Shown here: positions 1 through 64,000 of the stretch, piece by piece
How positions within the stretch are numbered: position 1 is the stretch's first letter
How the letters are laid out: each line of letters starts with the position of its first letter
Assembly: GCA_031292145.1 (NCBI GenBank)
Contig: JARLHR010000241.1
Coordinates: forward strand, 1-64,000
DNA from: Clostridium sp.
Lineage (GTDB): Bacteria; Bacillota; Clostridia; Clostridiales; Clostridiaceae
Direction: 5' to 3'
DNA length: 64,000 nt
Position numbers and translations under genes: made by a program
The notes under the pieces: model-generated
Seen by the model: the letters and a program-made list of their open reading frames with translations, nothing else
Databases searched by the model: none
What the model was told of the DNA's origin: nothing

Positions 1-2243
1 ATAGCTTCAAATATTTGAGCTCCTTGATAAGATTGGATTGTTGAAATACCCATCTTAGAAAGAATCTTAATAATTCCCTTAATTACTGCTTTATTATAAT
101 TATAAACAGCCTTATTATATTCTAAATCAAGTAATCCATCTTCAATTAATCCTCTTAAAGCTTCATAAGCCATATATGGATTTACAGCTGACGCACCAAA
201 ACCAATTAATGTAGCAAAATGATGAACTTCTCTAGGTTCTCCACTTTCTAGTACTATTCCAACAGATGTTCTAGTACCTTTTTTAACTAAGTATTGATGA
301 AGTGCAGATACTGCAAGTAATGATGGAATTGGCACTTTAGCTTCTGATACATTTCTATCAGATAATATTAATACTGTATATCCTTTTTCATATGCATCTT
401 GAGCCTTCTCAAACATGTCATGCAGTGCAAGTTCTAAAGAACCACCCTTATCAAATACAATATCTATAACCTTTGATTTTAAATTTCCATCGTTAAGAGC
501 TTTTATTTTAGCTAATTCTTCATCATTTATTATTGGTGAATCAAGTTTAAGTAATTCACAATTTGAAGGCTTATCTTCCAATATGTTACCTTCTGGTCCT
601 ATGTAAACATTAGAAGCTGTAATTATTTCCTCTCTAATTGCATCTATAGGCGGATTAGTTACTTGAGCAAATAATTGTTTAAAATAATTAAATAATGGTT
701 GAGCTTCTTTAGATAATACTGCTAGCGGAACATCTACACCCATTGCTGCAAGTGGTTCTGCTCCTGTTTCAGCCATTGGAAGCATAGTTGTTTTTACTTC
801 TTCGTAAGTATAACCAAAAGTTTTTTGTAATCTTCTTCTAGTTCCCTTATCATATTCAATTTTAAATTTCTTACTATCTTTTAGTTTATCTAAAGTAACT
901 AGATTTTCATTTAACCATTCTTCATATGGATTTTCAGCCGCATAAGCATGCTTTAATTCTTCATCATCAATTACTTCTTTTTTAACTGTATCAACAAGCA
1001 GCATTCTACCTGGTTTTAATCTATCTTTCTTTTCAACAATTTCTGGTGGTACATCTAAAGCACCAACTTCTGAAGACAATATTAATCTTCTGTCTTTAGT
1101 TATATAATATCTTGATGGTCTTAAACCATTTCTATCTAGAACTGCACCAACTTTTTCACCGTCTGTAAATACGATAGCTGCAGGACCATCCCATGGTTCC
1201 ATTAGTGTAGCATTATATTCATAAAAAGCTCTCTTTTCCTTACTCATAGTCTTACTCTTATACCATGGTTCTGGAATTGCCATCATAACTGCTCTAGTTA
1301 AGTCCATACCATTCATATATAAGAATTCTAAATTATTATCAAAGATCGCAGAGTCTGATCCTTCTTTATTTATAATAGGCAACACCCTGTTTAAATCTTT
1401 TCCAAGGACTCTAGATTTTACATTTGTTTCTCTAGAATATACCTTATTAACATTTCCACGAAGTGTATTAATTTCACCATTGTGAATCATTAATCTATTT
1501 GGATGTGCTCTTTCCCAGCTTGGGAAGGTGTTTGTACTATATCTTGAATGCACTAATGCTAAAGATGTTTCAACTCTTTCATCTTCTAAGTCCTTATAGA
1601 ACTCCCTTAATTGTGTAGATAAAAGCATACCTTTATACACAATTGTCTTTGATGAAAAAGAAGCTATGTAAAAAGTTTCATTCAAGAATTTACTTATCCA
1701 TCCTGCTCTCTTTTCTATACTTCTTCTAACAATAAATAAATTTCTTTCAAAGTCTTTTCCTCTTTTTATGCCATTAGGTTTCTTTACAAAAGCCTGTGCT
1801 ATGAAAGGCATTGCCTCTAAAGCAGCTTTTCCAAGTATTGAAGAATTTGTTTGAACTTCTCTCCACCCAATCAGTTCAAAATCTTCTTCCTTTGATATAT
1901 CTTCAAAAAGGCGCATAGCTTCTTTTCTTGCCTTTTCTTCTTGTGGTAAAAATACCATAGCGACAGCATAATCACCCTCATTACCAAGTGTCATTCCCTT
2001 TGATTTTAATTCTTCTTCAAAGAACTTGTGAGGTATATTAAATAAGATTCCTGCTCCGTCTCCTGTATGCTCATCAGCACCTGTTCCACCTCTATGCTCT
2101 AATTTTTCAAGTATAGTTAGGCAGTCTGATAAAATTTCATGAGATTTTTCGCCATCAATGTTTACTATAGTCCCAATTCCACAAGCATCATGTTCAAAAC
2201 ATGGGTTATATAGTCCTTGTGCATTCGGATTATTGTTTTCCAT
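1..2243 (-). CDS. gltB: Glutamate synthase large subunit (partial, 3' end outside window)
   Basis: The visible 747 codons are the N-terminal half of a glutamate synthase alpha subunit (family length about 1500 residues). It transfers the glutamine amide to 2-oxoglutarate in the GS-GOGAT cycle. The start ATG follows AAGGGGG. A short propeptide is followed by Cys21 in DACGIG, the class II amidotransferase nucleophile. [16 protein letters not shown] and [11 protein letters not shown] are further hallmarks of the glutaminase domain, and the central linking domain begins after about residue 430. The FMN-binding synthase domain lies beyond the edge. It sits downstream of glnA and the ANTAR regulator on the same strand, so coordinated nitrogen control is likely. 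Family assignment is near certain. Confidence 0.97.
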
Positions 2244-2299
2244 TAAAATTCCCCCTTGAGATAATAATATATTTCTTATTTTACTTATTACATATATTT

Positions 2300-2392
2300 T
2301 GATAATTAATGATGAATAATGAATGATTTAGGTTGAAATTCCTGTGGAATTTCTTCCTTCATCATTAATTATTCATTATTCACCATTAATTT
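2300..2392. repeat. Heptad-armed hairpin element (short form)
   Basis: The left arm is made of 7-bp units (TGATAAT, TAATGAT, GAATAAT, GAATGAT) and the right arm of complementary 7-bp units (TTAATTA, TTCATTA, TTCACCA). Between them is a hairpin, GAAATTCC-TGT-GGAATTTC (2335-2353). It matches the element in the pilB-pilC gap but lacks that element's AT spacer and second hairpin. It fills part of the 237-bp gap between the ANTAR regulator and gltB. The rest of that gap shows no convincing promoter. Confidence 0.75.
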
Positions 2393-2480
2393 TTTTACAG
2401 TTCAGTCTCTGTTTATTAATATCAAGATTTTATCAGCCTATTAAGCTTCAAATCATTATACTTTATCAATACGTAAAAAA

Positions 2481-3041
2481 TTATTCTGTTTCACTCAATA
2501 TTAAACTAGCAATATCTTTCATCCTTTTCCCAGAATCCATACTTATTTTCTGCATATATCTGAAGGCTTCATTCTCTGTAAGTCCAGAAGTTGCCATGAG
2601 TTGACCTTTAGCTTTTTCAATAAGCTTTCTATCCTCTATAGTATGTTCTAATTTTTCAACTTGAGCTCTCAACTTTGTAATTCTTTTCTTGCTTTGAAAT
2701 ATTAAATCAATAGCATTAGTTAGGAGCACATTAGAAATTTTAGTACCAATACAATATATATCAGTATCTTCCTCTATAAATGACTTGTAAGGTTCATTTA
2801 CGATAGCTAAAAAACTAGTCTGATCTACTAAAGTTTCATAGATATCAAGTAAACTCATATCCTTAAATTTATATCCAACTAAGACTAGGTCTGGGGAATA
2901 TTGCATAACCAATCTAATTAATTCATTACCTGAACTACACATGGCTATTATCTCGTAGCCTTCTTGTGTTAGTAAACTTTTTAATTTTTTTGATGTCTCA
3001 ATATTGCTTAAAGCTATTATAAGTTTTCCACCTTGAGCCAT
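2481..3041 (-). CDS. ANTAR-domain antitermination regulator with a pseudo-receiver (NitR-like)
   Basis: A 186-residue protein. Residues 1-115 resemble a response-regulator receiver, and a coiled coil leads into a C-terminal ANTAR RNA-binding domain (about residues 125-180, including KLIEKAKGQLMA and FRYMQKISMD). The usual phospho-acceptor Asp is missing: the strand reads PDLVLVGYKF where D is expected, and the N-terminal acidic pair is also absent, so control by phosphorylation is unlikely. ANTAR proteins bind hairpins and prevent terminator formation. Its position directly after glnA and before gltB, plus an ANTAR-like hairpin in the glnA leader, suggests autogenous control of nitrogen genes. 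The start chosen is the ATG at 3041, eight bases after AAGGTGGGG, rather than the GTG at 3053. Confidence 0.9.
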   Translation of the reverse strand: MAQGGKLIIALSNIETSKKLKSLLTQEGYEIIAMCSSGNELIRLVMQYSPDLVLVGYKFKDMSLLDIYETLVDQTSFLAIVNEPYKSFIEEDTDIYCIGTKISNVLLTNAIDLIFQSKKRITKLRAQVEKLEHTIEDRKLIEKAKGQLMATSGLTENEAFRYMQKISMDSGKRMKDIASLILSETE

Positions 3042-3082
3042 TGCAATCCCCACCTTAATTAATACTAATTGGTATTACTATA

Positions 3083-4414
3083 TTAATATTTATTAAGATA
3101 GTGTTCTAATTCCCAATCATGTACTTTAGTTCTATAATCATCCCACTCAGCAGCTTTTCCTTCAATATAGTTTTCATATATATGGTCTCCTAAAGCCGTT
3201 TTAGCTAATTCACTTTCCTTCATGTAATTAACCGCTTCGTATAAGTTATTTGGCAGATTATCAATTCCATTATCTTTTCTTTCTTGTTCAGTCATTGCAA
3301 AGATGTTTGCTTCAACTTCAGCAGGTGGTGTTAAGTTGTTCTTAATTCCATCTAAACCTGCTTGTAATAAACAAGCTAATACTAAGTATGGGTTAGAACT
3401 TGGATCTGGACATCTTAATTCCACTCTAGTTCCTGCTCCTCTAGCAGCTGGTACTCTTATCAATGCAGTCCTGTTCTTGCAAGACCAAGCTAAGTAAACT
3501 GGTGCTTCATATCCTGGTACTAATCTCTTATATGAATTAACTAATGGATTAGTTACAGCTGCAACTCCTTTAACATTCTTTAATAATCCTGCAATAAATT
3601 TATACGCCACTTCGCTTAATCCATTTTTATCATTTTCATCAACGAAAGCGTTCTTTCCATCTTTGAATAATGACATATTCACGTGCATTCCTGAACCATT
3701 GATTCCAAAGATTGGCTTTGGCATAAATGATGCATGTAATCCATGTCTTTGAGCAATAGATTTAACAACTAATTTAAAGGTCATAATATTATCAGCTGTA
3801 GTTAAAGCATCGCCATACTTAAAGTCAATTTCATTTTGACCTTCAGCAACTTCATGATGCGATGCTTCAATTTCAAATCCCATTTCTTCTAAAGCTAAAG
3901 TCATATCTCTTCTAGCATTTTCTCCTAAATCTGTAGGTGCTAAATCAAAGTATCCTGCTTTATCTTGAGTATTAGTTGTTGCATTGCCATTTTCATCAGT
4001 TTCAAATAAGAAGAATTCACATTCTGGTCCAACATTCATTGTATATCCAAGCTCAGCAGCATCTGCAATAGCCTTCTTTAGGATATATCTTGGATCTCCT
4101 TCAAACGGTGTTCCATCTGGTCTATAAACGTCACAAATTAATCTTGCAACTTTACCTTGTTGTGGTCTCCATGGAAAAATTACAAAGCTATCTAAGTTTG
4201 GTCTTAGATTCATGTCTGATTCCTCAATTCTAACGAAACCGTCAATTGATGATCCATCAAACATGCATTCATTGTTTAATGCCTTTTCTAATTGTTTGTC
4301 TGTAATTGCTACATTTTTTAATGTCCCAAAGATATCAGTAAATTGAAGTCTTATAAACTTAACTCCATTTTCCTTTACTAAATTAATGATATCTTCCTTT
4401 GTGTACTTTGCCAT
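3083..4414 (-). CDS. glnA: Glutamine synthetase, type I
   Basis: A 443-residue GSI that makes glutamine from glutamate, ammonia and ATP in the cytoplasm. The beta-grasp N-terminus ([17 protein letters not shown]) and the catalytic segments [43 protein letters not shown] and NRTALIRVP are all present. The length and the absence of the NLYDLP adenylylation motif fit the GSI-alpha class of low-GC Gram-positives, which is controlled by feedback and transcription rather than adenylylation. The ATG follows a run of G (complement of ccccc). Only 41 bp separate it from the downstream ANTAR gene, so they are probably cotranscribed. The long leader carries an attenuator and an inserted 158-bp element. 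Confidence 0.98.
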
Positions 4415-4441
4415 TTTGCAATCCCCCCTTTTTTTGTTTTA

Positions 4442-4599
4442 GGCACATGAAAGAAAATAATAGACCAAAGATGCGACGCGTATTTCGTGTCAGGCAAGGA
4501 AACAAATTCTGCTCATAGCGAGCCTATTAGTAGAATTTGTTGACGCAGTATGACGCGAAATATGCACGCATACTGGTCTAGTATTTTCTTGATTGTGCC
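4442..4599. mobile_element. 158-bp MITE-like palindromic element, copy 1
   Basis: The ends are imperfect inverted repeats (GGCACATGAAAGAAAATAAT and its near complement ending in TTGATTGTGCC). The interior folds back on itself around CTCATAGCGAGCCTATTAG. It is exactly as long as the copies at 22035 and 47107 and is flanked by the same 3 bp, TTA, on both sides. No ORF is inside. It lies between the glnA attenuator and the glnA ribosome site, so it becomes part of the read-through leader. Confidence 0.85.
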
Positions 4600-4601
4600 T
4601 T

Positions 4602-4645
4602 AAAAAGGCGCACAATAGTAACATATGCTATCTATTGAACGCCTT
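4602..4645 (-). terminator. Attenuator terminator in the glnA leader
   Basis: On the minus strand, AAGGCG-TT-CAATAG pairs with CTATTG-TG-CGCCTT around an inner TAGC-ATAT-GTTA hairpin and is followed by TTTTT. It lies between a promoter (4669-4697) and glnA, so it would stop glnA transcripts early. Its 5' arm is shared with the upstream ANTAR-like hairpin, making the two structures mutually exclusive. Confidence 0.75.
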
Positions 4646-4653
4646 TGCTCAAT
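4634..4653 (-). promoter_or_regulatory. Putative ANTAR-binding antiterminator hairpin
   Basis: On the minus strand, ATTGAGC-AAAGGC-GTTCAAT forms a 7-bp stem (one G-T pair) closing a six-base loop with A at position 1 and G at position 4, the loop signature described for ANTAR targets such as EutV sites. It overlaps the 5' arm of the glnA-leader terminator, and an ANTAR protein gene follows glnA. The family's canonical motif has two hairpins; I see only this one clearly. Confidence 0.65.
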
Positions 4654-4668
4654 CCACTTAATGATAAA

Positions 4669-4697
4669 ATTATATATCACTAATCACAATAAATCAA
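4669..4697 (-). promoter_or_regulatory. Candidate glnA promoter (TTGATT-17-TATAAT)
   Basis: On the minus strand, a -35-like TTGATT (4692-4697) is separated by 17 bp from a perfect TATAAT (4669-4674). Transcription would start near 4662, just before the ANTAR-like hairpin and the attenuator. Confidence 0.65.
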
Positions 4698-4729
4698 TAG
4701 ATTTTTTTAATATAATAAATATTTTTATA

Positions 4730-4758
4730 GCAAAAACTTTAAATTTTAAAGTTTTTGC
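4730..4758. other. 29-bp perfect palindrome upstream of the glnA promoter
   Basis: GCAAAAACTTTAAA and its exact complement flank a single central base. It could end transcripts entering from upstream, though neither side has a clean T-run directly after the stem. Its role is unknown. Confidence 0.45.
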
Positions 4759-4843
4759 TTTACTTTTCTTTATTAAGTTAATTTTATATTATTTATTACA
4801 ATTTTTTTGGTTTTAAAATAAATTCTGCAGAAAATTATTTTCA

Positions 4844-4897
4844 GGCACATGAAACAAAATAGGCGAACATACTGGTCCATTATTTTTTTATTGTGCC
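4844..4897. mobile_element. 54-bp short relative of the 158-bp element
   Basis: It keeps the terminal GGCACATGAAA and the TATTTTTTTATTGTGCC end but lacks most of the interior. Its length equals that of the copy at 39854. The flanking triplets (TCA and TTA) do not match, unlike the full-length copies. Confidence 0.65.
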
Positions 4898-4902
4898 TTA
4901 AT

Positions 4903-4964
4903 AAAAAACGAAGTCATAGAAATAATAATTCCATGACTTCGTTGTCAAAATATCTTTGATTTAT
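4903..4964 (-). ncRNA. Putative short RNA with its own promoter and terminator
   Basis: On the minus strand, a consensus promoter (4971-4999) is followed within about 25 bases by a hairpin (4907-4943, 11 perfect base pairs AACGAAGTCAT/ATGACTTCGTT plus four more) and TTTTTT. The unit would yield a transcript of about 60 bases and has no room for a protein. It could be a small RNA or a first, constitutively terminated leader for glnA. Expression is inferred only. Confidence 0.5.
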
Positions 4965-4970
4965 ACATTC

Positions 4971-4999
4971 ATTATACAAATCAAAAATTATCATGTCAA
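4971..4999 (-). promoter_or_regulatory. Consensus sigma-A promoter (TTGACA-17-TATAAT)
   Basis: TTGACA (4994-4999) and TATAAT (4971-4976) on the minus strand match the consensus at every position with a 17-bp spacer. The only structure immediately downstream is a terminator hairpin, then the glnA leader 240 bases further on. Confidence 0.7.
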
Positions 5000-5340
5000 T
5001 GAATACTGGAACTACTTCCGCGAAACTGTTAAAACTTTCTTATTCTATAAGACATATTCAAAAAATGTATATGTCAGCATAGACTCATTATTTTCTTTCA
5101 CATGCCTCACCATTATGTAAATTTTTTCTTCATAAAATATTGTTTACAAAATTGTATTTTTTATTTATTCAATTTATGAATTTCTTCATTAATTAATATT
5201 AGAATTTATTTATATATTTTTTTGTATATTTAATATGAATTATTCCGAATTATCAATTATTCTCTTGAACATTTTTAGATAAATTGCTACAATCTTATGT
5301 GTAAAATTATTAAATAGAATATAATATGGGGGCTATGATT

Positions 5341-6654
5341 ATGAACACAATTGTAACAAAATTTGGTGGAAGTTCGCTAGCAGATGCTAATCAATTTAAA
5401 AAAGTTAAAGATATAATATTTTCTAACTCCGAAAGAAAATATGTAATACCTTCAGCACCTGGTAAAAGAAATTCCAAAGATTCAAAGATAACTGATTTAT
5501 TATATCTTTGTCATGCTCATGTATCTACTGGAATAGCTTTTGATGATGTTTTCAATCTTATAAAAGATAGATATTGTGGTATTATTAAAGATTTAGACTT
5601 AGACTATGATATCACTGGATATTTAGATGTAATAAAAAAAGATCTTGAAGAAGGAGCTTCAAGTGATTACGCTGCAAGTAGGGGCGAATACTTAAATGGA
5701 TTAATACTTGCAAACTATTTAGGATTTAAATTTGTCGATGCAAAAGATGTTATCATCTTTAATGCTGATGGCTCATTAGACTCAAATGCAACAAACTCAG
5801 CACTTAATTCGAAATTATCAAAAATTTCAAACGCTGTAATTCCAGGATTTTATGGGGCAGATAAAGATGGAAATATAGTCACTTTCTCAAGGGGTGGTTC
5901 TGATGTAACTGGAGCTTTAGTTGCTGCAAGCATTAATGCTACACTTTATGAAAACTGGACAGATGTTTCAGGTTTCTTAATGGCAGACCCTAGAATAATC
6001 GAAAATCCAAAACCAATAAGTAAAATAACTTATACTGAGCTTAGAGAACTTTCTTATATGGGTGCATCAGTACTTCATGAAGATGCAATTTTCCCTGTAA
6101 GAGAAGTAGGTATTCCAATAAATATAAAAAATACAAACAAACCACAAGATGAAGGTACATTTATAGTAAAAGATACAGATGGTTCAATGAAACCAACTAC
6201 TGTAACTGGTATTGCAGGTAAAAAAGATTTTACAGTAATCGCAATTTCTAAGGCATCAATGAATTCAGAACTTGGTTTCTGTAGAAAACTGCTATCAATT
6301 CTTGAACAACACAATATTTCATTTGAAAATATGCCTTCTGGAATAGATACAGTATGTCTTGTAATTTCAGATTCTCAATTAAAGCACAAGAAAAATGTTG
6401 TATTAGATGAAATTAAAAGAACATGTAACCCTGATACTATAGATGTGCATCCAAATATGGCTATGATTGCAACTGTTGGCCGTGGTATGGCTAAGCAAAG
6501 AGGCACAGCTGCTAAAATCTTCGCAGCGCTTTCAAAGGCTGAAATCAACATAAGAATGATTGATCAAGGTTCTAGTGAAATGAACATTTTAGTCGGTATA
6601 GAAAATGACGATTTTGAAAAAGGAATTGCTGCAATTTATAACGCATTTAACTAA
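5341..6654 (+). CDS. Aspartate kinase
   Basis: A 437-residue kinase phosphorylating aspartate, the first step to lysine, threonine and methionine. The N-terminal KFGGSSLAD nucleotide and substrate motif, FSRGGSDVTGALVA and the conserved YTELRELSYMGASVLHE segment identify the catalytic domain. Two C-terminal ACT domains (about residues 300-437, with VGRGMAKQRGTAAKIFAAL) mark a feedback-inhibited form. I prefer the ATG at 5341, nine bases after GGGGG, over in-frame ATGs at 5326 and 5335. It stands alone. The 5' region shows no lysine riboswitch that I can recognise, so which end product regulates it is unclear. Confidence 0.95.
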   Translation: MNTIVTKFGGSSLADANQFKKVKDIIFSNSERKYVIPSAPGKRNSKDSKITDLLYLCHAHVSTGIAFDDVFNLIKDRYCGIIKDLDLDYDITGYLDVIKKDLEEGASSDYAASRGEYLNGLILANYLGFKFVDAKDVIIFNADGSLDSNATNSALNSKLSKISNAVIPGFYGADKDGNIVTFSRGGSDVTGALVAASINATLYENWTDVSGFLMADPRIIENPKPISKITYTELRELSYMGASVLHEDAIFPVREVGIPINIKNTNKPQDEGTFIVKDTDGSMKPTTVTGIAGKKDFTVIAISKASMNSELGFCRKLLSILEQHNISFENMPSGIDTVCLVISDSQLKHKKNVVLDEIKRTCNPDTIDVHPNMAMIATVGRGMAKQRGTAAKIFAALSKAEINIRMIDQGSSEMNILVGIENDDFEKGIAAIYNAFN

Positions 6655-6681
6655 ATACACAAAACTTAATTTATGATATTA

Positions 6682-6875
6682 CCAACCGAAATTAGATACA
6701 TGTGTGTTCCGAAGGACTATGAAAATTTCGCTGGAAGATTCTAAATAGGAGGTTGCCCAATTTTAACTTGCTCCCACTATTCAGTGTGACAAGTTAAAAT
6801 GGAACAACCTCCTATTAAGAACATTCAACAGCTTATTTTCAAATGCCTTCTTCACACACATGTATCTAATTTATT
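6682..6875. repeat. Long-palindrome element, copy 1 (inverted orientation)
   Basis: A roughly 190-bp stem-loop. The outer arms are AATTAGATACATGTGTG and its complement near 6855-6871. A middle block, GACTATGAAAATTTCGCTG, partly pairs with CAGCTTATTTTCAAATGCC. The inner arms are AATAGGAGGTTG and CAACCTCCTATT, and the apical segment CTTGTCACACTGAATAGTGG is on the minus strand. Related copies lie at 42582, 51066 and 63184. It follows aspartate kinase and could also act as its terminator. The remainder of this gap, up to 7015, shows nothing else. Confidence 0.85.
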
Positions 6876-7015
6876 TGTTCAGATATGCCTTTTTGATTTT
6901 TTTATTCATAGTATACTTACCTAGATTACTCAAAATGCTTACCTCAACGTTGAGCAATGAACAAGCGTTTTAGAAGGTTTAAACGAAACACTTCACGCAA
7001 TATATTGCCTCAAGT

Positions 7016-7489
7016 TTAAAGTTCCAATCTCTTATTGGAAAGGCTGTTAAACTTCTTTTTAATAAAATATTCTTCTGTAAGTAAATCGTCTCTTACAGAA
7101 TTAGTGAATCTTATATGATTTTTGTAGCTTTCATCTTTATTTCTTCTTATCCAAAACGTATCTAAAAAGCACATTCCTTTTGCCGCTAAAAATACTTCCC
7201 ATTCATCCCAAAATTCTAAATTATAATATTCTAGATAGCAATCTAAATTCATTCTATTATAAGGAATTATTCTATCAACTATAAATTCCCTTATGACATC
7301 ACTTGGAACTACCCTGATTTTTCTATCAAATAATCCATAAAACTCTGCTGGATATACCTTTAAATCAGTAATATATTCATTTCTTTTGAAACTGTACTCT
7401 TCTGAAACCAAGTCATAAGATAGATCTCCTAAATAATGTTCTTCATTCATAAGTTCAACAGTTTCTATTTTTGATTTAGGGAGCAACAT
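7016..7489 (-). CDS. Unknown protein, 157 residues
   Basis: I do not recognise the family. The protein is soluble by composition, rich in Tyr, Phe and charged residues (for example LEYYNLEFWDEWEVFLAAKG), and has no signal peptide or membrane segment. The ATG follows AGAGGTGG at good spacing, and codon use matches neighbouring genes, so it is very likely a real gene. It lies alone between the long-palindrome element and the DedA gene, about 130 bp downstream of the latter on the same strand. Confidence 0.75.
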   Translation of the reverse strand: MLLPKSKIETVELMNEEHYLGDLSYDLVSEEYSFKRNEYITDLKVYPAEFYGLFDRKIRVVPSDVIREFIVDRIIPYNRMNLDCYLEYYNLEFWDEWEVFLAAKGMCFLDTFWIRRNKDESYKNHIRFTNSVRDDLLTEEYFIKKKFNSLSNKRLEL

Positions 7490-7624
7490 TTCTTTACCAC
7501 CTCTATTCTTTCTTTAAAACAACTATTATCTAAAGGCGAATTAATTTGTATTGATATATTGAAAAAGGTATAGTTGCCCTATGTAAACCACACCTCTTTT
7601 TAATGTTAAGTATATAAATCATTT

Positions 7625-8272
7625 TTATGCTGCTTTATCTGATTTTTTTGTTTTGCTTTTTAAAACTTCAATAACAACTGGTAAAATTGAAATTAATATT
7701 ATTGCAATTACTACAATTTCAAAATTATTTTTAACTATTGGAATAGTTCCGAAGAAATATCCTAATGCTGAAACTCCTAGTACCCACAGAATTCCACCAA
7801 TTGCATTAAATGAAATAAACTTTTTATAATTCATTTCTCCTATTCCTGCAACAAATGGCGCAAGTGTTCTGACAATAGGTACAAATCTAGCAAAGATTAT
7901 TGCCTTGCCACCATACTTTTCATAAAATTTATGAGTTTTATCAAGATGTTCCTTCTTTATAAGCTTATCACTTTTGATCATTTTATTTCCTAACAGTCTG
8001 CCAATCTCATAATTTGATGTATCTCCTAGAATGGCTGCAATCATCAAAAGTCCTACTAATGCATATATATTAAGCATTCCCATAGCAGCAAAAGCTGCTG
8101 CTGCAAATATCAAAGAATCTCCTGGCAAAAATGGTGTTACTACCAAACCTGTTTCCAAAAATATTATTAAAAATAAAAATAAATATGTTTCAACTCCATA
8201 ATTATTTATTACTGTTCCTAAATATTTATCAAGATGTAGAAACATATCTATTAGATAAGAAATTGTATTCAT
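7625..8272 (-). CDS. DedA-family (VTT domain) membrane protein
   Basis: A 215-residue integral membrane protein. It shows the DedA signature: an acidic residue in the first hydrophobic hairpin (FLETGLVVTPFLPGDSLIFA), the conserved FARFVPIVRTLAPFVAG stretch and a late GGILWV segment. DedA proteins are proton-motive-force-dependent transporters, and members have been linked to undecaprenyl-phosphate or phospholipid translocation. Which substrate applies here cannot be told from sequence. The ATG follows AGGAGGAAC. The Lys-rich C-terminus (KSKTKKSDKAA) is cytoplasmic by the positive-inside rule. Confidence 0.92.
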   Translation of the reverse strand: MNTISYLIDMFLHLDKYLGTVINNYGVETYLFLFLIIFLETGLVVTPFLPGDSLIFAAAAFAAMGMLNIYALVGLLMIAAILGDTSNYEIGRLLGNKMIKSDKLIKKEHLDKTHKFYEKYGGKAIIFARFVPIVRTLAPFVAGIGEMNYKKFISFNAIGGILWVLGVSALGYFFGTIPIVKNNFEIVVIAIILISILPVVIEVLKSKTKKSDKAA

Positions 8273-8518
8273 TTGTTCCTCCTATACGTAAAATATTATA
8301 CTTATATTCTACCTTATTATTTATTTTCATATGTTATTATACATTATTAATTACTAAAAGAAAATTAAGATTTTATTAAATTATTTCAGCACTTACAAAC
8401 AAGTTTACAACCCTATTTTAAGCTAAAATCCCACTTAATATAACTTAAGTTAATTTCCATCACTGAATAATTTATTACAAATTACTAATCTTTATAAATT
8501 ACTAAGCAGTTCAATAAA

Positions 8519-9283
8519 TTAAATTTGTTTTAATGAATAGTTTCTTCTATTAAGTTTATCTTCGTACATTCTTTTATCTGCTACTTTCAAAAGTTCTTCA
8601 AATTTTTGTCCATCTTTTTCATATATTGAATATCCTATACTTACTTGAGTATCTTGCATATGAAAAATATTAGAAACACGTTTTTTTATTATATATTTTA
8701 TTTTTTTAATTTCTTCTTCATTTATATTTTCAAGGAAAGCAATAAATTCATCCCCGCCAGTTCGCCCTATAAACCCCTTATTGCCTATCTCTTCTTTTAT
8801 AATATCTACTGTATTAATAATATATTGATCACCCTTATGATGACCAAAAGTATCATTAATCATCTTAGTTTTATCTAAATCAAAAACCATAATGTAAAAC
8901 AACTTTCTAGCCTTAATTTTCTCACAAAAAACTTTTTTAAAACCTGCTCTATTATATACACCGGTCATATTATCATTATTCGCTTCCTTATGTAAACTTG
9001 AAATAACACTTATTACATGCCTTGTCCATAAAATAATATATGCGCAAAACACAATTGCTCCTGCAGTAAAACATGTTGAAATCACATTATTAAGCTTTAT
9101 ATTCATTAAATCTGATACCACATCCAAAAAGGTACCTGCTGAAATTAATCCTAAGCCTGAAACCATTAATGCAGACAGGAGCTTTTTATTACCATATTTA
9201 TTTAAGACCTTAAAATTCATCCACATCATATACATAAAAAGTGATGTTACAACCAAAAATACTATTAATTTTCTAATCTCCAT
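8519..9283 (-). CDS. Membrane-anchored GGDEF diguanylate cyclase
   Basis: A 254-residue protein with about three hydrophobic helices in residues 5-90, a short linker and a GGDEF domain. The active-site GGDEF is intact at about residues 176-180, and the upstream DNMTGVYNRAGF matches the domain start. It should make cyclic di-GMP. The RxxD inhibitory site normally five residues before GGDEF is absent (the segment reads NKGFIGRT), so product inhibition at that site is not expected. The start chosen is the ATG at 9283, nine bases after GGAG; a TTG at 9286 is also possible. The membrane part matches no sensor domain I know. A link to pilus control by c-di-GMP is an inference. The 246 bp on its 3' side, up to the DedA gene's 5' end at 8272, is AT-rich with no visible feature. 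Confidence 0.92.
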   Translation of the reverse strand: MEIRKLIVFLVVTSLFMYMMWMNFKVLNKYGNKKLLSALMVSGLGLISAGTFLDVVSDLMNIKLNNVISTCFTAGAIVFCAYIILWTRHVISVISSLHKEANNDNMTGVYNRAGFKKVFCEKIKARKLFYIMVFDLDKTKMINDTFGHHKGDQYIINTVDIIKEEIGNKGFIGRTGGDEFIAFLENINEEEIKKIKYIIKKRVSNIFHMQDTQVSIGYSIYEKDGQKFEELLKVADKRMYEDKLNRRNYSLKQI

Positions 9284-9337
9284 CAAAAGAATCTCCTTTT
9301 CATTAATTTATCATTTTACTCCAGTTAAATAAATCTA

Positions 9338-10429
9338 CTATTCAATAAATTGATTTACCTTTATTATATTACACCACTTTACAATAAATAAGCTTAATAA
9401 ATTGCTGATATAGTGAATTATAATAGGTAGTAAAACTCCAATCATAGTAAAAATAATCCACCAAAAACCCGTAGAATTTATTGGTCCCAAATCCCCTAAT
9501 CTAATAATTGGTAATTTATAAACTATAATTTGTATTAAGTATATTAATTTGAAGCTAATATATTGTAAGGCTAAAATAGGAATTGTATTTCTACCAATAT
9601 ATTTTAGCAATGATATGTCTACATTTAAATCACACATTTTTCTTGATATATATATAAGTAAATAGATTCCGCATAAAGCATCTGGAATTAACATAATAGG
9701 ATTGGAATATGAATTTAATCTCATATCAACTCTAATATTATATTTTCTACTTATTACTAATACAGCAAATAAAACTAATGCAACAAAAAAATTAAGTTTT
9801 ATAGCTTTTTTATATCTATTGTATAAATAGCCAATATAGAAAAATGCCAAAGCAACAAGTGATATACTAATTGTTTCTGGGCAAAAATAGTTAAATATTA
9901 AGTTTACATCACAATACTTTAATCCTATACCCAAGATAAATAGTATTACTATTGTCAAAAATCTAGCCCATTTCAATTTGAAATATCTGTTAATTAAACA
10001 AAATATTATAGTAGTAAAAAACAAAACAGGTAAAAACCACAATGGAATTAATAGTACCTCTGTTCCATTGAATGTTAAAATTTTAATTACATTTATGATT
10101 AAATCATTCGTCGAATAAAATTTAATAGTTTCATTTCCATAACTACTATAAAAACTTAAATTCACAAAAAAATTATGTAACACTAAAAATATCAATTCAT
10201 ACTTAATAAATGGAATATACAGTAATTTTAATCTCTTCTTAATTAAAATTTCAATATTATCTGAATATTTATCCTTATAAAAGTATCCAGACACAAAGAA
10301 AAATAAAGGCATATGAAATAAAAAAATCATTTGTTCACCAGGTGATTGTACATGTGCCATAACAACGAGTATAATGCCTAATGCTTTTACAATATCCATA
10401 TAATCTTCTCTGGAATTAATCTGACTCAT
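9338..10429 (-). CDS. Acyltransferase family 3 membrane protein
   Basis: A 363-residue polytopic protein of the acyltransferase-3 family (OatA and NodX relatives), which O-acylates surface sugars using cytoplasmic donors. The N-terminus carries the usual ALGIILVVMAHV histidine motif and HMPLFFFVSGYFY. About ten hydrophobic segments follow. There is no C-terminal SGNH domain. It is the last gene of the leftward glycan cluster, 22 bp after the HAD gene, so it probably modifies the same polymer. The ATG is preceded by GGAGG. Confidence 0.9.
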   Translation of the reverse strand: MSQINSREDYMDIVKALGIILVVMAHVQSPGEQMIFLFHMPLFFFVSGYFYKDKYSDNIEILIKKRLKLLYIPFIKYELIFLVLHNFFVNLSFYSSYGNETIKFYSTNDLIINVIKILTFNGTEVLLIPLWFLPVLFFTTIIFCLINRYFKLKWARFLTIVILFILGIGLKYCDVNLIFNYFCPETISISLVALAFFYIGYLYNRYKKAIKLNFFVALVLFAVLVISRKYNIRVDMRLNSYSNPIMLIPDALCGIYLLIYISRKMCDLNVDISLLKYIGRNTIPILALQYISFKLIYLIQIIVYKLPIIRLGDLGPINSTGFWWIIFTMIGVLLPIIIHYISNLLSLFIVKWCNIIKVNQFIE

Positions 10430-10451
10430 ATAATAATTAACCTCCAGCTAT

Positions 10452-11009
10452 CTAAAATTTATTTACAACAAAAACACTGGCTCCACTTCTTTCAGCCGCC
10501 TCTATTCCAACTGTAGAATCCTCAAAAATAATAGTTTGATTATGGTTAATATTAAAAAACTTCATTGCTTTTATAAAACCTTCTGGGTTAGGCTTGGCAT
10601 GTTCTATATCTTCATAAGATATAATCAAATCAAATACATTTCGCTTATTAAAATATGTTAATATTTCAATACAATTCTTCTTAGAGGCTGTAGTGACAAT
10701 AGCTAAAAAATATTCTTTCTTGATTAACTCAATCATGTTAAACAAATGTTTATTAATTATAGCTTGTTTTAAATTAGATGAATATAACTCTTTTTTTAGT
10801 CTATGCACAATATCTATTGAAACTTTATTATCTTTAATTATTTGGGGTAAAAACTCCTTATAACTCATTCCATTACATTCTTTACAAAAGTATTCATACT
10901 CCAAATTATACCCATATTCTTCTAATGCAAGTTTATACGATGAATAGTTCACATCTTTTGTATCAAACAATGTTCCATCTAAATCAAAAATAGCTAATTT
11001 TCTTCTCAT
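10452..11009 (-). CDS. HAD-superfamily phosphatase
   Basis: A 185-residue haloacid-dehalogenase phosphatase with an alpha-helical cap (beta-phosphoglucomutase-like). Motif I is FDLDGTLFDT, motif II VTTASK, motif III the Lys in AKPNPEGF and motif IV IFEDSTVGIEAA, so all catalytic residues are present. The protein is slightly shorter than typical members. It starts 5 bp after the flippase-kinase fusion gene, behind GAGGAG. Clustering with a nucleotidyltransferase and a kinase-like domain suggests it dephosphorylates an intermediate of an activated sugar or polyol; the substrate is not known. Confidence 0.9.
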   Translation of the reverse strand: MRRKLAIFDLDGTLFDTKDVNYSSYKLALEEYGYNLEYEYFCKECNGMSYKEFLPQIIKDNKVSIDIVHRLKKELYSSNLKQAIINKHLFNMIELIKKEYFLAIVTTASKKNCIEILTYFNKRNVFDLIISYEDIEHAKPNPEGFIKAMKFFNINHNQTIIFEDSTVGIEAAERSGASVFVVNKF

Positions 11010-11014
11010 ATTAA

Positions 11015-12955
11015 TTAATTCTCCTCATACATTTTTACTACTTCATTTACAACTATAATTAAACCAGCATAAAACAATTCTACTCTTTTACCATCTTTCT
11101 CAATTTTATATGGCATAAGTCTTAGCCAATGTACTATTTCATGAAAAAATATGCTTTTAACTTTATTATACGTAAATTTTTCCTCCAAAAATTTTTTATA
11201 TCTTTTAAATAATTCATTATATGCAGAAGACTTTACATATAAGTAATTTATACTATTTTTATTAACATCTACTCTTCTAGTATTCATTAAAAATTCATAT
11301 CCACCATGTAAAGATTGTAATAATTTCGAATAATCTAAATTATGTGAATCATGTACATTCCCAGTATTGGGGTCAATTATATAATAATCTTGTTTATAAT
11401 CACTATTTCTTCTACAAATTAAATTTTCAATTGTTAAATCCCCATGGATATCTGAATATATATCTTCTTTAAAAACATCATATAAAAATCCAAATGTAAA
11501 ATACTTCAAAAAGTGATTTAAATTTTTATATTTTATACCATTTATAATCAATTCATCATATTCCATTAAATTTCTTAATGATTTTGCTTTTTTAATTTTT
11601 TCAATATTTTGTATTACTTTAGCATCTATATAGTTTTTTATTGTATCCTTATCTGCTTTTCTACTATTAATATAATACAGTTTTTCTTCCAGATCACTCA
11701 ATGCTTGTTCCATAATATTCCAACTATCTTCTATAGGCATTGAATGGATATAGTTAAAAAATCCAACGTATGAATTATCATATTGCATATCATAATAACA
11801 ATATCCTTTTCCTTTATCTTCTGAAATAATTTTAGGCAGTGTTAAGCCATTTTCATGTTCATGCAACCATTCAATCTGCTCATATAATTTTTCTCCATCC
11901 TCTCCGAATGCATATTTTCTAAAAAAACTTTCTTTACCGTTTGTACATAGCATTGTAGTCGCATTTGAGCCTGCTGAATAATCGTGCATTATAGATATAT
12001 CTCTATTTATTGTTAAATATTGTTTGAAATACTCTCTCTCCACTCCTGAAAAATAAGCCTTTAAAAATGCTAACTTCTCATTTGTATTAATATGTGGTAA
12101 CATTTTTAAATATTTCACATCAAACTCATCATCAGAATTATCTGTTAAAGTATTATTGACTTTAGCTTTAAATATAGAAATAATATATAAGATAATCAAT
12201 GGAGTTAAAATATATATGCTCATAATCAAAGGAAACTGTAATATCAAATTGCTTGTTGTATATGAAACTCTTATTGTAGACATAAAAATATTATTACTAT
12301 TAAATAACAAATTATAGATATCTATTAATTTTACTTCACTTTGAAAAGTTGATAAAAATAAAGCAAATAAATAATATGAAATAATATACAAAGACCACAT
12401 TAATATTGTATTAGAAATCAATTTCTTTCTATTAACCTTTTTATACATATCCTTAAATACAGAGATAATTGACCATGAAAAATATAGTAAATTTAATTCT
12501 ATTTCATCATTAAATATTGAACTGATTTTTTTAGTGATAATTTTCAAATACTTATTATACTTTATAGCTAATATAGAAGAAGATAGTACTATTATAGAAA
12601 ATACAAAATAAAATAATAATGAATATAGTAAAGTAATTTTCTGAAAACTACCTAGATAAAATAGCAAAAATAAAAATCCCACCACAATTATATCCAAATA
12701 TTTATCAACAATTACTGTAGCTATCGAAAAACAAATTCCATTTTTCATTTTTCTTCCTGCATAAATCCCTCTAATTAAATCTCCAATACGAAATGGCAAA
12801 CAAAAATTCACCATATATCCAATTGTTAAAGATTTTAATAAAACATTATTTTTAGGCTTTTCATATATCTGAACAAATTGTCTCCATCTTAACATTTTAA
12901 AATAATGCCCTAATAGCAACATTAAAATTGCCAAAATTAAAGTAAAGTACTTCAT
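11015..12955 (-). CDS. Fusion: LPG-synthase-type membrane domain plus phosphotransferase-like domain
   Basis: A 646-residue two-part protein. Residues 1 to about 270 form a UPF0104/LPG_synthase_TM-type membrane domain (MLRWRQFVQI, NFCLPFRIGDLIRG, IVDKYLDI), related to MprF and AglD flippase-type domains. After a soluble linker comes a protein-kinase-like phosphotransferase fold: HGDLTIEN (HGD at 504-506, Asn511) and IIDPNTG (Asp528) are the catalytic loop and metal-binding residues. The ATG overlaps the preceding stop by one base (TAATG), implying translational coupling to the nucleotidyltransferase. It plausibly both phosphorylates and moves a lipid-linked or small precursor, which is an inference from the fusion. 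Confidence 0.82.
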   Translation of the reverse strand: MKYFTLILAILMLLLGHYFKMLRWRQFVQIYEKPKNNVLLKSLTIGYMVNFCLPFRIGDLIRGIYAGRKMKNGICFSIATVIVDKYLDIIVVGFLFLLFYLGSFQKITLLYSLLFYFVFSIIVLSSSILAIKYNKYLKIITKKISSIFNDEIELNLLYFSWSIISVFKDMYKKVNRKKLISNTILMWSLYIISYYLFALFLSTFQSEVKLIDIYNLLFNSNNIFMSTIRVSYTTSNLILQFPLIMSIYILTPLIILYIISIFKAKVNNTLTDNSDDEFDVKYLKMLPHINTNEKLAFLKAYFSGVEREYFKQYLTINRDISIMHDYSAGSNATTMLCTNGKESFFRKYAFGEDGEKLYEQIEWLHEHENGLTLPKIISEDKGKGYCYYDMQYDNSYVGFFNYIHSMPIEDSWNIMEQALSDLEEKLYYINSRKADKDTIKNYIDAKVIQNIEKIKKAKSLRNLMEYDELIINGIKYKNLNHFLKYFTFGFLYDVFKEDIYSDIHGDLTIENLICRRNSDYKQDYYIIDPNTGNVHDSHNLDYSKLLQSLHGGYEFLMNTRRVDVNKNSINYLYVKSSAYNELFKRYKKFLEEKFTYNKVKSIFFHEIVHWLRLMPYKIEKDGKRVELFYAGLIIVVNEVVKMYEEN

Positions 12956-13698
12956 TATAAAAGCACCTCAAAATCATTTGAATTTAATGCAATATTATAT
13001 TCTTCTGGTGTTCCAAATGATAAATGTTTATCTACAGAGAACTTATTAATTATTTTTCCTTTTTCAGCCATAACATTATAAATCCCACTTACGAAGTATT
13101 CATTATAATTGCACACTTTTAAATATTCTTGTGCTGAATCCATAAATACATTTTTATTTTTAAAACAATAAGTTCCACAAATGGCATCATTACTAATTAC
13201 TACCTTTTCAACAGTCCTAATTACATGCCCTTGCTTATCACATTCTAAATAACTAAATTTAGATTCATCAGAGTTAAATGTTAGTAATGTTCCATCTACA
13301 TTAGATAATTTACCCTCATTACAATAATTATAAAAAGATGAACTATAAAACATATGATCACAATCATTAAAGATTATGGGATATTCATTATCAACATGTT
13401 TAACTCCTTCAATACAAGTAAGTACTGCTCCATTTAAAACTTCAGGTATAACTTCAATTTGTGCTTCTGGAAAATATTTTTTTATTTCTTCATCAATTTT
13501 GAATTTTTCAATATGTTCTTTTAGAACAACAAAAATCAAACTTCGTAAGTCAATGAATTTTCTTATGGATTGAGTAGACCAATAAAAAAATGGTTTTTCA
13601 TTAATTTCAATCAGTGGTTTTGGAAATTCAAAACCATTCTTACTAAAGCGTGATCCTTTACCTGCCATTGGCATAATTAAGTTTATTCGTTTCTCCAC
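12955..13698 (-). CDS. Sugar-phosphate nucleotidyltransferase
   Basis: A 247-residue enzyme of the NTP_transferase family. The N-terminal MPMAGKGSRFSKNGFEFPKP holds the nucleotide-binding G-x-G-x-R and the PKP substrate lysine. NDCDHMF is the metal-binding acidic motif, and EKVV and GIYNVM match later family blocks. It should make an NDP- or CDP-activated precursor, but specificity is not readable. GTG start after GGGGAG. Its stop overlaps the next gene's ATG by one base. Together with the HAD phosphatase and the kinase-like domain it looks like a dedicated precursor module. Confidence 0.88.
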   Translation of the reverse strand: MEKRINLIMPMAGKGSRFSKNGFEFPKPLIEINEKPFFYWSTQSIRKFIDLRSLIFVVLKEHIEKFKIDEEIKKYFPEAQIEVIPEVLNGAVLTCIEGVKHVDNEYPIIFNDCDHMFYSSSFYNYCNEGKLSNVDGTLLTFNSDESKFSYLECDKQGHVIRTVEKVVISNDAICGTYCFKNKNVFMDSAQEYLKVCNYNEYFVSGIYNVMAEKGKIINKFSVDKHLSFGTPEEYNIALNSNDFEVLL

Positions 13699-13738
13699 TT
13701 CTAACTCCCCTATACACCAAAATTTATTTTATACTTAT

Positions 13739-14758
13739 TTATTTCAGTTTTAATAATAAAGCAATTTCATAATCAATAGAGTTTTTTAGACCTTCCTCAA
13801 TAGACACCTTTGGTTCCCAATTATACTTTTCTTTAGCATAGGAGTTATCACATAATGAATATTTATTTACTTCATGTTCTAACATTTCATTTTTAATTGG
13901 ATACACTCCTTCATATAATTCCGGATATTTTCTCCAATACTCACCTGAAGTCATATACTTTGCTTTAATATTTTTATTCATAAGTTTGCATGCAATATCA
14001 TATAACTCATTTACTGAATAGTTTTGATTTGATGAAACATTCACACAATCAAATCCATTACTTTCTTGTACTGATAATGCTAAATCTATTAAATCTTCAA
14101 CATATATATAATCTCTTCTTTGTTTTCCATCTGAATGAAAGACTGGTACCCTATCATAAAATACTTCCCTTATCATATACCCTATAAAAGGTGGTTGTTT
14201 TCTTAAGCAATCAATATGCGGTCCATAAACATTAGCAAATCTAAGGCAAGTAACGCTCATTCCATATGTGTTGCAATAAGATTCACAAAAACGTTCAGCG
14301 ACATATTTCGTATTTGGATATATTAATGTTGGTAAATCAAAATCATTCTCCTTAGTTGGGAAGTCTTTTACATTTTCATATATAGCATTTGTACTTGCAA
14401 ATATAATCTTCTTAGTTCCGAATTTTCTTGCATTTTCTAATATATTTACAGTTCCACCTACATTAACGTCAACAGCTTCCTGAGGATCAGTTTGACAATC
14501 TGGTAATGGTGCAATTCCTGCTATATGATAGATATACTCAATACTTTCTCCTGCTAAAATTTTGCTTACCCCTTCTTTATCACGAATGTCCATATTAATT
14601 ACTTCATTTGTAAAATCATGATCTAAAAAAATCAAGTTATCTTTTGAACCATATGAAAAATTATCAATAAGTATCAACTCATTTCCTTCTTTCCATAATC
14701 TATATGACAATTGCGAACCTATAAATCCTGCTGCACCTGTAATCAATATTTTACTCAC
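13739..14758 (-). CDS. NAD-dependent epimerase/dehydratase (extended SDR)
   Basis: A 339-residue nucleotide-sugar SDR. The N-terminal ITGAAGFIGSQL is the Rossmann GxxGxxG, and the catalytic Tyr-x-x-x-Lys is in YPNTKYVAERF, preceded by FASTNAIY. RDYIYVEDLIDLAL is typical of UDP-glucose 4-epimerase relatives. It changes the stereochemistry of, or dehydrates, a nucleotide sugar for the surrounding glycosyltransferases. GTG start after AGGAGGAATT. It sits 40 bp upstream of the nucleotidyltransferase. Confidence 0.93.
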   Translation of the reverse strand: MSKILITGAAGFIGSQLSYRLWKEGNELILIDNFSYGSKDNLIFLDHDFTNEVINMDIRDKEGVSKILAGESIEYIYHIAGIAPLPDCQTDPQEAVDVNVGGTVNILENARKFGTKKIIFASTNAIYENVKDFPTKENDFDLPTLIYPNTKYVAERFCESYCNTYGMSVTCLRFANVYGPHIDCLRKQPPFIGYMIREVFYDRVPVFHSDGKQRRDYIYVEDLIDLALSVQESNGFDCVNVSSNQNYSVNELYDIACKLMNKNIKAKYMTSGEYWRKYPELYEGVYPIKNEMLEHEVNKYSLCDNSYAKEKYNWEPKVSIEEGLKNSIDYEIALLLKLK

Positions 14759-14790
14759 AATAATTCCTCCTCAAATATGTATCCAATTTA

Positions 14791-15600
14791 TTAAAGTTTT
14801 ATACTTTGTTTTTCTTCATAAATAACTTTCGCTTTATATTCCATCCTTACTTCTTCTCTCAATTCAGATTTTATGAATTTCTCTTTTTTAATCAAATACT
14901 TAAGCGCCATCTTTAGAAGACCAACACATAGCCCAATCATCTTTACATTAGATACTTGATCCTCCTCCCTCCATGAAATCGGACAAAATAAGATATTATG
15001 TTTATAGTAATCTGATGCCAAAATCATGCAATCATTAAATATTAAGTTATCTGGAAATCTTACATAAAACTTACTGCGAAGCATACTAATACTATACATA
15101 TTTAAGCCAGAGCCTAAATCATATATCCTTTTTCTCACAACTAATGAGAATAAGCAATTATAAATTATATTACCAAAAATTCTAGTTTTAGAGTATCCTT
15201 TCAATTTGGAACCCTTGATAAATCTCGCACCTAAACAACAATCATACTTCTTATAAGTTTCATTTTTTAAAACTGGAAGCAAATCATGAACACTGCCTTG
15301 GTCATCTCCATGTAACACAATTATATAATCAAAATTATTATCTATAGCATAGTTGAATGCTGTTTTATGTGAACCTCCCAATCCATAATTATCATTATTT
15401 CTCAAAAGTTTTAGTGGTATTTCTGAATGTTGTTCAATAAACTCTATTACTTTTTGTTCTGTATTATCTGTACTTACATTATTAACCATTATAATCTCAT
15501 GTACATATTGTAACACCTCATAATCAATTTGATTTAAAACACGAACAATTTGCTTTTCACAATTGTATCCTGGAATAAATAATAATATTTTTTCTTTCAT
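14791..15600 (-). CDS. Glycosyltransferase family 2 (DPM1-like)
   Basis: A 269-residue GT-A glycosyltransferase. The opening LLFIPGYNCEKQIVRVL, the donor-binding NNVSTDNTE and the metal-binding HGDDQ place it in GT2, closest in style to polyprenyl-phosphate sugar synthases, although it lacks a membrane anchor. It would load a sugar onto a lipid carrier. The neighbouring GtrA protein (15629-16060) is the usual partner that moves such lipid-linked sugars across the membrane, and the two are 28 bp apart. Confidence 0.9.
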   Translation of the reverse strand: MKEKILLFIPGYNCEKQIVRVLNQIDYEVLQYVHEIIMVNNVSTDNTEQKVIEFIEQHSEIPLKLLRNNDNYGLGGSHKTAFNYAIDNNFDYIIVLHGDDQGSVHDLLPVLKNETYKKYDCCLGARFIKGSKLKGYSKTRIFGNIIYNCLFSLVVRKRIYDLGSGLNMYSISMLRSKFYVRFPDNLIFNDCMILASDYYKHNILFCPISWREEDQVSNVKMIGLCVGLLKMALKYLIKKEKFIKSELREEVRMEYKAKVIYEEKQSIKL

Positions 15601-15628
15601 TTTTTATCCTTTCTTCATAAAATATATT

Positions 15629-16060
15629 TTAATATTTTTCAGATAAAATTTTCATTACACAAAAATTTAATACCATTGTTATAGGAGTTACTATCAATTT
15701 TATAATAATTTTTAAGTATTTTCTTATAATAATATTATTATAAAAACTGCTAATACCAATAATTGAATATAAAATTTGTCCTAATGACGATACTATTACA
15801 ATAAGAGTCATTTGATAAAGAAAATATATACCATATTTTTTTTTCAGACTAAATCCCTCATCATTATATTCGAAAATTTTTCTTGTAGAAACTAAAAATA
15901 CAAAAGTTAATGCAGGTATTCCGCTAATAAAATTAGAATATCCTACAATGAAATTTAATTTTATTGTTAAAAACAAATAGATCAAAAAATCTATTAGCCA
16001 TCCTGTACCTGAAACCACTAAAAATTTACCTATCTGCATAAGCAGCTTCCTTATATTCAT
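15629..16060 (-). CDS. GtrA-family membrane protein
   Basis: A 143-residue protein with four hydrophobic helices. The first carries the GtrA pattern (KFLVVSGTGWLIDFLIYLFL), and helix 3 follows a basic patch. GtrA proteins are proposed to flip polyprenyl-phosphate-linked sugars. It lies upstream of the GT2 gene on the same strand, a common pairing. A second, diverged GtrA is encoded at 22204-22617, so two lipid-linked sugars may be handled. Confidence 0.88.
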   Translation of the reverse strand: MNIRKLLMQIGKFLVVSGTGWLIDFLIYLFLTIKLNFIVGYSNFISGIPALTFVFLVSTRKIFEYNDEGFSLKKKYGIYFLYQMTLIVIVSSLGQILYSIIGISSFYNNIIIRKYLKIIIKLIVTPITMVLNFCVMKILSEKY

Positions 16061-16151
16061 CTTAATCTAAATACCCTTCTTATTAATTAAAATTTATTAA
16101 CCTTATCGACATGTATCTTCTAATCCAGCTCTTAAAATATCAATTTTCTTA

Positions 16152-18749
16152 TCATTTCAACTCTCTGTTTTTTCGAACAAACATCATGGTAATAATACAT
16201 ATCAATAGAATAAATATTACTATTGAAAAGTACATTATCATATTGTCTAACGGATTATCATAGTACAAATTTACTATCCCTGCTCCAACATTGTGAGTGA
16301 TTATTCTTGTATAACCTAAATCATCCTCCACTATGTTAAGTCTTTTCTTAGTACCGTCTGAAGCAGTAACTATGGCCTTGTAGTTTTTATTATAGGTAAA
16401 TGAAAGAGTGATATATTCAGTGGGTTCGTTATTAAGATCAAAATTAAGTTCAGCTATCTTACTATCCAAAGTAATACTTTTACCATTATTGGTTTTACAT
16501 AGCGAATCTACTCCATCAATTTCAATAAGAATTGTGTTATTCACAAAATTGACTTCACGAAGAATACTAACTTCTGGAATCTTACAACACAATCGCTTAA
16601 ATGCATTTAAACTTTTTGTTGCATCTTTATCAAATAAATAATACTTTACCGCATTATCCTTTAACTGATAATAAAATTCTCTAATCTGAGGATCATTGTC
16701 AGCAAGGTCTGCCAGTCTGCTAAATGTTTCGTAACCATTTACTGCATTTGTGTACATATTATTAAGGTTAATGTCACTTAATATCAAGTTACTTTGATTA
16801 TAACTCATTTTGGTAAAAGTATTATCATAACCCGCTAAAGTAAATACCCCAACCATAGTGCTCATATTTTTCGTCATTTTATCACAGAAATCCACTGAAG
16901 AACTTTCTATGTATGAATCTTCTGCGAATGATTTATTCCCTTCAGTTATTGCTAAAAACCTATAGTTGTTTCTATCTGCACCAATTTTGTTGATCATCGA
17001 AGATACATTTTTAACATAATCTATCCCATAATTATAAGGATATCTTTCATTATTAAAATATGTATGAAGACCACTATTGATCAAATAACATGAGTTTGAA
17101 ATTCCAATAGCTGAAAGCACGAGTATTAAAATAATAATGCCCCTTCGCTTTTTCCTAATATTATTTAGCGCAAAAGCTGCTGGTATTACCATAAGAGGAA
17201 TAAAAATGAACACACATTTGTAAAGGAATCTAAAGGAATTTATTATAGGAATTTTTGATAAAGCAATTGCAATAATACCTGATTTCCCTATAGAAAAAAG
17301 AGCGAAAAAAATCGAAGCAACTGTACATGCTACTGTAATATAATAATTAAATGCCTCAGCTTTTTTATCTTCATTATAACTATCAAATGAAGGAAACCCA
17401 TTGCCCATGCGTATTTTCTCATTTATAAAATAACACATTGCAATTACAGCAGTAGCAAATGGATAATATATCATTAAGAACCCAATAATCACTTTTTGCC
17501 ACTTCTCTACTTCATTTCTTTTTGAAGTCCCCATGAAAAACAATGCAAAAGCAATGATTAGAACCGCTACAGAAAAAATCAATTTGTTCACAACATCAAT
17601 ATTAAATGTACTCACAAGACAGATTATCAAAAAACACATACTCATATAACAGAAGATTTCAAAAAAAATGTTTTTATTTACATTTACAGATTTTCCACTT
17701 AGTTTAAGCACTCCCTTCTTTATACTATTATAAATAAAACATTGTATTTTCTTAAAATAATCCGAAATAAATATACCCAAAAGTGGCAACAAAGCACCAA
17801 AATAGCCAAAGCCAACTGATAAATAGTCTAATTGATCACGCAAAGCTCCTCCTGATGCAATCATTTGATAACTATCTCCCAAAAGATACAAAGGCATTGC
17901 AAAAAATAGTATCATATTATCCCAAAGTATTGGTATCTTCAAAAAATCGCTTGTTGTTTGTATTATTCCTGAACGATTACTTGATATTAATATAAGAGCT
18001 ACAAGCTGTGGTGCTGAAAGAATAACCCCAACGGCTATATTGGTTAACATTATTATAAGATAACGCCTATTATATATAAAAGCCAAAAAAAGCATAATGA
18101 TTGCATATACCATGTAGTAGTAAAATGTATATTGAATATGTCCTAAAAGCAAGCTGAATGCAAGACAAATACCAGTTGCAAAATAACCAAATTTATTTTT
18201 ATCAAAACTTAAAATAACCAAAAGCAAAAATGGTATAAAAAAATAGTTGTTAAAGGTAAAATAGTAAAATCCATAAAGGATAAAATGCGAAACTGAGCTA
18301 TATGCTAGCACCACAATACATGCATTTATTTTTGAAATATTCAGTCGTCTCAGTAGTAAATACATAACTGCATTCCCCAACATAAACATAATATAAATAT
18401 ATATGCTGATTGATCCTACGTGTGATGAAAAAACAAATCGTCTTAAAACATATGAAATTAGCATGATTGGATTATTTAGCGAATAATATCCTGGATCTAA
18501 AATGTTAAACATTTTATATTGATATAAGTCTATATAAGGAATATACCCTTTTGAGAAAAGATTTTCAAAACTTCTATTAATAATTGGTTCCCATTGAAGT
18601 ATATTATCATCTACCAAAAAAACATTTGGATTTGCAAATGTAATAAGACTTAAAATAGCTATCGAAAAAACTATTATTAACATGACCGTAAAAGCATCTG
18701 AGCAAAAAAAATTTTTCTTAACAAAGCTTTTCTTATTTAATATAATCAA
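16152..18749 (-). CDS. YfhO-like large membrane protein (GT-C type)
   Basis: An 865-residue membrane protein with a dozen or more hydrophobic helices over residues 20-560, an extracellular region (about 580-830) and a final helix (ILLICIITMMFV) with a basic tail. The organisation and the NVFLVDDNILQWEPI start match the YfhO family, which acts in sugar decoration of teichoic acids or related polymers using lipid-linked donors. The likely start is TTG at 18749, nine bases after GGAG. It sits between the GtrA/GT2 pair and the GT39-like gene, so it is a candidate acceptor-side transferase. Confidence 0.82.
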   Translation of the reverse strand: MIILNKKSFVKKNFFCSDAFTVMLIIVFSIAILSLITFANPNVFLVDDNILQWEPIINRSFENLFSKGYIPYIDLYQYKMFNILDPGYYSLNNPIMLISYVLRRFVFSSHVGSISIYIYIMFMLGNAVMYLLLRRLNISKINACIVVLAYSSVSHFILYGFYYFTFNNYFFIPFLLLVILSFDKNKFGYFATGICLAFSLLLGHIQYTFYYYMVYAIIMLFLAFIYNRRYLIIMLTNIAVGVILSAPQLVALILISSNRSGIIQTTSDFLKIPILWDNMILFFAMPLYLLGDSYQMIASGGALRDQLDYLSVGFGYFGALLPLLGIFISDYFKKIQCFIYNSIKKGVLKLSGKSVNVNKNIFFEIFCYMSMCFLIICLVSTFNIDVVNKLIFSVAVLIIAFALFFMGTSKRNEVEKWQKVIIGFLMIYYPFATAVIAMCYFINEKIRMGNGFPSFDSYNEDKKAEAFNYYITVACTVASIFFALFSIGKSGIIAIALSKIPIINSFRFLYKCVFIFIPLMVIPAAFALNNIRKKRRGIIILILVLSAIGISNSCYLINSGLHTYFNNERYPYNYGIDYVKNVSSMINKIGADRNNYRFLAITEGNKSFAEDSYIESSSVDFCDKMTKNMSTMVGVFTLAGYDNTFTKMSYNQSNLILSDINLNNMYTNAVNGYETFSRLADLADNDPQIREFYYQLKDNAVKYYLFDKDATKSLNAFKRLCCKIPEVSILREVNFVNNTILIEIDGVDSLCKTNNGKSITLDSKIAELNFDLNNEPTEYITLSFTYNKNYKAIVTASDGTKKRLNIVEDDLGYTRIITHNVGAGIVNLYYDNPLDNMIMYFSIVIFILLICIITMMFVRKNRELK

Positions 18750-18802
18750 TGCTTATTTCTCCTTTTTTAGTTTTTTACGCAATAAATGCTTATCCTAAGA
18801 CA

Positions 18803-20431
18803 TTAAGGTTCTATTTCTTTTAAATTTGGAAATTGATCCATAATATCTTTTTTAATATAAACCAAATAGTCGTAATCCGTCACTTCAGATTTCCAAATAT
18901 ATGCTCCTTTTGCATCATATACGCAAACATAATCTTTATAACTAAGGGAATTTCCAAATACGACTCGTAAATCAGGTGATCCTATTATAACATCAGGAAA
19001 GCCGATTTTTTTCCACTCTTTAATGTTTTCATCATTATTTGTCACCATATGAGTTACGAAACACTTGTTAGGTATATTATTATTTAAATTATAATATATA
19101 TTTTTATTAAAATACGGTAATGTATCTGTACCACCAATCAAATTTGTATCTACTATCGTTTTTTTAGTTTCATTATTAGTATACTGTTTCCATTGTGCCA
19201 TAATATGATATTTATCTAAATTATTTTCTTTAATAAATTGAGCTAAATTTCTGCCTACTCCATATGGAACATATATCTCATTCACGGATGATATTATTGT
19301 CCAAACCATTGATATGCCAATTATAATTCCGAATAAAACTTTTGGAATACTATTTAATAAACGAATATCTGATTCTTTTCTTGCTAATCTATTTAAAAAT
19401 TTAAAATTAATATCTTCAACTTTTTTATCTTCGTAACAAATCCAAATTACGAATAAAAAAAATGCTGTAATAATACCAACATGATGTGGATTAAAATATA
19501 CGAATGTGGAAAAAATTCCAATAAAACTATATGGTATCAATAATACTAATAATTTATTATTTCTTTTTGTAAATACAATCAATAGAAGACTGATTATACT
19601 GCTTCCAACAATCCCTATAGCAGACTCAATATTCAATGTAAGTTTTGTTGTGAAATAATTGCAAATATCTAAATAAGTAGCATCTCCTGGCAGCACAAAA
19701 AACATGTAAATAAATCTATTTATGTAATCATTATTTTTCACCACATTAGTCATCGCATAAGTATCAGGTTTAGGAATAATACTTATTACTAACATTAAGT
19801 TAAATATTAACAATATTAATAATGCAAAAAAACGTTTATCATAACAAAATTTCTTTATACTATTTGTTGAAAAATCCTTATAAAATATCTCAATTAACCA
19901 TGCTATTGCAATTCCAGCAGAAATTATTATTCCATAGGCACTAGCACTGCAAAGTATCCCTAAAGCTATTATAAATCTAAAAGGCTTAGCCTCTTTTGTT
20001 GTATAAAACATTCCACAAAGAATGAATCCAAGCATTAATACGCAATAAGGTCTGCTTATTACTCCATATTGATAAAAAAAGAAATAGGTAAAAGGTACCG
20101 TTAATCTAACTATTCTTTTAAAAGGTGATTTAAAAATAAATAATCCCATAGCTATAGAACAGAATGTAAGTGATACCATCTTTATGCTAAGTTCATAAGG
20201 GGCTCCCAATTTAGCAAATGGTAAAAGAATTAAATGCCAGATGGGAGGATGTCCTTCATAATGTGGCAGCACAAATAATATTTCTTTTAGAGAAGCATCT
20301 CTGGCGATTAGCCATGCCTGTGCTTCATCAAACCATGGTTCATGAAAATACATAATTATCATCATAAATACCATATAAAGTATTAAAGCTAAAATTTCTG
20401 GTATATATTTATTAATCTTTTTGTTATTCAC
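18803..20431 (-). CDS. GT39-like (GT-C) membrane glycosyltransferase
   Basis: A 542-residue polytopic protein. The first periplasmic-side loop has [17 protein letters not shown] and [13 protein letters not shown], the acidic and His-Pro-Pro motif pattern of GT-C enzymes that use polyprenyl-phosphate sugars. The soluble C-terminal region follows the last helix (about residue 400). I choose the GTG at 20431 because AGGGGG lies ten bases upstream and the hydrophobic N-terminus starts right after. Longer ATG-initiated readings run back through the upstream gene. It overlaps that gene by 8 bp, so the two are translationally coupled. Confidence 0.85.
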
Positions 20432-22001
20432 TAACTTGTTCCCCCTGATAATTAGTTTTAGTTTCATGATATTCTTCTTCAGCATTAACATCCCAAATTT
20501 TGTGCTTATCAATTCCATTATTAATATAGGACTTAACTGCTTCTATTGCTGTTAACATTGAGTGATCCATATTGTTGTATCTATGCTGACCATTTCTTCC
20601 TATGCAATATAAATTATCAATGGAATTTAAACATTCTTTTATTAAATCAAAATTTTTATAACTGCCAAAATATGCAGGATAAGCTTTTTTTACTTTTATA
20701 ATTGTGAAATCTAATACATCCTCTTTATTTATTATGTTAATTTTACATATCTCAGCTATAGCAAAGTTAATAAAAGCTTCTTCACTCATATTCCACATTT
20801 CATCATTTTCATTACAAAAATATTCAAGGCCTATCCAGACAGTATTCTCTAAATCATTTACCAAGTATGGTGACCAATTATTAAAAATTTGTAATCTTCC
20901 TATTTTAACATCTCTTTCTTGAATATATATCCAACAATCTGGAACAATATTGAAAGCCGTCTTAATTTCTGTTTTATTTTCTAATTGTAATTTATTTAAA
21001 AGTAATCCTACTGTAATAAAATCTCTATATGGAAGTTCTTCAGCAATATTTGCTATCTCTTTGTTTACCAGTTTTTCAAAGGACTTAATTAAATCCTTAA
21101 TAGGCATTGAAGAAAATACTGTTTTAATATTCTTATACTCTAATATATTTCCATCAATACTTTGAGCTTTTACCCCTACTATTTTATTATCTTTAATGTC
21201 TATAGAATTAACTTTTGAATTGAAAATAATTTCACCACCCATTTTTATTATCTCATTGGCCATTGCTTCCCATAGTTGTCCTGGCCCCTTTTTAGGATAA
21301 TAAAATTCTTCTATTAGTGAGGTTTCACATTCTTTTGAACCTCTAAAAGGCTTAGTTAACACAGATAAAATAACTTTAAATAGTGATAATCCTTTAACCC
21401 TTTGAGCACCCCAGTCTGGTGCAATTTGAGAAGGATGAACTCCCCATAATTTTTCTGTATAATCTTCAAAAAACATTTCATATAATGGTTGTCCAAATCT
21501 ATTAATATAAAAATCTTCTAAAGAAATTTCCTGCCTTTTTATTAAGCATGCTTTAATATAGCCAAAACCTGCTTTAATGGTACGAAGTATTCCCATATTA
21601 TAAAAAGTATCAAAGCTCAATGTAATCGGGTAATTAAAGAAATTTCTGAGATAAAATATCCTTGAAGTTCTTCTTCTTTTTAATAAAACTTTCTCATCTT
21701 CTTCAGGATTAGGGCCATTTTCTTCTAACTCTAATTTTCTATTTAATATAATATCATCTTTAGACGGATACCCTTGAATAGGCATTAATTCTTTCCATAT
21801 ATTCATTACCTGTTCATTTTTAGTGAAAAATCTATGGCCTCCAAGATCCATGCAATTATTATTGTAAACAGCTGTTCTTGAAATACCTCCAATAAATTCT
21901 GATTCTTCAATAATAATTGGTTTAATTTCAGTATTTTTTAATAGCTGGTATGCAGCGGTAAGACCTGCTGGACCTGCTCCTATAATAATAAAATTTTCCA
22001 A
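20424..22001 (-). CDS. FAD-dependent oxidoreductase of the UDP-galactopyranose mutase/amine oxidase type
   Basis: A 525-residue flavoprotein. The N-terminus [20 protein letters not shown] is the dinucleotide-binding fold, followed by GGHRFF, and the C-terminus has [17 protein letters not shown]. Such proteins occur in polysaccharide clusters and resemble UDP-galactopyranose mutase and protoporphyrinogen-oxidase-like (COG1232) enzymes. The actual reaction here is not settled by sequence. I take the TTG at 22001, which follows GGGGGAGGAACG. A longer ATG-initiated reading would use codons lying inside the adjacent 158-bp element and is not credible. Confidence 0.85.
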
Positions 22002-22034
22002 ACGTTCTCCTCCCCCAATTCTTACCCTTATTAA

Positions 22035-22192
22035 GGCACACTCAAAAAAATAATAGACCATTATGCTTGCCTATTTCGCGCCATACTGCGTCAGTAAATT
22101 CTACTAATAGACCCACTATGAGCAGAATTTCCTTCCTTGTCTGGCACGAAATATTCAGCTCATCTTTGGTCTATTATTTTCTTTCATGTGCC
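22035..22192. mobile_element. 158-bp MITE-like element, copy 2 (inverted)
   Basis: Same length and end sequences as the copies at 4442 and 47107, but in reverse orientation. Flanked on each side by TAA. It lies between the FAD-protein start (33 bp away) and the GtrA stop, so it separates or reshapes that gene junction. It has no coding capacity. Confidence 0.85.
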
Positions 22193-22203
22193 TAAGTCTG
22201 TCT

Positions 22204-22617
22204 CTATGTAAATATGAATATTTTTCTTGCAGCATAGTTCCATATTAATACTATGATTGCAACTATAATCTTAGTTAATAAATAATTTATATTAAAAAAA
22301 TCAACTCCAGCATACATTCCTGCTTCTGTTAAAAATAACCCCATGACACCTATTATGACAAACAAAAAGAAAGAAAACATGTTCCTTCTTTTCTTTTGCT
22401 CTTTAGCACTTTTAAAAACAAAAGTTAATGAAAAGATATAATTAAAAATTAATCCTGCTAAGAACCCTAAAGCTGTAGAAATATAAATTCCTATATCCCC
22501 CAGTCGCCAGAATACTTTTGTTTTAAAGAAATATAGAGTCAGTATATCTATAAGAAAAGCAGTTCCACCTACAAAAATGTACCTTATAAATTCGTTAAAA
22601 ATCACTTTCTTATTCAT
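22204..22617 (-). CDS. GtrA-family membrane protein (second copy)
   Basis: A 137-residue protein with four hydrophobic helices and the GtrA opening FIRYIFVGGTAFLIDILTLY. The family is proposed to flip lipid-linked sugars. A Lys/Arg-rich cytoplasmic loop (KEQKKRRN) sits between helices 2 and 3. It is the first gene of the glycan cluster, 225 bp after the adhesin gene's 3' end, and is separated from the FAD protein by the inserted 158-bp element. It differs clearly from the GtrA at 15629, so this is not a recent duplication. Confidence 0.87.
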   Translation of the reverse strand: MNKKVIFNEFIRYIFVGGTAFLIDILTLYFFKTKVFWRLGDIGIYISTALGFLAGLIFNYIFSLTFVFKSAKEQKKRRNMFSFFLFVIIGVMGLFLTEAGMYAGVDFFNINYLLTKIIVAIIVLIWNYAARKIFIFT

Positions 22618-22751
22618 CTAAAATAACTCCTATATTTAAATTAGCTATATAATCTATCATAATTAGAATTTGATACAATATCAACAAAAAATGTAAATTA
22701 ATCAACTTTTTAGTTACTGCTTTCTTACTTGCATTTATATAAGTATATTTC

Positions 22752-22817
22752 AAAAAAATAACAGACCAACAAACTTGCCTAGTTTTCACTATACAGTAAT
22801 CTCTGGTCTGTTATTTT
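22752..22817 (-). terminator. Terminator after the adhesin gene, related to the 158-bp element
   Basis: AAAATAACAGACCA and its exact complement TGGTCTGTTATTTT flank a 35-base loop; on the minus strand a T-run follows. The stem matches the ATAATAGACC/GGTCTATTATT arms of the 158-bp family. It lies 25 bp after the adhesin stop, so a repeat remnant seems to serve as the operon terminator. Confidence 0.75.
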
Positions 22818-22842
22818 AACTAGTTATTTCTATTATTTTGCT

Positions 22843-25800
22843 TTAGAATAAATCCGGTTTAGTTCCGATATTTAAAGTAACAGGTACAGGAGTTGTTTTA
22901 TCTGCTGTTGCCGTTACAGTAACTTGGTCACTTCCAACTGGAGTAATAGTATATATTATTAAATATCTTTTACCTTTTTGCATTGTAAGCCCTGTGATAT
23001 TTCCACTATCATCAAGTGTTACTGATGTTGAATTACCAATTGTGTTATCATCTGAAATCTCATATTCTTTAAATGATGTATTATCCACTTGAATTTTTGC
23101 TGTATCATCTACACTCCAGTTTATTTGCGGATTTGATGACTCTGCATCAACTATCATAGCCATTGTTACTGGAATTCCATTGGTAACATTATTACCACTA
23201 CTACCATCTACTATGCCGGTTCCAGTTCCACTGTATATACCATGTTGTAAAATACTACTAGGTGCTATTGTTATATTTACTGTATTTGATACCCCGCTCA
23301 CATTTCCTCCTGAGTCAGTCTGGGTTGCTGTTATTACATGATTTCCATCTGCTAATGCTGTTGCTGGAGTTAAGCTCCAGTTTCCATTACTGTCTACTGT
23401 TGCTGTTCCTATTACTGTTGTTCCATCATACACAGTTACTGTATCTCCTGCCTGACCAGTTCCACTTATTGTTGGTTTATTGTTACTTGTACTTGTTCCA
23501 TCTGTTGGTGATGTTATCACTGGTGCTGATGGCACTATTGTTAAGTTTACTCTATTTGATACTCCACTTGTATTTCCTGCTGCATCTGCTTGTGTTGCTG
23601 TTATTACATGATTTCCATCTGCTAATGCTGTTGCTGGAGTTAAGCTCCAGTTTCCATTACTGTCTACTGTCGCTGTTCCTATGGCTGTTGTTCCATCATA
23701 TACAGTTACTGTATCTCCTGCCTGACCAGTTCCACTTATTGTTGGCTTATTGCTACTTGTACTTGTTCCATCTGTTGGTGATGTTATCACTGGTGCTGAT
23801 AGCACTATTGTTAAGTTTACTGTATTTGATACTCCACTTTCATTTCCTGCTGCATCTGCTTGGGTTGCTGTTATTACATGCTTTCCATCTGCTAATGCTG
23901 TTGCTGGAGTTAAGCTCCAGTTTCCATTACTGTCTACTGTTGCTGTTCCTATTACTGTTGTTCCATCATATACAGTTACTGTATCTCCTGCCTGGCCAGT
24001 TCCACTTATTGTTGGTTTATTGTTACTTGTACTTGTTCCATCTTTTGGTGATGTTATTACTGGTGCTGATACATCCATTGTTATATTTATAGTCGGTGTA
24101 CCTATTATTTTACTTGTAGCTACATTGTAAAAATTTGTATATGATATACTACTACTATTAGTTTTGGTTGTATTATCGGTATTTGTATATAAACCAAAAC
24201 CTAATTGTCCATACTTTCCACTTTCTGATTTAACTTTAAAATTTACTTCAATAGATCCATATTGTTCCCATAGACCTGTTGTACTATTATATGTGAAATT
24301 TATTTGAGGAATAGTTACTGTACATACCTTTCCACTTCCTACTAGTCCTCCGCCATCTACAGCTTGAAAATTTTCTCCTAAATCAATATTTAATTTGGCA
24401 TCATTAATGCTTAATGTAGTAACACCTGTTACTCCCTTTAAGCTTGCATCAACATTTTTCATATCTGCATCTACAGAATTATAATTAGCTTGATCATTAA
24501 ATGTACCTTTATAGTAATTACCATTAATACCAAAATCATTTCCACATAATTTTAGATAGGTATTTTTTATATTTGTATTATCTGAATTACTTATATCTAG
24601 CACAATTATCTTATATCCCTTGCCTATTATACTGTTTATTTGATCATCAGAATATGTTAAATTTCCTGAACTTATTATGATGATTGCTTTTTTAGCACCG
24701 GAAGTTCCGTAATTCGTCAATACATTATCTGCCACTTTTAACGCACTTCCAAATTGTCTTTGTTCATCATTAGAAATATCGTTATAAATATATCCATTTT
24801 GATAAAACTGCCTATACCCATCTTTTGTATTAGCATCATTCAGGTTATACAAAGGTAAAAATTTAGTTTTATCTATACCACTTAAATTTTCATCAGTCTG
24901 TTGCATAAGACAAGTCTTAGGGTCACTATAATTACTTCTAGTACCTACATACACAGAATCATTGTAGCCAACTACTCCTAACTTAATACCAGACAAGCTA
25001 CTATCATTTATAACCTGATTTACAAAACCATTTTGAACTTCTGAAAATCTTTGATTATTTTTCATGTCTTGAGACATATCTACTAAAACTTCAGCCTCAT
25101 CTATCATTCCACTTGATAACGAAAATGGAACTGTATTAATAGCATATTTTACGTTTATCTCATCTGATGATTTTGCAGGATTTGGAGTAACTGATTCTAG
25201 CGATGCGCTTATATTAGGAAGCGACGTATCATTTGTACTTGAAATTACAATATTGTTTATATTTATACTTTGTGTAGTCACATTTCCAGCCGTATCAGTT
25301 GCTGTAAATGTATAAGTTCCATTAGCACTTACTGTATAAGTGGTTGAATTACTTGGAGCCACTGGGTTAAATTGTACTGTTTTACTATCTGGCGTTGTAA
25401 TGCTTGCTACCGCTACATTATCGGTTGCTGCTGCTGCTATTGTTACCGTTCCGTTTGTTGGATCTGTTTTACTTGGAGTTAACGTTAATTTTGGTGCTGT
25501 TTTATCTATTGTTATATTTACTGTATTTGATTGTGAACTTACATTTCCTGCTGCATCTGTTGCTGTTGCTGCTATTGCATGAATTCCATCTGCTAAGCCT
25601 GTTGATGGTGTAAGTATCCAATTTCCATTTACGTCTGCTGTTACAGTTCCTATAAGCGTTGTCCCATCATATACTTTTACTGTTGAATTTGCTTCTGCTG
25701 TTCCCTTTATTGTTGGTGTATTGTTATTTGTTACTATATCCTTTGATGGTGTTGTTATTACTGGTGCTGCTGGTTTTGTAGTATCTATTGTTATATTTAC

Positions 25801-27372
25801 TATACTGGATGCTAAACTTTCATTCTTTGCTGTCGCTGTTGCTGTTGCTGTTATTGCATGAATTCCATCTGCTAATCCTGCCGATGGTGTAAGTGTCCAA
25901 TTTCCATTTCCGTCTGCCATTACAGTTCCTATAAGCGTTGTCCCATCATATACTTTTACTGTTGAATTTACTTCTGCTGTTCCTTTTATTGTTGGTGTAT
26001 TACTATTTGTTACTGTATTATTTACTGGTGTTGTTATTGCTGGAGCTGCTGTATATATGTCATTAACTGGCTGATTTGAAATTTGTGATGAATTTCCATA
26101 TTGATTTATACCTTGAGCTTCAATTATACAATTTTGTGTAACATCAAAAGCACCTGTATATACCTTCCATTCACCTGTAGTTCCACCTATGTCAATTCTA
26201 TACTGTTCTATTGTAGAATCTGATGAATAAGTTATAGCTGCAGTATCTTTAGTATTGGTTGGTGTAGTTGTAGTTGGTGTTACCGTTATTGTTGGGGGTG
26301 TTGGTGGAGTTGAAGAAGTTAATGTAAAATTAGCTGTATATCCCCCTCCTGCAATGACTGTCGGTATAGTCTGTGTTGAAGAATTATATCCTGTTTTTGA
26401 TGCCGTAACTATAGCCTGACCTGCTGGAACATTATCAAGTTCATAATTCCCAGATGTATCTGTTGTTGCTGTTACAACTCCTCCTGCCGAAACTGTTGCA
26501 CCTACTAAATTATTATTATTTGAGTCTTTAACATTTCCAGTTATTGTCGCAGTATTTGTTGTAGAAGTTGTTTTATTAATTAGAAGCTTAACAAAATCTA
26601 TTGCATAACCATCACCAGTACAACTAGTTGTATCATCAAATTTTAAAGATATACTTCCTGTTCTGATTAAATCCAAATATCTCTGTGGAATTTGAAAAGT
26701 TATCAATTTTCCTATAGGACCTGATTCATCTAAATTATTTATTACAGTGGATAATTCAGGAATCTCCACATCATTAATTGTAGCTTTATATTGTACTGTT
26801 CCTTGTGTAACCCCTCGCGCATTTCCAGGTTGAAAATCATCTAGAAACATTTGAATTGTGGCATTTTGTACACTCACTCCTGATAAACCATAATTTAAAA
26901 CTACAGGTGCAACTGTTTTAAGATATGAAGTTGTTGATCTTGTATATCCATCAGTATTGGTTCCCACTATAGTATCGTTACTATTATAACCTGAAACTAC
27001 CATTATCCTATCAGTACCTTGTGGATCACTACTTCCAGGGCTAAAAGGAAATGAATGTACATCAGTTTCTACCCCTGAAAACGGATCAATAGTTGTTGTT
27101 GTTGTTGTTGTCTTCTTATTCCAACCCGTTCCTGTAGTAGTTGTAACCGTCTTGTTCCAACCAAAACCAAAATTGTCTATGTCTCCAGCTCTAACCATTA
27201 ATTGAGCTTCGCTTGTATTTTGAAGTGTAACACTTTCAGCACTCCAATCTCCATTGTTTGTATCTGTGGTTGCTGCAGATACTCTATATCCTGTAAACAC
27301 CATTGAATATATCATCATTACAGCTAAAAAGAAACTTATAAACTTTTTGTGAAATTTTATTATTTTTTTCAT
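22843..27372 (-). CDS. Large secreted Ig-like/vWA-type protein, candidate pilus adhesin
   Basis: 1509 residues with a Sec signal peptide (KKFISFFLAVMMIYSMVF, cleavage near VSAA). Domains in order: an N-terminal beta region (about 40-270), a carboxypeptidase-regulatory-like domain (about 274-357), two Bap-type Ig repeats (about 445-620), a third Ig-like unit, a vWA-like region (about 750-985) opening with EVLVDMSQDM, and three nearly identical 90-residue Ig repeats (about 1100-1370) before a C-terminal beta domain. The vWA metal motif is degenerate (D-M-S-Q-D). No LPxTG, S-layer or choline-binding anchor is seen. It follows three pilin-like genes at 20 bp, so attachment through the pilus, as with PilY1-type tip proteins, is my inference. 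Confidence 0.85.
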   Translation of the reverse strand: MKKIIKFHKKFISFFLAVMMIYSMVFTGYRVSAATTDTNNGDWSAESVTLQNTSEAQLMVRAGDIDNFGFGWNKTVTTTTGTGWNKKTTTTTTTIDPFSGVETDVHSFPFSPGSSDPQGTDRIMVVSGYNSNDTIVGTNTDGYTRSTTSYLKTVAPVVLNYGLSGVSVQNATIQMFLDDFQPGNARGVTQGTVQYKATINDVEIPELSTVINNLDESGPIGKLITFQIPQRYLDLIRTGSISLKFDDTTSCTGDGYAIDFVKLLINKTTSTTNTATITGNVKDSNNNNLVGATVSAGGVVTATTDTSGNYELDNVPAGQAIVTASKTGYNSSTQTIPTVIAGGGYTANFTLTSSTPPTPPTITVTPTTTTPTNTKDTAAITYSSDSTIEQYRIDIGGTTGEWKVYTGAFDVTQNCIIEAQGINQYGNSSQISNQPVNDIYTAAPAITTPVNNTVTNSNTPTIKGTAEVNSTVKVYDGTTLIGTVMADGNGNWTLTPSAGLADGIHAITATATATAKNESLASSIVNITIDTTKPAAPVITTPSKDIVTNNNTPTIKGTAEANSTVKVYDGTTLIGTVTADVNGNWILTPSTGLADGIHAIAATATDAAGNVSSQSNTVNITIDKTAPKLTLTPSKTDPTNGTVTIAAAATDNVAVASITTPDSKTVQFNPVAPSNSTTYTVSANGTYTFTATDTAGNVTTQSININNIVISSTNDTSLPNISASLESVTPNPAKSSDEINVKYAINTVPFSLSSGMIDEAEVLVDMSQDMKNNQRFSEVQNGFVNQVINDSSLSGIKLGVVGYNDSVYVGTRSNYSDPKTCLMQQTDENLSGIDKTKFLPLYNLNDANTKDGYRQFYQNGYIYNDISNDEQRQFGSALKVADNVLTNYGTSGAKKAIIIISSGNLTYSDDQINSIIGKGYKIIVLDISNSDNTNIKNTYLKLCGNDFGINGNYYKGTFNDQANYNSVDADMKNVDASLKGVTGVTTLSINDAKLNIDLGENFQAVDGGGLVGSGKVCTVTIPQINFTYNSTTGLWEQYGSIEVNFKVKSESGKYGQLGFGLYTNTDNTTKTNSSSISYTNFYNVATSKIIGTPTINITMDVSAPVITSPKDGTSTSNNKPTISGTGQAGDTVTVYDGTTVIGTATVDSNGNWSLTPATALADGKHVITATQADAAGNESGVSNTVNLTIVLSAPVITSPTDGTSTSSNKPTISGTGQAGDTVTVYDGTTAIGTATVDSNGNWSLTPATALADGNHVITATQADAAGNTSGVSNRVNLTIVPSAPVITSPTDGTSTSNNKPTISGTGQAGDTVTVYDGTTVIGTATVDSNGNWSLTPATALADGNHVITATQTDSGGNVSGVSNTVNITIAPSSILQHGIYSGTGTGIVDGSSGNNVTNGIPVTMAMIVDAESSNPQINWSVDDTAKIQVDNTSFKEYEISDDNTIGNSTSVTLDDSGNITGLTMQKGKRYLIIYTITPVGSDQVTVTATADKTTPVPVTLNIGTKPDLF
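23261..24070 (-). repeat. Three tandem 270-bp coding repeats in the adhesin gene
   Basis: The same block recurs with period exactly 270 bp (anchor TGGTGCTGAT at 23521, 23791 and 24061), encoding 90-residue Ig-like units with GTSTSNNKPTISGTGQAGDT. DNA identity between units is very high, including synonymous sites, so the array arose recently or is homogenised. Copy number may vary between strains. Confidence 0.92.
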
Positions 27373-27392
27373 TACTTGTCCCCCCTTTTTAA

Positions 27393-27968
27393 TTATTTAT
27401 TTCTAAAAGTAACACTAAAATCAACAGACTGTTCTACACTGCTATAACCACTCTCTTTTCTTAATAAAATATTAAATTCAACTGAATTAATATTTCCTAG
27501 CAGGCTAGTTTTTGTTTTTGAATTAGCAGCGGTAATGATATCATCATCTAGTGTTACACTCTGTATATCGCTTGAAATTAATGTGTCATTTATCCAAATT
27601 TCATATATTGGGCTTCCATCTTTATAGACTTTTCCCGAATTTTTTTTCTCAATTATAAAATTCTGTAGACTTCCATTTGCATCATATGAAGTAATTTGTA
27701 TAGAATTCATTTGATTAGTTTGATTATTACTTTGATTTGTATCCACTGTTACATCGTTTATTCCTGTAGCCTGCATTCCAATATCACTTATTTTCTCCTG
27801 AATTGCTTGTCCCTCTATTTGCAGAGTTGATTTAATATCTGAATCAGAAAAAACCTTATTTCCTGTAATAAACATAGAACTTGCAATTCCTAATATTGTT
27901 ACTGTGAATGCTAATGCAATTATCATTTCTATCAGTGTAAAACCAGGTTTTTTCTTTTTCATTGTCAA
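27393..27968 (-). CDS. Pseudopilin (prepilin-type N-terminus)
   Basis: A 191-residue protein with a short basic leader, the prepilin peptidase site KKKPG-FTLIEMIIALAF with Glu at +5, and one hydrophobic helix. The C-terminal part is a small globular domain with conserved beta-rich ending (VEFNILLRKES). Probably a minor pilin that primes or tips the fibre, cut by the PilD encoded upstream. Two starts are possible: TTG at 27968, five bases after GGAGGTG, or ATG at 27962, eleven bases after it. I keep the TTG. It lies 12 bp after the PilX-like gene. Confidence 0.9.
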   Translation of the reverse strand: MTMKKKKPGFTLIEMIIALAFTVTILGIASSMFITGNKVFSDSDIKSTLQIEGQAIQEKISDIGMQATGINDVTVDTNQSNNQTNQMNSIQITSYDANGSLQNFIIEKKNSGKVYKDGSPIYEIWINDTLISSDIQSVTLDDDIITAANSKTKTSLLGNINSVEFNILLRKESGYSSVEQSVDFSVTFRNK

Positions 27969-27980
27969 ATCTTCACCTCC

Positions 27981-30473
27981 CTATTTAAGGATTTTCCATA
28001 ATTTATTCTCTAAAAAGTTTTTTAAATCATAGTTAGTTGTTGCACCACTAGTATCTGATGTACTACTTGTACTATTATCTGTATCAGCTACAATACTTGA
28101 ACCGAATACAGCATTAAATGTATCTACGTTATGTGCTTGAACTCTCTCTATAACCTCTGGGTCATAATTTATTGTCACTCCATCTCCAGTTAAACTATCT
28201 CCATCAATATCCAAATCACCTTGTGCAATAATACATCCATCAATAGTAATTCCAGGTTCAATAGAAACTTTTCCTGCTGTAGCTATAACAGAATGTAACA
28301 CTCCACTATTTCCCACCTGTATATTTATAATATCATTCTCAGTAGTGTCTATTCCATCATTACTACTAGTAGATTTTGTAATTTTTATTTCCTTGGTCTT
28401 ATCTCCATTGAAAATAGCATATTCACCTTTATTTTGTTGATTTCCTAATACATATGTTGATGGAATTTTGCTAGTATCAATTAATAAATTACTAGAAGTT
28501 ACTGTTCCCTTGTTATAATCATCTATATCAGCATTTTGACCAAATTTATATGCATATTGTGCAAATTCCAATCTTTTGTTGTATATATCACCATTTGGCA
28601 ATTCCAACTCTGCTTGATAATAAGATGGTATTACTACGCGTTTTTTTTGTGTCTGCCCATTTATCGTTATATTTTCATCCGTCTCATAAATTATAGCTCC
28701 AATAGACCATACATTAGGCTTACCATCTTTAACAGGCCATTGTATTCCTCCTGAATCTGCATTATTACCATCTTTACTCCAATATTCAATAAAATGCTGC
28801 TCTTTCCCAGCTTGATCTGCATCTAATAATTGTAATGGATTGTAATACGCAAATTTATCAGTATCGTGTAAAGGAACAGAATAAGCTATATAATTTCCTT
28901 TAACAGCTCCCGACTCTGCTGTTTGATAATCTCCTACCGTAGCAATATGTGCCGTTCCCATAAGATATGCTGAGTTGTTAATATTAATTGATGAATTATT
29001 ATTTCCATTAACTATTATACTACTAGATGATTCTGCTGTAGCATTATCATTCTCATCATTAATTCCATATAAATCACCTATAGTTATAGTTGCATTGTCA
29101 GCATTTAATGCTAAATCATTGTTTATTATCACTTGCTTATTTATTTTTAATGAAGTTGGTCCACCAGCCAGTCCACTGTCATTACCTTGGACTTTTCCTA
29201 CATACACATTTCTAGCATATAAATTTCCACCAATGTCTGTTGCAATACTTGCAGGCGTTGTAGTATTTTGAATATTAAAAGTTCCTCTAGTAATAACATT
29301 ATTTTCAAAATTCACACCACCACTATTATTCAATGATATTCCACCAAAATACTTTCCATATACTCTATCAATTGAAGTATTATCAGCACTACCTTGAACA
29401 AATATATCCCCAGTAACATTTAATGCACCTACATTATTTATATTCATATCCCCAAAAATAGTTAAAGCTCTATCTTTAGTAGCCAGGTATTGATTTAACT
29501 CCCCATTAGAATTTTGAAAATATATGTCCTTGTAATTAGGTACTAACATTCTATACGTTGTTTGAAGTTGTCTTGGGTCAGTTGTCTTTCCATTAACTTC
29601 TTGAGTATAAAAACTTGATGTAACAGTTATATTATAATACTGTTCTCCATATACAGTGAATGACACATTATATTGATGACCGTTTGATGTACTTTGTATT
29701 CCTTCTGTTTGATTTTGATTTTCAGAAACATTTGTAGCCTCACTAATTTCTGCATTAAGATTTGGCGAAGTAGAAACACCATTTTTATCTTTAATCCCAA
29801 ATGTTATACTTTCTACGTCAAAGTTCCCATTGCCTGTACTATCTAAACTAACTCCGCTAACATAGCTATGGCTGTCTATTGAAGCTATAAGTTTATCTGG
29901 TGGAGTTTCATTTTTCCCTACTACTTGAACTTGAGATGCTGTTGTTTCTTTTATAAAATTCTTAAAAGATCTTTTAAATTCTTCATTACAAAGATCTTCC
30001 TGCAACTTTTCATCTTCTTTTATTAAAGCTTCATCTTGTGATATATCACTCTGTATACCACTTTGTGTTTTTTGTTCATCTGGATGGTTTTTATTCCAAT
30101 TGTCTAAATCCTTACTAGTGGCTTCTAAACTATTAATAGCATCTTCTAAATCCTTAATATCATTTTGCATATCTATGTAGTCTTGATTATATATACTTGT
30201 TTCATCATCAGTACTATCCTTTGTTAAACTTTGCAATTTTTTTACTTTTAAATTCGCATATCTAGCTGCTGCATCAAATGTTTTTCCTATTATATTATAT
30301 GCAACATCTATTCCTGAATCTGAAGCATACAAATTCTTAACTCTGTTACTTTCTGCAACTCTAGCCTTATAGTTACTAGCCACCATTGATAACATAGCCG
30401 TTGACACTGTAAATACAAACATAAACACAATTATTACTACAATCAAAGCAGCCCCTTGCTTTTTTCTTTTCAT
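27981..30473 (-). CDS. PilX-like minor pilin/assembly protein
   Basis: 830 residues. The N-terminus KRKKQGAALIVVIIVFMFVF is of the PilX type (G-AALIVVI instead of G-FTLIE) followed by the long helix. Residues about 85-185 are charged, helical and coiled-coil-like. The middle (about 330-510) is rich in Asn and Gly with alternating hydrophobics (for example DMNINNVGALNVTGDIFVQG), suggesting a beta-helix or bactofilin-like repeat. It is much longer than typical PilX (about 200 residues), so the bulk is an extracellular passenger. ATG at 30473, seven bases after GGGGG. Located between two pseudopilin genes. Confidence 0.85.
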   Translation of the reverse strand: MKRKKQGAALIVVIIVFMFVFTVSTAMLSMVASNYKARVAESNRVKNLYASDSGIDVAYNIIGKTFDAAARYANLKVKKLQSLTKDSTDDETSIYNQDYIDMQNDIKDLEDAINSLEATSKDLDNWNKNHPDEQKTQSGIQSDISQDEALIKEDEKLQEDLCNEEFKRSFKNFIKETTASQVQVVGKNETPPDKLIASIDSHSYVSGVSLDSTGNGNFDVESITFGIKDKNGVSTSPNLNAEISEATNVSENQNQTEGIQSTSNGHQYNVSFTVYGEQYYNITVTSSFYTQEVNGKTTDPRQLQTTYRMLVPNYKDIYFQNSNGELNQYLATKDRALTIFGDMNINNVGALNVTGDIFVQGSADNTSIDRVYGKYFGGISLNNSGGVNFENNVITRGTFNIQNTTTPASIATDIGGNLYARNVYVGKVQGNDSGLAGGPTSLKINKQVIINNDLALNADNATITIGDLYGINDENDNATAESSSSIIVNGNNNSSININNSAYLMGTAHIATVGDYQTAESGAVKGNYIAYSVPLHDTDKFAYYNPLQLLDADQAGKEQHFIEYWSKDGNNADSGGIQWPVKDGKPNVWSIGAIIYETDENITINGQTQKKRVVIPSYYQAELELPNGDIYNKRLEFAQYAYKFGQNADIDDYNKGTVTSSNLLIDTSKIPSTYVLGNQQNKGEYAIFNGDKTKEIKITKSTSSNDGIDTTENDIINIQVGNSGVLHSVIATAGKVSIEPGITIDGCIIAQGDLDIDGDSLTGDGVTINYDPEVIERVQAHNVDTFNAVFGSSIVADTDNSTSSTSDTSGATTNYDLKNFLENKLWKILK

Positions 30474-30509
30474 CACTTCACCCCCTTACAACTTTACTTA
30501 AACATTTGA

Positions 30510-30580
30510 TATGATCTTGGTTGCAGCATAGCTGCTTTTTTTATTATATGATCTTGGTTGCAGCATAGCTGCTTTTTTTA
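30510..30580 (+). repeat. Two tandem 37-bp hairpin-plus-T-run units
   Basis: ATGATCTTGGTTGCAGCATAGCTGC followed by seven T occurs twice with period 37. Each unit has a GCAGC-ATA-GCTGC hairpin and a T-run on the plus strand, antisense to the pilus operon. The second unit touches the stop codon of the upstream pseudopilin gene. The GATCTTGGTTG core also occurs in the array at 41224. Confidence 0.85.
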
Positions 30581-31564
30581 TTAGTGTATATTTTTCTTAT
30601 AGTACCCTGTAAATAACGGATTGTTATTATTAGTAGTATCATCTATTTCAAGTGTAATATCATATAAAGTTCCAACATTATCCTCTTGTGGATTTTCAGA
30701 GCGATTGTCGTATATATTTATTTGACCTGTACGTGGCTCCACATCTACATTTAATTGTTGAGATTTTTCAATATAAATATTAGGAACATCTGTTGTTTTA
30801 TTGTAAACATCCAATTCTATATTGTCATTGGCTGGTACAGATCCATCTGAATTTATATAATTACTAAAATTTATAACCAAATCTTTATCAGCTTGATCTG
30901 TTTTGGTTATTGATAATAAATCCTGTCCTGTATAAGCTTTAATATCAATATTTTGATAACCATTAGTATCTACAGTAAAATAAACAGACATTTCTATTTG
31001 GGATTGACTAATACCTGGCACTAGTATTGTCGAACTATCACTTACTTGTGGTGTTTTATATTGTTTTTCATCAGGATTAAGCCAATAATTTATATAATCT
31101 TGTGAATTTATCTTACTAATATAAAGCTTATTACTTTGCGAATTAAGTGTACCATTTGTATCTAATCCAACACCTTCTCCTGTTGTCTGATTCGATGCTT
31201 TCGTAGGAGTTAAGGTTACATTTTCCACATAATTTCCCGAAGTTCTTGTATAAATAATGTTTCCATAAGCATCTTCTTCAATTTGACCATTACCATCTTG
31301 TTTCTCTTGAAAATTTATATTATTTCCCAGATTAATTTGGTAATTATTATTGCTGTTAGGAAGGCTAAAATTAGCAGCCTGCATTGCTTCAATTATCTTT
31401 TTCCCCTCCAAAGCAGCTGCCTGTTTTACCTGACCAGACTTAATCTGTTTTGTAATAATCATTAATCCATCATATATACAAATTGAAATTATTGCTAATA
31501 TCGCCATGCATATTACTACTTCTATTAGAGTAAACCCTCTACATTTTTTAGAATTATTCTTCAT
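30581..31564 (-). CDS. Pseudopilin (prepilin-type N-terminus)
   Basis: 327 residues. The leader ends in KKCRG-FTLIEVVICMAILAI with the +5 Glu, giving a standard class III signal and N-terminal helix. The remaining part is a soluble beta-rich domain with many Asn, Thr and Asp residues (TDTNGYQNIDIKAYTGQDLL), as in surface-exposed minor pilins. ATG at 31564, placed just after AGGTGAGG; a GTG at 31573 inside the ribosome site is less likely. The ATG lies 5 bp beyond the PilO stop, so the genes are coupled. Confidence 0.9.
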   Translation of the reverse strand: MKNNSKKCRGFTLIEVVICMAILAIISICIYDGLMIITKQIKSGQVKQAAALEGKKIIEAMQAANFSLPNSNNNYQINLGNNINFQEKQDGNGQIEEDAYGNIIYTRTSGNYVENVTLTPTKASNQTTGEGVGLDTNGTLNSQSNKLYISKINSQDYINYWLNPDEKQYKTPQVSDSSTILVPGISQSQIEMSVYFTVDTNGYQNIDIKAYTGQDLLSITKTDQADKDLVINFSNYINSDGSVPANDNIELDVYNKTTDVPNIYIEKSQQLNVDVEPRTGQINIYDNRSENPQEDNVGTLYDITLEIDDTTNNNNPLFTGYYKKNIH

Positions 31565-31569
31565 AATCC

Positions 31570-32895
31570 TCACCTGCTATTATTAACACTTACATTATTT
31601 AAATCGCCTTCAACTGTAACACGTGGATTATTAGAATCATCACCACTAATATTTACATCTAACTGCTTATCTGTCTTATTGACAATTTTAAGTTTCATAG
31701 CTGAATTATCATTTGCATCAATTCTGCTCCTACTTCCAATATCTAAAACTATATTTTTAGATCCTGGTACAAATTCTTCGCCTAAGCCATCATAATTAGC
31801 TGGAAATGTTCCTTTTGATGTCTTATATTTATAATAATACTTATCTCCATCTTGAGTTAATGTCAATTCCACTTGTTCTGTTGAATTGCTATCTGCATAA
31901 ACATAAGTTGTTCTTAAATCATCTTTTGCCTTCCCAATCATTATTGTTGGCAAATCTGAAGCTATAGGCTTAACTGAAGCTATAAAATCACCTTGTTCTG
32001 TATTTTTTAACACCCCTGATACTCCTTTATCAGATCCTGTACCTGCTGCTGATGTATCTGACGCTGTTCCTACACCAAATGGCACAGTTTTTCCATATGC
32101 TTTATCAATATCCCATTTCAAATAGCTTGCTAATTCATCATCAATTTTAGGAAGTGAATAATATTCAAGATCAATTGTTCCATTTATCCCTTTTGATGTA
32201 TCTGAACTCACTTTTATAGAATTTATTACAATTTTCTTTTCATTTTGTCCAATTGAATTTAAAAACTTATCTAAATCTTCGTACTTCCCAACAAATTTCA
32301 CTTCACATTTAAGATATTGTACAGTATTCTTTTTTGCGTCCTTTGAAGGGTTTTGATTATTTGCATTACTTGTCCCATTAGTATTATTAGAATTTGTGTT
32401 ATTAGTTTTACTATTTGTAGAGTTGTTTACAGTATTATCATTACTTTGTTGTGTTTTTTGGGTACCATTAAATACATTATTATATTGATCAACTATTCCT
32501 TGTAGTGAACTATCTGGTAAAGACTTGACTTCTTTTTTTGAATTTTCTACACTATTTGCAGCTATAGGTTGAAAAGTCGCTCCACCATCCAAACCGCTAT
32601 CTTTTAATAATTTATCTAATTCTATTATTATTTTTTCCTGATCTATTGCTGGATAAAAAGATACAGTTTCATTACTTATCTTAGCATTCAATATTTTCAC
32701 ATTAGATTTTTTATCTTCCATTGAATTTATTGTATTCATAGTAGTTTCATACTTTTGTTTAATCTCGCTCTCTGCCTTAAGCTTTTCTGCAATTTGAGCT
32801 GTTTGAGGTAAATAAAGAAATTGATAATATAAAAAACCTATTATAATACTTCCTAATACACATAACATTGTTTTTTCTTTATTACTTATTTTCAT
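31570..32895 (-). CDS. pilO: PilO-like pilus alignment-subcomplex protein
   Basis: 441 residues: a short cytoplasmic segment, one membrane helix (TMLCVLGSIIIGFLYYQFLYL), a coiled coil (QIAEKLKAESEIKQKYETTM) and a ferredoxin-like periplasmic-side domain (about 185-240, LKCEVKFVGKYEDLDKFLNS), as in PilO/GspM proteins. A low-complexity Asn/Thr/Ser linker lies at about 140-180 (NTVNNSTNSKTNNTNSNN). A C-terminal extension (about 300-441) is not part of canonical PilO. ATG at 32895 after AAGGAGG; the PilN stop ends one base before it. It links PilM/PilN to the pilus channel or cell-wall side. Confidence 0.85.
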   Translation of the reverse strand: MKISNKEKTMLCVLGSIIIGFLYYQFLYLPQTAQIAEKLKAESEIKQKYETTMNTINSMEDKKSNVKILNAKISNETVSFYPAIDQEKIIIELDKLLKDSGLDGGATFQPIAANSVENSKKEVKSLPDSSLQGIVDQYNNVFNGTQKTQQSNDNTVNNSTNSKTNNTNSNNTNGTSNANNQNPSKDAKKNTVQYLKCEVKFVGKYEDLDKFLNSIGQNEKKIVINSIKVSSDTSKGINGTIDLEYYSLPKIDDELASYLKWDIDKAYGKTVPFGVGTASDTSAAGTGSDKGVSGVLKNTEQGDFIASVKPIASDLPTIMIGKAKDDLRTTYVYADSNSTEQVELTLTQDGDKYYYKYKTSKGTFPANYDGLGEEFVPGSKNIVLDIGSRSRIDANDNSAMKLKIVNKTDKQLDVNISGDDSNNPRVTVEGDLNNVSVNNSR

Positions 32896-32896
32896 A

Positions 32897-33454
32897 TTAT
32901 CCAACCTCCTTTAAGACACATTTTATATCAAAGGAGTACTCTCCTTGTACTGAAGCTTGGCTCTGTATTGAGTTTACATAAACATCTGACATTATTGGTA
33001 ATTCTCTTAAGTTGTGTTCTAATTCAGCCACTGCTTCTCTATTGGTTGATGTACCCTTTATAGCTATAGTGTTTTCTACTACATCTAAGTTTTTAAATAA
33101 AACTTCACTTGGCAAAGTTGAACTTATATCTTTTAACAACTCCTCAGAAACATTGTCTCTATCTTTAACAGAACTTGCAACATCATTTACTGCCGAGTCA
33201 TATTTCTTTAATACATCTATTTGTTTATTTATATCTTCTGCCGCCTTTAATTGGGATTGTATTTCAGGCGCTGATAATTTCTCATTATAGGAATTTATAT
33301 CTTTATTTAATACATATATTTGAGTTTCATTAAACCCAAAGCTTATAATTATAAAAAGTCCGACTATGACCATTATTCCATATACATAAATTTTCGAATT
33401 AGTTTTTTCTTTACTCTTACCTAAATATGGTTTAAAAAAATTTATATCTCTCAT
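32897..33454 (-). CDS. pilN: PilN-like pilus assembly protein
   Basis: 185 residues. A short N-terminus starting MRDINFFKPY (the segment that contacts PilM in characterised systems), a single membrane helix (YGIMVIVGLFIIISFGF), a coiled coil and a small alpha/beta domain ending in DIKCVLKEV. Located between pilM and pilO as in other type IV pilus operons. ATG after GGAGGCG. It should form the inner-membrane alignment complex with PilM and PilO. Confidence 0.9.
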   Translation of the reverse strand: MRDINFFKPYLGKSKEKTNSKIYVYGIMVIVGLFIIISFGFNETQIYVLNKDINSYNEKLSAPEIQSQLKAAEDINKQIDVLKKYDSAVNDVASSVKDRDNVSEELLKDISSTLPSEVLFKNLDVVENTIAIKGTSTNREAVAELEHNLRELPIMSDVYVNSIQSQASVQGEYSFDIKCVLKEVG

Positions 33455-33466
33455 AATTATCGCCTC

Positions 33467-34672
33467 CTATTCAATTCTTATGACTGAACCTATTACATTA
33501 ATAAAATCTTCAATAGGTTTGCCATCATCTTTAGATTTAAAGGCAATTTTAGTAATTTCACTTATTTTAGTTTTTATTCCAAGCTTTTCTGCCATATAAT
33601 CTTCTAGGCCGCTTATCTTAGAGCTTCCTCCAAAAATAATTATCTTATTCACTTCATTTCCCACATTCCTATTTTTATAAAATTGAATTATTTTTTCTAT
33701 TTTTTCAATCCAATCATCTATAGCATATTTAACCTGCATATTTAATGGGTCAAATTCATCTCTTAAACTCATATTTTTGCTCTTAAAACTCTCTATTTCA
33801 CTAACTTGCATACTGCTTCTTTCTTGTAATATCTCATCAATGTTATTGCCACCATCTTTTATTATCCTAGTAAAATCTAATTGCCCATCTTTATATATAT
33901 TAACGTCTATAAAGCTTGCCCCAATATCAATAAAAGCAACTGACTCTTTTGAGTTATCTTCAAATTTATTATTTATACCTGTATAGTTAATCAATTTATT
34001 TACTGCATTATAATTTACGTCTAATACATAAGGTTTTAAATTTAATTTTTGCAAAAGATTATAATAGCCTCTAGCTATTTTTTCTGGATATGCAATAACA
34101 CGTACATTGAGTTTTTTGATTTCCCCAACCTCTTCTTCCCCTAAAATTGTCACTTGCAATATATAGTCTTCTAAATTTATAGGCAGATATTGTTGAATTT
34201 CATATCTTACCACCGTATCCATTTCTTCATCTTCAACCTTTGGAATTAAAATTTCTCTATTTATAATCAAGGTAGAATTAGTTGTACATATGGCATCTTT
34301 ACTCTTTATACCATTCTCCTTTAATGCTTGAGTCAATTTACTATATAATTCTTCTTCTTTTCTTATTTCTCCATCTATAATTGCACCTTTAGGCGTTGGA
34401 ACAGTAATATATTTATATATAGTTAACTCCTTTTTATAATACATTCCCTCAACTATTTTTATCATAGAACTCCCCATGTCAAAAGCAACAACTTTTCTCT
34501 TTTTCTCTGGTGTAGTTAATTTATTCATTTTCTTTAAGTTTTTTGACAATTTAAGCTTTAAAGTTCCTAAATCCATATTAGCTAAATCTTTAAAGTCAAT
34601 AGATTTTCTCTTTTCATTAGTGTTTATATCTGTATTATTTTTATCTAATTCAGAATTACTATTTTTCTTCAT
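33467..34672 (-). CDS. pilM: PilM actin-like pilus assembly ATPase
   Basis: 401 residues. After a charged N-terminal extension (about 50 residues, unusual for PilM) comes the actin-like fold: FDMGSSMIKIVE (phosphate 1), FIDIGASFIDVNIY (phosphate 2) and IIIFGGSSKISGLEDYM (adenosine site). PilM binds ATP in the cytoplasm and recruits PilN. I prefer the ATG at 34672, six bases after GGGGG; one codon earlier (34675) is equally in frame but only three bases from it. The gene is 12 bp before pilN and 346 bp after pilA. Confidence 0.92.
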   Translation of the reverse strand: MKKNSNSELDKNNTDINTNEKRKSIDFKDLANMDLGTLKLKLSKNLKKMNKLTTPEKKRKVVAFDMGSSMIKIVEGMYYKKELTIYKYITVPTPKGAIIDGEIRKEEELYSKLTQALKENGIKSKDAICTTNSTLIINREILIPKVEDEEMDTVVRYEIQQYLPINLEDYILQVTILGEEEVGEIKKLNVRVIAYPEKIARGYYNLLQKLNLKPYVLDVNYNAVNKLINYTGINNKFEDNSKESVAFIDIGASFIDVNIYKDGQLDFTRIIKDGGNNIDEILQERSSMQVSEIESFKSKNMSLRDEFDPLNMQVKYAIDDWIEKIEKIIQFYKNRNVGNEVNKIIIFGGSSKISGLEDYMAEKLGIKTKISEITKIAFKSKDDGKPIEDFINVIGSVIRIE

Positions 34673-34800
34673 CATTATCCCCCATACCTTATTTTCAATT
34701 ATAATATCCATATAATTTATTTTAATTAATTCTTAATTCATCTGAACAAAAACACATGAATACTAGTCTTTTGCAATATATCTAATAACAAGATATATTT

Positions 34801-34848
34801 CAATGTACAATGTACAATTAACAACTAAAATATTAATTATTAAAATTT
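34801..34848. repeat. Half of a heptad-armed element
   Basis: Seven-bp units CAATGTA, CAATGTA, CAATTAA, CAACTAA, AATATTA and ATTATTA lead into AAATTTC, the start of the family's first hairpin, but no hairpin or right arm follows. This is a decayed left half, in the pilA-pilM gap. The rest of that gap holds the pilA hairpins at 34918-35003. Confidence 0.6.
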
Positions 34849-34917
34849 CATTCTATCTTCTAAGCTTTTATTAACTTTACATAATACATTGATATTTACT
34901 TTGCAAATTTAAATTTA

Positions 34918-35003
34918 TTTATGGGTAGATTAATTACTACCCATAAAAATTAAGTTAACTGGAGATAATATTTATAAGTACATAAGATACTTATAAATAT
35001 TAT
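34918..35003 (-). terminator. Two hairpins after the major pilin gene
   Basis: 34965-35003 is a near-perfect stem (AATATTTATAAGTA with its complement, 7-base loop), and 34918-34947 a second (ATGGGTAG/CTACCCAT). Neither has a long T-run. They probably stabilise or partly terminate the pilA transcript, which would let the major pilin outnumber PilMNO; that is an inference. Confidence 0.6.
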
Positions 35004-35018
35004 TTTTAATTACTATTA

Positions 35019-35432
35019 TTATGACATAGCTGATGCATAAACACCTGAGTCTGGTGTTGGGAATATTTCTGTATTGCCTAATTTTACTGTTACTACTCCA
35101 TTACTAATATTAGCCGAAAAGCTATTACCTTTGTGGTTACTTTCCTTTCCTGTTGGTACCTCTCCATCCATTACCGTTGAAAGAGTAATATCTCCCGCAT
35201 TTTCGGTAATATCACCGTTTGACACTGCTGTAAGAACAGCCGTTTGAATAGACTTAGCTGTTGCTATATCTGCCTTTACGTTACCACTTTCTCTTATTTG
35301 TCCAAACTTAGGTATTGCTATTGCTGCTAATATTGCTATAATTGCAATAACGATAATTAATTCAATTAATGTAAATCCTTTCTTCTTTTTCTTTGACAAT
35401 TCATTCTTTTTTCTAATTACTAAACTATTCAT
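35019..35432 (-). CDS. pilA: Major type IV pilin
   Basis: 137 residues. A long basic 19-residue leader ends in KKKKKG-FTLIELIIVIAIIAILAAIAIPKF, a textbook prepilin site with Glu at +5 and the N-terminal helix. The globular part is small (about 85 residues) with no Cys pair. Length and position between pilC and pilM fit the major subunit. AGGAGG precedes the ATG. Cleaved and N-methylated by the PilD encoded upstream. Confidence 0.95.
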   Translation of the reverse strand: MNSLVIRKKNELSKKKKKGFTLIELIIVIAIIAILAAIAIPKFGQIRESGNVKADIATAKSIQTAVLTAVSNGDITENAGDITLSTVMDGEVPTGKESNHKGNSFSANISNGVVTVKLGNTEIFPTPDSGVYASAMS

Positions 35433-35510
35433 TTTAAAACCTCCTAATTTTTATATGTTATATTTTAATGCACTTTGGCTTCTACCTTGCACATTAATTG
35501 CTATTTTGTA

Positions 35511-36713
35511 TTAAATTTGAGTGTAACTATCAAATAATGGTAACATTATAGATGCTATCATAAATCCAATTACAAGTCCCATTACTACTATCAAAATAGG
35601 TTCCATAAGAGCTACTGATGTTTGAATTATGGTTTCCAACTCTTCATCATAAAAATCTGCTGTCTTATTTAATATATCATCTAGGGAACCTGTCTCTTCA
35701 CCTATTTTTATCATTGAGTAAAGCATTGGTGGAAAAATTTCACTTTCTCTCATTGAGGAATATAAACTTTCTCCTCTCATTACATTATCTCTTATTTTTA
35801 ATAATACTTTTTCTGAGACTTTATTACCTGTAACTTCTGAAACAATTTTTAAAGCCTCTACTAACTGCAATCCACTTGCTATCAGTGTAGATAAAGTTCT
35901 CGTAAATCTTGATACTATAATCATTTGATTAAGTTTCTTAAGTACTGGCAATTTTAATTTAAGTTTACTTGAAAGTAATTTTCCTTCTTCTGTTTTAAAA
36001 AAGATATTAAATCCAAAGATACACATACCTATTAAAACAATTATGATAATCCAGTTATTTTTAATTCCATCACTAAGCCCTAGTAACAATCTAGTAGACC
36101 AAGGCAGAACCGTTCCACTTTCTTTAAATATTTCTGTAAATGTAGGCATTACAAAGGTTAATATAAATACAATTGCTCCAATAGAAACCATTCCAAGCAC
36201 GCTTGGATAAATCATAGCACTTTTTACTTTATTAGTAGTTTTATTTTCTTTTTCATAATGAGCTGCCATTCTAAGCATTATAGCCTCTAAACTACCACTT
36301 GCTTCTCCTGAAGCTATTAAGGCTACTAACAGCTCTGGAAATACATCTGTATGCTTTCTCATGGCATCTGATAAAACGCCACCTTTTTCAACTTCTTCAT
36401 TTATCTCTTTTGTTGCTTCCCTTAATTTTTTATTTTCAATTTGATTTGACAGTATGTCCAAACAAGTTAAAATAGGAACACCTGCATTTAACATGGTATA
36501 AAACTGCCTGCAGAATATTGATAAATCTTTAAGTTTTACTTTCTTATTAAAATTCAGTTCAATATTAGTACTTTGAACTACTTCTTCTACTATTAAAGGA
36601 TAATATCCATTCCCTGAAATATAATCTATGACTTCATTTTTGGAATCAGCTTCATAATTCCCCTCTATTTTTTCACCCTCTGAATTCATAGCTCTATATT
36701 TAAACTTTCCCAT
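35511..36713 (-). CDS. pilC: PilC type IV pilus platform protein
   Basis: 400 residues with two GspF domains (about 60-190 and 260-390), each a helical bundle followed by membrane segments such as SIGAIVFILTFVMPTF and ILIVVMGLVIGFMIASIMLP. Conserved FCRQFYTMLNAGVPI and SLDDILNKTADFYDEE are typical. PilC couples the PilB and PilT motors to pilin insertion. ATG after GTGAGGTG. The gap to pilB is filled by a heptad-armed repeat. Confidence 0.96.
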   Translation of the reverse strand: MGKFKYRAMNSEGEKIEGNYEADSKNEVIDYISGNGYYPLIVEEVVQSTNIELNFNKKVKLKDLSIFCRQFYTMLNAGVPILTCLDILSNQIENKKLREATKEINEEVEKGGVLSDAMRKHTDVFPELLVALIASGEASGSLEAIMLRMAAHYEKENKTTNKVKSAMIYPSVLGMVSIGAIVFILTFVMPTFTEIFKESGTVLPWSTRLLLGLSDGIKNNWIIIIVLIGMCIFGFNIFFKTEEGKLLSSKLKLKLPVLKKLNQMIIVSRFTRTLSTLIASGLQLVEALKIVSEVTGNKVSEKVLLKIRDNVMRGESLYSSMRESEIFPPMLYSMIKIGEETGSLDDILNKTADFYDEELETIIQTSVALMEPILIVVMGLVIGFMIASIMLPLFDSYTQI

Positions 36714-36730
36714 CTAAACACCTCACTTCA

Positions 36731-36860
36731 ATTGACAATTAACGATTGACAATTGTAAATTATAGATGAAATTCCTTCGGAATTTCTTATAAATATATTT
36801 TTAAGTTCTGTAAGAACTTGTTCCTTCATTGTGCATTGTCAATTGTTAATTGTACATTGT
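36731..36860. repeat. Heptad-armed double-hairpin element in the pilB-pilC gap
   Basis: Left 7-bp units (TTGACAA, TTAACGA, TTGACAA, TTGTAAA), hairpin GAAATTCC-TTC-GGAATTTC (36768-36786), AT spacer, hairpin AAGTTCT-GTA-AGAACTT (36803-36819), then right units TCATTGT, GCATTGT, CAATTGT, TAATTGT, ACATTGT. The arms are mutually complementary. The right arm reaches the pilB stop codon and the left arm begins 18 bp from the pilC start, so the element fills the gap. Confidence 0.82.
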
Positions 36861-38554
36861 TACTCATATTCTACCTTCGCAATTGTTGAAAGTTCTTCTA
36901 TAGTGGTAACTCCACTTAAAACAAACTCCTTACATTCACTTTCTAAAGTCTTCATTCCATTTGCTATACAAATATCTCTAAGCTCATCTGAATTTCCACC
37001 TGCATTTATAGCTTCTCTATGTTGCCTGGTCATTTCCATGATTTCGTAAACACCAATTCGTCCTGAGTATCCAGTTTCATTACAATATCCGCAGCCTTTT
37101 CCTTTATGGAGAACAAGGAGCTTGTCTATATCCTGTCCTAAAAGTTCTTTTTCATATATACTTGCTTCGTATTCTGTTTTGCAATGAGTACAAATTTTTC
37201 TAACTAATCTTTGGGCCATTACTCCCATAACAGAAGTTGAAACCAAATATGGCTTAATTCCCATATCTACAAGCCTAATTATTGATGAAGGTGCATCATT
37301 TGTATGAAGGGTGCTTAAAACTAAATGCCCTGTAATAGCGGCTCTAGTGGCAATTTCTGCAGTCTCTTCATCTCTGATTTCCCCAATCATAATTATATCT
37401 GGGTCTTGTCTTAATATACTTCTAAGACCGCTTGCAAAGGTCAAGCCTGCTTTCTCATTTACACTTACTTGATTGACACCATTCATAGTAAACTCAACAG
37501 GATCTTCTACTGTAATTATATTTACACTGTTGGAATTTAATTCCCTAAGTATTGAATACAAGCTAGTAGACTTACCGCTTCCTGTAGGACCCGTAACTAA
37601 AATTATTCCATGAGGATTTGAAATTATCCTATCTAATCTTTTAATATTATCTTCACTCATGCCCAGCTGATTTTTACTTAATATAGCACCACCAGTATTT
37701 AGAATTCTTATAACTATCTTTTCACCATTAACTACTGGCAGTACAGAAACTCTAAGGTCTATATCTCTTCCATCAACACTTGCCATTATCCTTCCATCTT
37801 GTGGTATTCTCTTTTCTGCTATATTTAAACCTGCAAGAATCTTTATTCTGGTAACTAAAGGTCCTAAGCTTTCTATTCCAATAGTATTAACGGTTTGAAG
37901 CTTTCCATCTATTCTATATCTTATTCTTATTTCATTTTCAAAGGGTTCTATGTGGATATCTGATGCTTTCATTTCTACTGAATTTTTAAACATATAGTCT
38001 ATCATTTTAACAGCAGGTGCACTATTTACTTCATTTATATCCTCTGCAGTTGCTGTTTTAGAATTCTTAACTGCTTTTGCACTTTCTTTTGCCAGTTGAA
38101 GTGCGGCATTATTTACTTGCTGGCTGCTATAATATATACCTATAAATTTTTTAATATCAGCCTTTTTAGATATAAAAGACTCTATTTCAAAACCTGTTGA
38201 TATAGCCACGTCATCTATTGCAAAAATATTCAAAGGATCTTCCAATGCAACTTTAATTTTATTATTCTCAAATCCAAAAGGAATCAATATATATTTGTCA
38301 CATAAATTTTGAGTAATTAATGTTATTGCCTTTCTGTCAAAATTTATTGTATTTAAGTCTATCTTTTTAATTCCTGTTTGCTGCTCTATGGCTTCTATTA
38401 TATCTTCTTCTGTAATTATCTTGTTTTCAACTAGTATTTCCCCCAGTTTCTTACCAAGGGCTTTCTGAGACTTTAGTGCTTCTTGCAATTGATAGCTAGT
38501 AATTTTTCCTGCATTTACGAGAATATTCCCTAATCTTCTCTTCTCAGTTGCCAT
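36860..38554 (-). CDS. pilB: PilB type IV pilus extension ATPase
   Basis: 564 residues. N-terminal MshEN-type domain (RLGNILVNAGKITSYQLQEA, about 1-150), then the GspE motor with Walker A GPTGSGKST, Asp box, Walker B IIMIGEIRDEETAEIA and His box GHLVLSTLHTNDA. The zinc-binding CTHC...GCGYC cysteines are present. It powers pilus extension from the cytoplasmic face. MshEN domains can bind c-di-GMP, which makes a functional link to the GGDEF and HD-GYP proteins in this window plausible. ATG at 38554 after AAAGGTGAG. Confidence 0.97.
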   Translation of the reverse strand: MATEKRRLGNILVNAGKITSYQLQEALKSQKALGKKLGEILVENKIITEEDIIEAIEQQTGIKKIDLNTINFDRKAITLITQNLCDKYILIPFGFENNKIKVALEDPLNIFAIDDVAISTGFEIESFISKKADIKKFIGIYYSSQQVNNAALQLAKESAKAVKNSKTATAEDINEVNSAPAVKMIDYMFKNSVEMKASDIHIEPFENEIRIRYRIDGKLQTVNTIGIESLGPLVTRIKILAGLNIAEKRIPQDGRIMASVDGRDIDLRVSVLPVVNGEKIVIRILNTGGAILSKNQLGMSEDNIKRLDRIISNPHGIILVTGPTGSGKSTSLYSILRELNSNSVNIITVEDPVEFTMNGVNQVSVNEKAGLTFASGLRSILRQDPDIIMIGEIRDEETAEIATRAAITGHLVLSTLHTNDAPSSIIRLVDMGIKPYLVSTSVMGVMAQRLVRKICTHCKTEYEASIYEKELLGQDIDKLLVLHKGKGCGYCNETGYSGRIGVYEIMEMTRQHREAINAGGNSDELRDICIANGMKTLESECKEFVLSGVTTIEELSTIAKVEYE

Positions 38555-38696
38555 TTTATGTCTCACCTTTCTTTTTCTGTTAACTATATAGAAACCCGTA
38601 ACTTAATCCATATATATTGGTATATTAATAGTTTAAGTTTTCCTCTTTGACTAAACAAGTATATATATGTTAAAACATATATTGTATTAACACAAA

Positions 38697-39449
38697 CTAT
38701 GTTAATAGACTCCAATAAACCCTTAATATCTCATTTTCCAACAACATAGAAATTAAGCTTCCTAGTGCTATAAACGGTCCAAATGCTATTTTTTCTTTTG
38801 CCTTTTTTAATTTTAAACATAATATAATCACTCCTGCTAGTCCACCTATTATTATTGCCAAGAATAACCCTAACAAGATCCCTTTAACGCCTAGAAACAA
38901 TCCACAAACAGCAGCTATTTCAATATCACCTTCGCCCATTCCCTTAGTAAAAAATACTATTAAGCCTATAATCGCAAAACCTACTAAGCCTCCTAAAATC
39001 AAGTCAATAATTCCATTCTTATATATAATGGCTTGAATTATTATAAATATAATTCCTATAATTCCGCCGAAAACTGTTGTACTTGTAAAAACAAATTGAG
39101 TATCATAATCTATCATTCCAATAACAATTAGAATTGATGCTAAAATACAATATTTTAAAGCAATTATGGTTAACCCAAACTTTAAGTACACCAGTAAATA
39201 TAAGATTCCATTTAATCCTTCTATGATAGGATATCTTGCAGAAATTTGCTGATTACAATATCTACATCTCCCACCAAGACAAATATAACTAAGTATTGGA
39301 ATAAGATCTAACGGCTTCAATCTATGCTCACAGTTTGTACAGTGAGATGGTGGAAACGCAATGGATTCTTCCATAGGTATTCTATAAATACAAACATTTA
39401 AAAAACTCCCTATAACTAATCCTAAAATAAATATCAATACATACTCCAA
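38697..39449 (-). CDS. pilD: Prepilin peptidase/N-methyltransferase
   Basis: 250 residues, bifunctional aspartic protease that cuts prepilins before Phe and methylates the new N-terminus. It starts YVLIFILGLVIGSFLNVCIYRIP and has two Cys pairs (CTNC and CRYC) for zinc binding. The catalytic aspartates are in GMIDYDTQ and KGMGEGDIEIA, and about seven helices follow. A TTG at 39449, five bases after AAGAGGTGG, gives the family's normal N-terminus; a longer ATG version adds 16 unconserved residues. It serves all four pilin-like genes downstream. Confidence 0.94.
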   Translation of the reverse strand: MEYVLIFILGLVIGSFLNVCIYRIPMEESIAFPPSHCTNCEHRLKPLDLIPILSYICLGGRCRYCNQQISARYPIIEGLNGILYLLVYLKFGLTIIALKYCILASILIVIGMIDYDTQFVFTSTTVFGGIIGIIFIIIQAIIYKNGIIDLILGGLVGFAIIGLIVFFTKGMGEGDIEIAAVCGLFLGVKGILLGLFLAIIIGGLAGVIILCLKLKKAKEKIAFGPFIALGSLISMLLENEILRVYWSLLT

Positions 39450-39786
39450 AATTCCACCTCTTAAATTGTATATTTTAATTCTACTCCAAATATTCACATA
39501 GCTAAATTCTATGTAAATATTTGCAACTTATACCATCAAGTATATACGTTTTTATCCTATTATTCAACACTTTTCAAATATAACCTTATACTGTAAATTC
39601 AAATAACTTATTTATATATTACAACATACATCTTACAAAATTCTAACATTTTAAAATTACTATTTTTTTATTTCAAGCAAACAAACTTTAGCAAACATTC
39701 CGCCCCGCAAATTACCAAAACTTATTAATTGTGTATATTGTTCCATTAAATTAATAATTAATCGTATATTTTTTTATAATTTTGTG

Positions 39787-39829
39787 AAAAAACAAAAAAC
39801 CAACCCAAAATAAATTTAAAGGTCGGTTG
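39787..39829 (-). terminator. Rho-independent terminator downstream of pilT
   Basis: On the minus strand, AACCGACC pairs with GGGTTGGTT (one G-T pair) and TTTTTTGTTTTTTC follows. It lies about 280 bp after the pilT stop, with a 54-bp repeat element in between, and before pilD. The remainder of the 660-bp pilT-pilD gap is AT-rich with no ORF or clear promoter. Confidence 0.75.
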
Positions 39830-39853
39830 CACTACTAACTCATCATATATTGG

Positions 39854-39907
39854 GGCACATGAAAAAATAATAAACTTGTATGCTCATCTTCTATTTTTTC
39901 ATGTGCC
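39854..39907. mobile_element. 54-bp short relative of the 158-bp element
   Basis: Bounded by GGCACATGAAAAAATA and TATTTTTTCATGTGCC, here with perfect inverted ends (both carry CATG). Same length as the copy at 4844. The flanking triplets do not match (TGG and TAA). Located in the pilT-pilD gap. Confidence 0.65.
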
Positions 39908-40110
39908 TAAGTGCCCAAATTAAATATATGAATCATTGTTTCCTAATAATAAAATATACTTGTTATTTATATGCAAATAGCAAATAAAATATTATACTTT
40001 CCATATATAATTTTAACATGCCTTATTTTAGTAGTCTATATTTATTTTGTACTTTTTTAAGAACATATGTAATTTTTTAGGATTAATATCCCTCTAATTA
40101 CATATTATAT

Positions 40111-41142
40111 TTATTTGTTATTTTGTATCCACTTATCATATTCTTGACGCGATATTATATTGTCATTAACTAATTTCTTTAAATCCATTTCCATGGTTTG
40201 CATTCCAAATTTAGCTCCCATTTGAATAAAGCTATTTATTTGTTCAAAATTTCCTTCTCTAATTAAATTTTTTATGCTTGATGTACATACCATTATTTCC
40301 ATGGCAGCTGTTCTACCTTCCCCTGAAGCATTTGGTAATAAAGCTTGAGAAACAACGCCTCTAAGCAATGATGATAGTTGGATTTTAACCTCATTTTGAT
40401 GACCTGCTTCAAAAGAATTTATAATTCTATATATACTATTGGCAGCACCCATATTATGTAGCGTGGAAAAAACTAAATGCCCTGTTTGAGCTGCTCTTAA
40501 AGCTATTTCTATAGTCTCTGGATCTCTCATCTCCCCTAACAAAATAACATCCGGATCTTGTCTAAGGGCTGCTCTAAGTCCCATTGCATAACTTTGAGTA
40601 TCTTGACCTACTTCCCTTTGATTTATCATACATTTATTTGTTTCATATATATATTCTATTGGTTCTTCTAAGGTTATTATATGTTTTTCTTTATTCTTGT
40701 TTATTTCATTTATCATAGCCGCAAGCGTTGTACTCTTACCAGATCCCGTTGGTCCAGTTACTAAAACCAATCCATCTTTTAACTCTGTAAAATATTTTAA
40801 AGCAGGTGCATTTGATAGATCACTAAGTTTTGGAATCTTCTCCTTAATGATTCTCATACATATTGCATAACTTTCCCTACATTTAAATGCATTTACTCTG
40901 AAATTGCAAATACCTTTCCTATTATACTTAAAATCTATTTCTCCTTTTTCTAAAAATTCATCAAACTTTTCCGGCATTAAATCTTTAATATATTCCGCTA
41001 CTACTTCGTGAGGTATAACCATCTCGTGTGCAGCTACCAAATTCCCATCAATCCTCACCATTGGAGCTAATCCTGAAGTTATGTGAATATCTGATGTACG
41101 CTGTATATCTATAATCTCTAATAACTCATCTATTTTTGCCAT
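40111..41142 (-). CDS. pilT: PilT pilus retraction ATPase
   Basis: 343 residues. N-terminal PAS-like region, Walker A GPTGSGKSTTLAAMI, Walker B VILLGEMRDPETIEIALRAA, His box GHLVFSTLHNMGAA and the C-terminal SIKNLIREG block equivalent to the PilT AIRNLIRE motif. Drives retraction, hence twitching motility and possibly DNA uptake. The ATG at 41142 follows GGGGAGG; an in-frame TTG at 41160 is not needed. It heads the leftward pilus locus, but a terminator and a large gap separate it from pilD, so it is probably its own transcript. Confidence 0.96.
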   Translation of the reverse strand: MAKIDELLEIIDIQRTSDIHITSGLAPMVRIDGNLVAAHEMVIPHEVVAEYIKDLMPEKFDEFLEKGEIDFKYNRKGICNFRVNAFKCRESYAICMRIIKEKIPKLSDLSNAPALKYFTELKDGLVLVTGPTGSGKSTTLAAMINEINKNKEKHIITLEEPIEYIYETNKCMINQREVGQDTQSYAMGLRAALRQDPDVILLGEMRDPETIEIALRAAQTGHLVFSTLHNMGAANSIYRIINSFEAGHQNEVKIQLSSLLRGVVSQALLPNASGEGRTAAMEIMVCTSSIKNLIREGNFEQINSFIQMGAKFGMQTMEMDLKKLVNDNIISRQEYDKWIQNNK

Positions 41143-41223
41143 AATTCCTCCCCTTTCCAAGATATCTATCTCTAAAATATCACCTTATTTCTAGATATGT
41201 CAATATTGAATAATTTCTTCATT

Positions 41224-41364
41224 TAAGATCTTAATTGCGCTTAGTAAGTTCTTGGTTGTGCTTCACACTTTTTTTATTTGTGCGCGCTTTTTTTATATAA
41301 GATCTTGGTTGCGCTTCGCGCTTTTTTTATTTAAGATCTTAATTGCGCTTCGCGCTTTTTTTAT
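41224..41364 (+). repeat. Tandem array of hairpin-plus-T-run units
   Basis: About four units of AAGATCTT(GG/AA)TTGCGCTTCGCGC followed by seven T, period about 36 bp, the first one or two degenerate. Each intact unit is a short GCGC-TTC-GCGC-type hairpin with T-run on the plus strand, i.e. terminator-like. The array occupies most of the divergent pilT-uppS intergenic region, within the likely 5' leader of the uppS-like gene. It shares its GATCTTGGTTG core with 30510-30580. Confidence 0.85.
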
Positions 41365-41435
41365 AGGTGTGTATTTTTTGATATTATTTGGTTATACTCT
41401 TAAAAGCAATACTAGTTTAAGAGGTGAAATATTTT

Positions 41436-42077
41436 ATGCGAATTCCAAAACATATAGGTATTATTCCTGACGGCAATAGACGATGGGCTTTATCTAATTC
41501 CATGACGAAGGACAAAGGATATGATCATGGTATAAATCCTGGCCTTGAAGTTTTTAAATTATGCCAAAAAGAAAAGGTTGAAGAAGTGACCTTCTACGGT
41601 TTTACTATAGATAATACCAAACGTCCTGCCGATCAAAAAATAGCCTTTATCAAAGCTTGTATCGATTCAGTAATGCTCTTAACAAAAGAAGATTGTGAGA
41701 TATTAGTTTTAGGAAATATTGAATCTAACTGCTTTCCGAGAGAATTATTGCCTTTTACCACAAGAAAGAAATTTGGCAGGGGTGGGATAAAAGCAAATTT
41801 TTTAATCAACTATGGTTGGGAATGGGATTTAAATTTTCTAAAAAATAGTGATGCCTCAAAAAAACATATTCAGCCTTATCTTCACTCAAAGGATATCTCT
41901 AGAATTGATCTTATAATACGCTGGGGCGGAAGAAGACGCTTAAGTGGATTGTTACCAGTTCAAGCAGTTTATTCGGATTTTTATGTTTTGGATAATTATT
42001 GGCCTGATTTTAAAAAAGAAGACTTTTACAACGCATTATCTTGGTATAATGATCAAGATGTTACTTTAGGTGGCTAA
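41436..42077 (+). CDS. Short undecaprenyl-diphosphate-synthase-like (cis-prenyltransferase) protein
   Basis: 213 residues, against about 250 for UppS. The N-terminal HIGIIPDGNRRWA is the Asp/diphosphate-binding hallmark of cis-prenyltransferases. The downstream block reads DLIIRWGGRRRLSGLLPVQA instead of the usual IRTGGE-R-SNFLLWQ, so substrate handling may differ. It may be a second, specialised prenyl synthase or one that lengthens a different allylic primer. ATG at 41436 after AGAGGTG; a GTG at 41424 lies inside that ribosome site. It is divergent from pilT and preceded by a tandem terminator-like array. Confidence 0.85.
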   Translation: MRIPKHIGIIPDGNRRWALSNSMTKDKGYDHGINPGLEVFKLCQKEKVEEVTFYGFTIDNTKRPADQKIAFIKACIDSVMLLTKEDCEILVLGNIESNCFPRELLPFTTRKKFGRGGIKANFLINYGWEWDLNFLKNSDASKKHIQPYLHSKDISRIDLIIRWGGRRRLSGLLPVQAVYSDFYVLDNYWPDFKKEDFYNALSWYNDQDVTLGG

Positions 42078-42085
42078 ATATATTC

Positions 42086-42523
42086 CGCCACATGAAAGAA
42101 AGAAAATACCTTCTTTGTACTCCAATATATTTTATGTTATTATTAAAATAATAATTTACATTAATTATATATTGGAGTGAAAATTATGCTTAAAATTCTT
42201 TTAACATATTTATTACTAATTAATTTTATTGGATTTATTATTATGCTTATAGACAAGCAAAGAGCTATTCATAAGGAATGGAGAATACCCGAAAAAACTC
42301 TTATTGGAATTTCTATAATTGGCGGTTCCATTGGTATGCTACTCGGAATGTCAACCTTTAGACATAAAACAAAGCATAAGAAGTTTACAATTGGAGTTCC
42401 ATTTATACTTCTTATGCAAATTAGCTTAATTATCTTTTTACTTTATTATGTTATTCACTAAAAATGACATAATAAAGCCCCACTAAAATTAGAGGAACTT
42501 ATTATTATTTCTTTTCATGTGCC
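42086..42523. repeat. Segment bounded by inverted ends of the 158-bp family
   Basis: The left boundary GCCACATGAAAGAAAGAAAA and the right boundary TATTATTTCTTTTCATGTGCC are recognisable left and right ends of the 158-bp element family, 438 bp apart and in inverted orientation. They enclose the complete DUF1294 gene. The left end has one mismatch in the terminal GG (CG). It could be chance remnants of two elements or a cargo-carrying version. Confidence 0.5.
42186..42461 (+). CDS. DUF1294 small membrane protein
   Basis: 91 residues. Two to three hydrophobic helices (TYLLLINFIGFIIMLIDK, IGISIIGGSIGMLLGM, PFILLMQISLIIFLLYYVI) and the family signature DKQRAI...WRIPEKTL...GG..GM...FRHKTKHKKF. Function unknown. 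ATG at 42186, eight bases after GGAG; a GTG at 42177 overlaps the ribosome site. It is enclosed by end sequences of the 158-bp repeat family. Confidence 0.88.
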   Translation: MLKILLTYLLLINFIGFIIMLIDKQRAIHKEWRIPEKTLIGISIIGGSIGMLLGMSTFRHKTKHKKFTIGVPFILLMQISLIIFLLYYVIH

Positions 42524-42581
42524 TAACTTTATAATTCTACATATATACTTACTTCACTATACTTAGACATATATCCAAACA

Positions 42582-42775
42582 AAGAAATTATATAAATGTT
42601 TGTGAAATGGGCATTTGAAAATAAGCTGCTAAAAACACTTAAGGGAAGGTTGTTCCACTTTAGCTTATCACACTGAATAGTGGGAACAAGCTACAGTGGG
42701 TGCAGCCTTCCCTTTAGTGTTTTCAGCGATATTTTCATAGTCCCATGGAATAAACATTTATATAATTTCGGTTGA
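42582..42775. repeat. Long-palindrome element, copy 2
   Basis: Outer arms GAAATTATATAAATGTTTGTG with its complement near 42751-42769, then GCATTTGAAAATAAGCTGC opposite CAGCGATATTTTCATAGTCC, inner arms AAGGGAAGGTTGTTCC and complement, and apical CTTATCACACTGAATAGTGG. The right end reads ATTTCGG. It lies between DUF1294 and the metA 3' end and may act as metA terminator. The remainder of the 42462-42800 gap has no other feature. Confidence 0.85.
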
Positions 42776-42800
42776 TTATGAAATCCTATAGTGAAATTTT

Positions 42801-43715
42801 CTAAAGTTTATTAAGGTCAAAAGGTGTATTTTGGTATACACAATAGTTTAGCCAATTTCCAAAAACTATACTTGCTGTTGCTCTCCATATATATTTAGGA
42901 GTCTCATTTGCATCATCATTTTTGAAATAATTTTTAGGCATTGCTATATTCTCACCTTTTTCCCTGTCTCTTACATATTCATCTTTTAGTGTATCTCTGT
43001 CATATTCCATATGTCCTGTAATAAATACACTTCTTCTATCTTTTGTTGCTACTATAAATACACCAGCTTCTTCAGATTCAGATAATATTTCTAATTCTGA
43101 TACCTTTTCTATATCTTCACGTCTTACTTCAGTATGCCTAGAATGAGGTGCATAAAATACATCATCTAATCCTCTTGTAAGATCTGCTTTTTCATCATTT
43201 GGCCAATGCGGAAATACTCCAAACATTTTTTCATCTAAATCATACTTCGGTATACTAAAGTGATAATATAACCCTGCTTGAGATGCCCAACATATATAAA
43301 CAGTTGAAAATACGTTAGTTTTGCTCCACTTCATTATTTCAGTAAGCTCTTCCCAGTATGTAACATCCTCAAAATTCATTTTTTCTACTGGTGCTCCAGT
43401 TATTATAAGTCCATCAAATTTCTCATTCTTTATATCGTCAAAGTAACAATAAAATTTATCTAGATGCTCTGATGGGGTATTTTGGGATATATAAGTCTTT
43501 GTTTGAATAAGTGTTATCTCTACTTGTAATGGTGTATTAGATAAATATCTAAGCAATTGATTCTCTGCCACTATTTTTTTAGGCATTAAATTAAGAATTG
43601 CTATTTTTAATGGTCTTATATCTTGAGTATTAGCCCTCTCATCATTCATTACAAATATATTTTCATTAGACAAAACCTGAAATGCAGGTAATTCAATAGG
43701 AATTTTTATTGGCAT
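42801..43715 (-). CDS. metA: Homoserine O-acetyltransferase (MetA family)
   Basis: 304 residues, the normal length of MetA (HTS family). It activates homoserine for methionine synthesis. The catalytic triad is visible: Cys142 in YICWASQAG, and His235 and Glu237 in FITGHMEY. Residue 111 is Glu (TGAPVE), the residue reported to make Bacillus-type MetA use acetyl-CoA, whereas Gly is found in succinyl-CoA-using enzymes. I therefore call it an acetyltransferase despite the usual succinyltransferase label. ATG after GGGGGG. In the 5' region I find no SAM riboswitch or T-box. Confidence 0.93.
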
Positions 43716-43820
43716 TCCTCAGCCCCCCTTAAATTTAGTATTTCTTTTGCTTAAAGCACATTTCAAAAGAAAATGAGCTGTTAAAGTTAGTACCGCATAA
43801 GTCTATTTCTTAAACTGGAT

Positions 43821-44117
43821 ATCTATATAAGGAAACGCATTGAGAAATTTATTTACTATCTGTTATTTGATTTTTGATCAAGAATAATGTATTTAATTAG
43901 TTAAGAGTTAATAACTAAGAACTAATAGATAATGATGAAATCCCTGACGGGGATTTCTAAAAAATATTTTTATTGAAAAGCCTAGGGCTTTTCTTCCGCA
44001 TCTCTTACCTCTTACTTCTTATCTCTTACCTGTATAAAGTCTTTTCCTTAAATACAGTTATCACAAAAATTACAGGTTATAAATATAATTTTCAATGAGG
44101 AACCTATAATTATTATA
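43821..44117. repeat. About 300-bp composite repeat, copy 1, with heptad-armed double hairpin
   Basis: The whole stretch is matched by 49301-49605 in the same orientation, including TTTGATTTTTGATCAAGAAT and CCTGTATAAAGTCTTTT. Inside (43906-44031) are left 7-bp units of the AGTTAAG type, hairpin GAAATCCC-TGACG-GGGATTTC, AT spacer, hairpin GAAAAGCC-TAG-GGCTTTTC and right units of the TCTTACC type. It occupies the gap between metA and the tnpA remnant. Confidence 0.85.
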
Positions 44118-44212
44118 TCAAAATTCTACATTCAAGCAATATAACTCTATAACATAAGTTTAACTAAATTTCTATAAAAGTATTTACTATTTGTAATTAA
44201 TATAATCAATAT

Positions 44213-44723
44213 ATGATTCCTTTCCACAATTATGCTATACTGATAAATATATTAAAAAAGGGGGGCATTGGAACTAAGAGTAAGAAAGTAATTGGATATT
44301 GTAGAGTATCAAGTAATAAGCAAAAGGACGATTTAGAAAGACAAGTTGAAAATGTTAAAACTTATATGATTGCTAAAGGATATTCTTTTGATGTTATTCC
44401 TGACATAGGAAGTGGAATTAACTACAATAAAAAAGGATCGAATCAATTAATAGACATGATAACTAATTCAGAAGTTGAAAAGATAGTAATTCTATATAAA
44501 GATAGATTATTAAGGTTTGGTTTTGAAATCATAGAAAATCTATGCAATAAATATGGAGCAACTATTGAAATTATAGACAATACTGAAAAAAACAGAAGAA
44601 CAGGAATTAGTTGAAGATTTAATTCAAATTGTTACAGTTTTTAGTTGTAGACTTCAAGGCAAGAGAGCCAATAAAGCAAAGAAAATGATTAAGGAGTTGT
44701 TAGAGAATGATACTGGCGAATAA
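44213..44723 (+). pseudogene. tnpA: IS607-type serine recombinase tnpA, decayed
   Basis: KVIGYCRVSSNKQKDDLERQ is the start of an IS607-type serine resolvase domain with the catalytic Ser. The N-terminal MerR-like HTH normally before it is missing: residues 1-18 look like unrelated upstream sequence. The frame is also broken at seven consecutive A (44586-44592): the reading stops at 44614, but skipping one A continues as EEQELVEDLIQIVTVFSCR to a stop at 44721-44723, which overlaps tnpB by 17 bp as in intact elements. Both defects suggest the transposase is inactive. A sequencing error in the A-run would explain only the second. Confidence 0.85.
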
Positions 44724-45828
44724 AGTTAGAATTATTCCAAGTATAGAGCAAGAACAAAAACTATGGCGATCTGTTGGTACTTCAAGATTTATTTATAATT
44801 GGACACTTGCAAGACAAGAAGAAAATTACAAGAATGGTGGAAAGTTTATATCTGATGGGGATTTAAGAAAGGAATTAACTATTTTAAAGAAAACAGAAGA
44901 GTTTAAATGGCTGAGTAGAGTATCTAATAATGTGGCAAAACAAGCGGTTAAAGATGGATGTGACGCTTTCAAAAGATTCTTTAAAGGATTAGCAGATAAG
45001 CCAAGATTCAAAAGTAGAAGAAAGTCTAAACCATCATTCTATAATGACAATATGAAATTAAAAGTTAAATCTAATATAGTCTTAATTGAAAAAGTAGGTT
45101 GGGTTAAAACAGCAGAACAAATACCAATGAATGTTAAATATACTAACCCAAGGATAAGTTTTGACGGAAAGTATTGGTTTTTGGCAGTAGGAATAGAAAA
45201 AGAGCAACCATTAGTGGAATTAACTACTGAATCGATTGGTATAGATGTTGGAGTAAAAGATTTAGCTATATGCTCCAATGGAATGACATTTAAAAATATT
45301 AATAAAACTAAAAAAGTTAAGGAACTTGAAAAAAGGCTACGTAGATTACAACGTAGGGTATCTTGCAAATACCTAAAAAATAAAGAAGGGAGTAAGTTTG
45401 TCAAAACAAGTAATATTATAAAAATCGAAAAGCAGATTAAATTACTTCATAGAAAATTAGCTAATATAAGAAGTAATCATAGTCACCAAGCAACGAATAT
45501 GATAGTGAAAACCAAGCCATCAAGAGTTGTTATGGAAACACTTAATATTAAAGGTATGATGAAAAATAAGCATTTATCAAAAGCAATTGCAAAACAATGT
45601 TTATACGAATTTAAAAGACAAATGCAATATAAATGTGAATATAATGGAATTGAATTTGTTGAAGCTGACAAATGGTATCCTTCATCAAAGACTTGTAGTG
45701 AGTGTGGTCATATAAAGCCAAAGCTTTCATTATCAGAAAGGACATATATCTGTGAGGAATGTGGTTGCGTTATAGATAGAGATTTAAACGCGAGTGTCAA
45801 TCTTTCAAGATATGAATTAGCAGTTTAA
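44707..45828 (+). CDS. tnpB: TnpB, RNA-guided nuclease of the IS200/IS605/IS607 group
   Basis: 373 residues, full length. N-terminal OrfB/HTH region (NKVRIIPSIEQEQKLWRSVG), then a RuvC-like nuclease with Asp180 (GIDVGVKDLA), Glu277 (METLNIKG) and Asp359 (DRDLNASVNL), and a zinc finger with Cys330, 333, 349 and 352. All catalytic residues are intact. TnpB proteins are omega-RNA-guided DNA nucleases related to Cas12 ancestors and help retain the element. The partner tnpA is broken, so this may be a stand-alone TnpB. The guide RNA would come from the 3' end and flank. Confidence 0.95.
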   Translation: MILANKVRIIPSIEQEQKLWRSVGTSRFIYNWTLARQEENYKNGGKFISDGDLRKELTILKKTEEFKWLSRVSNNVAKQAVKDGCDAFKRFFKGLADKPRFKSRRKSKPSFYNDNMKLKVKSNIVLIEKVGWVKTAEQIPMNVKYTNPRISFDGKYWFLAVGIEKEQPLVELTTESIGIDVGVKDLAICSNGMTFKNINKTKKVKELEKRLRRLQRRVSCKYLKNKEGSKFVKTSNIIKIEKQIKLLHRKLANIRSNHSHQATNMIVKTKPSRVVMETLNIKGMMKNKHLSKAIAKQCLYEFKRQMQYKCEYNGIEFVEADKWYPSSKTCSECGHIKPKLSLSERTYICEECGCVIDRDLNASVNLSRYELAV

Positions 45829-46005
45829 TCATAAGTGAACATCCAAATTTAATATTTGGAAATGTGAACTTACACCTCAGGCGCTTAAACGATACTACTA
45901 ATATGTACCATGCGTTGTATGGGAATTTAAGCCCTTGGAGCGTTATATCAAGCCAAAGTAGCTTTTAGCAAAATGGGACGCATTGAACAGGGAATTAAAC
46001 AATAT
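45780..46005 (+). ncRNA. Candidate omega (right-end) RNA of the TnpB element
   Basis: The region from the tnpB 3' end to about 46005 contains GGCGCTTAAACG, GGGAATTTAAGCCC and TGGAGCG segments that can pair locally, ending near CGCATTGAACAGGG. TnpB guide RNAs are derived from exactly this position in related elements. The precise 3' end, and so the guide, cannot be fixed by eye. This 216-bp gap holds no ORF and no obvious promoter for the following lactonase gene. Confidence 0.5.
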
Positions 46006-46044
46006 TTATAGATTTTTATAAATTTTTGGCAACGGCTTACATAT

Positions 46045-47106
46045 ATGATATTAAATAATACTGTGATGATTGGATTTATTGGAACTTATACTAAAAATAA
46101 AAGTAAAGGAATATATAAAATAATTTTTGACACTACTTCTGGTAATATTGAAAAATTTAATTTAGCTTATGAAATAGAAAATCCTACATATTTATCTATT
46201 GATAGAGAAAGACATATTATATATTCGTGTTGTAAAATCGATGACAAAACTGGAGTATCATCATTTAAATATTGGCAAGAAAAAAATGAATTGTATTTAA
46301 TAAATAATTATCTTTCTGAAGAAAAACAACCTTGTCATGTAAGCATAAGTAATAGCAAGCAAATACTTATATCTTCAAATTATCATGAAAACAAAATGAT
46401 TGTCTATAATACTTTAGAAGGCTTAATTTTAAACTATCCTGTGATTGGAAATCATAGTCCTTTCTGCATAAATGCTTTAAAAGAAGAAAAACCTCATATT
46501 CATTGTTCTATGTTTACTCATGATGAAAATTATATTTTGTCAATTGATCTAGGTATTGATAAAATGATTGTTTCAGCTATAAAAGATGATAAACTTGTTT
46601 ATAAGGAACATCTCAGTTATTCTTTTCCTGCTGGAACTGGCCCAAGGCATGTGACTTATTCAAATTCTACTTATCCCTTTTATTATGTTTTAAGCGAGCT
46701 AACTTCTGAAATTTTTGTTTTTGAATATAATTTAAATAACGAAGTACTTTTTAAAAACATTCAAACTATAAACAGTTTGCCTGAAAATCATACTGGCAAA
46801 AAATCTGGAGCTGCAATTAGAATTCATAGAAATAATAAATTTCTATATACTTCAGATAGAGGTAATAATTCAATAAGTTTATTTTTAATTAATTCTCACG
46901 ATGGACACTTAAAATATGCAGACACTTTTTCTTGTGAAGGAAATTCACCTAGAGATTTTCAAATAGATCCAACAGGTAACTTTTTACTTTGTGCTAATGA
47001 AAATTCTGATAATATATCTATATTCTCTATCAATCAACTTACTGGAGTTTTGAAGTTTATTAAGTCAGAAAACATTCCAACTCCTACGTGTATAGAATTT
47101 ACCTAA
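46045..47106 (+). CDS. Lactonase-family seven-bladed beta-propeller protein
   Basis: 353 residues, the length of 6-phosphogluconolactonase (YbhE/Pgl) family members. FIGTYTKNKSKGIY opens the first blade, and SFPAGTGPRHVTYS, YTSDRGNNSISLF and GNSPRDFQIDPTGNFLLCANENSD are characteristic. It may hydrolyse 6-phosphogluconolactone or another sugar lactone in the cytoplasm. Start uncertain: ATG at 46045 or at 46066 (MIGFIGTYT), neither with a good ribosome site. That, and the adjoining TnpB element, suggests the insertion displaced the native 5' end. A 158-bp element starts directly at its stop codon. Confidence 0.88.
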   Translation: MILNNTVMIGFIGTYTKNKSKGIYKIIFDTTSGNIEKFNLAYEIENPTYLSIDRERHIIYSCCKIDDKTGVSSFKYWQEKNELYLINNYLSEEKQPCHVSISNSKQILISSNYHENKMIVYNTLEGLILNYPVIGNHSPFCINALKEEKPHIHCSMFTHDENYILSIDLGIDKMIVSAIKDDKLVYKEHLSYSFPAGTGPRHVTYSNSTYPFYYVLSELTSEIFVFEYNLNNEVLFKNIQTINSLPENHTGKKSGAAIRIHRNNKFLYTSDRGNNSISLFLINSHDGHLKYADTFSCEGNSPRDFQIDPTGNFLLCANENSDNISIFSINQLTGVLKFIKSENIPTPTCIEFT

Positions 47107-47264
47107 GGCACATGAAAAAAAATAATAGACCAAAGATGCGACGCATATTTTGTACCAGACAAGGAAGCAATTTATGCTCATAGTGGGCCTATTAGCTTAA
47201 ATTACTGACGCAGTATGGTACAAAATAGGCAAGCATACTGGTCTATTATTTTTTTGATTGTGCC
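47107..47264. mobile_element. 158-bp MITE-like element, copy 3
   Basis: Ends GGCACATGAAAAAAAATAAT and ATTATTTTTTTGATTGTGCC, interior pairing around CTCATAGTGGGCCTATTAG. Same length and orientation as the copy at 4442. Flanked by TAA on both sides; the left TAA is the lactonase stop codon. Its strong stem and T-run would also terminate lactonase transcripts. Confidence 0.88.
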
Positions 47265-47277
47265 TAAATCAGTTGCC

Positions 47278-47308
47278 GAGGATAAGTATCGTACAGATGC
47301 TTATCCTC
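47278..47308 (+). terminator. Hairpin downstream of the lactonase gene
   Basis: GAGGATAAG and CTTATCCTC pair, extended by ATC/GAT around a GTACA loop (about 13 bp). The T-tail is weak (TATCTCTATT), so it may be a terminator or a leader structure. Confidence 0.5.
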
Positions 47309-47408
47309 TATCTCTATTAAATATACGTACATATAAGTTTAACTTAAGTCAATCTATTAATAATCATACGTAAATTTACATTTATTTTTATGTAAACCTT
47401 TTTACTTT

Positions 47409-47437
47409 TTGACATTGCTAATTAACTTAATTATAAT
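47409..47437 (+). promoter_or_regulatory. Consensus promoter for adenine deaminase
   Basis: TTGACA (47409-47414) and TATAAT (47432-47437) with a 17-bp spacer, 38 bp upstream of the ade start codon. No purine-riboswitch core is visible between it and the gene; the leader is only about 30 bases. Confidence 0.75.
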
Positions 47438-47474
47438 AAAAAAAATTTAACAATTTTAAAAGGAGGAGTTTATT

Positions 47475-49241
47475 TTGAATAAACAAAGCTTGATAAATCA
47501 TATTAAAGCCTCTAATAAAGATATAAAATGTGATTTAGCAATTAAAAATATAACAATAATTGATGTTTTTAATAAAGATAGATTTATAGATAGTATTGGA
47601 ATTAAAGATGGCTATATTGTAGGGATTGGAGATTACGATGCATTTGAAACTATAGATGGTACTGATAAATACATTTGTCCTGGGCTTATTGATTCTCATT
47701 GTCATATAGAATCAAGTTTAGTAACACCAACAGAATACTCTAAATTTGCCTTATTAAACGGAATCACATCTGTCATTGCAGATCCACATGAAATTTCTAA
47801 TGTAATGGGTACTGAGGGCATAGATTTTATGCTTAGTTCTTCAAATGAACTTCCTTTTGATATATACTTTATGCTTCCATCTTGTGTTCCAGGAACTAGC
47901 TTTGAAAGTTCTGGAGCAACTTTGCTATCTAATGATATAAATAATTATTATAAAAATGATAAAGTTTTAGGCTTGGCTGAAGTTATGGATTTCCCAGCAG
48001 TAGCTTATTGCAAAGAAAATATGATTGATAAAATTTATGATGCTATAAGTAATAATAAGGTTATCGATGGCCATGGCGCTGGATTTACATCTATGATGAC
48101 TAATACCTATAGAAGCGCACATATTTTAACTGATCACGAATGCAATAATGCAAGCGAAGCTGTTGAAAAAATTAGACGTGGAATGTATGTTTTAATTAGA
48201 GAAGGTACAGTTGCTAAAAATTTAAAGGAGCTATTGCCAGCTGTAAATGAAAGTAACAGTAATAGATTTTGTTTTTGCACTGATGACAAACACATTGATG
48301 ATATTGCTGATAACGGCTCAATTAATAGTTCTATTGTCTTTGCCATAAAATCCGGTCTAAAGCCTGAAACTGCAATTCAAATGGCAACTATTAATACTTG
48401 TAGTCTTTACAAATTAAATAATAAAGGTGCTATAGCCCCTGGCTATATTGCTGATTTTATTATATTAGATAATTTAGAGGAATTTAAAATATCTAAAGTC
48501 TTCAAAGAAGGGAAACTTATTGTAACTGATAATAAAATTATTAGTACTGACTCTAATTTACTTAAAAAATCACTTAATACCTATGATAATACTATTAACT
48601 TGCCAAATATAAATGAAAATAGTTTTGCTATAAATATAAAAAACAAAGATTATAAAAAAATAAACGTAATTCAAATAATTCCAAACAAATTAGAAAGCAT
48701 GCACTTAAAGCTGAATCTTTCGGATATTAAGTCAATGAACAATGGAAATAATTTAGCATTTACATCATCACCTGAAGATGATTTAGTAAAAATTTCAGTA
48801 ATCGAAAGACATAAAGCTTCAGGAAATATCGGTCTCGGAATATTAAAAGGTTTAGGACTTAAAACCGGTGCCATCGGAACTACCATCGCTCATGATTCCC
48901 ATAACTTAATCCTTGCAGGAACAAATGACAAAGATATGGTTTTTGCAGCTAAAGAATTAGAAAAAATGCATGGTGGCATTATAGTCGTTAAAGATGAAAC
49001 TATTCTTGCCCATATTCAACTTGAAATTGGCGGACTTATGACTAATAGAAATTATACTGAAATTGAAGCTGATTTAAAAAATCTTCACAATGCTATTAAA
49101 ATAATAGCTCCTGACATTGATTTTAATCCTTTTTTAACACTATCCTTCTTATCATTGCCAGTAATTCCAGATTTAAAAATTACAGATAAAGGCTTGTTTG
49201 ATGTTACTAACTTCAAATTCATAGATATATGTGAACCTTAA
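47475..49241 (+). CDS. ade: Adenine deaminase
   Basis: 588 residues, converts adenine to hypoxanthine in purine salvage. The amidohydrolase metal ligands are in PGLIDSHCHIESS and the Glu in LGLAEVMD. ADPHEISNVMG and CTDDKHIDDI follow, and the C-terminal lobe carries GTIAHDSHNLI and GGLMTN. Length matches the family. Start ATG-proximal codon is TTG at 47475 after AGGAGGAG. It has its own consensus promoter. No neighbouring purine genes are present. Confidence 0.95.
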   Translation: MNKQSLINHIKASNKDIKCDLAIKNITIIDVFNKDRFIDSIGIKDGYIVGIGDYDAFETIDGTDKYICPGLIDSHCHIESSLVTPTEYSKFALLNGITSVIADPHEISNVMGTEGIDFMLSSSNELPFDIYFMLPSCVPGTSFESSGATLLSNDINNYYKNDKVLGLAEVMDFPAVAYCKENMIDKIYDAISNNKVIDGHGAGFTSMMTNTYRSAHILTDHECNNASEAVEKIRRGMYVLIREGTVAKNLKELLPAVNESNSNRFCFCTDDKHIDDIADNGSINSSIVFAIKSGLKPETAIQMATINTCSLYKLNNKGAIAPGYIADFIILDNLEEFKISKVFKEGKLIVTDNKIISTDSNLLKKSLNTYDNTINLPNINENSFAINIKNKDYKKINVIQIIPNKLESMHLKLNLSDIKSMNNGNNLAFTSSPEDDLVKISVIERHKASGNIGLGILKGLGLKTGAIGTTIAHDSHNLILAGTNDKDMVFAAKELEKMHGGIIVVKDETILAHIQLEIGGLMTNRNYTEIEADLKNLHNAIKIIAPDIDFNPFLTLSFLSLPVIPDLKITDKGLFDVTNFKFIDICEP

Positions 49242-49249
49242 AAATGTAA

Positions 49250-49290
49250 CAATCAACCGAACTTAGATACATCTGTGTTTCATTAGGAAT
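49250..49290. repeat. Left-end fragment of the long-palindrome family
   Basis: CAACCGAACTTAGATACATC matches the left end of the copy at 6682 (CAACCGAAATTAGATACATG), then the match ends. It is joined to the composite repeat that starts at 49301. Confidence 0.65.
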
Positions 49291-49300
49291 TGCGATATAG

Positions 49301-49605
49301 GGAAACTAATTAATAAGTTTATTTATTATATGTCATTTGATTTTTGATCAAGAATAATATATTTAATTAGTTAAGAGTTAAGAACTAAAAACTAAGAGTT
49401 GATGATGAAATCCCTAAACGGTATTTCTAAAAAATATTTTTTGAAAAGCCTATGGCTTTTCTCCCTTACCTCTTACCTCTTACCTCTTAACTCTTACTTC
49501 TTACCTCTTACCTCTTACCTCTTACCTGTATAAAGTCTTTTTCTCAGATGCAGTTATTACAAAAATTACAGGTTATAAATATAATCTTCAATGAGAAACC
49601 CTATA
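49301..49605. repeat. About 300-bp composite repeat, copy 2, with heptad-armed double hairpin
   Basis: Direct repeat of 43821-44117. The right arm here is nine 7-bp units of the CTTACCT type (49465-49527), against about four in copy 1, so unit number varies. Left arm units are AGTTAAG, AGTTAAG, AACTAAA, AACTAAG. Hairpin 1 has partly decayed (GAAATCCCTAAACGGTATTTC); hairpin 2 is intact (GAAAAGCC-TAT-GGCTTTTC). Confidence 0.85.
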
Positions 49606-49667
49606 ATAATGATTCCTTGGAAACCGAAACAAAACATGCTCCTTATTTCGGCAAGCTATATTTATAT

Positions 49668-50774
49668 CTATATATCATGTTTTACTTTAGTAATTACTAT
49701 GGAAATTTCTTTAATTAAATCAACTTGATCCCCAATTCTAGAAATTCTAGGACTTTCAATAATTTTTACAATTGGCCTTAACGGAAATCCAGGTACTGTT
49801 TCTTTAACCACAGCTACTTCTCCAGTACTAATCTCTACAATAGTTCCTTTAGGATAAGGAATCACAATTCTGCAAAAAGTATTAACAATATTATAATCAA
49901 ACATCGTTCCTGCATTAGACATTAAATATTCTAAAACATCGCTTGGAAACATTGCTCTTTTTTCTGGCAGATCTGTTGATAAATTATCATACGCATCTGC
50001 AACACTTACAATATTACTTAAATCAACAATATTGTCTTTATTTAACCCATCCGGATATCCTTTTCCATCTGGTCTTTCATGATGCTGTAACACTATTAAT
50101 TTACTCAAACTATTTATATTATAAGTACTTGATAAATACTTATAACCAAGCCTTGGATGCTGCATCGTGATTTGTTTTTCTTCATCACTTAATTCATCTT
50201 TCTTATCCAAAAGTATATTTGGCAATAATGATTTTCCTATATCATGAATTAAAGCACCTATACAAAGAGCTTCTAATTTCTTTTTAGGCAATTTAAATGC
50301 TATTCCTATGGTAAGAGATATAACTGCTACATTTACTGAATGAGAATACATATAATTATTCATGCTTCGTATATCTACTAATGCAAGCATTATATCTTTA
50401 TGGTTTAATATATCTTCAATTATATTTACTGCCATTTTTCCTATATTGTAAAAATAGCTTTGCTCTTGCCATGAGTAATCACTTTCTTTATTCCGTTCTT
50501 GATTAAGTCTATTAAGTCGTCCGATATTAGCAAAAGCTTCTTTTATAGTTATAATTGCTTTTTGCCTTATTTCTGGTTTAATAATATCTTCAATTTCTTC
50601 ATTACTATATTTATCAACAATATATATTGATAAAATATTTATTTCCATTATTTTCGCAATAGTAGCTTCCCTTAAAACTACCCCTGCCCTTAGTAATACA
50701 CGTCCATCTAAATCATACAATGTTTTACCAAGAACTGTATTAGGTTTTACATATTCAATTGGGACTAATCTCAA
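49668..50774 (-). CDS. HD-GYP domain phosphodiesterase
   Basis: 368 residues. The N-terminal region (about 1-110) resembles the DUF3391-like lead domain of clostridial HD-GYP proteins. The HD-GYP domain has HSVNVAVISL, LIHDIGKSLLP and HHERPDGKGYP, with metal-binding His and Asp residues and the GYP tripeptide intact. It should degrade cyclic di-GMP to linear pGpG or GMP. A short C-terminal beta domain follows (GTIVEISTGEVAVV). Start TTG at 50774 after GGGGG. It is a possible counterpart of the GGDEF protein at 8519 and so of pilus control. Confidence 0.92.
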   Translation of the reverse strand: MRLVPIEYVKPNTVLGKTLYDLDGRVLLRAGVVLREATIAKIMEINILSIYIVDKYSNEEIEDIIKPEIRQKAIITIKEAFANIGRLNRLNQERNKESDYSWQEQSYFYNIGKMAVNIIEDILNHKDIMLALVDIRSMNNYMYSHSVNVAVISLTIGIAFKLPKKKLEALCIGALIHDIGKSLLPNILLDKKDELSDEEKQITMQHPRLGYKYLSSTYNINSLSKLIVLQHHERPDGKGYPDGLNKDNIVDLSNIVSVADAYDNLSTDLPEKRAMFPSDVLEYLMSNAGTMFDYNIVNTFCRIVIPYPKGTIVEISTGEVAVVKETVPGFPLRPIVKIIESPRISRIGDQVDLIKEISIVITKVKHDI

Positions 50775-51065
50775 AGTTTATATCCCCCTAACTATCTATA
50801 AATTCCCTACTTTTTTATTGTGCCTATATATAGAATATAGACGCAAATTACCTTTACAAGGCTAATGATATTATTCTCAATTTTTATTAATTCTAAACAA
50901 AATTTGTTTATCCCTGAACATCTTAATTTCTTATATATTATACTATCGATAACTATTAGAATTTCCTTAATAAAATTAAGTGTTTTTATAGATATCCAGT
51001 TTAAGAACTAGACTTATTAATGTAATATATTCACATATTTACTAGATTTTTAATATACATCTGCA

Positions 51066-51256
51066 CCAGAAATCAGAAATATTTTTGTGCAACAGGCATT
51101 TGAAAATGAGCTGTCCAAGGTTCTTAGTTGGAGGTTGTTCCACTTTAGCTTGTCACTACTTTAAGTGGGAGCATGCTAAAGTGGGCACAACCTCCAACTT
51201 AGAACCTTCAGCGACATTTTCATAGTCCTGCGAAACAAAAACATTTCTGATTTCGG
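51066..51256. repeat. Long-palindrome element, copy 3
   Basis: Outer arms AGAAATCAGAAATATTTTTG and its complement near 51235-51253, GGCATTTGAAAATGAGCTG opposite CAGCGACATTTTCATAGTCC, inner arms AGTTGGAGGTTGTTCC and complement, apical CTTGTCACTACTTTAAGTGG. It lies in the 529-bp gap between the HAD and HD-GYP genes. The rest of that gap has a lone right end of the 158-bp family near 50813-50825 (TTTTTATTGTGCC) and otherwise nothing. Confidence 0.85.
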
Positions 51257-51303
51257 TAAATTATCTCATAAGTTTGAGCACGTTGGGGGTGTTTATAAAA
51301 CTT

Positions 51304-52119
51304 TTAAGAATTTTCTTTTAAAATAAATTTTTCTATAACATTAGCTATTCCATCTTCATCGTTAGATGTAGTAATAAAATTTGCCGCGTCCTTAACCTCT
51401 GAAGTTGCGTTCCCCATTGCCACTCCAAGACCTGCAAATTTTACCATAGATAAATCATTTCCTGCATCACCACATGCTATTATTTCTTCTCTCTTTATTC
51501 CTAGGTATTCTCCAAGTTTTTGCAAGCCTAACCCCTTATCTACTTCTTTATGAGTAAATTCCAAGAAGAAAGGTGCACTTTTAAATACATTATACTTTTC
51601 ATATACTTCATCAGATAACTTTTCTATAGCTGGATCCAATATTTCTTGTGGATCTATCATCATAACCTTTATAATATCTTCATCATCTTCTACCTTATTG
51701 AAGTCTCTTATATGTACATCTATTCCATTTAATGTTGCTTCATGTTCTGTATATTGGCTCATCTTAGGTGCTATTAATCCATCCTTAGCAGAAAAAGCAT
51801 GAATATTAATATTGAGCTTTTTACTTATTTCGTATATATATTTTAAATCTGAACCTTTTAAAGATACCTTTGATATAATTTCTTGTGTTTTAGTATTTTG
51901 AACTAATCCACCGTTAAAACTAAGTACATAGTCTTCGTCCTTTAATAAATCAAGTTCTTCTAAAAATCTAGTCAATCCATTTAAAGGTCTTCCTGATGCT
52001 AGTACAATTTTAACACCCTTTGCTTCTGCTGCCTTTATAGCTGCTTCATTTCTTTCTGAAATTTTCTTATCTGTTGTTAGTAATGTGCCATCCATATCTA
52101 ATGCTATTAGTTTATACAT
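51304..52119 (-). CDS. Cof-type HAD-superfamily phosphatase
   Basis: 271 residues, Cof/YidA subfamily. Motif I is LDMDGTLLT, motif II ASGRP, the Lys is near KGLGLQKLGEYLG, and motif IV is CGDAGNDLSMVKFAG. The C2B-type cap lies in the middle. Such enzymes dephosphorylate sugar phosphates or FMN-like substrates in the cytoplasm; the exact substrate is unknown. ATG at 52119 after GGAGGG. It is separated from the next gene by a terminator. Confidence 0.94.
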   Translation of the reverse strand: MYKLIALDMDGTLLTTDKKISERNEAAIKAAEAKGVKIVLASGRPLNGLTRFLEELDLLKDEDYVLSFNGGLVQNTKTQEIISKVSLKGSDLKYIYEISKKLNINIHAFSAKDGLIAPKMSQYTEHEATLNGIDVHIRDFNKVEDDEDIIKVMMIDPQEILDPAIEKLSDEVYEKYNVFKSAPFFLEFTHKEVDKGLGLQKLGEYLGIKREEIIACGDAGNDLSMVKFAGLGVAMGNATSEVKDAANFITTSNDEDGIANVIEKFILKENS

Positions 52120-52215
52120 TGTTTCCCTCCATCTGTAGCTAATACAACAAATCAATTGTTAACTATATTATAATACAAGTTTTTCTTTTTTCATATTATA
52201 TTAGGCATATAAATT

Positions 52216-52247
52216 AAGGTCATGTATCTATCAAAATACATGACCTT
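52216..52247. terminator. Terminator after the 171-residue unknown gene
   Basis: AAGGTCATGTAT and its exact complement enclose CTATCAAA, a 12-bp perfect stem. On the minus strand it is followed by AATTTAT, on the plus strand by TATTTTAG. It ends the gene at 52259-52774. Confidence 0.75.
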
Positions 52248-52258
52248 TATTTTAGCTC

Positions 52259-52774
52259 CTATAAATTCATAAACCTATCATATTGTTTATCTAATTCATC
52301 TAAATTTGACTGTAAGAATTTATGGAAGGTTTCTTCTTCTAGCCTATAAGAAAATAATGGAGAATTTAAAAATTGCAAATACTTTTCTGTTAAAGGAATT
52401 ATTTCTTCATCTGGCACCTTATATACATGCCTAAGAATATCAAAAAATGTTCCTCCTTCAAAGGCTTTTAATCTCTTTTTTGATGTATACATAACATTCG
52501 TAACTTTATCCCCGCCAAAAATTTCTACTTGTTCTTGTATTGACCCATATCCTTTTTTCAACATATCAATATATTCATTTACAATAGCATCTTTAGAATT
52601 GCCTATATTTTTTCTTGAAATTATATTTCTTAAAACCTCATAGGATTTTTCTTCTGATATCCAAAATGCTTGTTCCAATACATCTGTCATCTTATAAAAG
52701 CTTTTTCCTTTGATGTTTTCTCTTGCACGGTCTTCTATATATTTCAACAATCTTTCTTCTGTAACTGTTAACAT
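52259..52774 (-). CDS. Unknown protein, 171 residues
   Basis: I do not recognise the family. It is helical and charged, without signal or membrane segments, and carries an acidic C-terminus (FLQSNLDELDKQYDRFMN). A clear GAGGTGG precedes the ATG, and its own terminator follows at 52216, so it is a real single-gene unit. It lies just after the cobQ tail on the same strand (19 bp), so read-through from the cobalamin genes is possible. Confidence 0.75.
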   Translation of the reverse strand: MLTVTEERLLKYIEDRARENIKGKSFYKMTDVLEQAFWISEEKSYEVLRNIISRKNIGNSKDAIVNEYIDMLKKGYGSIQEQVEIFGGDKVTNVMYTSKKRLKAFEGGTFFDILRHVYKVPDEEIIPLTEKYLQFLNSPLFSYRLEEETFHKFLQSNLDELDKQYDRFMNL

Positions 52775-52793
52775 TCTTTATCCACCTCTAAAC

Positions 52794-52931
52794 CTAAATT
52801 TTGATTACTTCTTTCAATTTTTCAATATTTATATTTTCTTCAAATAATTTAGCCAGTTTATCGTATTGATTATCCTTATATTCATTTATTTTATCTACAA
52901 TTACTTCTTGAGTTATCATTACATTGCTATT
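52794..52931 (-). pseudogene. In-frame 3' tail of cobQ beyond a stop codon
   Basis: After the TAA of cobQ (52932-52934) the same frame stays open for 45 codons to TAG at 52794. The tail contains NEYKDNQYDKLAKLFEEN, which resembles the conserved C-terminal helix of CobQ (a YDKLA-type motif). Reading through would give 499 residues, a usual CobQ length. An internal ATG (52919) has no ribosome site. So the stop looks like a recent nonsense change or a read error rather than a natural end. Confidence 0.65.
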
Positions 52932-54293
52932 TTACTGAAGAGATTTTACAAATAAGCTAATAAACTCTTCTGAATCAAATATACCATGAAGGTACGTTCC
53001 CGCAACTACTCTTTCTTCATCACATACTCCTACAATATTACCAGCTGAATCTTTTATAAATGGAATTGCCTTTTTACCTATTTTGCTTATTCCATTATGG
53101 ATTTCATATCCGTTAATGGTACTTGCTTCTATATTTCGTACTAATTTAAGATCGCATAAGATTTCTCCTTTAGTTTGCTTTGTAATTTTAGTTTCATTAA
53201 ACCTTGTTTTTATATCTAAAAATCCAAATCCCTCTTCTTGAGAAATACTCCCTTCAACTCCTAATTTATCTAGTATACATGTTCCAAGCATTTGATAGCC
53301 GCCACATATCCCAAAAATTTGAGTACCATTTTCCTTTAATTCTTTAATTTTACTAAACAACTTATTTTCTTTAATATTTTGTAAGTCCTCAATTGTATTT
53401 TTTGTTCCAGGGATTATTATTAAATTAGGATTTTTTAATTCACTAGGTTTTGTAACATACCTAACTGTTACTCCTGGCATCCTCTCTAAAATATTAAAGT
53501 CTGTAAAGTTTGACATATGAGAAAGTCTTATGATCGCAATATCTAACGTTCCATTTTCTTCACTATTTTTAATTCTTTCCGTTACACTATCTTCATCTTC
53601 AATATCAAACTTTTCATAAGGCATAACTCCAAGGACTGGAATGTTTATAATATCTTCTAGCTGCTTTATTGCTGGTTTAAATAATTCCATATTTCCCCGA
53701 AACTTATTTATTATTATCCCTTTTACTCTTTTTCTCTCTAACTCTGATAATAATTGAATTGTTCCAACTATAGAAGCAAAAACTCCGCCTCTATCAATAT
53801 CTGAAACTAAAATCACTGGCGCATCTGCTGCTTCTGCCATAGCCATATTAGAAATATCACTATCTTTTAAATTTATTTCAGCACAGCTGCCAGACCCCTC
53901 TAAAACAATTATATCATAATTTTTATTTAATTTTTCATAAGCTTTCTTTACTTTTATTTTTAAATCCTTGTTAAGTTCCTTATATTTGTAAGGCTCAATA
54001 TTACAAAAAACTTTTCCATTTACAATTACTTGGGTACAGTTACCACTCGGTTTTAATAAAACTGGATTCATCAAAGCATCCGGCTCTATTTTACATGCTT
54101 CAGCCTGAACTACCTGTGCTCGTCCCATTTCTAAACCATCTTTTGTCACATATGAATTTAACGAAATATTTAATGCCTTAAAAGGAGCTACATTTAAGCC
54201 CAGATTTTTTAAATATCTACATAGGGCTGTAACTAAAGTACTTTTTCCAACAGAAGATGCTGTACCTAAAAACATTACACTTCTTTTATTCAT
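52932..54293 (-). CDS. cobQ: Cobyric acid synthase, probably C-terminally truncated
   Basis: 453 residues as annotated. It amidates four side chains of adenosylcobyrinic a,c-diamide using glutamine and ATP. The N-terminal P-loop region reads [20 protein letters not shown], the DUF-type dethiobiotin-synthetase fold includes [13 protein letters not shown], and the class I glutaminase has [10 protein letters not shown] (nucleophile Cys) and the late His in [12 protein letters not shown]. All catalytic residues precede the stop. The last 45 or so residues of the family lie in frame after a TAA. ATG at 54293 after GGAAGGAG. It is the last cobalamin gene of the cluster. Confidence 0.92.
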
Positions 54294-54381
54294 TGAATTT
54301 ACTCCTTCCAAATTTGGGTTCTTAGGGATCTGAAAGAAACTAACAAATCAACCCGTTAGTTTTTATGTATATAAGATCTAA

Positions 54382-55044
54382 CTATAATTGTACATTATTA
54401 ATGATTAAATATCCAAAGTCATTTATTATATCTTTTTTAACTTTATTGAATTTAATCCTATTATTAAATATTGGCCCATCAAATACTAGTGTATGATATT
54501 CTCCGTTTTCTCCGCACGGATCACACCCTAATCTCTTTATTTCTTGAATAACATCCTTAGTTAATTCTCTACCTAAAAATTCTTGTCCCAAGGCTTTTAA
54601 ATTTACTTTTTTAATTATAGCTTTAAAACCATAATCCATAAATTCATTGACTAAACTTTCCCTATCTTCTTGCCATAAAGGAAATATTCCTTTAATATCT
54701 GCTGCATCACATCTATCTAAGCACCATTTTTTATGAGCTTCTATATCTATATCTCCAAAGACACATATTTCTGCTCCTTTGCCCTTTGCAAGTTTTAGCG
54801 CGCTTTCAAATTCTTGTTCATAAACTTTGCCATCACTGCAGTCAACCTCAATAATTGGAATTTCTAATTCCTTAGAAACACTTTGTAAAATATCTCTTGG
54901 TATTTTGTGAAAACAAGAATCATTTTGATTATCAAAAGTAACTACTAATCCAATTACATTGTAACCACTTTTTATCATTCTATATAAGGATAAAGTACAA
55001 TCCTTCCCTCCGCTAAAAGAGACTACAACTTTTTCTTCACTCAT
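54382..55044 (-). CDS. ATP-pyrophosphatase of the DUF71/diphthine-amidase type
   Basis: 220 residues. The N-terminal VVVSFSGGKDCTLSLYRM is the PP-loop, GDIDIEAHKKW is a conserved block of the family, and the C-terminus has GENGEYHTLVFDGP. Bacterial relatives have been linked by gene clustering to cobalamin salvage rather than diphthamide, and here it lies 88 bp before cobQ and after cobD, supporting a cobalamin-related amidation or salvage role. That role is unproven. ATG after GAGGTGG. Confidence 0.85.
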   Translation of the reverse strand: MSEEKVVVSFSGGKDCTLSLYRMIKSGYNVIGLVVTFDNQNDSCFHKIPRDILQSVSKELEIPIIEVDCSDGKVYEQEFESALKLAKGKGAEICVFGDIDIEAHKKWCLDRCDAADIKGIFPLWQEDRESLVNEFMDYGFKAIIKKVNLKALGQEFLGRELTKDVIQEIKRLGCDPCGENGEYHTLVFDGPIFNNRIKFNKVKKDIINDFGYLIINNVQL

Positions 55045-55065
55045 TTTTCCACCTCATTTTGTAAT

Positions 55066-55806
55066 TTATTTTAGTTCGAATTCTGCTGTTAATGTTCCAC
55101 CTAATTTTACTATTCTATATTTACCTGCAGTTAAATTATTAAAGTTTTCTAATGAAATAACCTGAGTACTTGTTTTTCCTGGCTGCAAACTGTATGCAAT
55201 TTGAGCAATCATTACTTCTTCCTTAAACGGAACTTTAATCCAGTTATTATTTTCAAACTTTTCTACTTCATATTGCAATCCATAATAGACTTCCTTCTTA
55301 CTATTATTAGTAATATAAACTTTAATTTCCCTTGTACCAAGTTCATATATACTTTTCTCAGTTTTCATAGTAAGATCTTGTAAATTAGATTCATCTTGTT
55401 TTGTAGTATTGTCTGTAGAAGAAGAACTTGGAATCCAGACACCATCTGTCCCCAAATAATAACCATCTATAGTTGTATTAAAAACCATCACACCATTTTT
55501 ATCCAAGTAATACCACTTTCCATTATCATTTAACCAACCAGTTTTCATTTCGCCTGAAGGGTTCAAATAAAACCAACTATTATCTACTTTAATCCACCCA
55601 GTTGCCATATTCCCATCGTCTTTAAGATAATAATAATTTCCTCCATCGTTTAACCATCCAGTTTTTATGCTGCCGTTTTCATAGTAATTCCAACCATCAT
55701 TTGTTTTTATCCATCCATCATTTAAATCTGCCTTAGCTCCAGTTGAAGTTCCTATACTCATTCCTAGAACCATACATATTGCTAACGCCACACTTCTTTT
55801 GTTCAT
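55066..55806 (-). CDS. Secreted cell-wall-binding repeat protein with Ig-like domain
   Basis: 246 residues. A signal peptide (VALAICMVLGMSIGTSTGAKA) is followed by four or five CW_binding_1 repeats of about 20 residues (GWIKVDNSWFYLNPSGEMKT type, residues 30-135) and a C-terminal Ig-like domain (about 145-246, KSIYELGTREIKVYITNNSK). Wall attachment through choline-like repeats is well known for this family. No enzyme domain is present. It is unexpected inside the cobalamin cluster, 21 bp before the DUF71 gene; a role in cobinamide capture is only speculation. ATG after AAAGGGAGGG. Confidence 0.88.
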   Translation of the reverse strand: MNKRSVALAICMVLGMSIGTSTGAKADLNDGWIKTNDGWNYYENGSIKTGWLNDGGNYYYLKDDGNMATGWIKVDNSWFYLNPSGEMKTGWLNDNGKWYYLDKNGVMVFNTTIDGYYLGTDGVWIPSSSSTDNTTKQDESNLQDLTMKTEKSIYELGTREIKVYITNNSKKEVYYGLQYEVEKFENNNWIKVPFKEEVMIAQIAYSLQPGKTSTQVISLENFNNLTAGKYRIVKLGGTLTAEFELK

Positions 55807-55874
55807 AATTACCCTCCCTTTCAGTTTTGTTACATATTGCAGCCTGCAATTAATCTTTAATTATATACTTTATA

Positions 55875-56960
55875 TTACTCTTTATTTTCATACTCTTCAA
55901 ATAAATTCCTCAAGACTTTTATTAAAATAGAATTTTCTTCATGCGTTCTTACTGCAATCCTATAATAATTGCTATCTAATCCTTCATAATTACTACAACT
56001 TCTGATTAATATATTCTTCATTAAAAGTTCATGCCTTAAATTTATATTAATAAGCACTCTTAAGAAAATAAAATTTACACTTGGTTTATATATCTTTAAT
56101 TCTTTAAATTGCTTTAATTCTTCATATAAATATTCTTTTTCATTATTTACATATTCAATTGATTCTTTTATGTAATTTTCATCCTTTACTCCAACTTTTG
56201 TAGCTATTTCAGCTAATATATTAATGTTCCAAGCTGGAGCTATCACATCTATTTTTTTCTTTAACGTTGCATTATTACAGATTCCATATCCAATTCTTAA
56301 ACCTGGAAGTGCAAAGAATTTAGTTAACGACTTTATTACGATTAAATTATCATATTCATTTATAAAAGAAACCATTGATAAATCTTCTTTTATAAAATCT
56401 AAAAAAGATTCATCTATTACAGCCATGACACCATTTTCTTTAGCTTTCATCAAAATTTTTATTAATAATTCTTTTCGTGTTATAACTCCTGTTGGATTGT
56501 TAGGATTACATATAAATATTAAGTCTAATTTGCTATTTATATACTCAAAAATATCCTCTTGTATACGAAAGGCATTTTCTTCTTTTAATTTATAATAGAT
56601 TATCTTTCCGCCTACAGCCTTTGTTGCTTCTTCATATTCCGAAAAGGTAGGTGCTAAAATTAAAGTTTTCTTCGGATTAATACCTCTAACTATATTAAAT
56701 AAAACTTCTGCTGCCCCGTTACCTAATATTATACTTTCTTTATCTATATTTTCAAATTCACTTATTGCGCATTTAAGCTCAAAATAAGTTATATCTGGAT
56801 ATTTTTCAATTTGATCTAATCCATTAATAACGGCATTTCTTACACTGTTTGGCATTCCTAATGGATTTATATTAGCTGAAAAATCAATAATCTTATCATA
56901 TTCTAATTTATTTTCTCTGCTTAATTCTTTTGCATTTCCACCATGACCAAAATTTGCCAC
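55875..56960 (-). CDS. cobD: Threonine-phosphate decarboxylase
   Basis: 361 residues, a class I PLP aminotransferase-fold enzyme related to HisC, which makes (R)-1-amino-2-propanol phosphate for the cobalamin side arm. FGHGGNAKELSRE and FSANINPLGMP are typical of CobD rather than HisC. The Schiff-base Lys is in SLTKFFALPGLRIGYG, and NPNNPTG is the conserved PLP pocket. GTG start after GGGGGG. It is 45 bp after cbiB, which uses its product. Confidence 0.93.
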   Translation of the reverse strand: MANFGHGGNAKELSRENKLEYDKIIDFSANINPLGMPNSVRNAVINGLDQIEKYPDITYFELKCAISEFENIDKESIILGNGAAEVLFNIVRGINPKKTLILAPTFSEYEEATKAVGGKIIYYKLKEENAFRIQEDIFEYINSKLDLIFICNPNNPTGVITRKELLIKILMKAKENGVMAVIDESFLDFIKEDLSMVSFINEYDNLIVIKSLTKFFALPGLRIGYGICNNATLKKKIDVIAPAWNINILAEIATKVGVKDENYIKESIEYVNNEKEYLYEELKQFKELKIYKPSVNFIFLRVLININLRHELLMKNILIRSCSNYEGLDSNYYRIAVRTHEENSILIKVLRNLFEEYENKE

Positions 56961-57005
56961 AAGATCCCCCCTCTATTCTTAGTGACAAGTTATAAGTTGT
57001 CACTC

Positions 57006-57944
57006 CTATTCTACAATTATGCTAATTAATAAAGCTATTAAAAATCCTATAAAGGATGACAAATAAAGAACTTTAGCTGTTTTATAAACATCGTTAATGT
57101 CTATTTCCTTAATTTTATCTCCTATTGTTGGTTTTTTTACAAGCTTTCCAAAATAATAATTAGCACCACCAAGCTCTACTCCTAATGCTCCTGCCATTGC
57201 AGCCTCTGGATGAGCACTATTAGGGCTTGTATGATTATATCTATCCCTTTTGTAAATCTTAAAGCTATTTTTATAATCATATCCTAAAATTCCTGATGCA
57301 AGTACTATTAATAAGCCTGTTGCTCTGGCAGGAATATAATTAAAAACATCATCTAATTTTGCTGAAAAATATCCAAACTCTAAGTATTTATCATTTTTAT
57401 ATCCAAACATTGAATCTAAAGTATTTACTGCCTTATATGTAAAAGCTAGTGGTGCTCCAAAAATACCTGCATAAAATAGAGGAGCTATAATCCCATCTGC
57501 CATATTTTCAGCTATAGTTTCAACTACTGCTTTTATTATCCCTTCTTTATTTAAGCTCCCAGTATCCCTGCCTACAATAAAGGATAGTTGCTTTCTCGCG
57601 CCATCTATGTCATCTTTTGTCAAAAATTTAATTACCTTATATCCTTCAACTACTAATCCTTTAGAAGCTATGCAAAAATATATTAAAATTCCCTCAATAA
57701 TAATTCCAAAATAAATATTAATTTGTTTGCATATTTTCACTGTTTCAAAGGTAATTATAAACGTCACTAAGATCGTACATATCCAAGTTAGCAACCCCGC
57801 AAGCTTTAAATATTTTCTTAACAAACTTCTAAAAAACATTTCAAACTTTTTAGCAATATACCCAATTCCTCTAACAGGATGAAATGGATTATTCGGATCT
57901 CCAATAATTAGGTCTAAAAGAAATCCTATTGTTAATTCAATCAT
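57006..57944 (-). CDS. cbiB: Adenosylcobinamide-phosphate synthase
   Basis: 312 residues, membrane-associated CbiB/CobD family. It attaches the aminopropanol phosphate to cobyric acid. Conserved blocks include FLLDLIIGDPNNPFHPVRGIG, ETIAENMADGIIAPLFY and TSPNSAHPEAAMAGALGVELGG, followed by a C-terminal helix (LYLSSFIGFLIALLISIIV). The ATG overlaps the preceding stop (ATGA), implying coupling with the phosphatase gene. Confidence 0.95.
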   Translation of the reverse strand: MIELTIGFLLDLIIGDPNNPFHPVRGIGYIAKKFEMFFRSLLRKYLKLAGLLTWICTILVTFIITFETVKICKQINIYFGIIIEGILIYFCIASKGLVVEGYKVIKFLTKDDIDGARKQLSFIVGRDTGSLNKEGIIKAVVETIAENMADGIIAPLFYAGIFGAPLAFTYKAVNTLDSMFGYKNDKYLEFGYFSAKLDDVFNYIPARATGLLIVLASGILGYDYKNSFKIYKRDRYNHTSPNSAHPEAAMAGALGVELGGANYYFGKLVKKPTIGDKIKEIDINDVYKTAKVLYLSSFIGFLIALLISIIVE

Positions 57945-58588
57945 ACAATCCCCACTTTTTTTATAATAAATTCATTATTTTCTTCTATATTTATAATAAG
58001 CTCGTAGCCTTCACCATTTTTAGGCTGCCATTCATAAAATTCTTTACTATCATCATACAACATTTCTAATATCATACCTATGCTTCCACCATGAAGCACT
58101 CCAAAAGCTATTTCTATATTTTTCTCTCCCAAATAATTTATAAGTTCTGTAAAACCTTCTTTAATTCTCTTTCTAAATTCCAATCTATTTTCACCATTAG
58201 GACATCTTATGTATCCTTCTCTATCATCTACCCAAGTTGTATACTCGTTTAATAATTTTAAATCTTCATAAGATTTTAGCTCAAATTCTCCAAAATTATA
58301 TTCAAAAAATTTTTCTAAAATAATATAATTATTTCCCGGGCAAAGAATTTCTAAAGTTTGATTTGCTCTTTTGGCTCCACTTGTAAAATAAAAATCACAT
58401 TTTTCGTATTGATGTCCCTTTGAAATTTCTTTTAATTCTTTTATTCCATTTTCGCTTAACTCTACATCACTTTTTCCACAATATAATTTATTTTCATTAC
58501 AATAAGTTTTTCCATGCCTAATCAAATATAATTTAATTTCTTTTATTTGTGTACATTTAGCAATAGAATTATTATTTAATGTTTCCAC
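57941..58588 (-). CDS. cobC: Alpha-ribazole phosphatase-type histidine phosphatase
   Basis: 215 residues, histidine phosphatase superfamily. The catalytic motif is LIRHGKTYCNENKLYCG, and the second His is in GVLHGGSIGMILE. Length and the cluster position (overlapping cbiB by 4 bp) support alpha-ribazole-5'-phosphate phosphatase of nucleotide-loop assembly, although phosphoglycerate-mutase-like relatives look similar. GTG start after GGGGGAG. Confidence 0.87.
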   Translation of the reverse strand: METLNNNSIAKCTQIKEIKLYLIRHGKTYCNENKLYCGKSDVELSENGIKELKEISKGHQYEKCDFYFTSGAKRANQTLEILCPGNNYIILEKFFEYNFGEFELKSYEDLKLLNEYTTWVDDREGYIRCPNGENRLEFRKRIKEGFTELINYLGEKNIEIAFGVLHGGSIGMILEMLYDDSKEFYEWQPKNGEGYELIINIEENNEFIIKKVGIV

Positions 58589-58664
58589 TAAATCTCCCCC
58601 AAATCTTTAAGCATATTCAGAAAATTAATAAATCCGCATGTTAGTCCATTTCCTGTTATATGCC

Positions 58665-59039
58665 TTATTTTAACTTATTTTCAATTCCAAAAAATATTCT
58701 GTATACTGAATCAGAGTTTTGAGATAAAAACTGCATTACACGCCCTGTTTCTTCTCTCCATATTCTATCTTCCCTCCCCATAGGTACTATTCCTGAATTT
58801 ACTTCATCGCAAATAATAATTTTATTTTTTAAGTAATTTATATTATTTTTTAAAATATCTAATGAATTGATTTTATTTGCAACACAAGCCCTTGTAAATA
58901 TATGTAATCCACATATGACTTTTTTATCATAATTAAGATTTCTATCTTTGCAAAAAAATATTTCCCCGTTATCCTTGTGAAACTTTTCTTTTACAAATTC
59001 TAATTTTCCATTATAAGCTCCACCAAAAATCAATATCAT
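58665..59039 (-). CDS. Short CobU-like protein
   Basis: 124 residues. The start ILIFGGAYNGKLEFVKE looks like a changed P-loop (GGxxxGK without the final Ser). The second half, CDEVNSGIVPMGREDRIWREETGRV, matches the conserved EVG-GIVP and R-F-D-GR blocks of CobU. It is about 50 residues shorter than CobU, lacking most of the central region. A genuine CobU is encoded at 59920, so this may be a helper or a diverged kinase. It lies 6 bp from cobS, after GGAGG. Confidence 0.72.
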   Translation of the reverse strand: MILIFGGAYNGKLEFVKEKFHKDNGEIFFCKDRNLNYDKKVICGLHIFTRACVANKINSLDILKNNINYLKNKIIICDEVNSGIVPMGREDRIWREETGRVMQFLSQNSDSVYRIFFGIENKLK

Positions 59040-59045
59040 TAATTC

Positions 59046-59807
59046 TTACCTCCAAATTATTCCCAAAGCTAATATTCCTGTTACCTCTCCTACAACTAAA
59101 GCAAATCCAGCAACATCACCTGATATACCACCAAATTCTTTTTTGCATTTTTCTACTGCCCAGGTAACTGCAAGGGTTATTGATAAAACTAATAATATTC
59201 CATAGCATTTAAGCGAAGCAAAAGTTATTATCCCCATAATTAATAGACATATTATCATTATAACTCTATCTTGAATATTAGTTCCCTTTTTAAAATAACT
59301 TCCAAGGGTACTTTCTTTTATTGTTGTTCTGCTCAAAAGAAAATATGCTACAGCACTCCTACTTATTATTGGAATCAAAATTAATATGTAATGATTAATA
59401 TTTTTTTCTACAATAGAATATATCCCTCCATATTGGAGAAAAAACAATATTATTACGGATATTACTGAAAATGCCCCAGTTCTAGAATCTTTTAATATTC
59501 TTAACTTTTCTTCCCGGTATCTCCTAGAAAGGACTGCATCGCAAACATCCATAAAGCCATCCAAATGCAACATACCTGTTACTATAAATGGCACAATCAT
59601 AATTATTACACTTTTTAAAACTATTGAACAATAAAAAAAGCTTAATAAAAAATAAACAAAACTCCATAAAATCCCTACAATCAATCCAATTATAGGATAA
59701 AATTTCATCATGTTTTTAACACCTTCATCATCCCATTCAACATAGGGAGTTGGAAGTATGGTAAACATACTAAGTGCCATTATAAAGCTTTTATAAAGTT
59801 TTTTCAT
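59046..59807 (-). CDS. cobS: Adenosylcobinamide-GDP ribazoletransferase (cobalamin synthase)
   Basis: 253 residues, polytopic membrane enzyme joining adenosylcobinamide-GDP to alpha-ribazole(-5'-P), the last step of the pathway. [30 protein letters not shown] and [19 protein letters not shown] are the family blocks. About six hydrophobic helices are seen. ATG at 59807, ten bases after GAGGAG; the ATG at 59825 has no ribosome site. Confidence 0.94.
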
Positions 59808-59850
59808 AAAACATTTTCTCCTCATAATTTAATATACATTGAATATCTAT

Positions 59851-59925
59851 TTACGGAAACTCGACTCACATTCGTTCGCTGAGTAAGTTCGAGTGACCAA
59901 ATACAAGATTTGGACTCCGTCACTT
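59851..59925. repeat. Double-hairpin intergenic element between cobU and cobS
   Basis: ACTCGACTCA-CATTCGTTCGC-TGAGTAAGTTCGAGT forms one hairpin, and GTGACCAAAT-ACAAG-ATTTGGACTCCGTCAC a second. Its GC content is higher than the surroundings. The second hairpin reaches the cobU stop. Single copy here. It looks like a dispersed intergenic repeat and might be a processing or regulatory site. Confidence 0.6.
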
Positions 59926-60438
59926 ATGATATTTAATATTTCCAAAGCTACATTCAATAACCTTATGACAAAGCTTTGCAAGTTCTCTGTTTATTATGCC
60001 AAGCTGCCTTCTAAAATTTTCAGTTATTTCATCATACACTATAGCATCATTAAATATGTAATCTGATATTATCACTGTATTTCTAGCCTTATATACAATT
60101 TTTATTAATCCATCTAATATATTTTGAGAAGGATCCTGTATTATTTCATCACCCATAAACATTTCATTAGTTAAAAGTGAAGTGATACTATCTATTAATA
60201 CAGTATCCTCTGTGCTTATTTTTCTTATTATATCCTGCAAATTACTTTGTTTTTCTATAGTTACAAAATTTAATCCCTCTCTATTTTTAATATGTAACTG
60301 TACTCTTTTTTTATCTTCTTCGTCATAAGGTTTCATAGTAGCTATATAAATCACCTTATCTTTATTTAAAGTTAAAGCTATTTTCTCACCAATTTGTGAT
60401 TTTCCGCTTTTTGAACCACCAATTATTAAATAATTCAC
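59920..60438 (-). CDS. cobU: Adenosylcobinamide kinase/guanylyltransferase
   Basis: 172 residues. The P-loop reads LIIGGSKSGKSQIGEKIA, VIYIATMKPYDEED and LIDSITSLLTNEM are conserved CobU blocks, and the C-terminus has NRELAKLCHKVIECSFG. It phosphorylates adenosylcobinamide and transfers GMP. GTG start after AAGGATATGAAG. The stop overlaps a hairpin element in the cobU-cobS gap. Confidence 0.93.
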   Translation of the reverse strand: MNYLIIGGSKSGKSQIGEKIALTLNKDKVIYIATMKPYDEEDKKRVQLHIKNREGLNFVTIEKQSNLQDIIRKISTEDTVLIDSITSLLTNEMFMGDEIIQDPSQNILDGLIKIVYKARNTVIISDYIFNDAIVYDEITENFRRQLGIINRELAKLCHKVIECSFGNIKYHK

Positions 60439-60526
60439 TTTTCTTCATATCCTTGCTCTATATTTAGCTATTAAATTGCATTTCATTTTTAAATTTGAGG
60501 TTATTCACCTCTAAAAATATTCTTAA

Positions 60527-61057
60527 CTATTTTTCTATACCCATCCTTGAATATATTCCCTTTTCATATGGATGCTTTACAGCTTTAATTTCAGAAATAT
60601 AGTCTGCAAATTCAATTAATTTTTCATTTGGGCCTCTTCCTGTTAATACAACCTCTAACCCTTTAGGTTTATTTTTAAGGAACTCTACTACTTCATCTAC
60701 AGATACTAAATCTAAATTAGTTGTTGCAATTATTTCATCCATTATAAGTAAATCAAAGGCTTCATCAATAGCTTTTTTAGTTACTTTTCTAAATCTTTCT
60801 TCATGCTCAATCTTAATCTGACTTTGCTCTTCTGGTGTCATAAATTTAAAGAACTTTTTTACCGGTGTTCCTTTAAATACCTGAAAGTTTTCTCCAAGTT
60901 TTCCAATGGATATTAATTCACCTGTATCATTATCCTTTAAAAATTGAGTAAGTAACACTTTTTTATCTCTACCACAAGCTCTAATTCCAAGTCCCATAGC
61001 TGCTGTAGTTTTTCCTTTTCCATCTCCACAATAAATGTGAATAAGTCCTAGTTCCAT
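60527..61057 (-). CDS. cobA: Cob(I)alamin adenosyltransferase (CobA/BtuR type)
   Basis: 176 residues. The N-terminal IHIYCGDGKGKTTAAMGLGI is the characteristic P-loop of CobA/CobO, LLTQFLK and LLIMDEI-type blocks follow, and GRGPNEKLIEFADYISEIK marks the C-terminus. It adenosylates cobalt(I) corrinoids before nucleotide-loop assembly. ATG after AAAGGAG. First gene of the main cobalamin operon; divergent from the secreted gene at 61152, with about 95 bp between them and no B12-riboswitch core seen. Confidence 0.95.
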   Translation of the reverse strand: MELGLIHIYCGDGKGKTTAAMGLGIRACGRDKKVLLTQFLKDNDTGELISIGKLGENFQVFKGTPVKKFFKFMTPEEQSQIKIEHEERFRKVTKKAIDEAFDLLIMDEIIATTNLDLVSVDEVVEFLKNKPKGLEVVLTGRGPNEKLIEFADYISEIKAVKHPYEKGIYSRMGIEK

Positions 61058-61151
61058 AAAATTTCTCCTTTCTAATATGCATTACTTTAAAGTCTGCATC
61101 TGTATATTATTATTGATATTACGTAAAATAAAGCTGAAAGGTGGTTGTATA

Positions 61152-61469
61152 ATGAAAAAATATACTTTTCTATTTCTTATTTTATTATGCTTTTTCTTTA
61201 GCATGATTACAATAATACCTGCATTTGCAGCTAATGTTTTTAAGGAAGGTGTTTATAAAGCTGCAGATTTTAATTTTTCACCAGATAATACCTATTTTGT
61301 TCAAAATGTCTCAGATAAAGATAGTGTTCATGTTTTCCTTTTTGATGAAAATCAACTTGAAATACAATCTATACGACTAGAACCTCAATCAAAAAAATAT
61401 AATTTGCTTCCTTTAAAGCCTACTTACAGAATTGCTATAGTTGGTAATGGAAATGTATTTATTGCTTAA
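61152..61469 (+). CDS. Small secreted protein (paralogue A)
   Basis: 105 residues with a Sec signal peptide (FLFLILLCFFFSMITIIPAFA), leaving a mature protein of about 80 residues. No family recognised. The mature part has conserved features with its neighbour: FKEGVYK, PDNTYFVQNVS, HVFLFDENQ, IRLEPQSKKY, LLPLKPTYRI and GNGNV. ATG at 61152 after AAAGGTGG; an upstream in-frame ATG would add an unlikely 25-residue lead. It lies between cobA and cobT in the opposite direction. Confidence 0.82.
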   Translation: MKKYTFLFLILLCFFFSMITIIPAFAANVFKEGVYKAADFNFSPDNTYFVQNVSDKDSVHVFLFDENQLEIQSIRLEPQSKKYNLLPLKPTYRIAIVGNGNVFIA

Positions 61470-61504
61470 AGGACACTATAATAAGTTTGAAAGGTGATTA
61501 GATA

Positions 61505-61819
61505 ATGAAAAAATTCACTATGTTGTTAATCTTAATTGTTTTATCATTTAATGTACTTATAGCAGCACCCGCATTTGCCGTTACTAACTTAAAGGAAGGC
61601 ATCTATCAATTATCTAATTTTAATATTTCACCAGGTAATCTCTATAGTATTAAAAATATCTCTACTACTGATAATGCTTATGTACTTCTTTTTGATGAAG
61701 ATCAACGTACATTGCAGGCTATACGTTTAGGACCAAACTCAGAAAATTATAAATTACTCCCTCTCAAACCTAACTACAGAATTTTAATCATTGGCAATGG
61801 AGAAATAGTGATTAGTTAA
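61505..61819 (+). CDS. Small secreted protein (paralogue B)
   Basis: 104 residues with a Sec signal peptide (MLLILIVLSFNVLIAAPAFA). Aligns with the upstream paralogue along its whole mature length (LKEGIYQ, PGNLYSIKNIS, VLLFDEDQ, IRLGPNSENY, LLPLKPNYRI, IGNGEI), so the pair arose by tandem duplication and is not recent. ATG after AAAGGTG. The gene is followed by a bidirectional terminator shared with cobT. Function unknown; a beta-rich fold is likely from the alternating pattern. Confidence 0.85.
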   Translation: MKKFTMLLILIVLSFNVLIAAPAFAVTNLKEGIYQLSNFNISPGNLYSIKNISTTDNAYVLLFDEDQRTLQAIRLGPNSENYKLLPLKPNYRILIIGNGEIVIS

Positions 61820-61846
61820 AAGACACATTTAATGATGTCTTTTAAC
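61815..61846. terminator. Bidirectional terminator between the secreted pair and cobT
   Basis: GTTAAAAGACA and TGTCTTTTAAC form an 11-bp perfect stem around CATTTAATGA. It serves convergent transcription of paralogue B (plus) and cobT (minus). The left arm overlaps the stop of paralogue B. Confidence 0.75.
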
Positions 61847-61853
61847 TGATCTC

Positions 61854-62954
61854 TTAATTACACATATTGTCCATCGCTTTAAGCTCATCTAAATAACTAT
61901 CATTAATTTCAGCTTCCTCAAATGTTGCCATGTTGTTCATTACTGCACAAGCCGAATCTATTATTGAAAAAGCTAATGGACATCCACTACCTTCTCCAAG
62001 TCCCATATCCAGATTTAGAATTGGACTTAAATCAAGTTCTTTTATTGCCACATTATATCCAACTTCCTTTGAAACATGGGATGTGAACATATAATTCCTA
62101 ACTTTATTATTTAATCTAAAGGCAATTAAAGCTGCAACCGCTGATATAAATCCATCTATAACTACTGGAACTCTATAATAAGCAGCCCCTAAAAATACGC
62201 CTGCCATAGCCGCTATATCAAATCCTCCTACTTTAGAAACAACATCTATTGGATCTTCTTGAATTGGTTTATTTATTTCTATAGCTTGTTTTACTACCTT
62301 TATTTTCTTCTTAAAAGCTTCATCAGTGACCCCAGCACCTCTTCCAACAACCTCTTCCACACTAACTCCTGTCAAAGCTGATAAAACTGCACTGCTTGTT
62401 GAAGTGTTTCCTATTCCCATCTCACCAACACCAAGAATCCCAACACCTTCATTTTTTACTTTTTTAACGGCTTCAATACCAATCAAAATTCCTTTAACAG
62501 CTTCTTCACGGCTCATAGCAGGCCCTTTTGCCATATTATATGTGCATTTTCTTATCTTTTTATTGATTACATTTGGATGAGTAAAATCACAATTAATCCC
62601 AACATCAACTATCATAAGCTCTGCATTATTAGCTTTTGCAAGAACTGCAACTCCAGTTAGTCCCTTGGTAAAATTAATTGTTTGAGATAAAGTTACAGAT
62701 TGTGGTGCTGAAGCAACTCCTTCTTCCGCAACTCCATTATCTGAACACATTATTATTACTATTTTCTTATTAATATTATTTTTAACCTTACCTGTAATTC
62801 CCGAAAGTTTTATTGCCATTTCTTCCAACTTTCCTAAACTTTTTAAGGGTTTTGCAAGAGAAGTCATTCTTTTATCGGCTTGCATTATTATATCATTATT
62901 TACATCTTCTATTCCATTTATAATACCATTTAATTCTTGTACATTCTTATTCAT
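61854..62954 (-). CDS. cobT: Nicotinate-nucleotide--dimethylbenzimidazole phosphoribosyltransferase
   Basis: 366 residues. It makes alpha-ribazole phosphate, the lower ligand of cobalamin. Key blocks are DNGVAEEGVASAP near the N-terminus, GEMGIGNTSTSSA in the middle and GLGEGSGCPLA with a preceding SHVSKEVGY at the C-terminus; Glu in the GEGSG region is the expected catalytic base. Length is normal. ATG after GGGGAT. It is separated from the cob operon by the two secreted paralogues, so it is a separate unit. Confidence 0.95.
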   Translation of the reverse strand: MNKNVQELNGIINGIEDVNNDIIMQADKRMTSLAKPLKSLGKLEEMAIKLSGITGKVKNNINKKIVIIMCSDNGVAEEGVASAPQSVTLSQTINFTKGLTGVAVLAKANNAELMIVDVGINCDFTHPNVINKKIRKCTYNMAKGPAMSREEAVKGILIGIEAVKKVKNEGVGILGVGEMGIGNTSTSSAVLSALTGVSVEEVVGRGAGVTDEAFKKKIKVVKQAIEINKPIQEDPIDVVSKVGGFDIAAMAGVFLGAAYYRVPVVIDGFISAVAALIAFRLNNKVRNYMFTSHVSKEVGYNVAIKELDLSPILNLDMGLGEGSGCPLAFSIIDSACAVMNNMATFEEAEINDSYLDELKAMDNMCN

Positions 62955-62975
62955 TTTTATATCCCCAATCGTTAA

Positions 62976-63035
62976 TTTAGTTAAAAGTTAAGAGCTAACA
63001 ATTAACAGTCGAAATCAAATTTCTTATAGAATTTC
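62976..63035. repeat. Half of a heptad-armed element
   Basis: Seven-bp units of the TTAGTTA/AAAGTTA/AGAGCTA/ACAATTA type lead into a decayed hairpin (GAAATCAAATTTC and AGAATTTC), without a second hairpin or right arm. The 62955-63420 gap otherwise holds the long-palindrome copy at 63184 and AT-rich sequence. Confidence 0.6.
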
Positions 63036-63183
63036 TTTTTTTTCCAATAGACATATTTTTTATTATAACAGAATAAGATAATCATCATTGTTCAATTATC
63101 CTATATTTTATAAATAATAAATTGTTTATCTATATAGAAAACTATTAACAAGTTAGATTCATACTTCAAAATATATACATACT

Positions 63184-63378
63184 AGAAAGAACTGGCAGTC
63201 TTTTGCGCAGTGTTGCATTGAGAATATGGCTGCTGGCATTTCTTCATTAGAAGTTGTTCCAATTTAACTTGTCCAAATTTTACATTTGGAGCAAGTTAAA
63301 TTGTGTGCAACTTCTACTGTTAGAAATCCGCAGCCATATTCTCTAGCAACCGAGCAACAGACTACCAGTTCTTTCGGC
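63184..63378. repeat. Long-palindrome element, copy 4
   Basis: Outer arms AGAAAGAACTGGCAGTCTTT and its complement near 63357-63374, then GAGAATATGGCTGC opposite GCAGCCATATTCTC, inner arms TTAGAAGTTGTTCC and complement, apical CTTGTCCAAATTTTACATTTGG. The arm sequences differ from the other copies, but pairing is kept. The right end reads CTTTCGG. Lies between the glucosaminidase 3' end and cobT. Confidence 0.85.
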
Positions 63379-63420
63379 AAACTATTGCATAAACTTAAAG
63401 TACAAATTGTGTGTCTACAT

Positions 63421-63984
63421 CTATTGATTATTCTTAAAATAATTCATCTCACATTCATTATCTAAAAGTTGCAGATTCTGCTCTTGAATAATTTCAATTA
63501 ACAAACTTGCATAAATTTCTTCTCCTTTATCATTTTGAACTGTACTATATCCTGCTTTTTCTATCGACTTCGCCTGTTCTAAATATTGAGTACTATCAAA
63601 AACTCCGCTTTGTTTATATCTTTTATTATTTTTAAGAAAATCTCCATAATCCTTTATGGATTCTTCATTACTGTTATATGCCCTAAATTCATCAACAATT
63701 TTTTTATTATAGTACTCCGAGGTATTCATTTTAATTTTTTTACCTTTCCAACTAGGATCTGCTTTTATACCAAACAAATTATATGCTTTCGCACTTAAAT
63801 CCGATTTTCCCCAACCGCTTTCCAATATGGCTTGTGAGATAGTTATAGACGGAAGTACTCCATAATTGTTATATATATCAGCGGCTTGTGGATATATTTC
63901 CTTAATAAATTCTTGCTTTGAACTATCATTTAAATTATTTTTTTTAGTTCCCGTATATTTTAGATTTTCTATGTAATGATACAC
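63421..63984 (-). CDS. Glucosaminidase-domain protein (N-terminus possibly outside window)
   Basis: 187 residues from the GTG at 63984, but the frame stays open to the window edge, so the protein may be longer. The glucosaminidase (GH73/FlgJ-like) fold is clear: QEFIKEIYPQA, LPSITISQAILESGWGKSDL with the catalytic Glu, YNLFGIKADPSW, RAYNSNEESIKDYGDFL and KSIEKAGYST. It cleaves peptidoglycan glycan strands. No signal peptide is visible in the window. The GTG has AAAAGG at a plausible distance. A free-standing domain of this size also occurs in phage-type endolysins, but no phage genes are seen here. Confidence 0.82.
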   Translation of the reverse strand: MYHYIENLKYTGTKKNNLNDSSKQEFIKEIYPQAADIYNNYGVLPSITISQAILESGWGKSDLSAKAYNLFGIKADPSWKGKKIKMNTSEYYNKKIVDEFRAYNSNEESIKDYGDFLKNNKRYKQSGVFDSTQYLEQAKSIEKAGYSTVQNDKGEEIYASLLIEIIQEQNLQLLDNECEMNYFKNNQ

Positions 63985-64000
63985 TTTTTCCTTTTGATCT

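Follow-up and report, generated by a model that had tools for sequence, protein, structure and literature searches.

Heptad elements in the window

The window, that is, the whole 64,000-nucleotide stretch of Clostridium sp. DNA analysed here, carries four elements in which arrays of 7-bp units (heptads) stand as inverted arms around one or two small hairpins. Element 36731 begins with a left array in the AATTGAC/AATTAAC dialect (36729..36764, forward strand). Two hairpins follow on the same strand: GAAATTCC..GGAATTTC (36768..36786), recognised by reading, by folding and in the ortholog from the related genome G079, and AAGTTC..GAACTT (36803..36819), recognised by reading and folding. The right, inverted array lies at 36825..36859 on the reverse strand and is absent from the G079 ortholog. 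Element 43906 is contained in a longer MITE-like repeat (43826..44110, forward), the flanks of which are common to other copies. Its left array of AGTTAAG/AACTAAG units (43899..43933, forward) precedes the hairpins GAAATCCC..GGGGATTTC (43937..43957, forward; core pattern and folding) and GAAAAGCC..GGCTTTTC (43975..43993, forward; reading and folding), while the right, inverted array (43999..44031, reverse) reads AGGTAAG/AAGTAAG once reverse-complemented. A second copy of the longer repeat, delimited by flank alignment (49296..49606, forward), contains element 49369, which consists of a left array of five units (49369..49403, forward), a first hairpin with one mismatch (49407..49427, forward; reading, folding and a looser core pattern), a second hairpin, again GAAAAGCC..GGCTTTTC (49443..49461, forward; reading and folding), and a right, inverted array of nine units (49465..49528, reverse). 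Because both are copies of one longer repeat, with flanks 91-98% identical to a third copy, 43906 and 49369 are not independent elements. This MITE class is non-coding and multi-copy with shared flanks; by eye, its terminal inverted repeats TATAGGG/CCCTATA match and TA is present at its ends.

Element 2300 has a left array in the AATGATG/AATAATG dialect (2299..2332, forward), a single hairpin GAAATTCC..GGAATTTC (2335..2353, forward; reading and folding) and a right, inverted array (2358..2391, reverse; reading, inverted-repeat and array listing), with a complementarity of 0.86 between the two arrays. The initial annotation had assigned all four elements one order of array, hairpin, AT spacer, second hairpin and array. 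This order holds for 36731, 43906 and 49369 but not for 2300, which has one hairpin and no AT spacer. Two further sites had been described as halves. Site 34801 is a solitary array without a core, in the AATGTAC/AATTAAC dialect (34799..34828, forward), for which automatic pairing found no partner; at 62976, a left array (62979..63006, forward) is followed by a poor GAAATC..ATTTC hairpin, and no right array is convincing. Folded as single strands and compared with dinucleotide shuffles, elements 36731, 43906, 49369 and 2300 gave z values of -6.2, -3.8, -5.9 and -7.0, respectively, and for each of them 0 of 200 shuffles folded as well. No Rfam model reached its gathering score over the elements, the best match in the stretch 36650-36950 having an E value of 0.45.

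Other repeats and structured RNAs are present in the window. MITE-like fold-back elements of about 160-190 bp recur at 4437-4604, 22034-22193, 47106-47265, 6689-6872, 42584-42769 and 51069-51254; their arms, for instance AGGCACATG..TGGTCTATTATTTT, are separated by 106-108 nt, and similar ends adjoin heptad elements in other parts of this genome. At 30509-30583 and 41283-41365, hairpin-like units of 37 and 34 bp are repeated in tandem, and hairpins like these are also seen by eye within the longer heptad-element cores of other stretches. Additionally, we found a RAGATH-18 RNA (45932-45994, 65.8 bits), a Cyclic di-GMP-II riboswitch (39812-39952, minus strand) and tandem repeats of 270 and 279 bp (23265-24083 and 25503-26051; 93 and 88% matching), the lengths of which are multiples of three.

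A large non-coding family

The elements are real members of a large non-coding family. A strict core pattern, GATGAAATYCC..GGRATTTC, has 27 matches in the 6.34 Mb of this genome and 0 in the reversed control; a looser pattern has 35, two palindromic double counts included, versus 1 in the control. In 464 kb of the same genome we counted 35 arrays of period 7, compared with 0 in a Markov-1 control and 0-5 for each of the other periods from 4 to 12. Period-7 arrays were not clearly enriched in samples of two other carrier genomes, G154 (2 in 200 kb) and G029 (1 in 200 kb, in stretches partly chosen around known matches). Among relatives, the strict pattern occurs in 9 of 146 genomes, this one included, and in 4 of 46 genera; the single matches in G136, G142 and G145, all of one genus, were judged by eye not to be elements. 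In public genomes 102 stretches match, and among those listed many Clostridium and gut or rumen Clostridia have heptads, while unrelated taxa are without them. Three matches came from viral contigs, none with heptad arrays by eye.

By eye, the longer MITE-like repeat accounts for 21 of the 27 strict matches; some of these have incomplete flanks or sit at the end of a contig. Element 43906 is among the 21, and 49369 is a further copy found by the looser pattern. The remaining six (L003, L008, L011, L013, L019 and L024) are bare, with unique flanks. Unit types among bare elements include AATTGAC, AATGATG, AGTAATA, AGTTGAG and AGTGACA, and no exact target-site duplications of bare elements were recognised by eye in aligned orthologous loci. 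Some rumen Clostridia have one-sided elements, composed of one array and one hairpin and at times in tandem (L090, L096). In five stretches from uncultured Clostridia (L059, L091, L093, L136 and L146) the same GATGAAATTCC hairpin closes an array that is built from other short repeats or from small hairpins in place of heptads.

The units follow a degenerate heptad, roughly A-R-T-N-N-A-N, in which the A-R-T positions are enriched by construction, as the unit phase was chosen to favour them. AGTTAAG, AGTTAAC and AATTAAC are among the leading units overall, and runs such as twelve AGTGACA units occur. In this genome 11 of 53 arrays have AGTTAAG as their consensus. Among the 35 of 37 G079 arrays listed none does, and AATTAAC leads there with 13. 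The hairpin core often has a short outer foot, such as GGATGAA or GGAACAA.

The two arms share a type of unit

If arms belong together, they should match each other better than arms swapped between elements. Across 31 automatic pairs from this genome, among them false pairs, some visibly so, arm complementarity was 0.72, compared with 0.62 for swapped arms, and 0 of 10,000 permutations reached the observed value. With an orientation filter the values were 0.74 and 0.64 (29 pairs; 0 of 10,000), and after removal of flagged MITE-borne copies 0.73 and 0.64 (26 pairs, at least one of them, C111 46.7k, still MITE-borne; 0 of 10,000). In G079 the 18 pairs gave 0.78 versus 0.73, with 16 of 10,000 permutations, and 10 of 10,000 when the same 18 were run again. 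True arms thus exceed swapped arms in both genomes, and the objection that their complementarity is no more than that expected of AT-rich 7-bp repeats fails. As the initial annotation had claimed, elements differ in their unit, which the two arms of an element tend to have in common, more so than arms taken from other 7-bp arrays of the same genome.

The likeness does not go further than this. The true partner was the best or tied-best match in just 4 of 29 elements of this genome and 1 of 18 in G079. Shuffling the units within the right array leaves complementarity level (16.1 versus 16.0; 29 of 31 pairs scored, and the 22 with a score of 9 or more compared), so that heptad order carries no signal. 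Arm lengths are often unequal: in 18 MITE-borne copies caught by script, which are a subset of all such copies and include two rows out of phase, left arms count 3-9 units and right arms 2-9, and element 49369 is itself a case in point. Moreover, several elements have mixed arms, for instance C198 109.8k and C111 23.5k. The two arms had been described as keeping in step; they do so for the type of unit, but not for length, heptad order, best-partner match or base-by-base sequence, and the unequal copy numbers, the missing order signal, the rarely best partner and the mixed arms speak against a strict pairing system. The arms of an element share a type of unit, not a sequence base by base, an order or a number.

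Change at orthologous sites

Between relatives whose flanks are 88-98% identical, the differences amount to complete or almost complete heptads: 14 bp between L134 and L140, 7 bp between L068 and L115, and 15 bp between L054 and L101. L115 has also lost the second hairpin relative to its pair, and one site (L092/L118) is filled in one genome and empty in the other. At the junction compared between L036 (G079) and L232 (this genome) an array is present in both. Site 36731 was examined in an alignment of 14 orthologous loci. The element is present in G079, with the right arm missing, and in G146; G183 has heptads without hairpins, and the heptad element is absent by eye in G168, G185 and G162. 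Window site 2300 is without an array in G079. In hairpin 1 of 36731, compared with its G079 ortholog, two stem pairs have changed on both sides and still pair, while the outermost pair is lost.

Between this genome and G079, with flanks 72-90% identical at the sites compared, the orthologous interval holds an array for 10 of 18 strong clusters in one direction and for 10 of 12 in the other. The background is about 0.2, with 47 of 233 spacers in the first direction (p 0.001) and 57 of 247 in the second (p 0.00002). The two directions share sites, and each includes one match doubtful by eye, C111 41.2k and gC 103.3k. The units have no memory of the site: at 10 orthologous sites profile similarity was 0.672, versus 0.658 for unrelated sites (p 0.24). 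In the same comparison, unit similarity within this genome (0.607) was lower than between it and G079 (0.658), so that a species-wide dialect is not shown for this genome.

How can a site be kept while its units are not? The main rival of evolution in place is turnover by re-insertion, in which mobile lineages with fixed unit types repeatedly enter the same permissive junctions, so that matched arms arrive ready-made and nothing is rewritten. Elements that share a site may indeed have been inserted there independently, the junction being a favoured one, and need not be a single element rewritten. The lack of site memory in the units agrees with such turnover, as do the filled and empty pairs, and by eye unit types track the second hairpin (AGTTAAG beside GAAAAGCC, AATGATG beside AAATTACG). 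Orthologous cores point both ways. At C198 52.6k, 76.6k and 113.0k they are no more alike than unrelated ones, as re-insertion would have it; over 7 pairs they are weakly more alike (p=0.022), driven mostly by the window site. There, by manual count, 51 of 59 core bases are shared between this genome and G079 while several left-arm units differ, and at C111 23.5k the core is common to L068 while the left arm has changed, both of which count against re-insertion, as does a sharing of sites well over background. In 7 hand-picked pairs (6 with G079, 1 with L068), mean similarity is 0.83 for the two arms of an element and 0.73 for orthologous arms, although 3 of the 7 pairs show no difference between the two kinds of comparison; arm and core limits were picked by hand in both 7-pair comparisons. 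We consider re-insertion somewhat unlikely, and infer a joint rewriting of both arms in place, with which it competes.

Position relative to genes

Placement relied on a crude ORF call, which placed 32 of 38 clusters in this genome and 25 of 28 in G079. Most lie between tandem genes (24 of 32 and 20 of 25, respectively), a junction type that is not enriched when compared with all spacers of 100 bases or more (158 of 219 and 153 of 209). In 13 of the 24 tandem pairs of this genome and 14 of the 20 of G079, the cluster ends 10-27 nt upstream of the downstream start, as this crude caller has it.

The elements may have a role in mRNA. Messages could carry the arrays as series of 7-nt sites bound by a protein, such as a cold-shock or S1-type OB-fold protein, and the hairpin, just upstream of the ribosome-binding site, could keep these sites open or shut; the unit type would then be maintained on both sides by selection and not by mutation. 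The spacing to the start suits this idea, and hairpin mismatches on the transcribed strand lean towards G-U over A-C (34 versus 19, p=0.053, not corrected for composition). A function of this kind was proposed for TAACTGA arrays before start codons by MacGregor (2015), who also cites the binding of CspB with one protein per heptamer (PMC4679880). Nonetheless, units vary widely between elements, some orthologous junctions are without an element and tandem junctions are not enriched, and we regard selection on such binding sites as an improbable reason for the matching arms.

Search for a mobilising enzyme

REP, REPIN and BIME sequences are described as many short intergenic palindromes, often in inverted pairs (PMC3733652, PMC6006769). 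The Clostridium elements are likewise high-copy short intergenic palindromes, with inverted, footed hairpins that come two to an element. They could be REPINs proper, in which a RAYT (TnpA-REP) tyrosine transposase mobilises inverted tagged hairpin pairs and the arrays are by-products. Y1 reading frames of 240, 227 and 194 aa, RAYT-like in appearance, do exist in G079, G118 and G204. Yet no heptad element stands beside the RAYT-like genes or remnants in stretches L267-L272 (by eye and hairpin pattern; inverted repeats in L267-L269 only), this genome itself holds one Y1 fragment with two stops, and 4 of the 14 genomes searched are without a Y1 match (of these four, only G117 has a stated completeness, 82%). 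Exact hairpins lie near 47 of 90 arrays, and by eye none of these 47 carries a GTAG or CGTC foot. The Y1 search and the reading of RAYT flanks thus do not support a RAYT/REPIN link, and we think it very improbable that these are REPINs in the strict sense.

One of the RAYT-like frames, that of G079, spans positions 987-1700 of stretch L267. Its 3' part runs into what we take, from its appearance, to be ComM/Mg-chelatase-like sequence. Of 15 genomes, 11 have matches to reverse transcriptase (PF00078) and 4 do not. No mobilising enzyme for the elements was found.

Comparison with known repeats

The elements resemble heptamer repeats already described in other bacteria, with new features added. 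Tandem 7-bp units that are degenerate at some positions and intergenic, as in the Xanthomonas and Nostoc types, are found here as well. Reportedly, the small dispersed hairpin repeats studied in Nostoc by Elhai and co-workers (2008) lie inside heptamer arrays and minitransposons; inverted arms of matching type are not known among them. In Xanthomonas, arrays of a GGGAATC heptamer form 70 and 75 inverted pairs, and 83% of the repeats are in the same gene context between two species, with differing lengths (PMC4692102). A degenerate heptad with some fixed positions, intergenic placement (close to the upstream gene in Xanthomonas), convergent pairs and sites that are kept while lengths differ are thus common to both systems. 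In contrast, the Xanthomonas unit is a single G-rich one throughout the genome, with a proposed quadruplex, and the passages on it describe neither a hairpin core nor element-specific unit types (PMC4692102). Quadruplex-capable units with G-tracts are absent among the leading Clostridium units.

TAACTGA repeats, known from Beggiatoaceae, Cyanobacteria and some Bacteroidetes (PMC4679880), form short arrays just before start codons, and their letters almost match those of the AGTTAAC dialect as it reads on the right arm (TAACTGT). They differ in being direct repeats, with one inverted case in 170 sets; related heptamers rarely repeat, and the sections on the arrays describe no flanking of hairpins and no evident mechanism of spread (PMC4679880). 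A single fixed heptamer in direct arrays is not what we see in Clostridium, where arms are inverted and unit types many. The heptanucleotide elements of Geobacter metallireducens, with copy numbers of 49 and 15-16, each consist of four or five heptads in tandem, and one class is drawn as a strand looping back; unlike the Clostridium units theirs have a fixed consensus, and a hairpin core between arms is not part of the description given (PMC2700814). As for REP, REPIN and BIME sequences, the inverted palindromes are alike, whereas the foot and the RAYT neighbourhood are not found in Clostridium, and heptad arms do not feature in the sections on REP (PMC3733652, PMC6006769). Our search of open-licence papers found no description of such elements in Clostridium.

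A proposed origin of matched arms by slippage and exchange

Our preferred reading, to which we give a probability of about one half, is that these are REP/BIME-like intergenic non-coding elements, the arms of which evolve by replication slippage together with template switching or exchange. It accommodates the core matches (27 versus 0), the period-7 enrichment, the shared dialect, the whole-heptad indels, the lack of register and the filled and empty sites, and also site recurrence without unit memory, the weak core similarity, the higher likeness within elements than between orthologs (0.83 versus 0.73) and the compensated stem pairs. Each array would lengthen and shorten by slippage, which is well supported. 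Fold-back template switching would carry the unit type from one arm of an element to the other, and the type may also pass from element to element, so that both arms could drift together to a new dialect without keeping register. Occasional copying to new sites by some activity would happen, or have happened, and one lineage also rides in the MITE-like repeat.

Template switching is able to make inverted repeats more uniform and to bring about compensatory changes (PMC8794818; see also PMC8604942). It should also leave register-specific matches, and none were seen; an exchange of unit type would therefore need slippage afterwards, and the lack of register argues against a simple, recent template switch over the whole arm. 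A bolder version is that a genome-wide population of inverted heptad arrays evolves in concert and in place, with both arms of each element rewritten together to a new unit type, by fold-back copying that acts on the element's arms, in the time it takes the flanking genes to diverge to roughly 80-85% identity. On this view, one mutational engine would lie behind the heptamer repeats of many phyla. We hold this version to be doubtful.

In these Clostridium elements the heptads form inverted arms that enclose hairpins, and the arms of one element have a unit type in common that does not extend to all elements. With dozens of copies per sampled half-megabase, this genome offers a countable and comparable set. 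Slippage, template switching, re-insertion and RNA function predict different outcomes for such a set, and close strains of a culturable Clostridium could decide between them.
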